NCBI RefSeq assembly: GCF_000265245.1
Contig: NZ_AJKS02000004.1
Location: 161,449 to 225,448, forward strand
Length of the DNA: 64,000 nucleotides
From: Halomonas smyrnensis AAD6
GTDB lineage: Bacteria > Pseudomonadota > Gammaproteobacteria > Pseudomonadales > Halomonadaceae
Direction of reading: 5' to 3'
Shown here: one piece after another, positions 1 to 64,000 of the stretch
Numbering within the stretch: position 1 is the first letter of the stretch
How the letters are laid out: every line of letters begins with the position of its first letter
Translations under genes and position numbers: made by a program
The notes under the pieces: generated by a model
Databases searched by the model: none
What the model was told of the DNA's origin: nothing
The model's input: the letters and a program-made list of their open reading frames with translations, nothing else

Positions 1-506
1 ACGCTGCTCGAGACATAGAAGCTGCCAGACGGCAGGCCGCGCAGCACGAAGTAGCCGTCGCCGTCGGTGCGGGTGGTGTGGGTGTAGGCCCGGGCCCGCG
101 GATCGGCGGGCTCCACCGCGCGTCCGGCCAGCGCCTGTTCGGCGGCCTCGGCGGAGTAGGTGGTGATCGGCGCTACCGAGACGGTCTCGCCGCGGCCGAC
201 CACGGTGCCCGAGGCGGTGTTCAGGGTCAGCCGGCCGCTGAGCGCGGCGCTGCCGGTCTTCTCCAGGGCGGCGTATTCGTCGGCGGGGAAGGACACCTGA
301 CGCGGCACGCGGCCCCGGGACGTCGTTGTCGTGCCGGGGGCCTCGCCGCCGATGTCGATCACCTCGGCGGGGCCGCGTCGCGTGGCGCCGTCGGGCGGCA
401 GCAGCTGGCAGCCGGTGAGGATCAGGCCCGTCAGGATGGGCAGACCGGCGGATCGCAGGGCGCGTGTCGCCACGCGGTTCATCGTACTGGTCGTCGCACT
501 CTTCAT
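1..506 (-). CDS. Putative lipoprotein, 3' part outside window (partial)
   Basis: An open frame read leftward from an ATG at 506 stays open to base 1, so the C-terminus is missing. A GGGAGA ribosome site lies just upstream of the ATG. The first 33 residues form a basic then hydrophobic leader ending in LILTGC, a lipobox with Cys at about residue 33, so an outer-membrane or periplasmic lipoprotein is likely. Further on, the sequence TDGDGYFVLRGLPSGSFYV resembles the carboxypeptidase-regulatory or SdrD-B-like beta domains found in surface proteins. I do not recognise a specific family, and the function is unknown. Confidence 0.6.
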   Translation of the reverse strand, partial: MKSATTSTMNRVATRALRSAGLPILTGLILTGCQLLPPDGATRRGPAEVIDIGGEAPGTTTTSRGRVPRQVSFPADEYAALEKTGSAALSGRLTLNTASGTVVGRGETVSVAPITTYSAEAAEQALAGRAVEPADPRARAYTHTTRTDGDGYFVLRGLPSGSFYVSSS

Positions 507-563
507 CGCACTCTCCCGTGAGGGTTGGCCCTGTGCGGGGAAGAGCTTAACGCATATGCACAA

Positions 564-593
564 CGAAAGGGCCACCGCCGATGGCGGTGGCCC
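564..593 (-). terminator. Rho-independent terminator of the phasin gene
   Basis: An 11-bp perfect stem (GGGCCACCGCC at 569-579 with its complement at 583-593) has a 3-nt loop. On the minus strand it is followed by a short T stretch. It lies 25 bases past the phasin stop. Confidence 0.75.
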
Positions 594-618
594 CGAGAGA
601 CTGCCTGGACCGCTGGGC

Positions 619-987
619 TTACTTGGCGGCCTTGGTCGCGGTCTCGGTGGCCTGCTTGACGTTCTCTTCGGTCAGCTTCTGGCTCTGCTGGACGAAGTCC
701 TGCTGCAGGGAGACGACCTTCTCGGCGTCGCCCTTCATGCGCTCGGTCAGGTCCTTGGCGACCTTCTGCTGGCCTTCCATGTAGCTGCGCAGGCCTTCGG
801 CATCCTTGACGTCGAGCAGGGCGCGAAGCTGGGCCATGCCGGTTTCGGTATAGGCGCGGCCGGCCTCGAGCTGGGCGTTGGTCAGCTTCTCGGCGTAGTC
901 CACGGACAGGCTGGCATAGGCACGGGCCGGGCCGAAGAACATGGATTCGAACTGTTCGGTGAACTGCTTGGTATCGAAGTTTTGCAT
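619..987 (-). CDS. phaP: Phasin (PHA granule-associated protein)
   Basis: This 122-residue protein begins MQNFDTKQFTEQFESMFFGPARA. It is almost entirely amphipathic helix, rich in Ala, Gln, Lys and Glu, with the phasin_2-like pattern of an aromatic N-terminus, a central YAEKLTNAQLEAGRAY stretch and a Gln/Lys/Ala tail ending in ATKAAK. Phasins coat polyhydroxyalkanoate granules in the cytoplasm and limit coalescence. The ATG at 987 follows an AGGAGGCGAAG ribosome site. It is monocistronic, with its own promoter (see 1056-1095) and terminator. The presence of a phasin implies PHA storage; no PHA synthase gene lies in this window. Confidence 0.85.
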   Translation of the reverse strand: MQNFDTKQFTEQFESMFFGPARAYASLSVDYAEKLTNAQLEAGRAYTETGMAQLRALLDVKDAEGLRSYMEGQQKVAKDLTERMKGDAEKVVSLQQDFVQQSQKLTEENVKQATETATKAAK

Positions 988-1055
988 CGTCTTCGCCTCC
1001 TGTGATGGCGCACGTTGCGAAGGCCTGGGCTGGATGCCGCCGCCTTCTCTCCTCT

Positions 1056-1095
1056 GTTGCAATGCACAATAGCAGCGCCTTTTGTGCAGTGCAAC
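1056..1095 (-). promoter_or_regulatory. Phasin promoter with paired TGCA-N-TGCA operator boxes
   Basis: On the minus strand TTGCAC (1094-1089), a 17-base spacer and TATTGT (1071-1066) form a good sigma-70 promoter. It is overlaid by two 14-base arms, GTTGCAATGCACAA (1056-1069) and TTGTGCAGTGCAAC (1082-1095), complementary except at one position, each holding TGCA-N-TGCA. One box covers the -35 element and the other overlaps and follows the -10. This layout suits a repressor such as PhaR, known to bind TGC-rich repeats at phasin promoters; the PhaR assignment is inference. Confidence 0.6.
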
Positions 1096-1186
1096 ATCCT
1101 CGATTCGGCTTTTCGCCCTGTCGGCGTCTTGCAAGCCGGCGGGTGCGCCACCATGGTGACAGGAGACCATCAGCCAGGAGGCGAAC

Positions 1187-2566
<1,380 letters not shown>

Positions 2567-2590
2567 GCCTCGGCGAGATGGCCGGGGGCG

Positions 2591-3667
2591 TCAGTCGTCC
2601 TGCTCGCGCTCCCGAGCCTCCTCGACGGTCTCCACCGCGTCGCGATGCTCGTCTGTGGTCGCCGTCGGATTCTCGTGCTCGTCGGCGCGGGCGGGGCGAT
2701 AGCACAGCGTGGTCAGGATCGGGAAATGGTCCGAGCCGAAAGACGGCAGGCGGCGCATGCGCCCGAGAGTGAAATGCTCGCTGGCGAAGACGTGATCCAG
2801 CGGCCAGCGCAGCAGCGCGTGCTGGGCATGGAAGGTGCTGAACATGCCTCGGCCGCGGCGCGGGTCGAGCATGCCGCTGACCCGGCAGAACAGCCGGGTG
2901 CTGCGCGACCAGGCCACGTCGTTGAGATCGCCCGCCACCACGGTGGGCACCGGGTCCTGATGGATGAGCTTGGCCACCAGCATCAGCTCGCCGTCCCGCC
3001 ACAGCGACTCCTCGCTCTCGCTGGGCGCCGGCGGTCGCGGGTGCAAGGCGTGGAAGCGGATATGATCGCCGCTCTCGAGCTCGATGCCGCAGTGGATCGA
3101 GGGGATGTCGTCCTGGATCAGCCACTTGACCTTCGGGTCGACCAGCGGCCTGCGGGAATAGAGGTGCATGCCGTAGAGGTTGTCCAGCGGCACGCGTACC
3201 GCATGCGGCCAGTCATCGCCTAGCCCCTCGTCGAGGCGCTCGCCCCACCAGGCGTCGGATTCGAGGGTCAGGATCAGGTCGGGGTCCTGCTCGCGGATGA
3301 TCGCGAGCAGGGCATCGCTGTCGCGGTTGGGGGTCAGCACGTTGGCGACCAGCAGCGTCAGGCAGCGATCCGGGCGGTCGTTCCGGGCGCGCTTCACCTG
3401 CACCGGCCACAGCGGTGTCCAGGGTAGGATGTAGCGCAGCTGGATGGCGAGCACGGTGACGCCCGTGGCGGCGATCCAGGGCGTCATGGCCGCATCGGCC
3501 AGCGGCGAGGCCAGCGCGCAGGCGGCGCCGGCGAGGCCGATCTGCAGGCGCGGGAACTCGCAGGCCCTCAGCCACCACCAGTGCCCGGGCACCCGGGCGA
3601 TCAGGCTGGCCAGCAGCACTAGAACGGCGATCCCGCCGAGCAGCCATCCGAGTATCCCATCGAGCAT
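2591..3667 (-). CDS. Membrane-anchored endonuclease/exonuclease/phosphatase-family protein
   Basis: The protein has 358 residues. The N-terminus carries about three hydrophobic segments (residues 5-25, 40-60, 62-82), the layout of membrane-bound EEP proteins. The remainder is an EEP (DNase I-like) fold: LLVANVLTPNRD near 105, DPDLILTLESD near 128 with the metal-binding Glu, VVAGDLNDVAWS near 240 with the catalytic Asp-x-Asn, and SDHFPILTTL near 310 with the terminal Asp-His. The fold hydrolyses phosphodiesters; the substrate (nucleic acid, phospholipid or phosphoinositide-like) cannot be told from sequence. The C-terminal 40 residues are an acidic, low-complexity tail. It is convergent with fumC and separate from the TRAP genes. 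Confidence 0.75.
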   Translation of the reverse strand: MLDGILGWLLGGIAVLVLLASLIARVPGHWWWLRACEFPRLQIGLAGAACALASPLADAAMTPWIAATGVTVLAIQLRYILPWTPLWPVQVKRARNDRPDRCLTLLVANVLTPNRDSDALLAIIREQDPDLILTLESDAWWGERLDEGLGDDWPHAVRVPLDNLYGMHLYSRRPLVDPKVKWLIQDDIPSIHCGIELESGDHIRFHALHPRPPAPSESEESLWRDGELMLVAKLIHQDPVPTVVAGDLNDVAWSRSTRLFCRVSGMLDPRRGRGMFSTFHAQHALLRWPLDHVFASEHFTLGRMRRLPSFGSDHFPILTTLCYRPARADEHENPTATTDEHRDAVETVEEAREREQDD

Positions 3668-3779
3668 CTCACTCTACCTCGCGTCGGTCCATGATAGGCG
3701 CCGTCCGTCACGCCCGTCGTTCGAGGGTAAGGGCTAAGGCGATCGATCGCGAGGGCAGTGAGAGGGAGTATCACGCATC

Positions 3780-3805
3780 CGGGCGATGCAGAGGCGTCGC
3801 CCGGA
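3780..3805 (-). terminator. Stem-loop downstream of the TRAP operon
   Basis: An 8-bp perfect GC-rich stem (CCGGGCGA at 3780-3787 with TCGCCCGG at 3798-3805) has a 10-base loop and lies 38 bases past the DctP stop. There is no T tract, so it may protect a 3' end rather than terminate transcription. Confidence 0.35.
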
Positions 3806-3842
3806 ATCTGCGGAGCTTTGTGTGATGGTCTTGGGCGCTGGC

Positions 3843-4913
3843 TCAGCGCAGGGCAGATTCGCGGTCTGTTTCAACCCGCTCTGCGGCTCGGTCTCGAGCA
3901 GCCTCGAGCTCGGTCAAGAATTCCTGACCCTGCTCGCCATACTGTTCCAGATACCAGTCCTTAATGGGCGCCGCATAGCTTCTGAATTGTTCCATCTCCT
4001 CCTCGGTCGGCGTGTAGAGCTCCCCCCCCGATTCTTGCCATGCCGCGTAGGCCTCGAGCTCCTTGCGCGGCTGCATGCCGAACTGCACCACGCCCATCAG
4101 CGCGGAGGCATCGGCTACGATGCGCTGCTGTTCAGGACTCAGGGATTCGAACTTCTGATTCCCCATCAACCACATGGAGGCCATATAGGCATGACCGTCC
4201 AAGGTGATGTACTGGAGGACTTCCTGGAAGTTCATGTTGGTGATGTCGGAGATCGAGTTTTTCGTGCCGTCAACCACGCCGGTCTGCAGCCCCGTGTATA
4301 CCTCCAGCCAGGGCAGGGGGGTCGGGGAGCCACCCATTTCGCGGACCAGGCGCTGCTGGATTTCCGATTCGATGGTGCGGAATCGCAGCCCTTCCACGTC
4401 GGCCGGTGAGCGAATCTCGTGTTCGGCATTGGCAAAGTTACGCCAGCCACCGGTCTGGGTCATGGTCATGAGTCGGATCCCGTTGCCGGTCGACTCGAGA
4501 ATCTCGCCGCGCAGGTAGTCGGTGAGCTGCGGATCCGACAGCATACCCATGGCGGTGCGGTCGTCCGGGAATGTGTAGGGGATATCCATGCCCTGGATCG
4601 GCGGATAGATACCGGCCACGCCACCTGCCGTCGCCGTGAAAAGGTCGACGATGCCGGCCTGCATGGCTTCGAAACATTCATTCGCTGAACCGCAAAGCTG
4701 TGGGCCGACGAAAATGTTGACGTTGACTTCTCCGTCGGTGCGGCTCTCGACGTAGTTCTCGAAGACCAGTGCGGCGTCGTATTCTTCGTCCTGCTCGTTG
4801 GCCAGCAGTACCAGATTCAGGTCTACCGCCTGTGCCATGGAGGCCGCGCCGAGGGTGGAGGCAAAGAGGACGGCGCTGGCGATGCGGGATGGCTTGAAGC
4901 TCGAGATTTTCAT
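3843..4913 (-). CDS. TRAP transporter substrate-binding protein (DctP family), probable sulfoquinovose or SQ-glycoside binder
   Basis: A 356-residue periplasmic solute receptor. The ATG at 4913 gives a clear Sec signal peptide (basic MKISSFKPSR, hydrophobic core, cleavage after SMAQA at about residue 26). DctP features include PADVEGLRFRTIESEI near 180, whose Arg usually clamps an acidic group of the ligand, and EVYTGLQTGVVDGTKNSISD near 220. The usual Asn/Pro after VVDG is altered, which fits a non-dicarboxylate ligand. It is the last gene of a dctQ-dctM-dctP order, 47 bases after dctM. The operon diverges from the sulfo-ED operon and shares its operator type, so the ligand is inferred to be SQ or an SQ glycoside. 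Sugar-acid or sialic-acid-like ligands cannot be excluded. Confidence 0.75.
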   Translation of the reverse strand: MKISSFKPSRIASAVLFASTLGAASMAQAVDLNLVLLANEQDEEYDAALVFENYVESRTDGEVNVNIFVGPQLCGSANECFEAMQAGIVDLFTATAGGVAGIYPPIQGMDIPYTFPDDRTAMGMLSDPQLTDYLRGEILESTGNGIRLMTMTQTGGWRNFANAEHEIRSPADVEGLRFRTIESEIQQRLVREMGGSPTPLPWLEVYTGLQTGVVDGTKNSISDITNMNFQEVLQYITLDGHAYMASMWLMGNQKFESLSPEQQRIVADASALMGVVQFGMQPRKELEAYAAWQESGGELYTPTEEEMEQFRSYAAPIKDWYLEQYGEQGQEFLTELEAARDRAAERVETDRESALR

Positions 4914-4959
4914 TGTTTTGACCTTTATTTTCACTTGATGAGTGGCGTTGACGAGGCGC

Positions 4960-6249
4960 TTATGCGACGTAACCGAAGGCGCGCGGCAGGGCGAGTACCA
5001 GGTCCGGCACATAAACCAAAGCGAAAAGAATGCCGATCTCTACCAGGAAAAGCGGCAGCATTTCCCAGGCAATCTTTTCAATTTTCTCGTTGCTGATACT
5101 GCCGACGACAAACAGCACCAGACCCATGGGTGGAGTGATAAGACCCATGATCAGCGTCACGCTCATGACGACGGCGAAGTGAATGGGATCGACGCCGACA
5201 CTGATCATGACCGGTGACAGGATCGGGCCAAGGATCAGGATGGCGGGTCCGGCATCCATGATGGTGCCGATACCCAGCAGGAAAATCACCACCAGGAAGA
5301 ACAGCAGGGCCGGGTCGTCGGTGATGCCCAGGATGAATCCGCTGACAAGCTGAGGGGTTCCCTTGAGGCTGACCAGCGAGGCGAAGGCTACCGCGGCACC
5401 GACCAGCAGCAGGACCACGGCCGAGCTAAGCGCTGCCTTGCCGAAGAGCCTCGGCAGATCACCCAACTTGAGGTCACGCGTGACGAACAGGCCAAGAATC
5501 AAGGCGTAGAAGGCGGCGATGGCGGCACCCTCCGTGGGGGTGAAGATACCGCCCACGATGCCACCAATCAGAATCACCGGCGTCAGCAGGGGCATGAAGG
5601 CGGCGACGAACGCTTTCCACTTCTCGTTCCAGCTGGCTTTGGGCAATGGCTCCGGGAATTCCTTGAAACGCGTCATCACGGAGATGGTGATCATGAGACC
5701 CACGCCAATCAGGATGCCCGGCACGATGCCGCCGGCAAACATCCCCGCGACGGACACGTTCATGATGAAGGCATAGAGGATGAAGATGCCGCTTGGCGGA
5801 ATGATGCTGGCAATCACGGCCGATGCCGCCGTCACTGCTGCCGAGAAGCGATTGGTGTAACCCGAGGACTTCATGGCCGGGATCATCACCGAGCCTAACG
5901 CCGAGGCGTCCGCGACCGCCGAGCCTGAACCGCCTGCGAGCATCAGCGAGGAAGAGACGGATACCTGCCCCAGTCCGGCACGACGATGGCCGATCAGGGT
6001 TTCGGCAAAACGCACGATCCTGGAGGTCACCCCACCTGCCGTCATCAGCTCGCCGGCCAGGATGAAGAAGGGCAGTGCCATTAGTGGGAAGCTGTCGATG
6101 CCCGCGAAAAGGCGTTGGAAGAGCAGATCCAGGAACATAACCTTGCCTTCCAGCAACAGGCTAATGCCCGGTGCTATCAGCATCAGGAAGACGATCGGCA
6201 TGCCGATGATGAGCAGACCCGCGAAGATCCAGAGATAGGCGAATGTCAT
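4960..6249 (-). CDS. TRAP transporter large permease (DctM family)
   Basis: This 429-residue, strongly hydrophobic inner-membrane protein has about 12 membrane segments, the normal size for DctM. The family motifs are visible: FPLMALPFFILAGELM near 55, GSGSAVADASALGSVMIPAM near 110 and the C-terminal MGLITPPMGLVLFVVGSISN near 365. It couples sodium (or proton) entry to movement of substrate delivered by the DctP receptor. The ATG at 6249 lies two bases after the dctQ stop, so the two are translationally coupled. A longer upstream frame is in phase but would overlap dctQ, so I reject it. Substrate inference comes from context (see DctP). Confidence 0.9.
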   Translation of the reverse strand: MTFAYLWIFAGLLIIGMPIVFLMLIAPGISLLLEGKVMFLDLLFQRLFAGIDSFPLMALPFFILAGELMTAGGVTSRIVRFAETLIGHRRAGLGQVSVSSSLMLAGGSGSAVADASALGSVMIPAMKSSGYTNRFSAAVTAASAVIASIIPPSGIFILYAFIMNVSVAGMFAGGIVPGILIGVGLMITISVMTRFKEFPEPLPKASWNEKWKAFVAAFMPLLTPVILIGGIVGGIFTPTEGAAIAAFYALILGLFVTRDLKLGDLPRLFGKAALSSAVVLLLVGAAVAFASLVSLKGTPQLVSGFILGITDDPALLFFLVVIFLLGIGTIMDAGPAILILGPILSPVMISVGVDPIHFAVVMSVTLIMGLITPPMGLVLFVVGSISNEKIEKIAWEMLPLFLVEIGILFALVYVPDLVLALPRAFGYVA

Positions 6250-6251
6250 GA

Positions 6252-6809
6252 TCAGGCCCCCGCCTGGTGGTGGTCGAGATCCTGATCGAGCGCTGCAAGC
6301 TTGGTTGCTGCCTTGGGTGAGATCAGGGACAGGGTCGCGCGCAGGAGCCGCTCCAGCGAACATAGCGCGGTGAGTGCGAAGCTGATCGGTAGCACGTAGT
6401 AGACCTGGGCCATGGGGATGCCCAGCGACAGGCTATGAGTGGTGGCGCCGCGCTCGATACGGTCGAACCCGAGCTGGATGCACCAGATCAGCGTGGCGAG
6501 AATGGCGGCCTCGATCAGTACCTGGAGTAGCAGCCAGGGGCGCGAGCCTCGAAAAAAATCGGTACATAGGTCGAGGCTGACGTTGAGGCCTTTCTTGTGG
6601 GCCGCTGGAAAAAACAGGAAAGCCATCCACACCATCATGTAGCGGGATAGTTCCTCGGTCCAACCGAAACTGTTTCCCAGGGCATATCGATAGATGACGT
6701 GCACGATCATCACAACCAGCATGGCGGCCAGCAGCAGCGTCGCCGTGTAACCGGCCCAGCGCGTCGTCTGTCGGTTGAGGCGATCGAGGAGGGATACGAG
6801 CGTTGGCAT
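6252..6809 (-). CDS. TRAP transporter small permease (DctQ family)
   Basis: A 185-residue protein with four predicted membrane helices (about residues 20-42, 52-70, 92-112 and 132-155), the DctQ architecture. SFGWTEELSRYMMVWMAFL near 50 matches the family's conserved WTEExxR..mvW..flg pattern. It is first in the dctQ-M-P operon, and its start is about 95 bases downstream of the operator at 6905-6920. DctQ is the small membrane partner that binds DctM and is needed for TRAP transport. The extension beyond residue 165 is charged and probably cytoplasmic. Confidence 0.88.
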   Translation of the reverse strand: MPTLVSLLDRLNRQTTRWAGYTATLLLAAMLVVMIVHVIYRYALGNSFGWTEELSRYMMVWMAFLFFPAAHKKGLNVSLDLCTDFFRGSRPWLLLQVLIEAAILATLIWCIQLGFDRIERGATTHSLSLGIPMAQVYYVLPISFALTALCSLERLLRATLSLISPKAATKLAALDQDLDHHQAGA

Positions 6810-6904
6810 GCTTTGTCTCCGGGAGCCGCTCTTGCCGGATGGAAGTTACGTCCAGCGGCGGTCGCGTGTTTATTGTCCGTGTTCGGATCGCCGCGGCATC
6901 CGTC

Positions 6905-6949
6905 TTCGCAGCGCTACGAAATAGTAGATTTGCCCCCTAGGAGTGTCAA
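6905..6949 (-). promoter_or_regulatory. TRAP operon promoter with LacI-type operator on the start site
   Basis: Reading the minus strand: TTGACA (6949-6944), 17-base spacer, TACTAT (6926-6921), then directly the 16-base palindrome TTCGTAGCGCTGCGAA (6920-6905; one mismatch from symmetry). A repressor bound here would sit on the transcription start. The whole gap 6810-7155 holds this promoter, the divergent one at 7066-7110 and an AT-rich stretch (about 6960-7030); no gene was seen in it. Confidence 0.8.
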
Positions 6950-7065
6950 GCCGACCAAAGGCGGAAAAATCGCCACAAATGTTCAACTAAAGTATTAATT
7001 TTTCAACATTTTATGAATTTTCAATACGTTGGCATTAGTGGCTTGCGTTGCCTAGTGGCGTTGAG

Positions 7066-7110
7066 TTGACAGCGACCCTGGGCTGGCACAATATTTCGTA
7101 GCGCTACGAT
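7066..7110 (+). promoter_or_regulatory. Sulfo-ED operon promoter with LacI-type operator on the start site
   Basis: TTGACA (7066-7071), 17-base spacer, CAATAT (7089-7094), then immediately the palindrome TTCGTAGCGCTACGAT (7095-7110). This is the same geometry as the divergent TRAP promoter. The operator centre is 190 bases from that of the other operator. The probable regulator is the LacI-family protein at 16610-17665. Confidence 0.8.
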
Positions 7111-7155
7111 TTTGATCGCCGTGCCGGCCATGGCGAATAACCGAGAGGCAAAAAG

Positions 7156-8886
7156 ATGAACAAGGACCGACGCACCATTGACCAATTGCGCAGCCAGCGC
7201 TGGTACAGCTCCCCGGACATGCGCGGTTTTGCACATCGGCAGCGTACGCAACAGATGGGGCTGCGTCGTGAGGAGTTCATGGACAAGCCGGTGGTTGGCA
7301 TCCTCAATACCTGGAGTGATCTGAGTCCTTGTCATGCCCATCTGCGGGATCGGGCGGAAGCCGTCAAGCGCGCGGTTTGGGCCGCTGGCGGCTTCCCGGT
7401 TGAGTTGCCCGCCATGTCGCTCGGCGAGGTAATGGTCAAGCCCACCACCATGCTGTATCGCAACTTCCTGGCGATGGAGGCCGAGGAGCTGCTGAGGTCG
7501 CACCCGATCGATGGCGTGGTCATGCTGGGGGGATGTGATAAGACCACCCCCGGGCTGCTGATGGGAGCCATCAGCATGGATATTCCGGCGATCTTCTGCC
7601 CGGCCGGGCCGATGCTCAATGGCAAGTGGAAGGGCAAGACCCTCGGGGCCGGCACCCACACACGCAAGTATTGGGATGAACTGCGCAGCGGTAATATCAC
7701 CCAGGACGAGTGGGTGGATCTCGAGTCGCGTATGACGCGTTCCAACGGGACCTGCAACACCATGGGCACGGCCTCTACCATGACCTCCATCGTCGATGCC
7801 ATGGGCCTGACCCTGCCTGGAGCTTCCAGCATCCCGGCGGCGGATTCCGGCCACACTCGTATGGCGTCCGAATGCGGCTCGCGCATCGTCGAGATGATCT
7901 GGCAGGACCTCAAGCCCTCCACGTTCCTGACGCGTGAGAGTTTTCTCAATGGTGCCCGCTGCTACATGGCCATGGGAGGGTCCACCAATGCCGCCGTCCA
8001 TCTGATCGCCCTTGCCCGCCGTGCCAATGTCGAGCTCTCGCTGGATGACTTGGATGCCGTGGCCCGGCAGATTCCAGTGCTCGCCAATATCTTTCCTTCG
8101 GGCGAGTATCTGATGGAGGATTTCTACTACGCGGGTGGTCTTCCTGCGCTGCTTCAGCGCCTGGGCAGCCATCTGTCGCTGGATGTCGGTGGCATCTCGG
8201 GCCGATCCCTCGGCGAGTGGGTCGCCAACGCGGAATGCTACAACGACGATGTCATTCGTCCCTTTGACAAGCCGGTTACCCCCGGGGCCGCACTGGCCGT
8301 GCTGCGCGGTAACCTGGCCCCGAGCGGTGCGGTCATCAAGGCCAGTGCCGCGAACCCCGATCTGGCCAGACACCGTGGTCGTGCCGTGGTCTTCGATAAC
8401 CATGCCGACCTGGTGGCACGCATCGATGACCCCGAGCTGGAGATCACGGCCGATTCCGTGCTGGTGCTGCGCAATGCCGGGCCCAAGGGGGCGCCGGGCA
8501 TGCCGGAATGGGGGGCGCTGCCTATTCCCAAGAAGCTCCTGGCCCAGGGCGTGCGAGACATGCTGCGGATTTCTGATGCGCGCATGAGCGGCACCCACTA
8601 TGGCACCTGTGTACTGCATGTGGCGCCTGAATCGGCCGTGGGTGGTCCCCTGGCCCTGGTTCACGATGGTGATGAAATCGAGCTGGATGTCGAGGCCCGC
8701 CGTCTCGAACTATGTGTCACGCCTGATGAGCTCGACGCCAGACGCGCGGCCTGGCGAGCCCGAAGTCCACGAATCGATCGCGGTTACACCGCGATCTTTC
8801 AGGAACATGTGACCCAGGCCGACCAGGGATGCGATTTCGACATCCTGCAGAGCGGTCAGCGACAAGACGAACCCGAAATCTTTTGA
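7156..8886 (+). CDS. IlvD/Edd-family sugar-acid dehydratase, probable 6-deoxy-6-sulfogluconate dehydratase
   Basis: This 576-residue protein is the length of pentonate and hexonate dehydratases of the IlvD/Edd family. Cluster-binding cysteines are at C59 (SDLSPCHAH), C127 (GGCDKTTP) and C200 (NGTCNTMG), the arrangement of [2Fe-2S] arabinonate/xylonate-type enzymes; K129 follows C127 as the expected metal-site lysine. In sulfo-ED metabolism the homologous step converts 6-deoxy-6-sulfogluconate (SG) to 2-keto-3,6-dideoxy-6-sulfogluconate (KDSG). It is the first gene of the plus-strand operon, directly behind the operator. The ATG at 7156 has a weak GAGAGGC site upstream. The family call is firm; the sulfonated substrate is inferred from the adjacent sulfoquinovosidase and pathway genes. 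Without them, arabinonate or gluconate would be the default guess. Confidence 0.8.
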   Translation: MNKDRRTIDQLRSQRWYSSPDMRGFAHRQRTQQMGLRREEFMDKPVVGILNTWSDLSPCHAHLRDRAEAVKRAVWAAGGFPVELPAMSLGEVMVKPTTMLYRNFLAMEAEELLRSHPIDGVVMLGGCDKTTPGLLMGAISMDIPAIFCPAGPMLNGKWKGKTLGAGTHTRKYWDELRSGNITQDEWVDLESRMTRSNGTCNTMGTASTMTSIVDAMGLTLPGASSIPAADSGHTRMASECGSRIVEMIWQDLKPSTFLTRESFLNGARCYMAMGGSTNAAVHLIALARRANVELSLDDLDAVARQIPVLANIFPSGEYLMEDFYYAGGLPALLQRLGSHLSLDVGGISGRSLGEWVANAECYNDDVIRPFDKPVTPGAALAVLRGNLAPSGAVIKASAANPDLARHRGRAVVFDNHADLVARIDDPELEITADSVLVLRNAGPKGAPGMPEWGALPIPKKLLAQGVRDMLRISDARMSGTHYGTCVLHVAPESAVGGPLALVHDGDEIELDVEARRLELCVTPDELDARRAAWRARSPRIDRGYTAIFQEHVTQADQGCDFDILQSGQRQDEPEIF

Positions 8887-8896
8887 GGTGGATGAC

Positions 8897-9694
8897 ATGA
8901 CGCTTCCCGTGAACCGTTTCAAGCAGTGGCTGGGCGGGTCCAAGGTGCCGGTAGGCACTTGGCTGATGACCGCCAGCCCCAATGTGGCAGAGGCGATCGG
9001 TTTCGCTGGCTTCGATTACGTGATGCTCGACATGGAGCACGTGCCGGTAGACGTGCCCCAGGCCATCGCCATCATGCAGGCCGTGGCGGGAACCCCGGCG
9101 GAATTGGTAGTGCGACTACCCTGGAACGATCCGGTCATGGTCAAGCGAGTGCTTGACAGCGGTGCGCAGACCCTGATGTTCCCCTACATCCAGAGCGTCG
9201 AAGAAGCACGTCAAGCGGTGGCCTCCACTCGCTACCCTGGTCGTGGTTTCCGTGGCGTGGCGGCCGTGCATCGGGCCAGCCGCTACGGCACCGTCAAGCG
9301 CTATCTGCATGAGGCCGACCGCGAGATCGGTGTCGTGCTTCAGCTCGAGACGCCAGAGGCCATAGCGGCCCTGCCGGAGATTGCGGATGTGGAAGGCGTT
9401 GATGCCCTATTCATAGGCCCGGGGGACCTGTCGGCCGCCATGGGGTATATCGGTGACATTCGTCATCCCGAGGTGCAGGGCATGATCGGGGATGCCCTCG
9501 ATGCTTGCCGGGCTCGCAAGATGCCATGTGGCATCGTTGGCGCCGACCCCGAGCTGGTCGGTGACTACATCGCCAAGGGCTTCGGTTTTGTGGCCATTGG
9601 CTCCGACATGAGCTTGATGATGTCTCGTGCCCAGGAGTACCTCGCTGTTCTGCACGGTGAGACCGCAACCACTGAGAACAGCGGTGTTTATTAA
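8897..9694 (+). CDS. HpcH/HpaI-family class II aldolase, probable KDSG aldolase
   Basis: A 265-residue pyruvate-dependent aldolase. The hallmarks are DMEHVP with catalytic base H48, VRLPWND with pyruvate-binding R73, LQLETPEA with metal ligand E151, and FIGPGDLSAAMG with metal ligand D177. The ATG at 8897 is chosen over the in-frame GTG at 8888 because GAGG at 8885-8888 is well spaced for it. In the sulfo-ED pathway this enzyme splits KDSG into pyruvate and 3-sulfolactaldehyde. It follows the dehydratase by 10 bases and precedes the mutarotase by 2, so it is tightly coupled. Other HpaI homologues act on 4-hydroxy-2-oxo acids; the sulfonated substrate is a contextual inference. Confidence 0.8.
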   Translation: MTLPVNRFKQWLGGSKVPVGTWLMTASPNVAEAIGFAGFDYVMLDMEHVPVDVPQAIAIMQAVAGTPAELVVRLPWNDPVMVKRVLDSGAQTLMFPYIQSVEEARQAVASTRYPGRGFRGVAAVHRASRYGTVKRYLHEADREIGVVLQLETPEAIAALPEIADVEGVDALFIGPGDLSAAMGYIGDIRHPEVQGMIGDALDACRARKMPCGIVGADPELVGDYIAKGFGFVAIGSDMSLMMSRAQEYLAVLHGETATTENSGVY

Positions 9695-9696
9695 GC

Positions 9697-10581
9697 ATGG
9701 CTGAGCCCCTCACGCTGTCGTCATCGTTCTGGGAGCTGGCCCTTGTGCCCTCTATCGGCGGAGCCGTGTCGCGCCTGAGCTTGGTGGGGCGCGACGTGCT
9801 GCGTCCCCTTGGCGCGGAGCTGTCCGAGGACGCGAAGGCGGTGCGACACAGCGGTGGCTACATGCTGGCGCCATATTCCAATCGCATCGCCGATGCTCGC
9901 TTCCCCTGGGATGGCAGTCCCATCCGGCTGGCCCGGAACTTCGGCGACCACCCTCACAGCCTTCACGGTTTTGCCTGGCAGCGTGGCTGGACGGTGCAGG
10001 CGAGCGATCCGGGCAGCGCGAGCCTAGTGCTCGATCATCCCGCAGACACCGACTGGCCGTGGCGCTGCCGGCTGCGGCAGATCTGGAGGCTTAACGGCCT
10101 CGACGCGACGTTGACCCTCGAGGTCGAGAATCTCGATGAGCGTGACATGCCGGCAGGCATCGGCTGGCACCCTTACTTCCTTCGGGAAGGGCTCGACATG
10201 GCCTTTCGCTGCAAGGGTGTGTGGCTGAACGATGATCGCCAGCTCCCCCGCACGCATGTCGATGTGCCGGCCGAGTGGGATTTCGACAAGCGCCGCCCGC
10301 CTGGCCCGGCGACGCTGGATCACTGCTTCACGACCTGGGACAGCAGGGTCGATCTGGCCTGGCCCTCGCGCGGCATCGCCATCAGCATGACGGCATCCGA
10401 GGCCTTCTCTCATCTGGTGGTGTTCACCCCGGCTGGGCGTGACTTCGTCGGCATCGAGCCGGTGAGCCATGCCAACGATGCGCTCAACATGGCCGACCCG
10501 GTCGCCGCGGGTATGCGACGACTGCCGCCTGGCGAGCGCCTGACCGGCCATATTCACCTGACTGGCGAGATCACACCATGA
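9697..10581 (+). CDS. Aldose 1-epimerase family protein, probable sulfoquinovose mutarotase
   Basis: A 294-residue GalM-like beta-sandwich protein. Active-site residues seen are H90 in LHGFAW, H158 in GIGWHPYF and the general base E254 in GIEPVSHAND; N62 and R63 of YSNRI are also typical. Mutarotases of this family interconvert alpha and beta anomers. Sulfosugar clusters commonly carry one because sulfoquinovosidase releases the alpha anomer while the dehydrogenase may prefer beta-SQ. It starts 2 bases after the aldolase and its last 4 bases overlap the lactonase start (ATGA). Substrate assignment is by context. Confidence 0.78.
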   Translation: MAEPLTLSSSFWELALVPSIGGAVSRLSLVGRDVLRPLGAELSEDAKAVRHSGGYMLAPYSNRIADARFPWDGSPIRLARNFGDHPHSLHGFAWQRGWTVQASDPGSASLVLDHPADTDWPWRCRLRQIWRLNGLDATLTLEVENLDERDMPAGIGWHPYFLREGLDMAFRCKGVWLNDDRQLPRTHVDVPAEWDFDKRRPPGPATLDHCFTTWDSRVDLAWPSRGIAISMTASEAFSHLVVFTPAGRDFVGIEPVSHANDALNMADPVAAGMRRLPPGERLTGHIHLTGEITP

Positions 10582-11459
10582 ATCATTCTCCATTTCGCAC
10601 TGTGCTGACGGCCCAGGCGGCACTGGGCGAGTGTCCGCTCTGGGCTTCTGAGGAAGGCGTGCTCTACTGGGTGGATATCGAAGCACCGAGTTTGAACCGG
10701 TTCGATCCTGGAACCGGCGAGAACGTTGCCTATCCGCTGCCCGAGCACATCGGCTGCATTGGGCGTCGTCGGCAGGGCGGCTTCATCGCGGGGCTGCGTT
10801 CCGGCCTGTGGCTGCTCGATGAGCAGGCTCGCCCTCAAACTTGCCTGGCAAGGCCCGTCAGCGACACGTCCATCAGCCGTTTCAATGACGGCCGCGTGGA
10901 TCCCTGGGGCGGCTTCTGGGCCGGCACGATCCATGAGCCCCGCGACGCCCCCCTGGCCAGCCTTTACCGGGTGGCGCCCGACCTGAGTTGCCAACGTTTG
11001 GCCGGCGAGGTGCTGGTGTCAAATGGCGTGGCCTTCAGCCCGGATCGTCAATGGGCCTATCACTCCGACACTCCTAACCATGTCATCTACCGCTATCCGT
11101 TGGATCCACGAAGCGGCGAGTTAGTTGGGTCCCGGGAAGTGTTTCATCAGTTTCCTTTCGGCAATGGACGCCCGGACGGGGCGGCCGTCGACAGTGAAGG
11201 CTATTACTGGTCGGCCCTGTTCGAGGGGGGGAGAGTGGTGCGTCTTTCTCCCGCGGGCGAGATCGTCGCCGAGTACCCAGTCCCGGCACGCTGCCCGACC
11301 ATGTGCGCCTTCGGCGGGGCGGATCTCAAGACTCTCTACGTGACCAGTGCCCGGCATGGCCGGCCGGCCGAGGAGTTGTCGGCCTATCCGCAGTCCGGAG
11401 ATCTCTTTGCCATGCGCACCGAGGTTGCTGGACGTCCCGAACCGCTCTTTGCCGGCTGA
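10578..11459 (+). CDS. SMP-30/gluconolactonase-family protein, probable 6-deoxy-6-sulfogluconolactonase
   Basis: A 293-residue six-bladed beta-propeller lactonase of the regucalcin/SMP-30 family. The divalent-metal ligands are E18 in LGECPLW, an Asn in VSNGVAFSPD near residue 152 and an Asp in RPDGAAVDSEGYYW near 200; RFNDGRVDPWGGFWAGT near 105 is also diagnostic. The reaction opens a sugar lactone to the acid, here 6-deoxy-6-sulfogluconolactone (SGL) to SG in the sulfo-ED scheme. The ATG overlaps the stop of the mutarotase gene. Related lactonases act on gluconolactone or xylonolactone; the sulfo substrate is inferred from neighbours. Confidence 0.8.
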   Translation: MNHSPFRTVLTAQAALGECPLWASEEGVLYWVDIEAPSLNRFDPGTGENVAYPLPEHIGCIGRRRQGGFIAGLRSGLWLLDEQARPQTCLARPVSDTSISRFNDGRVDPWGGFWAGTIHEPRDAPLASLYRVAPDLSCQRLAGEVLVSNGVAFSPDRQWAYHSDTPNHVIYRYPLDPRSGELVGSREVFHQFPFGNGRPDGAAVDSEGYYWSALFEGGRVVRLSPAGEIVAEYPVPARCPTMCAFGGADLKTLYVTSARHGRPAEELSAYPQSGDLFAMRTEVAGRPEPLFAG

Positions 11460-11495
11460 CGCCGGTTCACTTTCAAGACTCAACAGGAGCCCATC

Positions 11496-13723
<2,228 letters not shown>

Positions 13724-13795
13724 GCGGAGCCGGCTTCGGGGAGCCAAATGCCTCCTCGGAGCTTCCAGTCTTCATCATCATTACGGGAAACCACC

Positions 13796-15820
13796 ATGAT
13801 GCGCGTCATCACCGAGTCGCACGCCGTCAGTGTCTACCACGGCGACGCCTTGCTGTTTCGCCATGAGATCGATGCTCCGGCGATATACATTGGCCGTGGC
13901 CAGGCGAGCTTCGACATGTATCGGGGCAACTTCGAGATCGAGGACTACCTGGAAGCCCGTGAACCGCTCCGGCATCTGGATGTCCAGCAGGACGGCCAGG
14001 GCTATCGGCTGGCGTTTCGTCGCCATGACGGTGACGATCTGCAGCTCGAACTCCGACTGGCATCTTCGTCGTCCGGCGCCACCTTGACCACCCACCATGT
14101 GGCTCCGGGTATCAATCGCACCTGGTGGCGGCTGGTGGCCGAACAGGGCGAGCAGGTCTGGGGATGTGGCGAACAGATGTCCTACCTCAATCTGCGCGGC
14201 CGGCACTTCCCGCTGTGGACGTCCGAGCCCGGTGTCGGCCGCGACAAGGACACCTATATCACCTGGCGATCGGATGCGGAGAATCGCGCTGGCGGGGACT
14301 ATTACCATACCAATTACCCTCAACCTACCTTCCTTTCCTCTCGTCACTATGCCTGTCATGTCGAGACCAGCAGCTATGCGGACTTCGACTTTCGGCATGA
14401 CGGCTTCCACGAGCTTCAGGTGTGGGACGTGCCGGAGCGACTCGAACTTTTCGCCGCGACCACTTACCTGTCTCTGGTAGAGGCGCTCGGTGTAAGGTTC
14501 GGCCATCAGCCTCGTCTGCCCGAGTGGGTTTACGAAGGAGTCATCCTGGGCCTCAAGCGTGGCAAGGAGCATGCCGAGGCAAAGCTCGAGCAGGCGCTGG
14601 CTGCGGACATGGCCGTCTCGGCCCTCTGGTGCGAGGACTGGGCGGGCATTCGCGAGACCAGCTTCGGTGCGCGGCTCTTCTGGGATTGGCAGGCCTCCGA
14701 GAATCGCTATCCGGACCTGGCCGGCTGGTGTCGCGAGCTGGCGTCGCGCGGGATTCGCTTCCTTGGCTACGTGAATCCCTATCTGTGCGTGGACGGAGAA
14801 TTCTTCCCTGTGGCCCGCGATCAGGGCTTTCTCGCCTCCGATGGTCAGGGGGAGGTGGCCATTGTCGATTTCGGCGAGTTCGACTGCGGTGTGGTGGACT
14901 TCACCAATCCCGAGGCCTGCAGCTGGTTCAAGGATGTCATCCTCAAGGCCAATATGCTCGATATCGGCGTCAGCGGCTGGATGGCGGACTTCGGAGAGTA
15001 CCTACCCGTGGACGTGACGCTTGCCAACGGGGTCTCGGCGGAAGTCGAGCACAATCGCTGGCCGACCCGCTGGGCGCAGGTCAATGCCGAGGCGGTGGCG
15101 GAACGCGGCAAGACGAGCGAGGCGACTTTCTTCATGCGGGCCGGCTATACCGGTGTTCAGTCGCATTGTCCTCTGCTGTGGGGCGGCGACCAGTCGGTGG
15201 ATTTCTCTCGCCACGATGGCATCGGCACGGTGATTACCGCGGCACTGTCGTCTGGCTTGCTGGGTAATGCGTTCCACCACAGTGACATCGGCGGTTACAC
15301 CAGTTTGTTCGGCAACGTCCGCAGTGCCGAACTGTTCAAGCGCTGGGTGGACCTTGCCGCCTTCACACCTGTCATGCGCACCCATGAGTGCAATCGCCCT
15401 TTCGACAACCTGCAGTGGTTCGACAGTGCCGAACTGACGGAGCACCTGGCACATATGAGCCGAGTCTACCGGCATCTCGCTCCCTATCTCAGGGTGCTGG
15501 TAGAGGAAGGAGCCGAACGGGGTATTCCGGTACAGCGACCGCTGTTCCTGCATTTCGAGGACGATCCCGAGGCCTATGAGATTCAGACCCAGTATCTTTA
15601 CGGTCCGGATCTTCTGGTCGCGCCGGTGGTCGAGGAGGGCGTGACAGCGCGTGAGGTCTATCTTCCGGCGGGCGAGATCTGGGTGCATCTCTGGAGTGGT
15701 GCTATCGAGGCCGGCGGCCGTCGGCTGGAAGTCAGCGCACCCGATGGTCGGCCCCCGGTCTTCTATCGACAGCAGAGTGGCTGGTGCGAGCTCTTCGAGA
15801 CCGTGCCGGGAGCCGATTGA
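13796..15820 (+). CDS. GH31 sulfoquinovosidase
   Basis: A 674-residue glycoside hydrolase 31 enzyme closely similar in layout to E. coli YihQ. Nucleophile D398 lies in GWMADFGEYLP and acid/base D465 in WGGDQSVDF, aligning with YihQ D405 and D472. The sulfonate-recognition set is K254 (LGLKRG), E280 (CEDW), R293 and W296 (GARLFW) and Y501 (DIGGYTS). This is the KERWY pattern reported for the Agrobacterium enzyme rather than the QQRWY of YihQ (recalled from the literature). It hydrolyses alpha-sulfoquinovosides such as sulfoquinovosyl glycerol to SQ. No signal peptide was seen, so it is cytoplasmic. The ATG pair at 13796/13799 is preferred over 13748, which adds an unconserved Ser-rich leader. 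Its stop overlaps the exporter start (TGATG). Confidence 0.92.
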   Translation: MMRVITESHAVSVYHGDALLFRHEIDAPAIYIGRGQASFDMYRGNFEIEDYLEAREPLRHLDVQQDGQGYRLAFRRHDGDDLQLELRLASSSSGATLTTHHVAPGINRTWWRLVAEQGEQVWGCGEQMSYLNLRGRHFPLWTSEPGVGRDKDTYITWRSDAENRAGGDYYHTNYPQPTFLSSRHYACHVETSSYADFDFRHDGFHELQVWDVPERLELFAATTYLSLVEALGVRFGHQPRLPEWVYEGVILGLKRGKEHAEAKLEQALAADMAVSALWCEDWAGIRETSFGARLFWDWQASENRYPDLAGWCRELASRGIRFLGYVNPYLCVDGEFFPVARDQGFLASDGQGEVAIVDFGEFDCGVVDFTNPEACSWFKDVILKANMLDIGVSGWMADFGEYLPVDVTLANGVSAEVEHNRWPTRWAQVNAEAVAERGKTSEATFFMRAGYTGVQSHCPLLWGGDQSVDFSRHDGIGTVITAALSSGLLGNAFHHSDIGGYTSLFGNVRSAELFKRWVDLAAFTPVMRTHECNRPFDNLQWFDSAELTEHLAHMSRVYRHLAPYLRVLVEEGAERGIPVQRPLFLHFEDDPEAYEIQTQYLYGPDLLVAPVVEEGVTAREVYLPAGEIWVHLWSGAIEAGGRRLEVSAPDGRPPVFYRQQSGWCELFETVPGAD

Positions 15821-16575
15821 TGGGGCTGCTGGAGCATCTGCCGTTGCTGCTGGTGGTGGCCCTGGCGACCTATGCCCAGACTATCACCGGCTTCGCCTTC
15901 GGTCTGATCTTTATGGCGGGGGTGGTGCTGTTCGGCATTGCCCCGGTGGCACTCGGTGCCATCCTCATCAGCATTCTGAGCCTTTTTAATTGTGCGGTGG
16001 CGTTGTATGGCAAGCGTGCCACGCTGGACAGGCGGGTTGTGCTGATCAGTGCCGCGAGTGGAATGGTGACCGTGTTTCTCGGGGTCTGGGCGCTGGATGT
16101 CCTGAGCGGGGACTACGTCGGCTGGCTGCAGGTCATCCTCGGTGCGGCCATCATTGTCAGCAGCCTGATGCTGGTACGCCATCCCCGGCCGCGGCGCGAA
16201 CTTTCCTCGAACTGGAGCTTTGCGCTGTTCGGCGGTCTCTCCGGTTTCATGGGGGGAATGTTCTCGACGTCTGGGCCGCCGATGGTCTTCCAGCTCTACC
16301 GTCAGCCCCTGGCGCCGGCGGTCATTCGTGACTGCCTGTTACTGATATTCGCCATCAACAGTCTCCAGCGACTGGTGATCGTGGCGTTCCAGGGAGCGCT
16401 AGATATCGAGGTGATGGGGATCGCAGTGGCGGCGGTGCCGGTCGTGCTGCTGTTCACCTGGCTGGGCCGTCGCTATCCGCCGCCGCTGTCGGCACGAAAT
16501 CTTCGGCGCCTGGCCTTCGTCCTGCTGATGGGGTCCGGGATCAGCCTGTGCCTCTCGGGTGTTGGGGGAAGCTGA
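15820..16575 (+). CDS. TauE/SafE-family membrane exporter, probable 3-sulfolactate exporter
   Basis: A 251-residue membrane protein with about eight hydrophobic segments and the two half-repeats of TauE/SafE: TYAQTITGFAFGLIFMAG near residue 18 and GLSGFMGGMFSTSGPPMVF near 138. Members export sulfite, sulfoacetate or other organosulfonates. As the last gene of a pathway that yields 3-sulfolactate, it most likely exports that product. Its start codon overlaps the sulfoquinovosidase stop, and a strong terminator follows within 10 bases. Direction of transport and exact sulfonate are inferred from family and context. Confidence 0.8.
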   Translation: MGLLEHLPLLLVVALATYAQTITGFAFGLIFMAGVVLFGIAPVALGAILISILSLFNCAVALYGKRATLDRRVVLISAASGMVTVFLGVWALDVLSGDYVGWLQVILGAAIIVSSLMLVRHPRPRRELSSNWSFALFGGLSGFMGGMFSTSGPPMVFQLYRQPLAPAVIRDCLLLIFAINSLQRLVIVAFQGALDIEVMGIAVAAVPVVLLFTWLGRRYPPPLSARNLRRLAFVLLMGSGISLCLSGVGGS

Positions 16576-16582
16576 TGCGGAT

Positions 16583-16610
16583 GGGGCGCCTGGCGGCGCC
16601 CCGCTTTTTT
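16583..16610 (+). terminator. Rho-independent terminator of the sulfo-ED operon
   Basis: GGGGCGCC (16583-16590), a 4-base loop and GGCGCCCC (16595-16602) are followed by GCTTTTTT. The T tract ends on the stop codon of the convergent lacI-type gene. Confidence 0.9.
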
Positions 16611-17665
16611 CAGGAGATATTGATTTCGACGCTTCGGGTCGAACTCTCGCGTGCCAGCAGCTCGAAGCCAAGATCAATCGATGTCTCGATGGATTTCCCC
16701 TGCAGGCGGTCGAGAAGCCTCATGGCGACCCGGTCGCCGATTTCCTCGCGCGGCGGGCGCACCGTCGAGATGGCTGGCATGCAGCAGTTGCTGAAGTCCA
16801 TGTCGCCGAACCCTATCATTGCGATATCTTCGGGTACGCGCACTCCCTGGGCCTGGGCTTGGGCCGTGGCGCCCAGTGCCAGCACATCATTGGAAAAGAC
16901 GATACCGTCCACGTCGGGCATCTCGGCCAGCAGTGTCTGCATGGCATCGCGGGCCGCTGCGGCCATGCGCCCGGTTCCTGTATCCATGATCCGGCACTCG
17001 GCGCTGCCAAGCAGATCCCGGCAAGCGGTTCGTACGCCTGTTGCCCTGAGCTGAGCACGATTGTCCACGCTCATCCGCGCGCCGATGAAGGCCAGCCGAC
17101 GACAGCCCGATTCGATGAGGTGGCGTGCCTGGGCTCTCCCGACGTCCTCATGGGAAAAGCCGACCATGGTGTCCAGGGCGTTGGAGCCCAGCTCCCACAT
17201 TTCCACCACGGGGAGGGCTGAGCTGGTCAGAATGCGGCGTGTTTCTCGCGTATGCTGCAGCCCGGTCAGGACCATGGCGCTGGGTGACCAGGACATGAAG
17301 GTCCGGACCAATGACTCTTCCTGCTCTTGCGAGTATTCGCTGTTCCCCAGCAACAACTGGTAGCCATGACGGCTCATTGCCATCTGCATGCGACTGACGG
17401 TCGAGGCGAACATGGAGTTGACCATGGAGGGAACCACAACCCCGACCACCTGGGTCTTGGCGGCGGCCAGTGCGCCGGCCATGAGGTTGGGCACATAGCC
17501 CAGAGTATCGATGGCCTCCTGGATGCGTCGGCCCAAAGTGTCGGATACTTCTCCAGGGCGACGCAGGTAGAGCGATACCGTGCTGGCCGAGACGCCGGAC
17601 AATTTGGCGACGTCCGTCATGGTGACGCGCTTGGTAGTGCGTCGGGAGCGCTGTTGGCTACTCAT
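16610..17665 (-). CDS. LacI-family transcriptional regulator, probable repressor of the sulfoquinovose genes
   Basis: A 351-residue GntR/LacI-type regulator. The helix-turn-helix MTDVAKLSGVSASTVSLYLR is at about 16-35 and the hinge VPNLMAGALAA at about 60. A periplasmic-binding-protein-like effector domain follows (VVGVVVPSMVNSMFASTV near 74, GIVFSNDVLALGA near 250, IAMIGFGDMDFS near 278). The ATG at 17665 is preferred to upstream in-frame codons because it places the HTH at the usual distance from the N-terminus. It is convergent with the operon. The palindromes at 6905-6920, 7095-7110 and 19398-19439 have the central AGCGCT typical of LacI-family operators. The effector is inferred to be SQ or a pathway intermediate. 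Confidence 0.85.
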   Translation of the reverse strand: MSSQQRSRRTTKRVTMTDVAKLSGVSASTVSLYLRRPGEVSDTLGRRIQEAIDTLGYVPNLMAGALAAAKTQVVGVVVPSMVNSMFASTVSRMQMAMSRHGYQLLLGNSEYSQEQEESLVRTFMSWSPSAMVLTGLQHTRETRRILTSSALPVVEMWELGSNALDTMVGFSHEDVGRAQARHLIESGCRRLAFIGARMSVDNRAQLRATGVRTACRDLLGSAECRIMDTGTGRMAAAARDAMQTLLAEMPDVDGIVFSNDVLALGATAQAQAQGVRVPEDIAMIGFGDMDFSNCCMPAISTVRPPREEIGDRVAMRLLDRLQGKSIETSIDLGFELLARESSTRSVEINIS

Positions 17666-17792
17666 GATGATTGCTCGATTTAAGTGGCCTGGACGTCGGA
17701 GCGTGCCTCCCGGTAGGGTTTTGCATCCTCTGGGGGCGTTGGCAGGAATCCTATCATACCCTCGCACGAGCACGTCCAAGGCGAGCTGGATC

Positions 17793-17822
17793 AAAAAAGC
17801 CCCATGCGGCCTGGGCATGGGG
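17793..17822 (-). terminator. Rho-independent terminator after the porin gene
   Basis: On the minus strand CCCCATGC (17822-17815), a 7-base loop and GCATGGGG (17807-17800) are followed by CTTTTTT. It separates the porin transcript from the downstream lacI-type gene, which therefore needs its own promoter in 17666-17790. Confidence 0.88.
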
Positions 17823-17871
17823 CGGAATCAAAACGAAAGGCAAGCGAGGGGCGCGCTGCCCCGGCGGGCAC

Positions 17872-19497
<1,626 letters not shown>

Positions 19498-19523
19498 CTA
19501 AGGAGGGGGTGAGGGGTAGGTTT

Positions 19524-19539
19524 TTCGTAGCGCTATTAA
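19524..19539. promoter_or_regulatory. Degenerate third operator copy
   Basis: TTCGTAGCGCTATTAA retains one full half-site and the central core of the island operator. Its centre is 100 bases from that of the nearer porin operator. It could be an auxiliary looping site or a decayed copy. Confidence 0.4.
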
Positions 19540-19540
19540 G

Positions 19541-19571
19541 CCCGGCTCGGAGAGTAGTTTGTCGAGCCGGG
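19541..19571 (-). terminator. Probable terminator of glpD
   Basis: A 9-bp stem (CGAGCCGGG at 19563-19571 with CCCGGCTCG at 19541-19549) has a 13-base loop. On the minus strand it is followed by CTTAAT, a weak T tract. Confidence 0.5.
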
Positions 19572-19592
19572 GTTGACCGGTATCAGAAAGTA

Positions 19593-21095
19593 TCAGACGG
19601 CCTGTGCCTGGCGCCTCTTGGCTTGCATGTAGGACGCAAGGCGTGCGACCTGTTGCTCTGAGAGATGCAAGGCCAGCTTGGTGCGGCGCCAGAGAATGTC
19701 CTGGGGGTGATGTGCCCACTCACGCTCCATCAGGTAGTCAACCTCGGCGGCGCTCAGTCCGGCACCGAAGTCCTCGCCTAGCGCCTGGCGGGATGCCTTG
19801 CCCGCCAGGAAGTGGTGGCACATTGAGCCGTAGGTGCGCGCGAAGCGACGTATCTGGTCGAGCGTCAGGAAGGGGTAGTCGGCTTGCAGGCTCTGCCGGA
19901 AGCTGTCCTGGTCCTTGATGTCGCCGCCAGGAAGCGGGGCATCTGCCGTCCAGGGGGGCGTCATCGGAGGAAGGTGAGGTTCTAGGCTGGTCAGCGCGGC
20001 CTCGGCGAGCTTGCGGTAGGTGGTGATCTTGCCGCCGAATACCGACAGCAGAGGTGCGCCTTGAGTATCGAGATCCAGGGTGTAGTCGCGTGTCATGGCT
20101 GACGGATCGGCCGATTCATCGTCGCAGAGTGGGCGTACACCGGAGAAGGTTCGGATGACGTCGTTGCGCGTCAGGGTGTTCTCGAAGTGGTCGTTTACGA
20201 CATCAAGCAGGTAGTCGACCTCCTCGTCGCCGGCTTCGACGCTGGCGGGATCGCCTTGGTAGCGACGATCGGTGGTGCCGATCAGGCTGAAGTCTTCCTC
20301 GTAGGGCAGCACGAAGACGATGCGTTTGTCGGTGTTCTGAAGAATGAAGGCTCGGTCGTCGTGATTGCATCTCGGGACGATGATGTGGCTGCCCTGGATC
20401 ATGCGGACGCCGTAGCGGGACGTGCGGGGTGTCATGCCACGAATTACGCCTTCCACCCAGGGTCCCGCGGCATTGACCAGTGTGCGCGCGTGCCGCGTGA
20501 AGCGGACGCCGCTTTCCGCGTCCTCCAGTTCGATTTCCCAGTGGCCATCGACCTCCTGGGCGTTGACGCAACGGGTGCCGACCATGATGTCAGCACCGTT
20601 TTCGCTGGCCTGAATGGCGTTGAGGACCACGAGTCGGGCGTCATCCACCCAGCAGTCCGAGTATTCGAATCCGCGGGAAAGGTCGGTTGACAGTCCCAGT
20701 TCTGGTGTCAGGCGGAGCCCACGGGAAGCCGGTAGACGCTGGCGTTTACCGAGATGGTCATAAAGAAACAGGCCGGCACGGAGCATCCACGCCGGACGCA
20801 GGTGGGAGCGATGGGGCAGGATGAAGCGAAGTGGCCAGATGATATGGGGCGCCTTGGCGAGCAGGACCTCGCGTTCGCGCAGTGCCTCGCGCACCAGTCG
20901 GAATTCGTGGTGTTCCAGGTAGCGCAGTCCGCCATGGATCAGTTTACTGCTGGCCGATGAGGTGGCGCTGGCCAGGTCGGATTGTTCGCAAAGGCCGACC
21001 GAGAGGCCGCGACCGGATGCATCGGCGGCGATGCCGGCACCATTGATGCCGCCGCCGATCACGAAAATATCCAGGATGTCGGGAGAGGTTGCCAT
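19593..21095 (-). CDS. glpD: Aerobic glycerol-3-phosphate dehydrogenase
   Basis: A 500-residue FAD-dependent dehydrogenase at the inner face of the cytoplasmic membrane that oxidises sn-glycerol 3-phosphate to dihydroxyacetone phosphate and passes electrons to quinone. The FAD-binding start IFVIGGGINGAGIAADASGR is at about 10-30, followed by the GlpD signature SSKLIHGGLRYLEHHEFRLV at about 48-67. GVRPLCDDES near 345 and SVFGGKITTYRKLAE near 370 are further markers. Length matches E. coli GlpD (about 500). GlpR-like boxes precede it (21134-21179). It follows glpR on the same strand. Confidence 0.95.
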   Translation of the reverse strand: MATSPDILDIFVIGGGINGAGIAADASGRGLSVGLCEQSDLASATSSASSKLIHGGLRYLEHHEFRLVREALREREVLLAKAPHIIWPLRFILPHRSHLRPAWMLRAGLFLYDHLGKRQRLPASRGLRLTPELGLSTDLSRGFEYSDCWVDDARLVVLNAIQASENGADIMVGTRCVNAQEVDGHWEIELEDAESGVRFTRHARTLVNAAGPWVEGVIRGMTPRTSRYGVRMIQGSHIIVPRCNHDDRAFILQNTDKRIVFVLPYEEDFSLIGTTDRRYQGDPASVEAGDEEVDYLLDVVNDHFENTLTRNDVIRTFSGVRPLCDDESADPSAMTRDYTLDLDTQGAPLLSVFGGKITTYRKLAEAALTSLEPHLPPMTPPWTADAPLPGGDIKDQDSFRQSLQADYPFLTLDQIRRFARTYGSMCHHFLAGKASRQALGEDFGAGLSAAEVDYLMEREWAHHPQDILWRRTKLALHLSEQQVARLASYMQAKRRQAQAV

Positions 21096-21133
21096 GTCAT
21101 GCTCCGTCGGGCGTGGGCCTTTATGGAAAGCCG

Positions 21134-21179
21134 ATGATGTTCGAAAGCGAAAATAGAGTATTTGAAAGCGAACATCAAG
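21134..21179 (-). promoter_or_regulatory. GlpR-type operator pair upstream of glpD
   Basis: Two adjacent pseudo-palindromes share TTCGAAAGCGAA and TTTGAAAGCGAACAT (21140-21151 and 21161-21175), spaced by two helical turns (21 bases). They resemble the TGTTCG..CGAACA operators of DeoR-type GlpR. They sit 39-84 bases upstream of the glpD start. Confidence 0.65.
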
Positions 21180-21234
21180 AGAGCATCAGTCAACACGCCC
21201 GTCTCGGTCGAGAAGGTGAGGCAGGCGGGGGCAG

Positions 21235-21993
21235 TCAGGCGAGGTGCAGGGAGACGTCGTGCTGGTGAAGCAGTTCCTGGATGCGCTCTGAGGGGGGGCG
21301 ATCGGTGAACAGCGCATCGAGCTGGGAGAGATTGCCTTGGCGAACCACGGGGTTACGCTGAAACTTCGAGTGGTCGGCGGCCAGGAAAACCTGACGGGAG
21401 TTCTGGATGATGGCCTGGGCGACGCGGACTTCCTGGTAGTCGAACTCAAGCAGCGAGCCGTCCTCGTCGATGCCGCTGATGCCGATGATGCCGAAGTCGA
21501 CCTTGAACTGGTTGATGAAGTCGATGGTCGCTTCGCCGATGATGCCGCCGTCGCGGGAGCGGACCTGGCCGCCGGCAACGATGACGTTGAAATCTTCCTT
21601 GCGCTGCAGGATGGCGGCCACATTGAGGTTGTTGGTGATGACTTCGAGCCCACTGTGATCGAGCAGGGCTTCGGCAATGACTTCGTTGCTGGTGCCGATG
21701 TTGATGAAGAGCGAGGCATGATTGGGGATGTGGTGGGCGAGCAGAGCCGCGATGCGCTGCTTGGCCTCCAGGTTGAGGTTCTTGCGCATCGCGTAGGCGG
21801 TGTTGACCGTGCTGGATTCCAGGCCCGCTCCGCCGTGAACGCGCCGTACCTGGCCCTCGCCGGAGAGACGGTTGAGATCGCGGCGGATCGTCTGCGGGGT
21901 GACGGCAAAGTGCTCGGTGAGCTGTTCGATGCTGGCGTAGCCCTGGCGTCGAACGAGTTCGACGATGCTGTCTTGGCGCTGCTGTGGGGTCAT
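21235..21993 (-). CDS. glpR: DeoR-family glycerol-3-phosphate regulon repressor
   Basis: A 252-residue DeoR-family protein. The N-terminal helix-turn-helix is [20 protein letters not shown].. followed by [20 protein letters not shown] at about 28-47 and the DeoR signature [10 protein letters not shown] near 50. The C-terminal DeoRC sensor domain has [25 protein letters not shown] near 95 and [14 protein letters not shown] near 130. It represses glp genes until glycerol 3-phosphate binds. It lies between divergent glpK and co-directional glpD, and both have candidate operators, which supports the gene name. Confidence 0.92.
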
Positions 21994-22135
21994 GCTAACT
22001 CCTTGAAGAAGTAGGATTCTACGCCATCCCGAGTGTCGCTGCAGGGGGTTCCCGATGCGGCAGGTTCGCCGAAAGTCTTAGGTGGAAGGCGGCGTCGCCA
22101 ATTGAGCGTTAACAGTCACTAGCGTAGTCTTTTGA

Positions 22136-22176
22136 TCATAATCGAACATTTTTCGATAAAAGCGAAAGTGTTCCCG
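22136..22176. promoter_or_regulatory. GlpR-type operator region upstream of glpK
   Basis: TCGAACATTTTTCGATAAAA (from 22142) and AGCGAAAGTGTTC (to 22173) give repeated TTCG/CGAA half-sites like those before glpD. The region lies between the divergent glpR and glpK starts. Confidence 0.55.
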
Positions 22177-22206
22177 AGACAACGAGCAATATCAGGATAA
22201 ATCCTC

Positions 22207-23715
22207 ATGGCCTCTTACCTTCTTGCTATCGACCAGGGGACCACCAGCTCCCGGGCGATCCTCTTTGATCGCGAGGGTCGTAGTATCGCTGCGTCTCAGC
22301 GTGAGTTTCCTCAGCAGTTTCCCGCTGATGGATGGGTCGAGCATGATCCCGAAGCTATCTGGGAGAGTGTGGTGGCGACCTGCCGAGAGGTTATCGCCAA
22401 GCAGGGGGTAGCCATAGAGGATATCGCCGGGATCGGCATCACTAATCAGCGAGAGACTACTCTGCTGTGGGACCGGGAATCCGGTGAGCCGCTCCACAAC
22501 GCGATTGTCTGGCAGGATCGGCGTACCGCCGAACGCTGCCAGCAGCTTCGTGACGCCGGGCATACCGAGCTGGTGCAGGCGCGTACCGGGCTGTTGATCG
22601 ATCCCTATTTCTCGGCGACCAAGCTGGCGTGGTTGCTGGATAACGTCGAGGGCGCGCGGGAGCGGGCTGAGCGTGGTGAGCTGGCGTTCGGAACGGTCGA
22701 TACCTTTCTGATCTGGCGTCTCACCGGTGGTCGGGTGCATGCCACGGACGCGACCAACGCGTCGCGCACGGCGTTGTTCGACATCCATTCGCAGCGCTGG
22801 GATTCGGATCTGCTGGCGCTGTTTGATATCCCGGCGAGCCTGCTACCCGACGTGCGAGATTCCAGTGACGATTTCGGCTCTGTGCGGCCAGAGCTGCTGG
22901 GCGGTGAGCTGCCGATTGCCGGTGTCGCCGGCGATCAGCAGGCCGCGTTGGTGGGGCAGGCCTGCTTCTCGCCGGGCATGGGCAAGAGTACCTATGGCAC
23001 CGGTTGCTTCATGATCGTCAATACCGGGGAAGTGGCTGAGGCCTCGCGTAATCGTCTGCTCACGACGGTGGGTTATCGTCTCGATGGCGTGCCGACCTAC
23101 GCCATGGAGGGCAGTATTTTCGTCGCCGGTGCCACGGTGCAGTGGCTGCGCGACGGTCTGAAATTGTTTGCCGATGCCGCCGAGACCGAAACGCTGGCGC
23201 GTGAGACCAAGAGCGGTCAAAGCGTATATCTGGTGCCAGCCTTTACCGGGCTTGGTGCGCCTCATTGGGACCCCAAGGCCCGTGGGGCGATCCTTGGGCT
23301 GACGCGAGACACCGGGATTGCCGATATCGTGGCCGCCGGTCTCCAGGCGGTCTGCTATCAGACGCGGGACCTCCAGGTGTGCATGAGTGACGATATGAGT
23401 ACTCCGCCGGGCACTCTCAGGGTGGATGGCGGCATGGTCGCGAACAACTGGTTGATGCAGTTCCTGGCCGATATGCTGGGAGTGCAGGTGGATCGCCCGG
23501 GGATTCTAGAAACCACCGCGCTTGGGGCGGCCTATCTGGCCGGTCTGCGCCTTGGCTGGTACCGGGATCTCGAGGAAATTGCATCCCTCTGGCATAACGA
23601 GAGCAGCTTCTTTCCGTCAATGGAGGAGTGCGAGCGCGAACGCCTCTACAGCGGTTGGCTGGAAGCGGTAGAGCGCGTGCGCTGTGATCCCGAAGGAGCG
23701 GCGACAACTTCCTGA
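22207..23715 (+). CDS. glpK: Glycerol kinase
   Basis: A 502-residue FGGY-family kinase that phosphorylates glycerol to sn-glycerol 3-phosphate with ATP in the cytosol. Diagnostic are the phosphate-1 loop [18 protein letters not shown] at the N-terminus, [20 protein letters not shown] near 80, [18 protein letters not shown] near 180 and the GlpK C-terminal motif [19 protein letters not shown] near 400. Length equals E. coli GlpK. It is divergent from glpR. Besides dietary glycerol, it would capture glycerol released when the upstream sulfoquinovosidase cleaves sulfoquinovosyl glycerol (inference). Confidence 0.96.
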
Positions 23716-23753
23716 TCCGCCGCGACTTGTTTGCGTAAAGCGGAGAAAAGGAC

Positions 23754-23781
23754 TTGCATTTTTCCGCGGTGTCCGTAGAAT
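23754..23781 (+). promoter_or_regulatory. Promoter of the tRNA-Val array
   Basis: TTGCAT (23754-23759), a 16-base spacer and TAGAAT (23776-23781) lie about 45 bases before the first tRNA. Confidence 0.6.
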
Positions 23782-23825
23782 ACGCATCCGTTGTCACGGC
23801 ACAGATCGCCGCAAACAGCGAATGT

Positions 23826-23902
23826 AGGACCATAGCTCAGTTGGTTAGAGCGCCACGTTGACATCGTGGAGGTCGGCGGTTCAAATCCGCCTGGTCCTAC
23901 CA
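23826..23902 (+). tRNA. tRNA-Val (anticodon GAC), copy 1
   Basis: 77 bases with encoded CCA. The acceptor stem AGGACCA/TGGTCCT, the D arm with AGCTCAGTTGGTTAGAGC, the anticodon stem CCACG/CGTGG around loop TTGACAT (anticodon GAC, reading GUC) and the T arm with GTTCAAATC all fold. Confidence 0.97.
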
Positions 23903-23923
23903 GCGCGACACGACATCGATAGC

Positions 23924-24000
23924 AGGACCATAGCTCAGTTGGTTAGAGCGCCACGTTGACATCGTGGAGGTCGGCGGTTCAAATCCGCCTGGTCCTACCA
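23924..24000 (+). tRNA. tRNA-Val (anticodon GAC), copy 2
   Basis: Identical in sequence to the copy starting at 23826. It begins exactly 98 bases later, after a 21-base spacer. Confidence 0.97.
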
Positions 24001-24021
24001 TCGCGCCGCAACATCGACAGC

Positions 24022-24098
24022 AGGACCATAGCTCAGTTGGTTAGAGCGCCACGTTGACATCGTGGAGGTCGGCGGTTCAAATCCGCCTGGTCCTACCA
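24022..24098 (+). tRNA. tRNA-Val (anticodon GAC), copy 3
   Basis: Identical to the first two copies, again 98 bases downstream, with a 21-base spacer. It is followed directly by the array terminator. Confidence 0.97.
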
Positions 24099-24106
24099 GA
24101 TTCCGT

Positions 24107-24142
24107 AAAAACGCCCCGAGGCTCACGCTTCGGGGCGTTTTT
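24107..24142 (+). terminator. Rho-independent terminator of the tRNA-Val array
   Basis: AAAACGCCCCGAG and its complement CTTCGGGGCGTTTTT flank a short loop. The stem is strong and ends in a T run on the plus strand. Confidence 0.9.
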
Positions 24143-24232
24143 CGTTGTGCCTGTGGCTGTCTGCGGCTCGGTGGTGCTGGAGCGATGCGCTTTAGCCCGG
24201 CGGCAGTCGCGACCGCCGGGCGGAGCAGGCCT

Positions 24233-24688
24233 CTAGTCGAGATCGCTGCGCTCGGCGAACACCTTCACCAGCGCCTCGAGGCCGGCCTGATCGTCGGCGC
24301 CGAAGCGGCCGCGCGTCGGGCTGTCCAGGTCGAGCACGCCCCACAGACGTTCGTTCACCACGATCGGGATCACCAGCTCGGCCTGGGAGGCGGCGTCGCA
24401 GGCGATGTGGTCGGGGATGGCGTGGACGTCCTCGACCCGCTGCGTCTCGCGGGAACGCGCCGCGGCGCCACATACGCCCTTGCTGAATGGAATCGGATGG
24501 CAGGCGGGCTGGCCCTGGAAGGGGCCGAGCGACAGCACCTCGGGCCGGCGCTGCAGATAGAAGCCGACCCAGTTCAGTTCGGGCACCTGCTGCATGATGA
24601 AGGCGCAGGTCTGGGCGCTGTTGGTCAGCCAGTCGCGGGTGTCCAGCAGGGCGTCGAGCTGGCGGGCGAGCAGGGCATAGTCGGTCAT
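24233..24688 (-). CDS. msrC: Free methionine-(R)-sulfoxide reductase (GAF domain)
   Basis: A 151-residue single-GAF-domain protein. Three cysteines at C63 (QPACHP), C73 (GVCGAA) and C97 (IACDAA) have the 10- and 24-residue spacing of the catalytic cysteines of E. coli fRMsr (YebR/MsrC). LNWVGFYL near 38 and GVLDLDSPTRGRF near 125 complete the family pattern. It reduces free methionine-R-sulfoxide to methionine in the cytosol, with thioredoxin as the usual donor. The ATG at 24688 is used; longer in-frame upstream sequence would run into metQ and lacks similarity. It lies 82 bases after metQ on the same strand, so imported oxidised methionine may be its substrate. Confidence 0.88.
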   Translation of the reverse strand: MTDYALLARQLDALLDTRDWLTNSAQTCAFIMQQVPELNWVGFYLQRRPEVLSLGPFQGQPACHPIPFSKGVCGAAARSRETQRVEDVHAIPDHIACDAASQAELVIPIVVNERLWGVLDLDSPTRGRFGADDQAGLEALVKVFAERSDLD

Positions 24689-24707
24689 GATCTCTCCTTC
24701 AACGACG

Positions 24708-24731
24708 GAGGCCGGCCCATGGGCCGGCCTC
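24708..24731. repeat. 24-base perfect palindrome between metQ and msrC
   Basis: GAGGCCGGCCCA followed by its exact reverse complement spans 24708-24731. A second, imperfect GC palindrome around CGCGCCATGGCGCG follows at about 24745-24765. There is no T tract. It could end or stabilise the metNIQ transcript 3' end. Confidence 0.6.
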
Positions 24732-24770
24732 ATCGGTGCGTGATCGCGCGCCATGGCGCGATCGTGCGCC

Positions 24771-25580
24771 TTATTCGGCTTCGTCTTCGGTCCAGCCCGG
24801 CACCGCGGCGCCGTCGAACAGCTCCTCGGCCTTGGCGGCCACTTCGTCGCTCTGATAGGCGTCGACCAGCTGCTGGATCTCCTCGCGGTCCTCGTCACCG
24901 GCGCGCACGGCGATCAGGTTGACGTAGGGCGAGTTCGGGCCTTCCTTGATCAGCGCGTCGTCCAGGCTCAGGCCGGCCGGCTGGGCGAAGGTGTTGTTGA
25001 TGAAGGCCATGTCCACGTCGGGCAGCACGCGGGGCAGCTGGGCGGCCTCGATCTCGCGGAAGTCGAAGTCATGCGGGTTCTCGACCACGTTCAGCGGGGT
25101 GGCCTCGAGGTTCGACGGGTCGTCCAGGGTGATCAGGCCCTGCTCGTGCATCAGGATCAGCGAACGGCCTTCGTTGGTCGGGTCGTTGGGCAGGGCGATG
25201 GTGGCCCCGTCCGGCAGCGCGTCGATGCTGTCGAACTTCTCGGAGTAGGCGCCGATCGGGTAGACGAAGGTGTGGCCGGCGATGGCGAAGTCGTAGCCGC
25301 GGTCGTCGATCATCGACTGCATGTACGGTTCGTGCTGGTAGGCGTTGGCATCCAGGCTGCCGTCGGCCAGGGCGGCGTTGGGCGTGACGTAATCGGTGAA
25401 CTCGACGATCTCGACGTCCAGGCCGTACTCGCGCTCGGCGACGTCGGCGGCGACCTGCATGACATCGGTCTCGGGGCCGGCCACGGTGCCGATCTTGATG
25501 CCGTGCTCGTCGGCGTTGGCCTGGCCGATCGCGAGGGCCAGGGCGGAAGCGGCGAGGCCGCCGATCAGGATGCTGCGCAT
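24771..25580 (-). CDS. metQ: Methionine ABC transporter substrate-binding protein (NlpA family)
   Basis: A 269-residue NlpA/MetQ receptor. The mature part has KIGTVAGPETDVMQVAADVA near 30, DYVTPNAALADGSLDANAYQHEPYM near 62-86 and ALPNDPTNEGRSLILMHEQG near 130, all MetQ landmarks. The leader MRSILIGGLAASALALAIGQANA lacks a cysteine, so unlike most MetQ it appears to be a soluble secreted protein, not a lipoprotein. It binds D/L-methionine in the periplasm for MetNI. A separate promoter may precede it (25624-25652). It is third in the metN-metI-metQ order. Confidence 0.9.
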   Translation of the reverse strand: MRSILIGGLAASALALAIGQANADEHGIKIGTVAGPETDVMQVAADVAEREYGLDVEIVEFTDYVTPNAALADGSLDANAYQHEPYMQSMIDDRGYDFAIAGHTFVYPIGAYSEKFDSIDALPDGATIALPNDPTNEGRSLILMHEQGLITLDDPSNLEATPLNVVENPHDFDFREIEAAQLPRVLPDVDMAFINNTFAQPAGLSLDDALIKEGPNSPYVNLIAVRAGDEDREEIQQLVDAYQSDEVAAKAEELFDGAAVPGWTEDEAE

Positions 25581-25623
25581 ATCGATGTCTCCCTGTCGAA
25601 GCTGACGTGAGGTTCGTCCACTA

Positions 25624-25652
25624 CTATAAAGGTATAAAAACGAGATGTGTAA
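25624..25652 (-). promoter_or_regulatory. Possible internal promoter for metQ
   Basis: On the minus strand TTACAC (25652-25647), 17 bases, TTATAG (25629-25624), within an AT-rich stretch between metI and metQ. It could supply extra receptor relative to the permease. Confidence 0.45.
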
Positions 25653-25679
25653 TGCTATCTGGTTATCGAGTCGATGCGC

Positions 25680-26313
25680 TCACTTGTGATCGCTCTTGCG
25701 CACCAGATAGTCCCCCAGGCTCTGGAAGCCTTGCACCATGACCACCAGGATCACCACGGTGATCAGCATGATGGTGGGGTTGAAGCGGTTGTAGCCGTAG
25801 CGGATGCCGAGGTCGCCCAGGCCGCCGCCGCCTACCGCGCCGGCCATGGCGGAGTAGCTGATCAGGGTCACGATGGTCACGGTCAGGGCGGTGAAGATGC
25901 CGCCGCGAGCCTCGGGCAGCAGTACCCGGGTGATGATCTGCCAGGGCGTGGCGCCCATGGACTGGGCGGCTTCCACCAGGCCCGGCGGGATCTCGTTCAG
26001 CGCGCCTTCGACCAGCCGCGCCACGAACGGAATGGCGGCGATGGTCAGCGGCACCACCGCGGCGTTGGTGCCGATGGAGGAGCCGACCAGGGCGCGGGTG
26101 AAGGGAATGATGGCCACCATCAGGATGATGAAGGGCACCGAGCGGCCGACGTTGGTGATGATGCCGAGCACGCCGTTGAGCGCCGGCTGGGCCAGCACCT
26201 GGCGGGGGCGGGTGACGTTGAGCAGCACGCCCAGCGGGATGCCCACCGCCGCGGAGATCAGCCCGGAGATCGCCACCATGTAAAGCGTGTCGAGGGTGGC
26301 CTCGAGAATCAGT

Positions 26314-26333
<20 letters not shown>
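25680..26333 (-). CDS. metI: Methionine ABC transporter permease
   Basis: A 217-residue inner-membrane permease with about five helices and the EAA-like loop FVARLVEGALNEIPPGLVEAAQSMGATPWQIITRVLLPEA near 100-140. It carries the MetI C-terminus GGGGLGDLGIRYGYNRFNPTIM. The ATG at 26333 is backed by GGAGG upstream and overlaps the end of metN by 20 bases, a coupled arrangement. With MetN and MetQ it imports methionine and its analogues. Confidence 0.93.
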
Positions 26334-27363
<1,030 letters not shown>

Positions 27364-27418
27364 CTGGGCCACCGGGGTGGCGCCGGGGGAGGGGCGGGCC
27401 GTCAGCCGGCGAGCGGCC

Positions 27419-27446
27419 AAAAAAAAGGCCACCCTGACGGGTGGCC
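27419..27446 (-). terminator. Intrinsic terminator in the metNIQ leader
   Basis: On the minus strand GGCCACCC, a 4-base loop and GGGTGGCC are followed by eight T. It is perfectly paired and placed 56 bases upstream of the metN start, so read-through is needed to express metNIQ unless a second promoter exists. Confidence 0.88.
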
Positions 27447-27553
27447 ATCAACGCTGGACACACCCTTTTAGCTGCACTTCCTGAGCGCACGGCGCAAAGA
27501 CCATGCGTCAGCGGCGCCCGCAATCCGGGTCCAAATCGGCGCCGTCAAAATGT
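27419..27553 (-). ncRNA. Candidate attenuated leader RNA of metNIQ
   Basis: Transcription from the promoter at 27560-27588 would give a leader of about 135 bases that runs into a perfect terminator (27446-27419) before metN. Within it, a pair of GGCGCC blocks flank a purine-rich stretch, and a frame of 18 codons (two Cys, no Met) ends 2 bases before the terminator stem. I cannot match it to a known riboswitch class. It may be a cis-acting attenuator or a stand-alone small RNA. The rest of the 27364-27807 gap (27589-27807) shows nothing else I can support. Confidence 0.45.
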
Positions 27554-27559
27554 GCGCGT

Positions 27560-27588
27560 ATCCTAGGGTTCGAACGGGCGTATGTCAA
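27560..27588 (-). promoter_or_regulatory. Promoter of the metNIQ leader
   Basis: On the minus strand consensus TTGACA (27588-27583), a 17-base spacer and TAGGAT (27565-27560). Confidence 0.7.
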
Positions 27589-27807
27589 ACCATTTGGTCC
27601 AAGTTGGCGTTCTCTGGCCGGGCTGGTGGTGAGAATGCCCAGAAAAATGCCTGAGACAGGAAAAACGTCTGGCGAAAGGGGCGGGCAGGGGTGTCCGGTC
27701 GGCCCCGTGGTCCACCGACGCCGCCATGGACGCCAGGTGCCGCCTTTTCCTACACTGATCGCCTTTTCGCCCGTCCGGGCGGTACGACACGAGAGGAAGA
27801 GCAGCAC

Positions 27808-28437
27808 ATGTTCACAGGCATCGTGCAGGGCATGGCCGAGGTGGTGGCCATCGAGGAGGCGGAGGCCTTTCGCACCCATGTAGTGCGCCTGCCGGGGGCG
27901 CTGGGCGAGGGACTGGAGATCGGTGCGTCGGTGGCGCACAACGGGGTCTGCCTGACCGTCACCGCGATCGACGGCGAGCGCGTCAGCTTCGACCTGATGC
28001 GCGAGACGCTGCGCGTCACCAATCTCGGCGAGCTGGCCGTCGGCGACCGGGTCAACGTCGAGCGCGCGGCGCGCTTCGGCGACGAGATCGGCGGCCATGC
28101 CATGTCAGGCCACGTCATCGCCACCGCCGAGCTGGTGTCGCTCGACGAGGCACCCAACAATCGTCGGCTGTGGTTCGAGCTGCCCGAGACCCTGGGTCGC
28201 TTCGTGTTCGACAAGGGCTACATCGGCGTGGACGGGGCCAGCCTGACCATCGGCGAGGCGCGCCCGGCCACCGCCGATCACGGCCCGCGGTTCTGCGTCG
28301 ATCTGATCCCCGAGACCCTGGCGCGGACCGTGCTCGCCGACCGGGTGCCGGGCGATCACGTCAACATCGAGATCGATCCCCAGACCCAGGCCATCGTCGA
28401 GACGGTGGAGCGGGTCATGGCCTCGCGCGGGGCCTGA
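27808..28437 (+). CDS. ribE: Riboflavin synthase, alpha subunit
   Basis: A 209-residue protein that dismutates two 6,7-dimethyl-8-ribityllumazine molecules to riboflavin. It has two homologous barrel repeats: MFTGIVQGMAEV with HNGVCLTV near 50, and DEIGGHAMSGHVIATAEL near 95 with DGASLTIGEA near 150. The MFTGIV start, NGVCLTV and DGASLT motifs are strictly typical of the family. The ATG at 27808 follows GAGAGGAAGAG. It stands alone here. No FMN riboswitch was recognised upstream. Confidence 0.95.
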   Translation: MFTGIVQGMAEVVAIEEAEAFRTHVVRLPGALGEGLEIGASVAHNGVCLTVTAIDGERVSFDLMRETLRVTNLGELAVGDRVNVERAARFGDEIGGHAMSGHVIATAELVSLDEAPNNRRLWFELPETLGRFVFDKGYIGVDGASLTIGEARPATADHGPRFCVDLIPETLARTVLADRVPGDHVNIEIDPQTQAIVETVERVMASRGA

Positions 28438-28520
28438 GGCGTTCAGTGTGCGTTGGCCAGCCCGCTGGCCAGCGCTCTGGCCATCCCTTATACCTCTGAA
28501 GGCCGTGCCGCATTGTCGCT

Positions 28521-28557
28521 AGCGGATGGCGCCTCGATTCCCGGGGCGCCATCCGCT
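28521..28557. repeat. 13-base inverted repeat upstream of the purine permease
   Basis: AGCGGATGGCGCC (28521-28533) and its exact reverse complement (28545-28557) flank an 11-base loop, 62 bases before the permease start. There is no T tract. It may be an operator, a leader hairpin or a factor-independent 3' end for ribE. Confidence 0.6.
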
Positions 28558-28618
28558 ACCATGTGCGGCTTTTCTCGCACCCAGCAGGACGCCACGCGCC
28601 GCACAGGACGACTTCTCC

Positions 28619-29923
28619 ATGCAGAAAAGCCTGATCGAACGTCACTTCAAGCTCGCCGAACACGGCACGAACGTGAAGACCGAGATCATCGCCGGGATCA
28701 CCACCTTCCTGACGATGGCCTACATCATCTTCGTCAACCCGAGCATCCTTTCCGAGTCCGGCATGGACTACGGCGCGGTATTCGTCGCCACCTGCGTGGC
28801 CTCCGCGGTGGGTTGTCTCATCATGGGCCTGTGGGCCAACTATCCCATCGCCATGGCGCCCGGCATGGGCCTCAATGCCTTCTTCACCTACGGCGTGGTA
28901 ATGGGCATGGGCTATGCCTGGGAGACGGCGCTGGGGGCGGTCTTCCTGTCCGGCTTCACCTTCTTCCTGCTCAGCGTGTTCCGCATCCGCGAGTGGATCA
29001 TCAACGCGATTCCCATGTCGCTGCGCCTGGGGATCGCCGCCGGTATCGGCCTGTTCCTGGCCATGATCGCGCTGAAGAACGCCGGCATCGTGGTCGCCAA
29101 TCCGGCCACCTACGTGGCGCTGGGCGATCTCTCCGAACCCGCCGCCCTCTATGCGCTGCTCGGCTTCTTCGTGATCACCGCGCTGTCGCATCTGCGCGTC
29201 ACCGGCGCGGTGATGATCGGCATCCTCGGCGTCACCGTGCTGTCGATGCTGCTCGGCCACAACGAGTTCGGCGGCATCGTCTCCATGCCGCCCTCCGTCG
29301 CGCCGACACTGATGCAGCTCGATGTGGCCGGCGCCTTCGACGTGGCCATGATCAGCGTGGTGTTTGCCTTCCTGTTCGTCGACCTGTTCGACACCTCAGG
29401 CACCCTGATCGGCGTCGCCCACCGTGGCGGCCTGCTCGACGAGAACGGCAAGCTGCCGCGCATCGGTCGCGCCATGATGGCCGACAGCGGGGCCTCCATG
29501 GCCGGTGCGGCGCTCGGCACCTCGACCACCACCAGCTACATCGAATCCACCGCCGGCATCATCTCCGGCGGGCGTACCGGCCTGACCGCCGTGGTGGTCG
29601 GCGTGCTGTTCCTGATCAGCCTGTTCTTCTCGCCGCTGGCCGGCTCCATACCGGCCTATGCCACCGCCGGCGCGCTGCTCTATGTGGCGGTGCTGATGGC
29701 GGGCAGCCTGGCGCACGCCGACTGGGATGACGCCACCGAAGCGGCGCCGGTGCTGATCGCGGCGCTGGCCATGCCGCTGACCTTTTCCATCGCCGAGGGC
29801 ATCGCCCTGGGCTTCGTCAGCTATGCCGCCATCAAGGCCCTGTCCGGTCGCTTCCGCGATCTGAACCCGGCCGTGGTGGTGCTGGCGCTGGTCTTCAGCG
29901 CCAAGCTGTTGTTCCTCGACTGA
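28619..29923 (+). CDS. AzgA-type purine permease (NCS2/AzgA family)
   Basis: A 434-residue inner-membrane protein with about 12 to 14 membrane segments that imports hypoxanthine, guanine or adenine with protons. Family landmarks: the N-terminal TEIIAGITTFLTMAYIIFVNP at about 20-40, MAPGMGLNAFFTYGVV near 80, VFAFLFVDLFDTSGTLIGVAH near 245 and GTSTTTSYIESTAGIISGGRTGLTA near 300. The ATG at 28619 is chosen because upstream in-frame residues are Arg/Pro-rich and unconserved. It lies 21 bases before apt, suggesting a purine uptake and salvage unit. Confidence 0.9.
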   Translation: MQKSLIERHFKLAEHGTNVKTEIIAGITTFLTMAYIIFVNPSILSESGMDYGAVFVATCVASAVGCLIMGLWANYPIAMAPGMGLNAFFTYGVVMGMGYAWETALGAVFLSGFTFFLLSVFRIREWIINAIPMSLRLGIAAGIGLFLAMIALKNAGIVVANPATYVALGDLSEPAALYALLGFFVITALSHLRVTGAVMIGILGVTVLSMLLGHNEFGGIVSMPPSVAPTLMQLDVAGAFDVAMISVVFAFLFVDLFDTSGTLIGVAHRGGLLDENGKLPRIGRAMMADSGASMAGAALGTSTTTSYIESTAGIISGGRTGLTAVVVGVLFLISLFFSPLAGSIPAYATAGALLYVAVLMAGSLAHADWDDATEAAPVLIAALAMPLTFSIAEGIALGFVSYAAIKALSGRFRDLNPAVVVLALVFSAKLLFLD

Positions 29924-29944
29924 CACCGACCGACGAGAATCGCG

Positions 29945-30490
29945 ATGAGCATCTACGGCGACTACATCAAGTCCGTCATCCGCACCGTCCCCGACTGGCC
30001 GCAGCCGGGCGTCAACTTCCGTGACATCACGCCGCTGCTGCAGAACAGCTCGGCCTTCCGCAAGCTGATCGACAGCTTCGTGCACCGCTACCAGGACCTG
30101 GAGCTCGACGCCATCGCCGCCATCGATGCCCGCGGCTTCATCGTCGGTGCGCCGCTGGCCTACGAGCTGGGTTGCAGCTTCGTGCCGGTGCGCAAGAAGG
30201 GCAAGCTGCCGTTCAAGACCATCAGCGAGACCTACACGCTGGAATACGGTGAGGCCGAGGTCGAACTGCACAGCGACGCCTTCCGCGAGGGCGACCGCAT
30301 CCTGGTGGTCGACGACCTGATCGCCACCGGCGGCACCATGCTGGCCGCGGCCAAGCTGATCACCCGTAGCGGCGGCCATGTGGTGGAGACGTCCACCATC
30401 GTCGACCTCCCGGATCTGGGCGGCGCCGATCGTATCCGCGAGGCCGGCTTCAACGTCTTCGCGGTCTGTTCCTTCACCGAGGACGAGTGA
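29945..30490 (+). CDS. apt: Adenine phosphoribosyltransferase
   Basis: A 181-residue type I phosphoribosyltransferase that converts adenine and PRPP to AMP. It begins [31 protein letters not shown], the classic Apt N-terminus with the base-binding FRDITPLL. It also has [16 protein letters not shown] near 60 and the PRPP-binding loop [17 protein letters not shown] near 119-135. Length matches E. coli Apt (183). It is coupled with the upstream purine permease and the downstream gpt. Confidence 0.96.
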
Positions 30491-30497
30491 CGCCATC

Positions 30498-30974
30498 ATG
30501 AGTCATCGCTATCACCAGCACTTCACCGTGTCCTGGGACCAGCTCCATCGCGACGTGCGCGAGCTTTGCCATCGACTGGTCGAACGCGACTTTCAAGGCA
30601 TCGTCGCCATCACCCGCGGCGGCCTGATTCCCGCGGCGCTGATCGCCCGCGAGCTCAACGTGCGGCTGATCGACACCATCTGCATCAAGAGCTACGAGGG
30701 CCAGGACCAGGGAGCGCTCGAGGTGATGAAGGGCGTCGACCACGACGGCGACGGCTGGCTGCTGGTGGACGATCTCGTCGATACCGGCAAGACCGCGCGC
30801 AAGGTGCGCGAGCTGCTGCCCAAGGCACACTTCGTCACCGTCTACGCCAAGCCGGAGGGTCGCCCGCTGGTCGACCAGTACCTCACCGAGGTGGGCCAGG
30901 ACTGCTGGATCCAGTTCCCCTGGGACATGGGGGTGACCTATGTCGAACCCCTGGCCGATCGGGTCAAGCGCTGA
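30498..30974 (+). CDS. gpt: Xanthine-guanine phosphoribosyltransferase
   Basis: A 158-residue PRTase converting guanine, xanthine (and hypoxanthine) to their nucleotides. Seen are [17 protein letters not shown] at the N-terminus, [18 protein letters not shown] near 33 and the PRPP loop [17 protein letters not shown] near 85-101. The base-specificity end [16 protein letters not shown] is near 135-150. Length matches E. coli Gpt (152). The ATG at 30498 lies 7 bases after apt; earlier in-frame codons fall inside apt and are rejected. ung follows 2 bases later. Confidence 0.94.
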
Positions 30975-30976
30975 CC

Positions 30977-31663
30977 ATGAATGGCCCGCTACCCGACAGC
31001 TGGCAGCGCTGGCTCGGCGACGAGTTCGCCGCGCCCTACATGCAGGCGCTACGTGATTTCCTGGCGGCCGAGAAGGCCGCCCACAAGGTCATCTACCCGC
31101 ACTCCTCGCACTGGTTCCGCGCCTTCGAGCTGACCCCGCTGGATCGGGTCAAGGTGGTGATCCTGGGGCAGGACCCGTACCACGGTCCGGGCCAGGCCCA
31201 CGGCCTGTGCTTTTCGGTGCGCCCCGGCGTGCGCATTCCGCCGTCGCTGGTCAACGTCTACAAGGAGCTGGCCGCCGACGTCGGCTTCGAGCCCGTCGAC
31301 CACGGCAATCTTGAGCACTGGGCGCGCCAGGGCGTGCTGCTGCTCAACACCTCGCTGACGGTGGAGCAGGGCAACGCCGGCTCCCATCGCGGCAAGGGCT
31401 GGGAGACGTTCACCGACCGCGCCATCGCCACGGTCAACGAACATGCCGGCCCCACGGTGTTCCTGCTGTGGGGCAGTCACGCCCGCCAGAAGAAGGCGCT
31501 GATCGACACCTCGCGCCACCTGGTGCTGGAGTCGCCGCACCCGTCCCCGCTGTCGGCGCACCGCGGCTTCTTCGGCAATCACCACTTCTCGCGTGCCAAC
31601 GCCTTCCTGGCCGAGCACGGCCGCGAGCCGATCGACTGGCAGCTGCCGGCCGCGGCGGAGTGA
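30977..31663 (+). CDS. ung: Uracil-DNA glycosylase (family 1)
   Basis: A 228-residue repair enzyme that removes uracil from DNA. The catalytic water-activating motif GQDPYHG has D66. [20 protein letters not shown] is near 77, [17 protein letters not shown] near 120 forms the uracil-binding region, and [18 protein letters not shown] near 188-205 carries the catalytic His. Length is normal (E. coli 229). It begins 2 bases after gpt and is likely co-transcribed with the nucleobase salvage genes. Confidence 0.97.
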
Positions 31664-31668
31664 ACGTA

Positions 31669-31701
31669 CCGTTTCCGGGGGTAGGCATTGCCCGGAAACG
31701 G
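31669..31701 (+). terminator. Stem-loop after ung
   Basis: CCGTTTCCGGG (31669-31679) pairs perfectly with CCCGGAAACGG (31691-31701) around an 11-base loop. It is followed by CCTTTCCCC, only a weak T tract. It probably ends the permease-apt-gpt-ung transcript. Confidence 0.6.
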
Positions 31702-31783
31702 CCTTTCCCCGCGATGTTATCGTCCTGTATCGCGCCTTTTTCCCGACGATCGTGACTTTACGGGCGCGGTTCAACGGCCGCCT

Positions 31784-31812
31784 TAACCTCGAGGCGGCTT
31801 GCGGGTAGAATG
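31784..31812 (+). promoter_or_regulatory. Promoter of upp
   Basis: TTAACC (31784-31789), a 17-base spacer and TAGAAT (31807-31812) lie 75 bases before the upp ATG. Confidence 0.6.
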
Positions 31813-31886
31813 GCGCGCGATTTGCGCACGCCCCGCGTGCGTCTAAGCTTGCCGACGAATCCCCACGCCCCGAAGAGGTCCGCCCC

Positions 31887-32516
31887 ATGAGTGTTCACGC
31901 CATCCAGCATCCCCTGGTCCAGCACAAGCTGGGACTGATGCGCGAAGCCGGTATCAGCACCAAGAGTTTCCGTGAACTGGCCGGCGAGGTGGCCAAGCTG
32001 CTGACCTACGAGGCGACCCAGGATCTCGAGCTGGAGATCCAGGAGATCGACGGCTGGAGCGGCAACAAGATTCCCGTTCAGCAGCTCAAGGGCAAGAAGA
32101 CCACCATCGTGCCGATCCTGCGTGCCGGCCTCGGCATGCTCGACGGCGTCACCGACCTGATTCCCAGCGCGCGGATCAGCGTGGTCGGCCTCTACCGCGA
32201 CGAGGAGACCCTCGAGCCGGTGCCGTACTTCTCCAAGTTCGCCGGCGAGCTGGACGAGCGCATGGCTATCGTCATCGATCCGATGCTGGCCACCGGCGGC
32301 ACCATGGTCGCCACCCTGGACATGCTGCGCGAGCGCGGCTGCCAGCACATGAAGGTGATCGTGCTGGTGGCGTCGCCCGAGGGCATCGAGCGCGTCCAGG
32401 CGTCCTACCCGGACATCGAGATCTACACCGCCTCGGTGGACGAGCGCCTGGACGAGCACGGCTACATCGTCCCCGGACTGGGAGACGCCGGCGACAAGAT
32501 CTTCGGCACCCGCTGA
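31887..32516 (+). CDS. upp: Uracil phosphoribosyltransferase
   Basis: A 209-residue enzyme that makes UMP from uracil and PRPP. The N-terminus [33 protein letters not shown] is typical. [14 protein letters not shown] is near 77, [22 protein letters not shown] near 126-145 binds PRPP, and the C-terminus [14 protein letters not shown] carries the uracil-binding residues. Length matches E. coli Upp (208). It is followed by uraA after an intervening terminator hairpin. Confidence 0.97.
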
Positions 32517-32540
32517 TTCAATACATCATTGATTGCTCTG

Positions 32541-32565
32541 ACGCCCCTTCTTCAGGGGCGTTTTT
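32541..32565 (+). terminator. Intrinsic terminator between upp and uraA
   Basis: ACGCCCCT (32541-32548) and AGGGGCGT (32554-32561) with a short loop run into five T. Its place between upp and uraA suggests partial termination or attenuation. Confidence 0.85.
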
Positions 32566-32591
32566 CTGCCAGGCTCTTACGGAGACTTCGG

Positions 32592-33836
32592 ATGACGGAA
32601 AGTACCGCTTCCTCGACCGCCCCGACGGCCGAATCCCCCCTGCGTACACTGATCGTCGGCGCCCAGATGCTGTTCGTGGCCTTCGGCTCGCTGGTGTTGG
32701 TGCCGCTGCTCACCGGTCTCGATCCCAACGTGGCGCTGTTCACCGCCGGCATCGGCACCCTGGTGTTCCACGCCGTGACCCGCAACAGCGTGCCGGTGTT
32801 CCTGGCCTCGTCGTTCGCCTTCATCGCGCCGATCCAGGGCTCGGTGGCGAGCTTCGGCGTCTCCGCGACCCTCGGCGGGCTGCTGGCCGCCGGCGTGGTC
32901 TACATCGTGATCTCGCAGATCGTGCGCCTCAAGGGCACCGTCTGGCTGCATCACCTGCTGCCGCCGGTGGTGGTGGGCCCGGTGATCATGGTGATCGGCC
33001 TGGCCCTGGCGCCGGTGGCGGTGGACATGGCCACCGGCGGCACCAGCGACGCCATCGGCTACGGCCGGGCGATGGTGCTGTCCATGGCCAGCCTGCTGGT
33101 GACCCTGGTGCTGGCGGTGTTCGGCCGCGGCCTGATCCGCCTGATCCCGATCCTCGGCGGCATCGTCACCGGCTACCTGCTGGCCGCACTGATGGGCGTG
33201 GTCGACTACACCCCGGTGCGCGAGGCGGCCTGGCTGGCGATGCCCGAGTTCGTGGCGCCGAGCTTCCACTGGGCGGCGGTGCTGTTCATGATCCCGGTGG
33301 CCATCGCCCCGGCGGTCGAGCACATTGGTGACATGATCGCCATCGGCTCGGTGACGCGTCGCAACTACCTGGACAAGCCCGGCCTGCACCGCACCCTGCT
33401 GGGCGACGGCCTGGCGACCTGCACGGCCTCGCTGTTCGGCGGCCCGCCCAACACCACCTATTCCGAGGTCACCGGCGCCGTGACCCTGACCCGCGCCTTC
33501 AATCCGCGGATCATGGTGGTCACCGCGGTGATCGCCGTGCTGCTGTCGTTCCTCGGCAAGCTCGGCGCCGTGCTGCAGACCATTCCCGGCCCGGTGATGG
33601 GCGGCATCATGACGCTGCTGTTCGGTTCCATCGCGGTGGTCGGCATGAACACCCTTGTCCGCGCCGGCAAGCCGCTGACCGCGCCGCGCAACCTGGTGGT
33701 GGTGTCGCTGATCCTGGTCTTCGGCATCGGCGGCATGCAGCTCGGCGGTGGCCAGTTCACCCTGCAGGGCGTCGGCCTCGCCGCGCTGGTGGGTATCCTG
33801 CTCAACGCCATCCTGCCGCGCGCCGAGGAGGAATAA
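32592..33836 (+). CDS. uraA: Uracil permease (NCS2 family)
   Basis: A 414-residue uracil:proton symporter with about 14 membrane segments. GAQMLFVAFGSLVLVPLLTGLDPNVALFTAGIGTL near 22-56, VPVFLASSFAFIAPIQ near 66 and the NCS2 signature region PVAIAPAVEHIGDMIAIGSVT near 236-256 are diagnostic. So is GGPPNTTYSEVTGAVTLTR near 281, where Glu and Asn contact uracil in UraA. The ATG at 32592 follows GGAGACTTCGG; upstream in-frame codons overlap the terminator hairpin and are rejected. Confidence 0.93.
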   Translation: MTESTASSTAPTAESPLRTLIVGAQMLFVAFGSLVLVPLLTGLDPNVALFTAGIGTLVFHAVTRNSVPVFLASSFAFIAPIQGSVASFGVSATLGGLLAAGVVYIVISQIVRLKGTVWLHHLLPPVVVGPVIMVIGLALAPVAVDMATGGTSDAIGYGRAMVLSMASLLVTLVLAVFGRGLIRLIPILGGIVTGYLLAALMGVVDYTPVREAAWLAMPEFVAPSFHWAAVLFMIPVAIAPAVEHIGDMIAIGSVTRRNYLDKPGLHRTLLGDGLATCTASLFGGPPNTTYSEVTGAVTLTRAFNPRIMVVTAVIAVLLSFLGKLGAVLQTIPGPVMGGIMTLLFGSIAVVGMNTLVRAGKPLTAPRNLVVVSLILVFGIGGMQLGGGQFTLQGVGLAALVGILLNAILPRAEEE

Positions 33837-33939
33837 GGCCTCGCCGCCGGCGCTGTCGAATGGCCGACAGTGCCGGCGGCCGGTCTCGCTTTCCGCCTTC
33901 CCGTTGCCTCCTTTCTTCTCCCTTGGTCTGGCTTGGCAA

Positions 33940-33993
33940 GGGCGCTCCTCGGGTCTACATTTTAATAAAATGTAGATATTCATCGGAGCGCCC
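33940..33993 (+). promoter_or_regulatory. Nested inverted repeats covering the gcdH promoter and ribosome site
   Basis: The inner repeat is TCTACATTTT (33954-33963), 3 bases, then its exact complement (33967-33976). The outer repeat is GGGCGCTCC (33940-33948) with GGAGCGCCC (33985-33993). The right outer arm contains the GGAG ribosome site of gcdH (ATG 33996). A promoter TTGGCA-N16-TACATT (33934-33961) can also be drawn. The inner repeat looks like an operator; the outer could hide the ribosome site if transcribed. Confidence 0.6.
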
Positions 33994-33995
33994 TC

Positions 33996-35177
33996 ATGAG
34001 CCAGATCACTCCCATGACCTGGGATGACCCTTTCCGCCTCATCGATCAGCTGGACGGCGACGAGCGACTGGTCCAACAGACCGCCCACGACTACTGCCAG
34101 GATCAGCTGCTGCCCCGGGTGCGCGAGGCCAACCGCCTGGAGCGCTTCGATCGCGAGATCATGACCGAGATGGGCGAGCTCGGCCTGCTCGGGGCGACCC
34201 TCGACGGCTACGGCTGCGCCGGGATGAACTATGTCAGCTACGGGCTGATCGCCCGCGAGGTCGAGCGGGTCGACTCCGGCTATCGCAGCGCCATGAGCGT
34301 GCAGTCGAGCCTGGTCATGTACCCGATTCACGCCTTCGGCAGCGAGGCCCAGAAGGATCGCTACCTGCCGAAGCTCGCCAGCGGGGAGTGGGTCGGTGCC
34401 TTCGGTCTCACCGAGCCGGATCACGGCTCCGATCCCGGCGCCATGTCGACCCGTGCCCGGCGGACCGACGGCGGCTGGCGGCTCAACGGCACCAAGACGT
34501 GGATCACCAACGCGCCGATCGCCGACGTCTTCGTGGTCTGGGCCCGGGACGAGGAGGGCACGATCCGCGGTTTCGTGCTGGAGCAGGGCATGGCGGGGCT
34601 CTCGGCCCCCAGGATCGACGGCAAGTTCAGCCTGCGCGCCTCGACCACCGGCCAGATCGTGATGCAGGACGTGGAGGTCTCGGACGACGCCCGCCTGCCT
34701 GGCGTCACCGGCCTCAAGGGGCCCTTCTCGTGCCTCAACCGCGCCCGCTTCGGCATCGCCTGGGGCAGCATGGGCGCCGCCGAGGCCTGCTGGCACGCCG
34801 CCCGCCAGTACACGCTGGACCGCCGGCAGTTCGGCCGCCCGCTGGCCGCCAATCAGCTGATCCAGAAGAAGCTCGCCGACATGCAGACCGAGATCGCGCT
34901 GGGGCTGCAGGCCGCGCTGCGGGTGGGGCGGATGATCGACGACGGCCAGCTGGTGCCCGAAACCATCTCGCTGATCAAGCGCAACAACTGCGGCAAGGCC
35001 CTGGACATCGCCCGCCAGGCGCGGGACATGCACGGCGGCAACGGCATCAGCGACGAGTATCCGGTGATCCGCCACGTCATGAACCTCGAGGCGGTCAACA
35101 CCTACGAGGGCACCCACGATATCCATGCGCTGATACTCGGGCGCGCCCAGACCGGCATTCAGGCCTTCACCGGCTAA
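33996..35177 (+). CDS. gcdH: Glutaryl-CoA dehydrogenase
   Basis: A 393-residue FAD-dependent acyl-CoA dehydrogenase that oxidatively decarboxylates glutaryl-CoA to crotonyl-CoA (lysine and glutarate breakdown). Family marks: [15 protein letters not shown] near 135, [22 protein letters not shown] near 165-186 and the catalytic E371 in [16 protein letters not shown]. The [11 protein letters not shown] segment and [29 protein letters not shown] are characteristic of GcdH rather than generic acyl-CoA dehydrogenases. It is followed after 56 bases by a class III CoA-transferase that likely supplies its substrate. Confidence 0.93.
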
Positions 35178-35233
35178 TACAGGACTCCTCGATGGCTTGA
35201 CGCCGGAGCAGCTTCGAGAGGAGGGAGGGTGCA

Positions 35234-36493
35234 ATGAGCGGACCGCTGGACGGCGTGGTGGTGCTGGATCTGTCCCGGGTGCTGGCCGGGCCCTGGGCGG
35301 GGCAGCTGCTGGCCGACCTGGGCGCCCGGGTGATCAAGATCGAGCACCCCGTGCGCGGTGACGATACCCGCGGCTGGGGACCGCCCTGGCTGGAAGGCGA
35401 AGAGAAGGCTGAGCAAGGCCGCGAGGAGAGCGCCGAGCGTCTGGCCGCCTACTATCTTTGCGCCAATCGCGGCAAGCAGTCGCTGGCCGTGGATATCGCC
35501 ACCGAGGCGGGCCAGGCGCTGGTGCGTCGGCTCGCCGCCGGCGCCGACGTGCTGCTGGAGAACTTCAAGGTCGGCGGCCTGGCCCGTTATGGCCTCGACC
35601 ATCAGAGCCTGAAGGCGGTGAATCCGGGCCTGATCGGCTGCTCGATCACCGGCTTCGGCCAGGACGGCCCCTACGCCCACCGCGCCGGCTACGACTTCAT
35701 GATTCAGGCCCTGGGCGGGCTGATGAGCCTGACCGGCGAGCCCGACGGCATGCCGATGAAGACCGGGGTCGCGATCACCGATGTGATGACCGGGCTCTAC
35801 GCCGCGGTCGGCGTGCTGGCGGCCCTCTATGAGCGGCAGCGGGGCGAGAAGGGCGAACAGGGTGAGGCGAGGGCCGAGGGGCGTCATATCGATGTGGCGC
35901 TGCTCGACGTCCAGCTGGCGACCCTGGCCAACCAGGCGCTCAACGCTCGGGTGACGGGCGAGAGCCCTGCCCGCCACGGCAACGCCCACCCCAACATCGT
36001 GCCCTACCAGGCCTTCGCCTGCGCCGACGGCTACCTGGTGCTGACGGTGGGCAATGACGCCCAGTTCGCACGCCTGGCCGAGTTGCTCGGGCAGGCGGCG
36101 TGGGCCGACGATCCGGCCTTCGCCACCAACGCCGCTCGAGTCGCGCACCGCGAGACGCTGGTGCCGCGGATCGCCGAGGCGTTGCTGACCCGGCGGCGCG
36201 ATGCCTGGCTGGCCGATCTCGAGGCCCTCGGCATTCCCGCCGGGCCGATCAATACCCTGACCGAGGCCTTCGACGATCCTCAGGTGCGCCATCGTGGCCT
36301 GTGCCGCACCCTGGCGCTCGCCGATGGGCGGTCGGTACCGCAGATGGCCAACCCGCTGCGCTTCGACGGCGAGAGTGCCACCTCCGATAGCGCGCCGCCG
36401 AGCCTCGGCCAGGACAGCGACGCCGTGCTCGCCGAGCTGGGCCTCGACGCCGAGGCGATCGCGCGGCTGCGGCGTCTGAATATCGTGCGCTGA
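35234..36493 (+). CDS. Class III (CaiB/BaiF) CoA-transferase, probable glutarate CoA-transferase
   Basis: A 419-residue family III CoA-transferase. The N-terminus LDGVVVLDLSRVLAGPWAGQLLADLGARVIKIE is typical, and the catalytic Asp lies in MKTGVAITDVMTGLYA near 175-190. GHGN-like ARHGNAHPNIVPYQAF near 245 and GIPAGPINTLTEAFDDPQVRHR near 335 are also seen. Adjacent to gcdH, it most likely moves CoA from succinyl-CoA to glutarate, like the SUGCT homologues. A charged insertion (GEKGEQGEARAEG, near 200) is low complexity. The start follows GAGGGAGGG. Confidence 0.85.
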   Translation: MSGPLDGVVVLDLSRVLAGPWAGQLLADLGARVIKIEHPVRGDDTRGWGPPWLEGEEKAEQGREESAERLAAYYLCANRGKQSLAVDIATEAGQALVRRLAAGADVLLENFKVGGLARYGLDHQSLKAVNPGLIGCSITGFGQDGPYAHRAGYDFMIQALGGLMSLTGEPDGMPMKTGVAITDVMTGLYAAVGVLAALYERQRGEKGEQGEARAEGRHIDVALLDVQLATLANQALNARVTGESPARHGNAHPNIVPYQAFACADGYLVLTVGNDAQFARLAELLGQAAWADDPAFATNAARVAHRETLVPRIAEALLTRRRDAWLADLEALGIPAGPINTLTEAFDDPQVRHRGLCRTLALADGRSVPQMANPLRFDGESATSDSAPPSLGQDSDAVLAELGLDAEAIARLRRLNIVR

Positions 36494-36533
36494 AGCGTCC
36501 GTGACCTCCCGCCCGGTGTTCCCTGAGACCAGT

Positions 36534-37367
36534 TCAGCGCGGCGAGAAGCGTCGGCTGATGCCGGTCTCGGCGATCATCCGGGTCGAGATCTCCTCCACT
36601 GAGAAGCGCGTGGTATCGATGTAGGGGATGTGCATGCGACGATACAGCGCCTCGGCCTCGGCCACCTCCTGCACGCACTGATCCATGGAGCTGTAGCGGC
36701 TGTTGGGGCGCCGCTCATGGCGGATCGCCGCCAGCCGGCGCGGGTCGATGGTCAGCCCGAACAGCTTGTGGCGATGCTTGGCCAGCACCGGCGGCAGCTT
36801 GAGGCTGCCGTTCTCGTCCTGGTCGTCTTCGGTCAGCGGGTAGTTGGCCGCACGGACGCCGAACTGCAGCGCCAGGTACAGCGAGCTCGGCGTCTTGCCG
36901 CATCGCGACACCCCGACCAGGATGATGTCCGCCTGGTCGTACTGATGGGTGCGGGCGCCGTCGTCGTTGTCCAGCGCGAAATGCACCGAGTGGATGCGAT
37001 CCATGTAGACGTCGTCGCTGCCGATGGCGTGGGTGCGGCCCACGCTGTAGGAGGAGTGGGTGGCCAGCTCCTGCTCCAGGGGCTTGAGGAAGGTCGAGAA
37101 GATGTCGACCGTGAAACCCGGCGCGGTGCGAATCACGTCGCGCACGTCCTGGTCGACGATGGTGTCGATGATGATCGGGGTGTTGCCGTCCTTGATCGCG
37201 GTGGCCTGGATCACCTCGACCAGACGCTTGGCCTTGTCGACGCTGTCGATGTAGGGCTTGGTCAGCATGCGCATCTCGACGTTCTCGAACTGCGCCAGCA
37301 GGCTGCGACCCAGGCTCTCGGCGGTGATGCCGGTGCCATCGGAAATGAAGAAGGCGGTACGTGTCAT
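36534..37367 (-). CDS. ppsR: PEP synthase regulatory protein (kinase/pyrophosphorylase, DUF299)
   Basis: A 277-residue bifunctional regulator that inactivates PpsA by ADP-dependent phosphorylation of a threonine and reactivates it by phosphate-dependent dephosphorylation. The N-terminus [26 protein letters not shown] is diagnostic, and the P-loop GVSRCGKT is at 152-159. [27 protein letters not shown] near 111-137 is also typical. It is divergent from ppsA with 231 bases between, the standard ppsR/ppsA arrangement. Confidence 0.96.
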
Positions 37368-37598
37368 GGGGCTCGCTCGGGCGGGAGAAGGAATGGCCTC
37401 ATTGTCGAGTCTCGCGCGGGGCCAGACAAGCCGACTACAGGAAATGCCCGGATCGGCGAATTGTTGTAAAAAACCTTCAGTGACTTAGCTGTTAGACCAA
37501 TGGCGAATATGGAAGGCCGTTGATAGAGTCGTTCGCATCCACTCATGAAGGTGCGTCAGGCACTTTCCGGTGTCGGTTTCCAATCCTAAGGGGGTTTC

Positions 37599-39971
<2,373 letters not shown>

Positions 39972-40000
39972 TCGTCGCGCGATCGCGACCGTGAGTGACA

Positions 40001-40034
40001 CGACACCCGGGCCTCGGCCCGGGTGTCGTCGTTT
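40001..40034 (+). terminator. Rho-independent terminator of ppsA
   Basis: CGACACCCGGGCC (40001-40013), a 2-base gap and GGCCCGGGTGTCG (40016-40028) form a 13-bp perfect stem followed by TCGTTT. Confidence 0.75.
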
Positions 40035-40113
40035 CTGCACACCCTTTGCACGCTTGGCCGGGCGAGAGGGGGTAGACTGCGGCCATCCTTCAGACAACAG
40101 GAGAATGCCCGTC

Positions 40114-40674
40114 ATGCCCTCACAGACGCGTCGATTCCATCGCCTGGCGCCGGCCGGCGCCCTGATCCTCGGCCTCTTGGCGCTGCCGGCGCTGGCCGAT
40201 CCCGACAACGGTAACGGGCCGCCGGAGCATGCCAGGAAGGGGCAGGGCGGCCAGGGTCAGTCCGAGCGACTGCGCGATGACGCCCACGGTCGCGAGCGTA
40301 CGGAGCGCCGCGAGGAACGCCAAGAAGAGCGTTCTGACGAGCGTCACGCGGAGCGCGGCTTCGATGGTCGGGATCGCGGGCGCGATGGCCGCGACGGCCC
40401 CCGCCTCGAGGAAGCGCAGATCCGCGATATCTTCCACGGCCATCGCGACCGCTATGCCCATCAGGACCGCGCCTCGATTCCCCCCGGCGTGCGCCAGAAC
40501 CTGGCCCGCGGCAAGCCCATGCCCCCGGGCATCGCCAAGCGGTTCGGTGACGACATCCGTCGCGACCTGCCGCACTACGACGGCTATGAATGGCGCCGCG
40601 TCGGTACCGATGCCGTGCTGGTCGACATCACCAACGACATCATCCATGACGTGATCCGCGACGTGCTCGACTGA
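40114..40674 (+). CDS. Secreted CigR/RcnB-like protein
   Basis: A 186-residue protein. The signal peptide at about 1-30 (LAPAGALILGLLALPALA, cleavage before DPDNGNG) is followed by a highly charged Arg/Glu/Asp/Gly repeat-rich middle (about 45-100). The conserved C-terminal module has IPPGVRQNLARGKPMPPGIAK and YDGYEWRRVGTDAVLVDITNDIIHDV, the pattern of RcnB/CigR-type periplasmic or inner-membrane-associated proteins. Function is unclear: RcnB acts in metal homeostasis and CigR as an anti-virulence factor. The ATG at 40114 is preferred over 40105, which is too near the AGGAGA site. Low-complexity charge repeats probably form a flexible linker. Confidence 0.65.
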   Translation: MPSQTRRFHRLAPAGALILGLLALPALADPDNGNGPPEHARKGQGGQGQSERLRDDAHGRERTERREERQEERSDERHAERGFDGRDRGRDGRDGPRLEEAQIRDIFHGHRDRYAHQDRASIPPGVRQNLARGKPMPPGIAKRFGDDIRRDLPHYDGYEWRRVGTDAVLVDITNDIIHDVIRDVLD

Positions 40675-40696
40675 TTCGGAGCGGGTCGCCTTCCTG

Positions 40697-40747
40697 GGAT
40701 CCACCCTGCTGTCGTCGACGACGATGGAGACGGACCATGGTGGATCC
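40697..40747. repeat. Compound stem-loop downstream of the CigR-like gene
   Basis: GGATCCACC (40697-40705) pairs with GGTGGATCC (40739-40747), followed by TTT. An inner palindrome GTCGTCGACGAC lies in the loop. A tract of eight GG doublets follows at 40752-40775. The 288-base gap 40675-40962 holds no convincing gene. The structure may terminate the upstream transcript. Confidence 0.5.
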
Positions 40748-40962
40748 TTTGAGGTGGCGGTGGAGGTGGAGGCGGTGTTCCGATGCCGCCCGAGCGAGCC
40801 CTTCGACTTCGCCCTGACCGGCAGCACGGCGCGGTGCAGGAGGTGGGCGGCCTGTCGCGGGCCATGATACCGGTCATCGTGGCCCCCTGAGCGGTCCTGG
40901 TTTCCCACAGAGGGCGCGGCTTTTGGCATCATTGGCGGTTGATTGTCTCGAGGAGCCGCCCG

Positions 40963-41496
40963 ATGGCGTATTTTCTGGTAATGGGCGGGCTGGCCCTGAC
41001 CGTATGTGTCACCTTCGGGTGGGCCGTCTGGCGGATGCTGCGCTGGGCCTGCGCGCGTCTGGGGCGCAGCACCCCGTCCGGGGGAAGGAGGAAGACGGCC
41101 GCCAGGGCGTCGAAGGGTCGACGGGGGGCGGCCAAGTCAACGTCCAGGGCGTCGAGCAAGGCACCGTCCAGGGAAACGGAGAAGGCGCCATCGCGCCGTG
41201 ATGCCGCCGCCGCGGGCAATGATGCCGCGCGCCGTGACAAGAAGGCGGAGCCGTCGCCTCCCTGGCGGCTGACCATGGCGCTGGCGCCGCTGCAAGGCAC
41301 CTGGCCGCTGGCCGTGCTGCTCGGCGTTCTGTACGGCGGCGGACGGCTGGTCGACCATGGCATGGTGGCCCGGCCCCAGCACGCCCCCGACGCCTTTCGA
41401 CAGCTGGTGGAGGCCGTGGGCTGGGGCGCGATGGCGTTGGTCGGTGTGGCGCTGGTCGGCCTGTTGGCAAGCTGGCGCTGCCGGCGTCATGCCTAG
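40963..41496 (+). CDS. Hypothetical membrane protein with basic Ala/Ser-rich linker
   Basis: A 177-residue protein with no family I recognise. An N-terminal membrane helix (AYFLVMGGLALTVCVTFGWAVW) is followed by about 75 residues of Arg/Lys/Ala/Ser-rich low complexity, then two further hydrophobic segments (WPLAVLLGVLYGGGRLV near 122 and WGAMALVGVALVGLLASW near 153). A GAGGAGCCGCCCG ribosome site supports the start. The base composition of the linker could reflect repeat expansion. It is convergent with the glycerophosphodiesterase gene, 4 bases apart. I can say only that it is a small inner-membrane protein with a positively charged loop. Confidence 0.55.
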   Translation: MAYFLVMGGLALTVCVTFGWAVWRMLRWACARLGRSTPSGGRRKTAARASKGRRGAAKSTSRASSKAPSRETEKAPSRRDAAAAGNDAARRDKKAEPSPPWRLTMALAPLQGTWPLAVLLGVLYGGGRLVDHGMVARPQHAPDAFRQLVEAVGWGAMALVGVALVGLLASWRCRRHA

Positions 41497-41500
41497 CAGA

Positions 41501-43393
41501 TCAGTCGCGCAGCCAGTGACGCAGCTTCAGCAGCAACAGGGCACCGTCGCCCAGCGACCGCCGCTCGGCCAGCAGTCGGCGCAGTGAGGCCGGGCGGTCG
41601 GTGATGATGCCGTCCACCCCGAGGTCGATCAGCCGCGACATGCGGGTCGGGTCGTTGACGGTCCAGGCCATCAGGGCATAGCCGTGGTGCTGGGCGAGCC
41701 GTACCTCGCGCTCGTCGATGCGGTTATGGCGCAGCGCCAGGACATCGTAGCCATGCCGAGGCAGGGCGCCCCGCAGCGTCAGCTGGGCCAGCAGCATGCG
41801 GCGCACCCCGGGGGCCCGTCGAGCGACCTCGTCGAGCAGCTCATAGGACTGGGCGGCCAGCCATATTCCCGAGCTCAGATCGGGGGCGCCGCAGGCCGCG
41901 CGGCCGACACCGTCCGACGCACGGTCGCGACAGTCTCGCCGTGCCCGGGCCTCGGCCTCCAGTAGCGTCACGACCCGGTCCACGAGCCGCTGGCCATGGC
42001 CCGGGTCCGGCTTGAGCTCTATCACCAGCCCGGCTCGCCCCCTGACCTTCACCAGGGCCTCCTCGAGGTCGGGAATCCGGGTGCCCACGAAGGGGTCGCC
42101 GAACCAGCTGCCCACGTCCACGCCGTCGAGGACGTCGTGCTCGAGGTCGGCGATGCGGCGATCATCGCCGGCCAGGCGGGACAGGGTGGTGTCGTGGTAG
42201 AGCACGACCTCGTCCTCGGCGGTGAGCCTGGCATCGACCTCGATCAGATCGGCGCCGTCATGGATGGCCTGTTCGATGGCCGGCAGGGTGTTCTCCGGGG
42301 CGACCATCGAGCTGCCGCGGTGGGCGATGTTGTCGACCTCCTCGCGGATCGTGCTGCCCTGCACGACCCACCAGGCCTGGGCGATGGCGAAGGCGAGAAC
42401 GCCCAGCTCCACGCCCCAGGCCAGGCGCCCGGGGTGTGCCGACGGCGGCGCCGGCGGCCGTGGCTCACGGTGCGCCAGGCGCAGGTAGAGGCAGCTTCCC
42501 AGCAAGGCGTTGGCGGCGATGCCGACGAAGACCGCGGCCAGGGTCACCAGGCCGTAGGCGGTGACATAGCCGAGCATGGCGGGCAGCAGGATCTCGCGAC
42601 GCTCGGGCAGATGACCCAGCAGCGGAGTGAAGAGGGCGTCGAAGAGGGCCCCGACGCCGAGCGGCAGCGCCAGGATCGTCGCCAGCAGCACCAGGATCGA
42701 TGCCGCGATGCCGCGGCGGCAGCCGTGGGTCAGGCGCGCGCTGCGCTTCAGGGCGTGGAGCGGGCCGAGGCCCTCCAGGATCAGCGCCGGCAGGGCCAGA
42801 TGCCAGCGGGTGTAGAGGGCGGCGGCCAGGGCGCCCCAGCCCAGTATCACCGGGGCGATCGTGGCGAGGAAGGCCCACAGGGCCGGGGGGAGCACCTGCT
42901 GGACATAGTAGGGGTCGAGGTCGCCAAGCAGGCGGCCGTGCAGCGTCACCACGATGCCGGCCACGGGCAGCATCAGCAGCAGCTGCGTGCCGACCTGGAG
43001 CAGCGCCAGGCCGGACAGCGCAGGCAGCCGGCGCAGGCTGTGCCAGAGTGCCTCGGCGGCCAGGCGAAGATGGTTGTCACGGGGACGCACCGCGACCAGG
43101 GTCATGCCGGCCTGCTGCAGGTAGAGGATCAGGAAGGTGACGGCCAGCGTGGCCAGCAGCCAGGCCATCCCGCCCGGTGTCCACAGCGCCTCGAGCAGGG
43201 CCTGGAGAGTGATCAGCGGGCGGTCGAGACGCCCCAGCATGCTGGCCAGGCCCCAGCCCGCCGCCGGCAGCAGCAGGCTCGAGGCGAGCAGGGTGAAGAA
43301 GGCGTGAAAGGCGATCAGCGGGCGCAGATGGTGCTTGAGGCTGCGCAGGACGTCGCCGCTCAGGCGAGGCGTGGTCGGCATCTTGTGGGGCAT
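41501..43393 (-). CDS. Membrane-linked glycerophosphodiester phosphodiesterase
   Basis: A 630-residue two-part protein. About residues 15-345 are hydrophobic, with roughly eight membrane segments, matching the 'GDPD membrane domain' (LRPLIAFHAFFTLLASSLLLP at the start). About 350-600 form a GDPD catalytic domain: H358 in NIAHRGSSMVAPENT, then ADLIEVDARLTAEDEVVLYHDTTLSRL with metal ligands, and ELKPD near 470. It would cleave glycerophosphodiesters to glycerol 3-phosphate plus an alcohol. A short insert (RDCRDRASDGVGRAACGAPD) interrupts the barrel near 500. The start is uncertain: 43393 has a near TGAGGG site and 43381 is possible. The product could feed glpD. Confidence 0.85.
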   Translation of the reverse strand: MPHKMPTTPRLSGDVLRSLKHHLRPLIAFHAFFTLLASSLLLPAAGWGLASMLGRLDRPLITLQALLEALWTPGGMAWLLATLAVTFLILYLQQAGMTLVAVRPRDNHLRLAAEALWHSLRRLPALSGLALLQVGTQLLLMLPVAGIVVTLHGRLLGDLDPYYVQQVLPPALWAFLATIAPVILGWGALAAALYTRWHLALPALILEGLGPLHALKRSARLTHGCRRGIAASILVLLATILALPLGVGALFDALFTPLLGHLPERREILLPAMLGYVTAYGLVTLAAVFVGIAANALLGSCLYLRLAHREPRPPAPPSAHPGRLAWGVELGVLAFAIAQAWWVVQGSTIREEVDNIAHRGSSMVAPENTLPAIEQAIHDGADLIEVDARLTAEDEVVLYHDTTLSRLAGDDRRIADLEHDVLDGVDVGSWFGDPFVGTRIPDLEEALVKVRGRAGLVIELKPDPGHGQRLVDRVVTLLEAEARARRDCRDRASDGVGRAACGAPDLSSGIWLAAQSYELLDEVARRAPGVRRMLLAQLTLRGALPRHGYDVLALRHNRIDEREVRLAQHHGYALMAWTVNDPTRMSRLIDLGVDGIITDRPASLRRLLAERRSLGDGALLLLKLRHWLRD

Positions 43394-43455
43394 GCCCTCA
43401 GCCTGCCAGCCGAGTCCCTCGCGCGGCAAGCCGCTGCGCCGTGTCTGGTGGGGGA

Positions 43456-43941
43456 TCAGTCCAGTGCGAGGCGGTCATCGGCGATCAGGATGCCGTTGTT
43501 GTCGGCGTAGAGCCACTGGCCGGGTTCGATGGTCGCACCGTCGAAGCTGACCGGCACGTCGCGCTGGCCCTCGCCGTGCTTCTCGCTCTTGCGCGGGTGG
43601 GCGGCCAGGGCCTGGATGCCGAGTTCGGTCTCGGCCAGCTCGTCCACGTCGCGCACGCAGCCGTACATCACCACGCCCGCCCAGCCGTTGCCGGCGGCCT
43701 GTTCGGCCAGTCGGTCGCCGAGCAAGGCGCAGCGGGTCGAGCCGCCGGCATCGACCACCAGCACGGCGCCGTCGCCGGGCTCGTTGACGGCCTGGCGCAC
43801 CAGCGAGTTGTCCTCGAAGCACTTGACGGTGCGCACCGGGCCGAAGAAGGTCTCATGGCCGCCGAAGTTGACGAACATGGGCTCCAGCACGGCCACTTCG
43901 GGATAGGAATCGCACAGATCGGGGGTGACGATGGCAGGCAT
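43456..43941 (-). CDS. rraA: RraA-family protein (RNase E activity regulator)
   Basis: A 161-residue RraA-fold protein: [23 protein letters not shown] at the N-terminus, [29 protein letters not shown] near 63-91 and GCVRDVDEL near 94. Length and the [23 protein letters not shown] pattern match RraA, which binds and inhibits RNase E. Close relatives are 4-hydroxy-4-methyl-2-oxoglutarate aldolases, which share GCVRD, so the enzymatic alternative cannot be fully excluded. It is monocistronic on the minus strand. Confidence 0.88.
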
Positions 43942-44038
43942 GACGGGGTGTCTCCTCGGTCGATGAACCCATCGATGATGCCACAGCCAGACGATGAGGA
44001 AAGTCCCCCCTTGGGGAGTGGCAGAACGGACGGGGCAA

Positions 44039-44069
44039 CAAAAAAAGCGCCCCGCACGGGGCGGGGCGC
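44039..44069 (-). terminator. Rho-independent terminator of acnB
   Basis: On the minus strand GCGCCCCGC, a 5-base loop and GCGGGGCGC are followed by eight T. It lies about 70 bases after the acnB stop. Confidence 0.92.
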
Positions 44070-44137
44070 TTCGGTCGTCGACGGCCCGCCTTACGGCGGG
44101 CCCGCGATGTTGCGAGCATCGGTGACGATGGCGGTGA

Positions 44138-46741
44138 TCAGGCTTCCTGGCTCACCGGGATCACGTTCGAGGCGGCGTTCTGGAACTCCTCGATCTCGTG
44201 GAAGTTCATGTAACGATAGATCTCGCCGGCCATGGCGTCGAACTCGCTCATGTAGCGGCGATATTCGCTGACGCTCGGCAGGCGACCCTCGACCGCGGCC
44301 ACGGCGGCGAGCTCGGCGGACGCCAGGAAGACGTCGGCGCCGTCACCCAGGCGGTTGGGGAAGTTGCGCGTGGAGGTGGAGACCACGGTGCTCTTGGCGG
44401 CGACGCGGGCCTGGTTGCCCATGCACAGCGAGCAGCCCGGCATTTCCATGCGTGCGCCGGCGCGGCCGTAGATGCCGTAGTAGCCTTCGGCGGTCAGCTG
44501 GTGCTGGTCCATCTTGGTCGGCGGCGCCAGCCACAGCTTGGTCTTCAGGCTGCCCGCGGGCTGCTTCTCGAGCAGCTTGCCGGCGGCACGGAAGTGACCG
44601 ATGTTGGTCATGCACGAGCCGATGAACACCTCGTCGATGTCCTGGCCGGCGACGTCGGACAGCAGGCGGGCGTCGTCCGGGTCGTTCGGGGCGCACAGCA
44701 CCGGCTGGTCGAGCTGGTCGAGATCGATCTCGATGACCTCGGCATACTCGGCGTCCTTGTCGGCGCGCATCAGGCTCGGGTTCTCGAGCCACTCTTCCAT
44801 GCCCTGGATGCGGCGCTCGATGGTACGGGCATCGCCGTAGCCGTTGGCGATCATCCACTTGAGCAGGGTGATGTTGGACTTCAGGTACTCGCTGACGCTG
44901 TCCTCGGAGAGGGTGATGGTGCAGCCGGCGGCGGAGCGCTCGGCGGAGGCGTCGGAGAGTTCGAAGGCCTGTTCGACGGTGAGGTCCTCGAGGCCCTCGA
45001 TTTCCAGCACGCGGCCGGAGAAGGCGTTCTTCTTGCCGGACTTCTCGACGGTCAGCAGCCCCTGCTGGATGGCGTAGTAGGGGATGGCGTGGACCAGGTC
45101 ACGCAGGGTGACGCCGGGCTGACGCTGACCCTTGAAGCGCACCAGCACGGATTCCGGCATGTCCAGCGGCATCACGCCGGTGGCGGCGGCGAAGGCCACC
45201 AGGCCGGAGCCCGCCGGGAAGGAGATGCCCATCGGGAAGCGGGTGTGGGAGTCGCCGCCGGTGCCCACGGTGTCGGGCAGCAGCATGCGGTTCAGCCAGC
45301 TGTGGATGATGCCGTCGCCCGGACGCAGCGAGACGCCGCCGCGGTTCATGATGAAGTCGGGCAGGGTGTGGTGGGTCTCCACGTCGACCGGCTTCGGATA
45401 GGCGCTGGTGTGGCAGAAGGACTGCATCACCAGGTCGGCCTGGAAGCCGAGGCAGGCGAGGTCCTTGAGCTCGTCGCGGGTCATCGGACCGGTGGTGTCC
45501 TGGGAACCCACGGTGGTCATCTTCGGCTCGCAGTACATGCCCGGGCGCACGCCTTCCATGCCGCAGGCCTTGCCGACCATCTTCTGGGCCAGGGTGAAGC
45601 CCTTGCCGGTGTCGGCCGGCTGTTCGGACAGGCGGAAGACGTCGGACGGGGCCAGGCCCAGGGACTCGCGGGCCTTGGCGGTCAGGCCGCGGCCGATGAT
45701 CAGCGGGATACGGCCGCCGGCGCGGGCCTCGTCGAGCAGCAGCTGGGTCTTGAGCTCGAAGGTGGTCAGCACTTCGTCGGTGCCGTGCTTGCAGACCTTG
45801 CCTTCATACGGGTAGACGTCGATGACGTCGCCCATCTCGAGCTTCTCGACGTCCATCTCGATCGGCAGGGCGCCGGAATCTTCCATGGTGTTGAAGAAGA
45901 TTGGGGCGATCTTGCCGCCGAAGCAGAAGCCGCCGGCGCGCTTGTTCGGCACGTTGGGAATGTCGTCGCCGAAGAACCACAGCACGGAGTTGGTGGCGGA
46001 CTTGCGCGAGGAGCCGGTGCCGACCACGTCGCCGACGTAGACGACCTGGTGCCCCTTGGCCTTCACTTCCTCGATCTGCTTGAGCGGACCGGTGACGCCC
46101 GGCTCTTCCGGCTCGATGCCGTCGCGCGGGTTCTTGAGCATGGCGTTGGCATGCAGCGGGATGTCCGGGCGCGACCAGGCATCCGGGGCGGGGGAGAGGT
46201 CGTCGGTGTTGGTCTCGCCGGGCACCTTGAACACGGTCAGGGTGATCTTGTCGGCGAGTGCCGGCTTGGAGAGGAACCACTCGGCCTCGGCCCAGGACTC
46301 GATGATCTCCTTGGCCACGGCGTTACCGGCCTTGGCGCGCTCTTCCACGTCGTGGAAGGCGTCGAACATCAGCAGGGTGTGCTTGAGCTGCTCGCCCACT
46401 TCCTTGGCCAGCGAGTCGTCGTCCAGCAGCTCGACCAACGAGGCGATGTTGTAGCCGCCCTGCATGGTGCCCAGCAGCTTGACGGCGTGGACGCGGTCGA
46501 TCAGCGGAGACTCGGCCTCGCCTCGGGCGATGGCGGTCAGGAAGCCGGCCTTGACGTAGGCGGCCTCGTCGACGCCCGGCGGCACGCGGTTGGTCAGCAG
46601 GTCGAGGATGGCCTCTTCCTCGCCGGCGGGCGGATTCTTCAGCAGTTCGACCAGGGCAGCCGTCTGCTCGGCGTTCAGCGGCTTCGGCGGAACGCCCGCC
46701 TGGGCGCGCTCCTCGACATGTTGGCGATAGGCTTCAAGCAC
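44138..46741 (-). CDS. acnB: Aconitate hydratase B (bifunctional 2-methylisocitrate dehydratase)
   Basis: An 867-residue [4Fe-4S] aconitase of the AcnB type, isomerising citrate and isocitrate in the TCA cycle. The GTG at 46741 gives the conserved start (M)[21 protein letters not shown] and has GAGGG upstream; a longer in-frame ATG is not conserved. In order come the HEAT-like N-terminal domain (about 1-160), the swivel domain with [16 protein letters not shown] near 240, and the catalytic core with [12 protein letters not shown] near 415, the cluster Cys in [12 protein letters not shown] near 710 and [11 protein letters not shown] near 770. Length matches E. coli AcnB (865). Confidence 0.97.
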
Positions 46742-46922
46742 GTGGTGGCCCTCATTGGTTGGTAGTGGCCGAGCGTCCTGCGGCGGCGATGATGCCGCAA
46801 CGAGCCGCTTGGCACGACGCACAGTCGCCAGCCGGAGGTGACCGATCGTGGCGGGAATCCCGGGATTCGTCGCCGATCGGCGTGACGCCTGGCTGGCTCC
46901 TGGCACGGTCAACGGTGGCGGT

Positions 46923-46951
46923 ATTCTAGGAGAAACTGTCGACAATGTTAA
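46923..46951 (-). promoter_or_regulatory. acnB promoter with TGTCGACA palindrome in its spacer
   Basis: On the minus strand TTAACA (46951-46946), 17 bases, TAGAAT (46928-46923). The spacer contains the palindrome TGTCGACA (46937-46944). The implied acnB leader is about 175 bases. Nothing else was recognised in the 46742-47073 gap. Confidence 0.6.
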
Positions 46952-47073
46952 GAATCCCGGCCATGACGGGCTTCGAACTTTGGTCTCTGGTCGTGTTCGA
47001 GGCCCGGCGGGGTGCCAGTGTGCGGTCGTCACGTTACCATGGTGCGACTTTCATCAACGGAGAGGAGTGGCCG

Positions 47074-47508
47074 ATGGCGGGGCGTATCGCCTCCCCCTGT
47101 GTGGGCCTGTGTTCGACGACGGTGGGCGATCGCGTCTGCCGCGGCTGTCAGCGCATCGACGACGAGATCCGCGACTGGCCGGCCCTTGACGGCGAGGCGC
47201 GTGAGCGGCGCATGACCGAGCTGGACGCCCTGCGCGTCGAGGTGGCCGGCCGTCACCTGAGCGTGGTGGACGCCGCGGCCCTGGAGGCCCAGCTGGTGCG
47301 CCACCGGATTCGCTTTCGCGCCGATCAGCCGCCGCTGTCCCGGGCGGTGGAGCTGTTGCGGGTCGGCCGCGACCGTATCCGCGACCTGTCGCGCTATGGC
47401 CTGGCGCCCGTCGAGTCGCTCGACGCCGCGACCCTGCATGCCCGCCTCGCCGCCGACCTGCTGGACGCCGCCGAGGCGCGCCGCGAGGCCCGGGCCTCGC
47501 TCTCCTGA
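47074..47508 (+). CDS. DUF1289-family protein
   Basis: A 144-residue protein. The N-terminal about 45 residues are a DUF1289 domain: SPCVGLCSTTVGDRVCRGCQR with four cysteines (CxxxC..CxxC), followed by DDEIRDWPALDGEARERRM. Such domains probably bind iron-sulfur or zinc, but their role is unknown. The remainder is a helical, Arg/Ala/Leu-rich extension longer than the usual DUF1289 protein. The ATG at 47074 has AGAGGAGTGG upstream. It lies 31 bases ahead of miaE, suggesting a shared transcript. Confidence 0.8.
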   Translation: MAGRIASPCVGLCSTTVGDRVCRGCQRIDDEIRDWPALDGEARERRMTELDALRVEVAGRHLSVVDAAALEAQLVRHRIRFRADQPPLSRAVELLRVGRDRIRDLSRYGLAPVESLDAATLHARLAADLLDAAEARREARASLS

Positions 47509-47539
47509 TTTCCCAGACCATGTACCGCCGGACTCTTCG

Positions 47540-48175
47540 ATGACCGCCATTGCCGATGCCCCTGCCCCCGTCGACCTGCTGCCCGAGGGGCTGCTCGCGT
47601 TTCTCCACTGCCCGACGCCCGATGCCTGGGTCGACTGGGCCCTCGATAACCCCGAGCTGCTGCTGATCGACCACGCCCAGTGCGAGAAGAAGGCCGCCTC
47701 CACGGCCATGAGCCTGCTCTATCGCTATGTCGACCGGCCGCTGCTGCTGACCAAGATGTGTCAGCTGGCCCGCGAGGAGCTGCTGCACTTCGAGCAGGTG
47801 GTCACGCTGATGGAGCAGCGGGGCATCGTCTATCGCCACCTGTCGGCCTCGCGCTACGCCGAGGGGCTGCGCCGGCACGTGCGCGGCGAAGAGCCGCAGC
47901 GGCTGGTCGATATCCTGATCGTGGGGGCGCTGATCGAGGCGCGCAGCTGCGAGCGTTTCGCCCGTTTGATCCCCCAGCTTGACGATGAGCTTGCAAAGTT
48001 CTATCGCAGTCTGGTTAAGTCGGAAGGGCGTCATTATGAGGATTACCTGATGCTGGCACGCCGGGCCGCCCCGGAGGCCATCGACGATCGCATCGCCTTC
48101 CTCGCCGCGCGAGAAGCCGAGCTGATCACCATGCCGGATACGGCATTTCGTTTTCACAGCGGTGTTCCCGCCTGA
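47540..48175 (+). CDS. miaE: tRNA-(ms2io6A)-hydroxylase
   Basis: A 211-residue ferritin-like diiron monooxygenase that hydroxylates the isopentenyl group of ms2i6A37 in tRNA. Metal-ligand helices: DHAQCEKKAASTAMSLLYRY near 45, CQLAREELLHFEQV near 74 with an ExxH pair, EARSCERFARL near 134 and VKSEGRHYEDYLMLARR near 158 with a second ExxH. Length fits MiaE. The start at 47540 is favoured since upstream in-frame residues are inside the DUF1289 gene. Its stop lies 34 bases before the large regulator. Confidence 0.93.
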   Translation: MTAIADAPAPVDLLPEGLLAFLHCPTPDAWVDWALDNPELLLIDHAQCEKKAASTAMSLLYRYVDRPLLLTKMCQLAREELLHFEQVVTLMEQRGIVYRHLSASRYAEGLRRHVRGEEPQRLVDILIVGALIEARSCERFARLIPQLDDELAKFYRSLVKSEGRHYEDYLMLARRAAPEAIDDRIAFLAAREAELITMPDTAFRFHSGVPA

Positions 48176-48209
48176 CGTTCGGGGCGCCGCCCAGCAGGGC
48201 CTAATAATC

Positions 48210-51200
48210 ATGCGGGATGCTTCCGACGCCGTAACCCGTGAAGAACAAGATCGCCTGGCGTTATTCGGTCATTTTTCGCTGACCCTGGGCGACGATGCGC
48301 TGACCCATTTCAGTTACGACAAGGTCAAGGCGCTGCTGGTCTACCTGCTGCTTCACGAGCAGCCGGTCAACCGCGCGACCCTCGCCGAACTGCTGTGGCC
48401 CGACCAGGGCCTCTCCTCGGGGCGGACCAATCTGCGTCACGCCCTGCACTGCCTGCGTCAGTCGCTGGGCGAGCAGGCCGAGGAGGTGCTCTCGGTATCC
48501 CGCCAGACCATCGCCTTCGAGCTCCCCGAGGCGTGGCAGTTCGATCTCCACGAGTTGCAGTCGATGCTCGAGGCGCCCGCCGAGGTGGCGACCCTGGAAG
48601 AGATCCTGGAGTGCTACCAGGGCGACCTGGTCGAGGAGCTGCAGCTCGCCACCTGCGCCGAGTTCCAGCGTTGGCTGGTCCAGGTGCGCAACGAGTGGCG
48701 TCAGCGGGTGATCCGCTATGCCGAGTCGGTGCTCGAGCAGGCGGAGCCGCTGCCCGACGCGCTGCTGGAGACCCTGGTCAGCCGCTTCTCCGGCTACGGC
48801 CCCTTCCACGAGCGGCTGGTGCGCCAGCTCGCCGAGCAGGGTCAGCTGGCCGCCGCCCATGAGCAGTACAACGCCTACCTGCAGCTGCTGGCGCTGACCG
48901 GCCAGCAGCCGGACCCCGCCTTCCTGCAGCTGGCACGCTACTGGTCCGATGGCGCCGGCGACGAGTCGGTCGGCCCCGGTGCCGGCTTCTCGCGCACCCT
49001 GGCCGCGGACAGCGCGCCGCTGCGCGACGATGAGATCGAGATGCGCCAGCTGTCGGTCATGGCGATCCGCCTGGACCTGCACGCCGATCTCTCCACCCGT
49101 GGCGAGACCCGGGCCAGTCTGACCCTGCAGTCGGAGCTGATGCGCTGGCTCGAGCAGCAGTGTCATCATCTGGGCGGCTTCTGGCTGCCCGGCGCCGCCG
49201 GTGGCATCGGCCTGGCCTGCTTCGGCACCCACGGGCCGGCCCACCAGCTCGCCGAGCTGGTGGCGCTCTACGAACACTGTCAGCGCGCACTCGCCGATGA
49301 GTGCGCCCGCCACTGGAGCGGCGAAGGCGAGCCGCCGGGCATCTGCCTGGCCGCCGGTCTCAACAGCGGCCAGGTGGTCTATCTGCCGGAGCGCCACCTG
49401 GTCGATCCGCTGGGCGAGGTCACCCGGGGCGCGCTGGAGCTGATGGCCGCCTCCCAGGGCAGCGAGCTGGTGATCTCCCAGGAGGCCAGCCAGCACATGC
49501 CGCCGGCGCTCGACCTGCAGCCGCGGCTCTCGTCACGGCTGGTGGCCAGCGACGGTCGCGTGTGGCTGCGAGCGCTGGTGCTCGGCGCGAATGAAGGCGG
49601 CCGCGAGGCCATGCCGCCGAGCCTGATCGGCCGCGAAGGGGCGCTGCGCACGCTGCGTGACGCCCTGGCCCGGGCCGGCATCGGGCTGCGTCAGAGCGTG
49701 CTGGTGCGCGGCCCCTCGGGGCTCGGCAAGTCGGCGCTGCTGGTCGGCTTCCGCCACCTCGAGCAGAGCCGCGAGGCGGCGATCTGCTGGCAGCCCACCA
49801 CCCGGCTGTCGATCCAGGAACCCTACGGCGTGGCCCGACAGCTGCTGCACTGGCACTTCGGCGACGCGTTCGATGCCGAGGCGCTGGCCTCGCTGACGCC
49901 GGATGACCTCGACGACGAGCCTCGACTGCTGCTGGAAGAGGCGCTGGGCGTCTGCCCTCCCCGCGAGGTGGCCCTGCTCACCCAGAGCGGCGAGGCCGTG
50001 GAGCTGGTGGTCGGCGTGCTGCAGCGGCTGATCGAGCAGCTCACCGAGACCCGCACCCTGGTGCTGATGGTCGACGACCTGCAATGGCTCGACGAGCCCT
50101 CCTTCAAGGTGCTGGGCGGCCTGCAGGCACGCCTGCCGATCACCTGCCCCTTCCTGATGGTGGCCAGCCACCATGGCCGCGAGGCGCTGCCGACCCGGCT
50201 CGACTGGGATCAGCAGATCACCCTCGGGCGGCTCGATCCCATGCAGTCGTCGCGTCTGCTCACCCAGCTGGCGCGGCGCTACCGGCTGCAGCTCAGCCCG
50301 CGCCTGCGCAGCCAGATCGTCGAGCGCTGCGACGGCGTGCCGCTGTATCTCCAGGAGATCTGCCGCCGCGTCGACATGGACCGTCGCGAAGGGCGTCGCA
50401 TCGATCTCGACGAGCTGCCCCAGGGCCTGCTCGGCCTGTTGGCCAGCCGCATCGACCAGCTCGACGGCGACCGCGACGTGGCCCACGTGGCGGCGGTGCT
50501 GGGACGGCGCTTCCGGCTCGACTTCCTCGCCGAGTGCAGCGACCGCGAGATGCCGAAGCTGGCCGCGGCGCTGGAGCAGATGGTGCGGCTGGAGATCATC
50601 GAGCCGGTCGACGAGGCGGAAGAGGGGCGCGAATACCAGTTCACCCACCAGCTGCTGCAGGAGGCGGCCTACCTGTCCTGCCCGCGGGACGTGAGGGTGG
50701 CCCTGCACAGTCAGGTCGTGGCGCTGATCGAGGAGCGCTTCCCGGTCTGGATCAGCCGCCACCCCGGCGACTTCGCCACCCATCTGCGGCGCAGTGGGCA
50801 CCACGCCCGCGGCGCCCGCTACTTCGAGCTGGCGGCCCGCGAGGCGCTCAAGGTCAGTGCCAACCGCACCGCGTTGCGCATGGCCGACTTCGGCCTGGCC
50901 AGCCTACGCCACGTGGAGGGCCAGGAGGAGCGTGAGGTCAGCCTGCACACCGTGCGCGGCCAGGCGGCCTTCGCCCTGGAGGGACACGGTTCGCCCACCG
51001 CCCACGAGAGCTTCGTCCGCGCCCGCGAGCTGCTGACCTGCAGCGACGAGGTGCCGGAGGACAGCGAGGACCTGGAGCAGGCGTTTTTGGTCAAGTGGGG
51101 GCTGTGGGTCGGCTGCAGCCAGCGAAACGCCCACGCCGATGCCTTCCTGCTGGCCTCGCGGCTGGCGGATCTGGCCTCGCGGCTCGAGGATCCGCGCTAC

Positions 51201-52109
51201 CGGCGCCTGGCCGACTTCGCGCGGGCCAGCTGCGAGTACTGGGCCGGCCGCATCCAGCAGGCCTACGAGCATCTCGAGGAGATCGACCCGCTCAATTCGC
51301 CGATGATGATCGAGTGGCTGCCGTTCTCCGACCACCCCCAGGTGGCCGCGACCTGCTTCCAGAGCTGGGCGCTGTGCCTGCGCGGCGACTACCATCGCGC
51401 CCAGCAGCAGGTCGAATCGGCGATCCGCCTGGCCGAGCGCATCAATCACCCGGGCAGCCTGGCCATGGCGCTGATGTATGCCGCGGCGCTCTATCGCCAG
51501 GTGGGGCACGAGCATCTGGCCTCCCAGCGCGCCGAGCGCGCCTATGAGATCACCGGCACGCCCGACCTGCAGCTGTGGCAGGTCTCGGCGCGGCAGGTGC
51601 TGGGCTGGCAGCGGGCGCTGTCCGGCGATCGCGAAGGGCTCAAGCGCATCGAGGCGGCCCAGGAGGAGTTCGTCGAGGTCACTGGGCGCGATCCCTACCA
51701 GCGGCCCTCGCTGTGGTGGGTGGACGCCTGCACCTCGCTGGGCGAGCTGGCCCGGGCCGAGGACTACCTCGACCAGTGCCTGCTGATCGCCCGCGAGCGC
51801 GCCACGCTGTTCGTCGCCGAACTGGCGGTGCATCTGGCCGGGGTGCGTCACCGCCTGGGGCATCCCGCCGAGGAGGTGCGCGCGCTGATCGAGCAGGCCC
51901 TCGAGCAGGCCCGCGGCGACGGCAACCTGCACCAGCAGCTCTGCGCCCTGGAGGCCTGGCTGACGAGGGTCGATCCGGAGGACGAGGCCGCGCGGATGGC
52001 GTTCCGCGGCCTGCTGGGCGAGGTCAGCCACAGCGATGCGCCGGTGCTGGTGCGCTGGCGGACCCTGCTCGACAAGCGGCTTCCGCATACCGCCGACCTG
52101 GAAGACTGA
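48210..52109 (+). CDS. Large multidomain SARP/BTAD-AAA-TPR transcriptional regulator
   Basis: A 1299-residue protein. Domains in order: a winged-helix DNA-binding domain (about 12-95; LFGHFSLTLGDDALTHFSYDKVKALLVYLLL, then RTNLRHALHCLRQSLG), a bacterial transcriptional activation (BTAD-like) helical domain (about 100-250), and a degenerate class III nucleotide-cyclase-like fold (about 272-455). A STAND/AAA ATPase follows with Walker A GPSGLGKS at 501-508 and Walker B LVLMVDDLQWLDE (D622, D623). A C-terminal TPR/helical-repeat region spans about 840-1299. It resembles SARP-family or AfsR/MalT-like ATP-dependent activators, but the ligand and targets are unknown. The ribosome site is weak, and an in-frame GTG at 48162 overlapping miaE is an alternative start. 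Confidence 0.78.
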   Translation: MRDASDAVTREEQDRLALFGHFSLTLGDDALTHFSYDKVKALLVYLLLHEQPVNRATLAELLWPDQGLSSGRTNLRHALHCLRQSLGEQAEEVLSVSRQTIAFELPEAWQFDLHELQSMLEAPAEVATLEEILECYQGDLVEELQLATCAEFQRWLVQVRNEWRQRVIRYAESVLEQAEPLPDALLETLVSRFSGYGPFHERLVRQLAEQGQLAAAHEQYNAYLQLLALTGQQPDPAFLQLARYWSDGAGDESVGPGAGFSRTLAADSAPLRDDEIEMRQLSVMAIRLDLHADLSTRGETRASLTLQSELMRWLEQQCHHLGGFWLPGAAGGIGLACFGTHGPAHQLAELVALYEHCQRALADECARHWSGEGEPPGICLAAGLNSGQVVYLPERHLVDPLGEVTRGALELMAASQGSELVISQEASQHMPPALDLQPRLSSRLVASDGRVWLRALVLGANEGGREAMPPSLIGREGALRTLRDALARAGIGLRQSVLVRGPSGLGKSALLVGFRHLEQSREAAICWQPTTRLSIQEPYGVARQLLHWHFGDAFDAEALASLTPDDLDDEPRLLLEEALGVCPPREVALLTQSGEAVELVVGVLQRLIEQLTETRTLVLMVDDLQWLDEPSFKVLGGLQARLPITCPFLMVASHHGREALPTRLDWDQQITLGRLDPMQSSRLLTQLARRYRLQLSPRLRSQIVERCDGVPLYLQEICRRVDMDRREGRRIDLDELPQGLLGLLASRIDQLDGDRDVAHVAAVLGRRFRLDFLAECSDREMPKLAAALEQMVRLEIIEPVDEAEEGREYQFTHQLLQEAAYLSCPRDVRVALHSQVVALIEERFPVWISRHPGDFATHLRRSGHHARGARYFELAAREALKVSANRTALRMADFGLASLRHVEGQEEREVSLHTVRGQAAFALEGHGSPTAHESFVRARELLTCSDEVPEDSEDLEQAFLVKWGLWVGCSQRNAHADAFLLASRLADLASRLEDPRYRRLADFARASCEYWAGRIQQAYEHLEEIDPLNSPMMIEWLPFSDHPQVAATCFQSWALCLRGDYHRAQQQVESAIRLAERINHPGSLAMALMYAAALYRQVGHEHLASQRAERAYEITGTPDLQLWQVSARQVLGWQRALSGDREGLKRIEAAQEEFVEVTGRDPYQRPSLWWVDACTSLGELARAEDYLDQCLLIARERATLFVAELAVHLAGVRHRLGHPAEEVRALIEQALEQARGDGNLHQQLCALEAWLTRVDPEDEAARMAFRGLLGEVSHSDAPVLVRWRTLLDKRLPHTADLED

Positions 52110-52240
52110 CGGCGCACGCGTCCTCGACGCCATGGGAAATGGCAAGACGCTCGGCGAGGCTCGTGAGACGAGCGTCGCCGGGCGTCTTGCGTCTCGGGAG
52201 AGGTGGTGGGGGCGGTGAAGCAGGAGCGCGAGGCGCCGGC

Positions 52241-52525
52241 TCAGGTCGCGACTTCCAGCGCGGCGATCCGTTCCAGCGCCTGACCGCGGTGATCGCCGCA
52301 CAGTTCACGGTCGTAATCGAAGCGGGCGCAGACCGCCGGCCGCTCGGGCCGGCCGAACAGCCGGCACAGGTTGTCGTCGTCGAGCTGGGCGCAGCGCTCC
52401 CCGGCGGGCTTGCCGTCCGGCATGCCGGGGATCGGCGAGCTGATCGAGGGCGCGATGCAGCAGGCGCCGCAGCCGGGGCGGCAGCCGCCGTCCGGTTCCG
52501 CGCTCGTGGCGTGGCTGGGGCTCAC
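52241..52525 (-). CDS. YkgJ-family cysteine-cluster protein
   Basis: A 94-residue protein with the YkgJ cysteine pattern: GCRPGCGACCIAPSISSPIPGMPDGKPAG near 14-43, CAQLDDDNLCRLFGRPERPAVC near 45-66 and a final ELCGD. Seven to eight cysteines probably hold zinc or an iron-sulfur cluster. The GxPDGKPAGxRCxxLdxdnlCxlfgxPeRPxvC arrangement is typical of proteobacterial members. Its ATG overlaps the queD stop by 4 bases (ATGA), so it is co-translated with the queuosine operon. Function is unknown; its placement might hint at maturation or a modification role. Confidence 0.85.
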   Translation of the reverse strand: MSPSHATSAEPDGGCRPGCGACCIAPSISSPIPGMPDGKPAGERCAQLDDDNLCRLFGRPERPAVCARFDYDRELCGDHRGQALERIAALEVAT

Positions 52526-53367
52526 GCCTCGGCCTCCGCCAGCGCCCCCTTGTCGATGCCCTCGAAGGCCTGGACGCGGGTGGCGCGGCCGGTCTCACGG
52601 GCGATCTCGCCGGCCAGCCAGGCGGCGATATGTTCCACCGTGGTCGGCGTCGGCATCGGGATGCAGCGCTCCCGCGGCAGGGTCAGGGCGAAGCGGCCCT
52701 GTTCGGCCGTGTAGCGGGTGGTCAGCCGGCCGGTGAAGGCGGCATCGAGGCCCTCGACCACGTCGGCCTCGTCCACCAGGTAGCGATCCGCGAGGCGTTC
52801 GGCCCACTCGGCCTCGAGCGCCGGGCGGCGCTCGCCGTCCTGCCATACGTGCAGCCGCGAGCGATGGCCGTGGGCGATGCGCTGGCAGTTGCCGGTGTGG
52901 CGCTTGAGGCCGTGGCTGTAGGTGTAGGCGGCGCCGTCGATGGCCTCGTCGGTCAGCGTCAGGCGGATCGCCTCGACCCGGGCCGGCGGCTGGCGGGTCA
53001 GCGAGGCCGACAGGTGCTCGGCCAGGCGTTCGGCGGTGATGGCCGGCCAGGGCAGCAGGGCAAAGGCCTGGCGCGGGCCGCGGACCTCGAACGGGTAGGG
53101 CGACTCGGCGCGCACGCACAGGCCCTCGGCGCAGTCGTGGACGCTGACGCCGGGCGCCTCGGTGGGCACCAGCAGGGCGTGATCGGGGCCCTGGTCGATG
53201 CGCGACTTGATCCACGGCTTGACCTCGCCGAAGTCGAACAGCATGCCGTCCTCGCCGAGCGCGCCGTCGAGTTCGGCGTCGACCCGCCAGCTGGCGCCGA
53301 TCAGCCCGCGTTCGGGGCACCACAGCGAGGCGTCGAGATGGGTGAGGCGGTTGACGAACAGTGTCAT
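52522..53367 (-). CDS. queD: 6-carboxy-tetrahydropterin synthase, fused double-domain form
   Basis: A 281-residue protein, about twice normal QueD size, with two T-fold halves. The N-terminal half has H10, C17, FDFGEVK at 44-50 and the Asp-His pair D62-H63 but no HGH motif. The C-terminal half has H152, C161 and H166-G-H168 (zinc site and catalytic Cys) but no recognisable DFG/DH. The active site may therefore be assembled from both halves. QueD converts 7,8-dihydroneopterin triphosphate to 6-carboxy-5,6,7,8-tetrahydropterin in preQ0 synthesis. Its ATG overlaps the queE stop by one base. Confidence 0.85.
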   Translation of the reverse strand: MTLFVNRLTHLDASLWCPERGLIGASWRVDAELDGALGEDGMLFDFGEVKPWIKSRIDQGPDHALLVPTEAPGVSVHDCAEGLCVRAESPYPFEVRGPRQAFALLPWPAITAERLAEHLSASLTRQPPARVEAIRLTLTDEAIDGAAYTYSHGLKRHTGNCQRIAHGHRSRLHVWQDGERRPALEAEWAERLADRYLVDEADVVEGLDAAFTGRLTTRYTAEQGRFALTLPRERCIPMPTPTTVEHIAAWLAGEIARETGRATRVQAFEGIDKGALAEAEA

Positions 53368-54008
53368 CAGTCGATCCCCGTGATCTTGTGGGTCTGCAGC
53401 GAGAGCCGCCACTGGGGATGGCTCAGGCAGTAGGCCACGGTCTCGGCCGTGACATCGCCGCCACCGACCGCCGCGGTGTCCATCGGCTGCAGGAAGAAGT
53501 GATGGAAGTCCAGGGCGGTGAAGCGCTCGGGCGTGGCGTCGCTCTGCGGGTAGACCAGCTTGAGCTCGTCGCCGGAGGTCTGGGCCAGCACGGTCTCGCC
53601 CTTGGGGCTGACGCACAGCCAGTCGATGCCCGGCGGCGCCGGCAGGGTGCCGTTGGTCTCCACGGCGACGTCGAAGCCGCGCTCGTGCATGGCCTCGATC
53701 AGCGCCTCGTCGAGCTGCAGCAGCGGCTCGCCGCCGGTGAAGATGACCTGGGGCGTGGCGGTGCCCGGGGCGTCCGGCCACAGCGCGGTCAGGTGATCGG
53801 CCAGCGCCTCGGCATCGGCGAAGCGTCCGCCGTGCTGGCCATCGGTGCCGCGAATGTCGGTATCGCAGAAGCGGCAGGCCGCGGCGGCGCGATCGGCCTC
53901 GCGCCCGGACCACAGATTGCAGCCGCTGAAGCGGCAGAACACGCTGGCGCGGCCGGCCTGGCCGCCTTCGCCCTGCAGCGAGTAGAAGGCTTCCTTGACG
54001 CTATACAT
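53367..54008 (-). CDS. queE: 7-carboxy-7-deazaguanine synthase (radical SAM)
   Basis: A 213-residue radical SAM enzyme that turns 6-carboxytetrahydropterin into 7-carboxy-7-deazaguanine. The start [15 protein letters not shown] at 54008 is the conserved QueE N-terminus; a tandem ATG at 54011 is possible. Cluster cysteines C30, C45 and C48 have C-x14-C-x2-C spacing, the variant known from Burkholderia QueE rather than plain C-x3-C-x2-[15 protein letters not shown] near 90 and [24 protein letters not shown] near 115-138 complete the family. It overlaps queC by 8 bases and queD by 1. Confidence 0.94.
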
Positions 54009-54762
54009 CATTGGTCCCTTCGGCGGCGGCATCGGGCCGTTGTGAAGAGGCGGCGGCATCGGGCCGCTGTGAAGAGGCCTCGTCGCCGATGGTGTCATAC
54101 GCGAGGGGATCGACGGCGCCGTTGGCGGCGAAGGCCGAAAGCCGTTCGCGGCAGCTGCCGCAGCGGCCGCAGGCCAGTGCCTCGCCGCGGTAGCAGGTCC
54201 AGGTCATGGCGTAGTCGAGCCCCATGGCCAGGCCCTCGGCGAGGATCTCGTCCTTGCCGGCGCGCAGGTAGGGCGCGTGCAGGGTCACCGGCTCGAAGTT
54301 GGCGATGCCGGCCACGTCGTTCATGGCCTCGACGAACTCCGGGCGGCAGTCCGGGTAGAGCACGTGATCGCCGCCGTGGGCACCGTAGTCGACCCGGTCG
54401 GCGCCGATGTTGACCGCCTTGGCGATGGCCAGCGACAGCAGGATCATGTTGCGGTTGGGCACCACGGTGGCCTTGAGGTTGGCCTCGGCGTAGTCGGCGT
54501 CGGGCAGTTCCTGGCTTGAGTCGGTGAGCGCCGAGGCGTCGATCAGGCCATGGATCGCGGTGATGTCGACCACCTGGTGGGGCACGCCGAGCTCGCGGCA
54601 GACCTCGCGGGCGACCTCGAGCTCGCGGGCATGGCGCTGGCCGTAGTCGAAGGACAGGGCGTGCACCTCGCGGCCCTCGCGCAGGGCGCGATGCAGCACG
54701 GTATAGGAGTCCATGCCACCGGAGTAGATCACCACGGTGGCCGGACGGGGAGAATCGGACAT
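54001..54762 (-). CDS. queC: 7-cyano-7-deazaguanine synthase
   Basis: A 253-residue ATP-dependent enzyme converting 7-carboxy-7-deazaguanine and ammonia to preQ0. The PP-loop [18 protein letters not shown] is near 10-27, [14 protein letters not shown] near 40-53 and [16 protein letters not shown] near 103-118. The zinc cysteines lie in [19 protein letters not shown] near 195-213. The last about 25 residues contain a tandem repeat (ASSQRPDAA twice) not found in the family, encoded by the duplication at 54024-54077. It is first in queC-queE-queD-ykgJ-like order, with a GGGGGAACC leader. Confidence 0.95.
54024..54077. repeat. Two tandem 27-base repeats in the queC 3' end
   Basis: Units 54024-54050 and 54051-54077 differ at one base. 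They are in frame with queC (9 codons each), so duplication lengthens the C-terminal tail without disrupting it. They end about 15 bases before the queC/queE overlap. Confidence 0.9.
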
Positions 54763-54952
54763 GGGGGAACCTTTGGTCGGAGAATTTTCTTTACCGGGGT
54801 CCGGTCCGGCGGTCCGGGAGTGTACTTGACCAGCAAGACAGGTGCCAGACGTCGACGAGCCGCCTCGAGCGGAATCGCCGCGGACTGGACATCGGCCGGG
54901 CCCTTCGGGGAAGCTGGCACGGCATCGAAGGCCCCCAGCACAAGGAAACGGC

Positions 54953-55363
54953 ATGGCCACCATCGAACATCGCGCCATTCTCGAGGCGCCGCCCGAACGC
55001 GTCTTCGCCCTGCTCGAGCGGGTCGAGGACTTCGTCGACTATTCGGACCTGATCGAGCGCATCGAGCCGCTGGGCGAGGGGCGCTACCGCTGGCACGTGC
55101 ATGCCGTGCGCATGGATTGGACCTTCGAGGTGGAGATCACCGAACACCGCCCGCCGGAGGCGCTGGCCTGGGAGTCGCGCAGCGGCGTCAAGAACCGCGG
55201 ACGTTACCGGCTGACGCCGGTGCCCGAGGGCACCGAGGTGGCGCTGACGCTGGACTACGAGATCCAGAGCCGGCTGGTGGAGAAGGCCGTCAAGCGCGCG
55301 GTGACGCCGCTGGTCAATCGGGTCAGCCAGCAGATCCTGGATCGCGTCGCGGCCAGATTGTAG
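54953..55363 (+). CDS. SRPBCC-family (polyketide cyclase/START-like) protein
   Basis: A 136-residue SRPBCC/START-fold protein: [48 protein letters not shown] is a typical first half, and the last helix is [29 protein letters not shown]. The fold binds hydrophobic ligands. It is somewhat like coenzyme Q-binding RatA/Coq10 proteins but lacks a clear match, so no specific function is claimed. The ATG at 54953 follows AAGGAAACGGC. It is divergent from queC and convergent with the DUF2789 gene. Confidence 0.75.
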
Positions 55364-55371
55364 CGTGACCC

Positions 55372-55407
55372 AACGAGAACGCCGCCCACCCGGGCGGCGT
55401 TCTCGTT
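55372..55407. terminator. Bidirectional terminator hairpin
   Basis: A 16-bp perfect inverted repeat (AACGAGAACGCCGCCC at 55372-55387 and its complement at 55392-55407) with a 4-base loop sits between convergent genes. T content after the stem is low. Confidence 0.7.
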
Positions 55408-55434
55408 CCGAGGCGGATGGCCGTCTCGGGCCGC

Positions 55435-55671
55435 TCAGGCTTTTCGTAGCGAGGCATTGAGGTGATCGACGACTTCGGCCCAGTCGGCGTCGGCCTCGAT
55501 GGCCTCGCGCAGGAACTCCGCCTGCCCCTCGTTCCAGCAGGGCGCGTCGGGCAGCGCCATGTTCTCGGGGATCGGCGAGTTGCGCTCGATGAAGCGCTGG
55601 ATGGCGCTCGGCTCCGAGGCCAGGCCGAGCTGTTCGAAGAGTTCGGTGAAGGGATGATCGGGATGTTCCAT
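55435..55671 (-). CDS. DUF2789-family small protein
   Basis: A 78-residue cytosolic protein with the DUF2789 pattern: HPFTELFEQLGLASEPSAIQRFIERN at the N-terminus, LPDAPCWNEGQAEFLREAIEADADWAEVVDHLNASL at the C-terminus. Several residues (FTELFxQLGL, DAPxWxxxQAxFLxEAI) are strongly conserved in gammaproteobacterial members. Function is unknown. It is monocistronic. Confidence 0.85.
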   Translation of the reverse strand: MEHPDHPFTELFEQLGLASEPSAIQRFIERNSPIPENMALPDAPCWNEGQAEFLREAIEADADWAEVVDHLNASLRKA

Positions 55672-55790
55672 GACGGGCTACCTGTGCAAGCGGACGTGTG
55701 ACTCCACTCTAGCCTCTCGGGCCCCGTCATGGCGATGGGGCGGCCCCGGCGTGTTCAACGCTTGACCGTCCCTCCGGCAGGGCGCCCTGT

Positions 55791-56843
55791 TCAGGGCGCG
55801 GCGCGCTCGCCGACCAGCGGGGTCAGGAAGCGTCGACGGCGCTCCGCTTCCGGCAGCGGCTGGGCCAGCAGGTGCACCAGCTTGGCGACGGCGGCCTCCG
55901 GCGTCATGTCGTCGCCGGACAGCACGCCGGCCTCGGCCAGCGTCTGGCCGGCGGCGTAGTGGCCGATGGCCACCGCACCGTGGGGGCACTGGCTGATGGC
56001 AGCGATCAGCTTGCCCTCGCCGACGGCCTGGGCCAGCACGCCCGCCAGGCGTGGGTCGTCCGGGAGGTTGCCGCCGCCCCAGACCTCCAGCAGCGCGCCC
56101 CTGACGCGATCGTCCAGCAGCCAGGCCTCCAGCTGCCAGGCGGCGAGCCCCGGCCACAGCACGAGGCGCGGTACCGCACCCTCGGCCAGCGGCGTGTAGT
56201 CGGGCAGCTCGAAGCGAGGGGCGCCGCGCTGCGCTCGCTCCAGGCCGCGGCTGGGGTAGAGCACGGCGTCGTCATCCACCCATTCGCCGAGCGGCGGATG
56301 ATTGGGGCTGACGAAGGCATCGGCCTCGCGGGTCTGCCACTTGCGGCTGCACGCGCCGCGCAGCAGGCGTCCGGCGAAGCAGATCACCACTTCCTGCAGC
56401 CGCGAATCGGCGGCGAAGCGCAGCGCCGCCTCGACGTTGGCCAGCGCATCGCTGCCCTGGGCTTCCAGCGGCTGCATGGAGCCGGTGATTACCACCGGCC
56501 GGTCCAGGCCCTGCAGCTGATAGGCCAGGCTGGAGGCGGTCCAGGCCAGGGTGTCGGTGCCGTGGATCACCACGATGCCGGCATGGTCGGCGTAGTGTTC
56601 GGCGATCAGCCCGGCGAGACGCTGCCAGTCCTCGGGGGTGGCGGCGCTGGAGTCGATGGGCGTCGGCGTGGCGATGACCCGGAAATCGGCCAGTCCGGCC
56701 TGGCGGCCCGGCGGCAGCGTGGCCAGCGCGGCGCGCAGTCGGGGCTCGATGTCATGACCGGGGACCAGTCCGTCGGGGCTGTCCACCATGCCGAGGGTGC
56801 CGCCGGTGTAGATGACCAGCAGGGAAGAAGCGGGTGACGTCAT
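55791..56843 (-). CDS. L-asparaginase (type I, AnsA-like)
   Basis: A 350-residue asparaginase. The first catalytic threonine motif VIYTGGTLGMVDS is near residue 10-22, and the second motif IVVIHGTDTLAWTASSLAYQL near 88-108 holds the Thr-Asp pair. VVITGSMQPLEAQGSDALANV near 115-135 follows. There is no signal peptide, so it is the cytosolic type I, hydrolysing L-asparagine to aspartate and ammonia. The length is normal for AnsA (about 338). It is downstream of and co-directional with an MFS gene but separated by about 100 bases. Confidence 0.9.
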   Translation of the reverse strand: MTSPASSLLVIYTGGTLGMVDSPDGLVPGHDIEPRLRAALATLPPGRQAGLADFRVIATPTPIDSSAATPEDWQRLAGLIAEHYADHAGIVVIHGTDTLAWTASSLAYQLQGLDRPVVITGSMQPLEAQGSDALANVEAALRFAADSRLQEVVICFAGRLLRGACSRKWQTREADAFVSPNHPPLGEWVDDDAVLYPSRGLERAQRGAPRFELPDYTPLAEGAVPRLVLWPGLAAWQLEAWLLDDRVRGALLEVWGGGNLPDDPRLAGVLAQAVGEGKLIAAISQCPHGAVAIGHYAAGQTLAEAGVLSGDDMTPEAAVAKLVHLLAQPLPEAERRRRFLTPLVGERAAP

Positions 56844-56940
56844 GGAAGCTCCAGGCTGAGGTTGGGGGTCATGATAGAGCCCCGGCGTCGTCAGGCAAGA
56901 GGCGCAAGACGCCAGCGACCCCCGGATTCATCGCACTCGT

Positions 56941-58164
56941 TCAACGAACGACGAGCCGGCCCGCGTCATCGCTGGCCAGGCGGCGGTTGCGGCCGGCGAG
57001 CAGGGCGAAGACGGTGGCGGCGGCGGCCAAGGCCAGCAGCGCCGCGGTGATGCCGGCGAGGCCCAGGTCGAGCTCCAGCATCACGCCGACGCCCAGCGGG
57101 CCCAGGGAGGCCAGGGCATAGCCGATGCCCTGCACCATGCCCGAGAGCTTGCCGGCCAGGCGGGCATCGGCGGTGCGCAGCACGATCAGCGACAGCGCCA
57201 TGCTGAAGCCGCCGCCCTGGCCGAAGCCGAGCAGCGCCACCCCGGCCCAGCGCCACTCGGTCGGGCCCTGCAGCAGGATCCAGAAGCCGCCGGCGGTCAG
57301 GCTCAGCACCAGCAACAGGGCCGGGCGCTGATCGCAACCGAGGCGGGCCAGCCAGGGCGCGGACAGGGCCGCGCCCAGCTGCAGCATTACCGAGGCGCCG
57401 GTCATCCAGCCGGCCTCGACCTCGTCGTAGCCGCGCTCCACCAGCAGGGCCGGCAGCCAGCCGAAGACGATGTAGGCCAGCGAGGACTGGCAGCCCATGT
57501 AGAGCGTGACCTGCCAGGCCAGCGGCTGGCGCAGCAGCGCGCCGGTATCGCCGCGGGCCGGTGTCGTTGTCGGCGGCCGCGTCGGCGTCGGCATCAGGGT
57601 CTGCCAGGCGATCAGGCTGACCACCGCCAGCGCCGCCCAGCTGGTCAACGCCGCGGCCCAGCCGCCCAGCGCCTCGGCCAGGGGAATGCTGAGTCCGGCG
57701 CCCAGCGCGCCGCCCAGGCACAGGGCCATGGTGTAGACCCCGGTCATCAGGTCGGCGCTGTCGGGCAGCTCGCGCTTGACCAAGGCGGGCAGCAGGGTGC
57801 CGGCGATGCCGATGCCGGCGCCTACCAGCAGGGTGCCGGCGAACAGCCAGAACGGGACCGCCAGGCCCCGCAGGCCGAGCCCGGCGGCCAGTATCACCAG
57901 CGCCAGCGAGAGGGTGCGTTCGGTGCCCAGGCGTCGAGACAGCCAGGGCGCGGAGGGGGCGAAGAGGCCCAGGCAGAGCACGGGCAGGGTGGTGAGGGCG
58001 CCGATGGCCAGCATCGGCAGGCCGCTGTCGGCCTCGATGCGTGGCAGCAGGGGCGCCAGCGACGACAGGGCCGGGCGCAGGTTGAGCCCGACCAGCACCA
58101 TCAGGACGATGAAGACCCCGGGTGACGGGGTGCCGCGCCGTTGCCCGGGATCATTGGTCGCCAT
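56941..58164 (-). CDS. MFS transporter (CynX/YeaN-like)
   Basis: A 407-residue major facilitator protein with 12 membrane segments. VFIVLMVLVGLNLRPALSSLAPLLPRIEADSGL at the N-terminus and the loop LGLFAPSAPWLSRRLGTERTL near 65-85 are typical of the cyanate-transporter CynX/NimT group. The substrate is not predictable (cyanate, 2-nitroimidazole or others). Its start overlaps the end of the upstream unrecognised gene by 14 bases, implying coupled translation. Confidence 0.85.
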   Translation of the reverse strand: MATNDPGQRRGTPSPGVFIVLMVLVGLNLRPALSSLAPLLPRIEADSGLPMLAIGALTTLPVLCLGLFAPSAPWLSRRLGTERTLSLALVILAAGLGLRGLAVPFWLFAGTLLVGAGIGIAGTLLPALVKRELPDSADLMTGVYTMALCLGGALGAGLSIPLAEALGGWAAALTSWAALAVVSLIAWQTLMPTPTRPPTTTPARGDTGALLRQPLAWQVTLYMGCQSSLAYIVFGWLPALLVERGYDEVEAGWMTGASVMLQLGAALSAPWLARLGCDQRPALLLVLSLTAGGFWILLQGPTEWRWAGVALLGFGQGGGFSMALSLIVLRTADARLAGKLSGMVQGIGYALASLGPLGVGVMLELDLGLAGITAALLALAAAATVFALLAGRNRRLASDDAGRLVVR

Positions 58165-58741
58165 GCCGGCGTTCCGTCTGGCGTTCGCTGTCGCTGGCCT
58201 CAGGGGAAGAGGCGGGCGCCTCCGCGGAGGCGCCTTCCTGGTGGCGGCGCCAGCGTTCGGCGAATTCGGCCTCGCCCTCGAGTTCGTCGGCGGCGCCGAA
58301 CTGCAGCCGGGTCGACGCGGTCTGGCCTTCGCCGGACGCGCGCCGGCGGATGCCGCTGACGTCCTCGCTGCTGACCAGGTCGAGCGGGCCCTGGGTCGTG
58401 GCGCGAGCGATCAGCGCGCCCTCGTAGGTCCAGCAGCGCTGGGGCACCTGGGACGTGCGCCACACTCGTCCCTGCCAGTGGGCGAGACCGTCGGCATCGA
58501 GATGCAGGCCGTCATGCGGCACCAGGGCCGCGAACAACCGGGCGTTGAGCACCAGGCCGTTGTCGGCCAGCGCCACCGCGCCCTGGTAGGTGCCGTCCTG
58601 CAGGCCGGTGAGCACGCTCTCGCGCGCCCGCTTGCTGCCGGGCTCGATGTGCCCCTCGCCGCACAGGTGCAGCAGGCCGTCGTCGACCTGTTTGATGACC
58701 CAGACGCGGATCGGGGGCTTGCCGAACAGTTTCTTCCACAT
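58151..58741 (-). CDS. Hypothetical protein
   Basis: A 196-residue protein that I do not recognise. It starts MWKKLFGKPPIRVWVIKQVDDGLLHLCGEG and is mixed alpha/beta in appearance, with QDGTYQGAVALADNGLVLNARLFAAL near 48-73 and WRTSQVPQRCWTYEGALIARATT near 93-115. The tail from about 160 is a charged, Ala/Ser/Glu-rich low-complexity stretch. No signal peptide or membrane helix was seen. It lies between another unrecognised gene (7 bases upstream) and the MFS gene (14-base overlap), so all three may form one operon. Confidence 0.6.
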   Translation of the reverse strand: MWKKLFGKPPIRVWVIKQVDDGLLHLCGEGHIEPGSKRARESVLTGLQDGTYQGAVALADNGLVLNARLFAALVPHDGLHLDADGLAHWQGRVWRTSQVPQRCWTYEGALIARATTQGPLDLVSSEDVSGIRRRASGEGQTASTRLQFGAADELEGEAEFAERWRRHQEGASAEAPASSPEASDSERQTERRHGDQ

Positions 58742-58748
58742 GGCTCGC

Positions 58749-59252
58749 TCAACTCATATGTTGACGCAGATCGCCTCGCACGCTGTCGATCAGGGTGATG
58801 AAGTGGCTGTCGCCGGACGCGTCGACGCGATCGACCCGAGCGACGCTGGCCAGGCCGCGGTCGACCAGCAGCTGGTCGAAGATCTCCAGCGTGACGGATT
58901 CGGCGGCGGCCTCGGCCGGCGACAGGGTGCCGCCGGTCAGCGTGAAGCTCGGCAGCAGGGTGGCGCGCACGCGGGTGGCGCCGTTCTCGGCGATCACCCG
59001 GCGCACGAACAGCCAGCCCTCGCAGGCCAGCCGTTCGCCGGCCTCGAATTCGCGCTGGAACAGGGTGCGGTAGCAGGCACCCTGGGTGGCGGCCTTGTCG
59101 GCCATGCTGCGGTAGGCCTCGGTGGTGCGCTGCGCCGAGACGCCGGCCGATTCCAGCTGCTGCCAGGCCGCGCGATGTTCGCGATCGAGCTGGGCCTGGC
59201 GCTGGAAGCGCTGCCAGCGGCGGTAGTCGTGGATCAGCTCTGAAGAGTCCAT
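58749..59252 (-). CDS. Hypothetical protein
   Basis: A 167-residue protein not matched to a family I know. The N-terminal half is helical and charged (IHDYRRWQRFQRQAQLDREHRAAWQQLE), the C-terminal half beta-rich (GWLFVRRVIAENGATRVRATLLPSFTLTGGTL, then SVARVDRVDASGDSHFITLIDSV). No export signal was seen. The ATG at 59252 precedes MDSSELIHDYRRW; a slightly longer in-frame start at 59282 is possible. It is 7 bases upstream of the next unrecognised gene, so the pair is probably co-translated. Confidence 0.55.
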   Translation of the reverse strand: MDSSELIHDYRRWQRFQRQAQLDREHRAAWQQLESAGVSAQRTTEAYRSMADKAATQGACYRTLFQREFEAGERLACEGWLFVRRVIAENGATRVRATLLPSFTLTGGTLSPAEAAAESVTLEIFDQLLVDRGLASVARVDRVDASGDSHFITLIDSVRGDLRQHMS

Positions 59253-59311
59253 GGGCTTCCTTGCACGTGTCGTGTCAGCCAATGCGGATAGTACATTCGC
59301 ATTGTCGGATG

Positions 59312-60643
59312 TTAATTGCCAGAGCGCTGGCGATCCTGGCCGCCGCCGCTGCGACGACGACGGCGACGGCGCGCCGGGGCCTGGCCGTCGCCGTTGCCGC
59401 CGGCGCTGCTGCGGTTGCCGCCGTTACCGTTGCGGCCGCCGCCGTTGCCGCGACCGTTGCCGCCGCGACCGCGGTTGCGACCGTTCTCGATCGGCTCGGG
59501 CTTGGCGTTGGGGTCGGGCTCGAAGCCGGGCTCGATGTGCTTGGTCAGGTCGCGCTTCATCAGCTTCTCGATGTTGCCGAGCAGGCCGTGCTCGTCGACG
59601 CAGACCAGCGATACCGCCTGGCCGTCGTGGCCGGCGCGTCCGGTGCGGCCGATGCGGTGCACGTAGTCCTCGGCGACGTTGGGCAGCTCGAAGTTGACCA
59701 CGTGGGGCAGCTCGTCGATGTCCAGGCCGCGGGCGGCGATGTCGGTGGCCACCAGCACCTGCAGGTCGCCGGACTTGAAGGCGCTCAGCGCGCGGGTCCG
59801 GGCCGACTGGCTCTTGTTGCCGTGGATCGCCATGGCCGAGATGTCGCGCTTGTCGAGATGCTCTGCCAGGCGGTTGGCGCCGTGCTTGGTGCGGGTGAAG
59901 ACCAGCACCTGGAACCACTGGCGGCTGCTGATCAGGTGGGTGAGCAGATCGCGCTTGCGCTCGCGGTCGACCCGGTAGACGGCCTGGTCCACGGTCTCGG
60001 CGGGGGTGTTGCGGCGGGCCACCTCGATCAGCGTCGGGTCGTCGAGCAGCTTGTTGGCCAGCGCCTGGATCTCCTTGGAGAAGGTCGCCGAGAACAGCAG
60101 GTTCTGGCGGCCGTCGGGCAGCAGCTTCAGCACCTTCTTGATGTCGTGGATGAAGCCCATGTCGAGCATGCGGTCGGCTTCGTCCAGCACCAGGATCTCG
60201 ACGCCGGACAGGTCGACGTGGCCCTGCTGCTGCAGGTCGAGCAGGCGGCCGGGAGTGGCGACCAGGATGTCGAGGCCGGGGCGGATGGCGTCCACCTGGG
60301 GCTGCTGGCCGACGCCGCCGAAGATGACTTGGGAGGTCAGCGGCAGATGCTTGCCGTAGTCGCGCACGCTGTCGCCCACCTGGGCGGCGAGCTCGCGGGT
60401 CGGCGTCAGCACCAGGGCGCGCACGCCGCGCTTGGCCGGGCGGCGGCCGTCCTTGAGGCGTTGCAGCATGGGCAGGGTGAAGCCGGCGGTCTTGCCGGTG
60501 CCGGTCTGGGCGCTGCCCAGCAGATCGCCGCCGCCGAGGACGGCGGGGATGGCCTGGCTCTGAATGGGCGTCGGGGTGGTATAGCCCTGGGCGTCGATGG
60601 CGCGCAGCAGCTCGGGGCACAGGCCAAGATCGGAAAAGGTCAT
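59312..60643 (-). CDS. rhlE: DEAD-box RNA helicase (RhlE type)
   Basis: A 443-residue ATP-dependent RNA helicase. Q motif ([31 protein letters not shown]), motif I AQTGTGKT near 47, Ia PTRELAAQ near 80, [16 protein letters not shown] near 153, III FSATF near 185, [16 protein letters not shown] near 303 and [12 protein letters not shown] near 327. The last about 70 residues are a Gly/Arg/Asn-rich tail ([13 protein letters not shown]-like) ending in a basic [11 protein letters not shown] stretch, typical of RhlE RNA-binding tails. Role: RNA remodelling in ribosome assembly or mRNA decay. Confidence 0.92.
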
Positions 60644-60800
60644 GCAGTCTCCGCGGCAACGTCACGCCCGATCCATCGCGCGGGGCGCGCGGATCGTGGC
60701 GGAACGAGGGAATGAGGTGAATCGCGACGGCGGGAGGCGGCCGCGAGTGGCGCGCATTATGCCATAGCGCCGGAAAAGTCGCAGCCGACCGTGGGCCGCG

Positions 60801-61400
60801 TCAGGGTGTCGCGCGCCGCTGATGACGCGCGACCGCCGCCGCGACCTGGTCGGCGGCGGCGTCCCAGCTGTGGCCCAGTGCCCGTACCAGGGCAGGATAG
60901 CCGTCCTCGGCCAGGGGCGTGGCGACGCGGAAGGTAGCGGCGTCGACCAGCGTCTGGTCGGCGTCGAGCAGCTGCCAGCGTCCGGCCGCCAGGGCCTGGC
61001 CGTCGGGCAGGCCCTGGAAGCGCTCCACCGTGACCCTCAGCTGGAAGGGATCGTCCCCGGCGCCGGCCTCGGCGTCGAACAGTACCCGGGTGTCGGGCAG
61101 CGCCGCGGTGAGCCGGTCACGCAGGCCGCGCTCGAGCTGGCGGCCCAGCGGCTCGGCCCAGCGATGGCCGCTGGCCTCGCGCAGGGTGATGTCGTCGAGC
61201 TGCACGACGATGCCTTCGGCATCGAGCAGCGGGGCCAGGCGCAGCGGGCGCAGCAGCAGGGTGTGCCCGGCGGAGGCATCGGCCCTGGCCGGCGCTTCGG
61301 CGTCGGGCAGGGTGTAGCGGGTCGCCGGCGTGCCGTTAAGGGCGCAGCCGGTGAGCCACAGCAGGGCCAGGAAGGGCAGCAGGGCGCGCAGCGCGGTCAT
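60801..61400 (-). CDS. pqiC: PqiC-like outer-membrane lipoprotein (ABC-type transport auxiliary family)
   Basis: A 199-residue lipoprotein: the signal MTALRALLPFLALLWLTGC places the lipobox Cys at about 19. The rest is an ABC_trans_aux domain (RYTLPDAEAP near 28, LLLRPLRLAPLLDAEGIVVQLDDITLREASGHRWAEPLGRQLERGL near 48-93). PqiC caps the PqiB tunnel at the outer membrane. Its ATG overlaps the pqiB stop by 4 bases, consistent with a pqiA-pqiB-pqiC operon for phospholipid transport and envelope stress resistance. Confidence 0.9.
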   Translation of the reverse strand: MTALRALLPFLALLWLTGCALNGTPATRYTLPDAEAPARADASAGHTLLLRPLRLAPLLDAEGIVVQLDDITLREASGHRWAEPLGRQLERGLRDRLTAALPDTRVLFDAEAGAGDDPFQLRVTVERFQGLPDGQALAAGRWQLLDADQTLVDAATFRVATPLAEDGYPALVRALGHSWDAAADQVAAAVARHQRRATP

Positions 61401-63079
61401 GGCGAACTCCTGTCGGGGGCGCGGGGCATGGGGTCATCGGCGTCGAGGCTGTCGAACAGCAGGGCACCGGGGTTGTCGCCGAGGCGGCGGGCGGTCGGCT
61501 GGAGGTCGCGCAGCAGGCGCTCGAGCTGGTCCAGGGTCTCGGTGAGGTCGCGGTAGGCCGGCGCGCCCGGCGACACGCCCTCGAGGGTGTCACGCAGCGA
61601 TGACAGGGTGCTGTTGAGCTCGCCGGGCAGGGCGCGGGTCTCGGGATCGTCGAGCAGCGACTGGACGCCGGCGGTGAGCTGGCGCACCTGTTCCAGGGTG
61701 GCCTCCGAGGTGGCCAGGTTGCTCTGCAGGCCGTCGAGGATCGGCTCGAGCTCCAGGTCGTTGAGCTTGTCGAGCAGTGCGGTGACCTGGCCCTGAATCT
61801 GCGCCAGACCGCCGGAGGTGGTCGGGAAGACGGTGCGCTCGGCGAACAGCTCGGGCGCGTAGTCGTCGCTGCGCTCGGGGTCCAGGCTGAGGTCGACGAA
61901 CAGCGCCCCGGTGAGCAGGTTGCCGCTCTTCAGCGAGGCGCGCAGGCCGCGCTGGAACAGCCGTTCGAAGCGCGCCCGCCACTCGTCGAGGTCCAGGGTC
62001 TGGCTGTCGATGCCGAGCCGCTGGGGCTCGATGCGGATCAGCACCGGGATGGCCAGGCGGGCGTCGCTCTCGGGCTGGGGCGAGGTGAAGTTCCACGGCA
62101 CGCTGGCCACGGTGCCGACCCGCACGCCGCGGAACTCCACCGGCGCGCCGCGGGACAGGCCGCGCACGGTGTCCTCGATCAGCAGCACGTATTCCAGATA
62201 GCGGTCGAAGGTGCCCTCACGGGCGCTGTCCTCGTCGGCGTAGAGGGTGAAGGTGCTGTCGGGATCGGCCTGCACGCCGCGGGGCAGGTCCTCGGGGACG
62301 CCGAAGGTGACGCCGCCGCTGACCATGGTCTCCAGCGAGTCGAGCCTGACGCGCACGCCCTCGGAGTCGAGCCGCAGGTCGACGCCGCTGGAGCCCCAGA
62401 AGCGGGTATTGACGGTGACCAGGCGGTGGTAGGGGCTCTCGATGAAGATGCGGTGGCGCATGCGCCGGGTCTCGACGTCGAATTCGGATTCCTCGACGCG
62501 GCCCACGGTGAAGCCCTGGTAGGTGACCGGGTCGCCGACGCTGAGGCCGTTGCCGACCTCGCTGAGCAGGTTGATGCGCAGGCCCTCGGCGCCGGGGGGC
62601 GCCACCGGCGGCTGCTCGGTGACCGTGAAGCGCTCGGCCTCCTCGTCGCTCTGGCCGGGTTCGAGCTGCAGGTAGGCCCCGGACAACACGGTGTTGAGCC
62701 CGCTGATGCCCTCGCGGCCGATCCGCGGCTTGACCACCCAGAAGGTGCTGTCCTCGACCAGCATCGGCGCGGCCTCGGGCTTCATGCGGGCGGTCAGCAC
62801 CACCTGGGAAAGGTCGTCGGACAGGTCCACCGACTCCACCCGGCCGATCTCGACGTTGCGGGTCTTGATCAGGGTGCTGCCGGCCTCGATGCCGTCGGCG
62901 CTCTCCATGATCAGGGTGATCGTCGGGCCGCGGCTCAGGTAGCTGTCGTAGACCAGCCAGGCGCCGATCAGCAGCGCCACGATGGGCACGATCCAGATCG
63001 GCGACAGCGGCGCCTGGCGGGTGGCCCGGGCGCGCTGCTGCTCGTTGTCGGGCGCGGCGTCAGGGGGCGTGTCGTTCAT
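61397..63079 (-). CDS. pqiB: PqiB, MCE-domain tunnel protein
   Basis: A 560-residue protein. One N-terminal membrane helix (SPIWIVPIVALLIGAWLVYDSYL, about 25-47) is followed by three MCE repeats beginning near 50 (PTITLIMESADGIEAGSTLIKTRNVEIGRVESVDL), 155 (EGLRINLLSEVGNGLSVGDPVTYQGFTVGRVEE) and 280 (YVLLIEDTVRGLSRGAPVEFRGVRVGTVASV). A long C-terminal helical region follows that would form the needle. Length is near E. coli PqiB (546). It forms a periplasm-spanning lipid conduit between PqiA and PqiC. The ATG at 63079 overlaps pqiA by 20 bases. Confidence 0.95.
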   Translation of the reverse strand: MNDTPPDAAPDNEQQRARATRQAPLSPIWIVPIVALLIGAWLVYDSYLSRGPTITLIMESADGIEAGSTLIKTRNVEIGRVESVDLSDDLSQVVLTARMKPEAAPMLVEDSTFWVVKPRIGREGISGLNTVLSGAYLQLEPGQSDEEAERFTVTEQPPVAPPGAEGLRINLLSEVGNGLSVGDPVTYQGFTVGRVEESEFDVETRRMRHRIFIESPYHRLVTVNTRFWGSSGVDLRLDSEGVRVRLDSLETMVSGGVTFGVPEDLPRGVQADPDSTFTLYADEDSAREGTFDRYLEYVLLIEDTVRGLSRGAPVEFRGVRVGTVASVPWNFTSPQPESDARLAIPVLIRIEPQRLGIDSQTLDLDEWRARFERLFQRGLRASLKSGNLLTGALFVDLSLDPERSDDYAPELFAERTVFPTTSGGLAQIQGQVTALLDKLNDLELEPILDGLQSNLATSEATLEQVRQLTAGVQSLLDDPETRALPGELNSTLSSLRDTLEGVSPGAPAYRDLTETLDQLERLLRDLQPTARRLGDNPGALLFDSLDADDPMPRAPDRSSP

Positions 63080-64000
63080 GCGGGGCTTCCTCGTCCGCTG
63101 TGGAAGTGGTGCCATCCCAGATCAATCGGGGATCGAAGGTCATGGCGGCGAGCATGGTGAGCACCACCACGCTGCCGAAGGCCACGGCCGCGGGGCCCGG
63201 CTCGACGGCCATCAGGTTGCCGGCGCGGATCAGTGCCACCAGGATCGCGACCACGAAGATGTCGACCATCGACCAGCGGCCGATGAACTCGGTGATGCGA
63301 TACAGCCGGGTGCGCACCGGGGCCTTCAGCGCGTGGGCCCTGGGCGCCATCAGACACAGCCAGGCCAGGGCCAGCAGCTTGCCGATCGGCACGATCACGC
63401 TGGCCACCAGGATCACCAGCGCCACCGGCAAGGAACCCATCTCGATCAGTTCGACGATGCCGCCGACGATGGTGCTGGGGCTGGCCCGACCCAGGCTGAC
63501 GGTGGTCATGATCGGATAGACGTTGGCCGGTATGTAGAGCACCGCCGCCGCGGCCAGCAGGGCCCAGGTGCGTTGAAGGCTGTGGGGGCGGCGGGCGTGG
63601 AGCGGCTCGCCGCAGCGCTGGCACTGGCCGTGGCCGCCGGCATCGAGGCGGCCCACCAGGCCGCAGGTGTGGCAGCCGGTGAGGCCCTGGGGGGCGGCGG
63701 GGCGTCCGGTCTGGCTGCCCTCCGGTGCCGGGGGCTCGCCGGCCAGGGCGAACCACAGCCAGTCGCGGTCCACCGATTGGGTGGTGGCCAGCAGCAGCAC
63801 CGCGAAGGCGCCGAAGGCCCAGAAGGCCGGGCCGAGCTCGATCTGGGCGAGACCGACGATCTTGATCAGGCTGACCAGGGTGCCGATCAGGAAGACGTCG
63901 GCCATCATCCAGGGCTGCAGGTGGGCGAGGGCGCGGGCGGCGCTGCGGCTGGCCGGCAGCGGATGGCCGCTCAGCAGGCCGATCTGCAGCCACACCACCG
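63060..64000 (-). CDS. pqiA: PqiA, inner-membrane protein (partial, 5' end outside window)
   Basis: The C-terminal about 313 residues of PqiA; the frame is open to the right edge, so the start lies outside. The second half of the duplicated PqiA fold is visible: a zinc-ribbon-like GCHTCGLVGR..GQCQRCGEPLHARRPHSLQRTWALLAAAAVLYIPANVYPIM near 107-160, then TIVGGIVELIEMGSLPVALVILVASVIVPIGKLLALAWL and RITEFIGRWSMVDIFVVAILVALI. Multiple membrane helices. It is the inner-membrane partner of the PqiB tunnel. Confidence 0.93.
   Translation of the reverse strand, partial: VVWLQIGLLSGHPLPASRSAARALAHLQPWMMADVFLIGTLVSLIKIVGLAQIELGPAFWAFGAFAVLLLATTQSVDRDWLWFALAGEPPAPEGSQTGRPAAPQGLTGCHTCGLVGRLDAGGHGQCQRCGEPLHARRPHSLQRTWALLAAAAVLYIPANVYPIMTTVSLGRASPSTIVGGIVELIEMGSLPVALVILVASVIVPIGKLLALAWLCLMAPRAHALKAPVRTRLYRITEFIGRWSMVDIFVVAILVALIRAGNLMAVEPGPAAVAFGSVVVLTMLAAMTFDPRLIWDGTTSTADEEAPHERHAP

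Follow-up and report, generated by a model that had tools for sequence, protein, structure and literature searches.

The sulfoquinovose (SQ) genes of the window, that is, the whole 64-kb stretch of DNA analysed here, taken from a genome of 3.56 Mb, probably form a regulon under two-input control, in which repression by a LacI-family protein would be combined with activation by a regulator of the CrbR/ErdR type. A LacI-type regulon with operators at its promoters is, taken alone, ordinary; what appears to be new is a defined regulon of three promoters together with a conserved second input. Few organosulfur compounds are more abundant than sulfoquinovose, and the control of its breakdown through the sulfo-Entner-Doudoroff (sulfo-ED) pathway seems little described: neither regulator nor repressor turned up as a word in the main text of a recent review (PMC12890257), and a search of literature titles, mostly of open papers, found none on a LacI-type sulfo-ED regulator or on CrbR control of sulfosugar genes. 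With its defined operator, its regulator and another conserved site, of the activator type, the system offers a model that can be tested directly. The genes concerned, identified by their Pfam families, are the following.

3843-6809, minus strand: TRAP importer genes dctP, dctM and dctQ (Pfam DctP, DctM, DctQ)
7156-16575, plus strand: catabolic sulfo-ED operon, with genes for an IlvD/EDD dehydratase, an HpcH/HpaI aldolase, an aldose epimerase, an SMP-30 lactonase, an aldehyde dehydrogenase, an SDR (SQ dehydrogenase), a GH31 enzyme (sulfoquinovosidase) and a TauE protein (exporter type)
16610-17665, minus strand: LacI-family regulator, GntR-like, with recognition helix SASTVSLYLRRP (Pfam LacI and Peripla_BP)
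17872-19350, minus strand: LamB-type porin gene (Pfam LamB), with operators upstream

The assignment of the cluster to the sulfo-ED type is well supported, because comparison with solved structures gave SQ 1-dehydrogenase as the chain nearest to the SDR (7.7e-98) and YihQ-type sulfoquinovosidases as those nearest to the GH31 protein (3e-272). Consistent with this, the sulfo-ED enzyme set is present by family (SQ dehydrogenase, lactonase, dehydratase, aldolase and sulfoquinovosidase). The aldehyde dehydrogenase of the operon, whose nearest solved chains are succinate-semialdehyde dehydrogenases, may take the sulfolactaldehyde dehydrogenase step. Judging from these enzyme similarities, SQ is presumably the substrate of the cluster. 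The LamB porin probably belongs to the same regulon as the importer and the catabolic operon.

The importer and catabolic genes diverge from a common intergenic region, which contains two predicted promoters and two operators.

6905-6920, minus strand (read 6920 to 6905): operator 1, importer side, TTCGTAGCGCTGCGAA, kept in 11/11 genomes
6921-6949, minus strand: predicted importer promoter, TTGACA (6949-6944), N17, TACTAT (6926-6921), with TTGACA exact in 11/11 orthologous promoters
7066-7095, plus strand: predicted catabolic promoter, TTGACA (7066-7071), N18, AATATT (N17 CAATAT being a weaker reading)
7095-7110, plus strand: operator 2, catabolic side, TTCGTAGCGCTACGAT, kept in 11/11 genomes

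Both 16-bp palindromes are near-perfect, with 7 of 8 symmetric pairs each. The first-pass annotation of this DNA had placed their centres 190 bp apart across an AT-rich stretch, and both statements hold: the distance follows from the two operator positions, and the segment 6950-7065 has 39.7% GC against 66.8% for the window, a value as low as this being reached by just 0.12% of 116-bp windows. It had also read both promoters as TTGACA-N17-hexamer with the palindrome starting right after the -10 box, which describes the importer side (TACTAT, zero gap) and fits the catabolic side less well. There, the -10 box is better read at N18, where AATATT matches TATAAT at 4/6 positions (3/6 for CAATAT at N17) and shares one base with the operator. 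The N18 spacing was the best or tied for best (two ties) in 11/11 genomes, with TATATT or TATAGT in 7/11, and the gap between the best -10 box and the operator ranged from -1 to +3 bases over the 11 clusters. Operators that abut the -10 box are therefore typical of these clusters but not strictly required by them. A promoter scan was by itself not significant (5 promoter-like sites per 20 kb, 3.9 expected), so the promoter calls rest on conservation, the TTGACA hexamer being exact in 22/22 promoters when both promoters of the 11 genomes are counted. A sigma-54 promoter at TGGCAC (7084) was considered and rejected: at -12 it has CG in place of the essential GC, and TTGACA is retained in the relatives, as are the two -10 forms mentioned above (7/11).

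Eleven sulfo-ED clusters were compared, namely those of the window, of loci L011 to L017 (Halomonas organivorans, Modicisalibacter coralii, Halomonas beimenensis, Natronospirillum operosum, Vreelandella zhanjiangensis, V. zhaodongensis and a Halomonas MAG) and of genomes G117, G174 and G140; they are mutually related and represent perhaps four lineages. The layout of two operators and two promoters is present in all 11, as is a lacI gene beside TauE. In the 3.56-Mb genome, exact WTCGYAGCGCTRCGAW occurs at 4 places (6905, 7095, 19398 and 19424), all within the cluster, and 37 of the 37 exact matches found across the 11 genomes lie inside sulfosugar clusters; a search allowing one mismatch returned a few matches outside them. 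One operator match at 22788 was set aside: it lies inside the glycerol kinase gene, is shared with H. organivorans, and was taken as coding sequence and chance. The 16-bp operator is precise enough for finding further members of the regulon.

Two of the four exact matches precede the LamB porin gene, where a third and weaker copy was also found; all three are additions to the first-pass annotation.

19398-19413, minus strand: porin operator 2, TTCGCAGCGCTGCGAA, a perfect palindrome
19424-19439, minus strand: porin operator 1, TTCGTAGCGCTACGAT, ending in TACGAT, which is proposed as the -10 box
19524-19539, minus strand: weaker third porin operator, TTAATAGCGCTACGAA

The porin analysis covered 10 genomes, Natronospirillum (L014) being left out as its stretch gave no LamB match. 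The distance between the two main porin operators in these 10 genomes is 22, 26, 27 or 54 bp, and the region of the third holds a site with three mismatches in 2 of the 9 other genomes (G201 and G203).

The regulator encoded at 16610-17665 matches PF00356, PF13377 and PF00532, which correspond to a LacI helix-turn-helix (HTH) and a periplasmic-binding-like effector domain. It is thus a LacI/GalR family member by its two domains, and palindromic operators lie near its predicted target promoters. Its best NCBIfam match is NF052440 GntR at 329.5 bits, below the cut-off of 400; since this cut-off of the P. aeruginosa equivalog is missed, the protein is GntR-like and is not GntR. A longer frame (16610-17818) would add 51 N-terminal residues, overlapping a terminator-like hairpin at 17799-17823; a start at 17665 fits better.

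The pairing of this regulator with this operator extends to distant genomes. A LacI match was obtained at 38 of 73 distant loci (L018-L090), and 36 of the 38, which are 44-56% identical, carry the helix STVSL[YF]LR; all 36 bear names of alphaproteobacteria. In 34 of these 36 loci a TCG[TC]AGCGCTA site, which often takes the form ATCGTAGCGCTATGAT, lies no more than 500 bp upstream of lacI; the two exceptions (L018 and L019) have none within this distance and show three-mismatch sites near the dehydratase gene. For LacI proteins with a different helix (L059, L060 and L120), either no TCG[TC]AGCGCTA was found near the gene or the outer bases differ. Operators and LacI proteins with the same recognition helix therefore co-occur from Halomonadaceae to Rhizobiales, and we take these comparisons as good evidence that LacI proteins of this group recognise the operator. 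At one of the distant loci (L023, Microvirga), a pair of operators at 5462 and 5601 lies between lacI and an ABC importer, not a TRAP importer, so that the operator was kept while the type of importer changed.

Repression of both divergent promoters by the neighbouring GntR-like LacI has, on this comparative evidence, good support short of proof. Sulfosugar clusters are not the only places with this operator: its exact pattern was found at 23 of 24 paralogous LacI loci of Halomonadaceae (L096 to L119, the miss being L114), whose proteins are 41-46% identical to the window regulator and have the same recognition helix. It could be argued from these paralogs and their operators that the palindromes of the window serve a different LacI-family protein encoded elsewhere, but the only match at E <= 1e-60 in its own genome is the LacI of the cluster (10 of 11 candidates scored), which makes this explanation very improbable. 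Several of the L096-L119 loci have two operators about 98 bp apart, and a TctC receptor gene adjoins at the two loci examined (L096 and L109). In a genome with both LacI paralogs, cross-talk would be possible.

Autoregulation of lacI seems to come and go among the relatives. In the window, the scan found no operator before lacI. L015, L017 and G117 have one there (a single mismatch to the degenerate pattern), and G140 has a site of a weaker form. The one-mismatch sites include L015:19710 and L017:19741, and another lies before lacI at L093:2626.

The closest known system is GntR of P. aeruginosa, which according to PMC5902321 binds 5'-AC-N1-AAG-N1-TAGCGCT-3' at a site overlapping that of the polymerase (Daddaoua et al. 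2017, as told there) and is released by gluconate and 6-phosphogluconate. GntR is the best NCBIfam match of the window regulator, and the two systems would share a TAGCGCT core at the polymerase site, the control of an importer and derepression mediated by an effector. They differ in that the present regulator scores below the cut-off, has a longer TTCGTAGCGCTACGAA operator and belongs to a sulfosugar cluster, with no autoregulatory site found in the window. By analogy, the GntR-like LacI would bind each TTCGTAGCGCTACGAA operator as a dimer and, from a position over the -10 box or immediately downstream of it, would block the polymerase at the importer, catabolic and porin promoters. A pathway metabolite, most likely sulfogluconate or SQ itself, would then release it; sulfogluconate is suggested because GntR is released by gluconate, whose sulfonated counterpart is a sulfo-ED intermediate. 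Regarding other regulators of SQ use, CsqR (YihW) is a DeoR-family protein that belongs to a pathway other than sulfo-ED. It resembles the present LacI in being a local regulator of sulfoquinovose catabolism, and in E. coli it controls the yih genes of the sulfo-EMP pathway (PMC10991401).

The lac repressor of E. coli shares with the window regulator its protein family and the position of an operator near the transcription start (a predicted start here). It differs by its C-terminus, and this bears on the suggestion, made in the first-pass annotation, that one LacI protein may loop the DNA between the two intergenic operators. In E. coli LacI, the C-terminal part beyond the core holds the tetramer helix. 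The alignment of the window regulator to E. coli LacI runs to residue 328; beyond this core about 10 residues follow, compared with about 32 in the E. coli protein, which leaves little room for a LacI-like tetramerisation helix. As for the spacing, 190 bp corresponds to 18.1 turns of 10.5 bp, and the operator spacing deviates from whole turns by no more than 0.2 turn in 9/11 genomes, all of related species; the phase vector of the 11 genomes is 0.57, with a nominal value of about 0.03 that assumes an independence which does not hold. Of the six distinct spacings (130, 183, 190, 199, 210 and 212 bp), two, 183 and 130 bp, depart widely from whole turns, and a common helical phase is not significant (exp(-nR2) of 0.28 for a 10.5-bp turn and 0.11 for a 10.3-bp turn). 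Looping is thus weakly supported at best, and we regard it as quite improbable; we prefer simple steric repression, promoter by promoter.

The first-pass annotation also saw in this arrangement a tight repression of importer and catabolic operon by one LacI protein. The joint conservation of operators and helix and the kinship with GntR agree with this picture, which is nevertheless incomplete: repression by one protein is probably half of the control, because there are also the porin operators and an element of another type upstream of the importer promoter and, in relatives, of the one for the porin.

Indeed, alignment of the intergenic regions revealed one further conserved block, ACTAAAGTCTTAAT-like and missing from the first-pass annotation, which we took to resemble the ACTU motif of CrbR/ErdR, a resemblance afterwards tested with a matrix. 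This block and its counterpart before the porin are located as follows.

6981-6997, minus strand, towards the importer: ACTU-like (CrbR/ErdR-type) element TAATACTTTAGTTGAAC, 15.5 bits
19451-19467, minus strand, before the porin: degenerate ACTU copy, in register, TGCGACGAAAGATGCAT, 7.1 bits

The matrix was built from the 20 sites in Table 4 of PMC5715377, most of which are predictions of the authors, with q-values that they call not significant. With this matrix, 6981-6997, which lies at about -67 to -83 from the predicted importer start, is the best match of the whole window (127,968 positions). The corresponding site is the best one between the two operators in 10/10 Halomonadaceae, with scores of 12.6-19.8 bits and a mean of 15.7 bits, compared with 4.6 (maximum 8.9) for 200 column-shuffled matrices. 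A second matrix, restricted to the four sites of tested genes in PMC5715377, selected the same place in 9/10 genomes (an overlapping register in L017) and gave a mean of 13.1 bits against 7.6 (maximum 10.4), none of the 200 shuffles reaching it. Natronospirillum (L014) is without the element (1.4 bits) and was left out of the column-shuffle controls. Sites of at least 12.6 bits are rare elsewhere: L018-L090 (2.8 million positions) hold 34, and six Halomonadaceae loci hold 4 outside the ACTU sites of interest (252,600 positions). When loci are scanned in full (21.7 kb), the importer site comes first in the window, L011, L013, L015 and L016 and second in L012 and L017. The pattern ACTAAAGTMTTAAT was found in the own genome at 4 places with up to two mismatches, as often as its reversed control (4), and is therefore too narrow for a regulon count.

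The distance from the element to the start of the importer operator is 75-78 bp in 7 genomes and 66 bp in 3, a difference of one helical turn, and on the other side the distance to the right operator varies from 105 to 136 bp in the 10 Halomonadaceae. Because the offset is steady on the importer side and variable on the right, the element was assigned to the importer and rejected as a part of the catabolic promoter, though it may serve both.

The porin upstream regions of the 10 genomes hold an ACTU-like 17-mer exactly 21 nt before TACGAT, that is, at about -50 to -34 if TACGAT is the -10 box. It scores 10.8-17.9 bits in the 9 other genomes and is the best site within 400 bp in 9/10. The mean in this register is 14.8 bits, a value that 0 of 500 shuffled matrices reached (maximum 2.3), and shifting the register by 1 to 6 nt made all means negative. 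In the window, where the copy is degenerate, a better-scoring ACTU-like site at 19483 (11.0 bits) faces away from the porin. An ACTU element upstream of a predicted sigma-70 promoter is thus found at the importer in 10/10 Halomonadaceae and, in a clear form, at the porin in 9/10. At N15-19 from TACGAT, no TTGACA with fewer than two mismatches was found in any of the 10 porin regions (the best have two to four), and such a lack of a good -35 box is as expected for an activator-dependent promoter.

These results bear on a simpler scheme in which LacI would be the only regulator and the middle element an UP-like AT-rich stretch or an incidental one. Promoters with exact TTGACA might need no activator to be strong, the stretch is indeed AT-rich, and Natronospirillum does without the element. 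Against this, the element outscores all column-shuffled matrices, which are made from the same columns, it stands in a fixed register at two different promoters, and in three genomes it has moved by one helical turn, not freely. We therefore consider control by LacI only as unlikely and retain the combination of LacI repression with a second, activating input; judging by the ACTU-type sites at importer and porin, a CrbR-type regulator seems to activate the uptake genes and LacI to repress them.

A candidate for this activator is encoded in the genome, which has an acetyl-CoA synthetase gene (acs) followed, about 1.4 kb after, by a response regulator gene. The best NCBIfam match of the response regulator is NF041830 ErdR, at 266.6 bits, below the cut-off of 390, and this CrbR/ErdR-like protein is 90-100% identical in 10/10 Halomonadaceae and 51% identical in Natronospirillum. 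The candidate CrbS kinase is a 1301-aa hybrid protein with PAS domains, encoded about 2.2 kb from the regulator and followed by a symporter of the VC_2705 family; it gave a weak SSF match of 29.1 bits in the genome search and none in two Pfam scans. An ACTU-like site of 10.8 bits lies upstream of acs, and others, of up to 16.5 bits, lie between the operon of the VC_2705-type symporter and its divergent neighbour, at least 300 bp from the small gene that precedes the symporter.

The third element could also be real and bound by another response regulator of the LuxR/NarL type. The genome encodes six proteins with a LuxR-type HTH, the CrbR-like one and five others, and several genomes have a paralog 38-42% identical to the CrbR-like protein, for example the 42% identical one at G000:C24; the missed ErdR cut-off and the weak SSF evidence for the kinase add to the case. 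ACTU-like sites are nevertheless present at acs and at the symporter operon, which are kinds of genes that CrbR serves in Pseudomonas according to PMC5715377, and we hold another LuxR-type binder to be possible but rather unlikely. A CrbR/ErdR-type regulator is preferred here as the predicted ligand of the element.

In Pseudomonas putida, CrbS/CrbR serves the use of acetate and pyruvate (PMC9927547), and in the acs promoter of P. fluorescens ACTU occupies -52 to -36 (PMC5715377). The tested CrbR targets presented in these two sources are acetate and pyruvate genes; sugar importers figure among the targets in PMC5715377 only as weak predictions (a ribose ABC transporter, q 0.37). The present system resembles CrbS/CrbR (also MxtR/ErdR) by its ACTU-type inverted repeat upstream of promoters, by its CrbR-like gene and by the porin copy, which stands at about the distance described for P. 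fluorescens acs (PMC5715377). It differs by the importer copy, about 33 bp further upstream, and by the LacI repressor that is overlaid. We propose that the CrbR/ErdR-type regulator would bind the importer ACTU (about -75) and, in relatives, the porin ACTU (about -42), and that the uptake genes would be activated when an acetate/pyruvate-related kinase is on, independently of LacI. A stronger version, for which the chances seem to us even, is that sulfosugar uptake is wired into the CrbS/CrbR switch, in such a way that the importer and porin promoters, as gates, would need both phosphorylated CrbR and release of the GntR-derived LacI, the porin promoter being wholly dependent on CrbR. Such a coupling would make sense because the sulfo-ED pathway yields pyruvate; if it is true, a feed-forward loop could exist, in which pyruvate, as the first product of the pathway, would raise uptake.

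Finally, two further ACTU-like sites were observed. One, at 22064-22080 on the minus strand (13.2 bits), lies between the genes of a DeoR-type regulator and of glycerol kinase, and glycerol use may be under the same activator. The other, at L125:2838-2854 (G000:C15), on the minus strand with 11.4 bits, is located about 100 bp before a plus-strand gene whose product looks, by eye, like a FadL-type outer-membrane protein.
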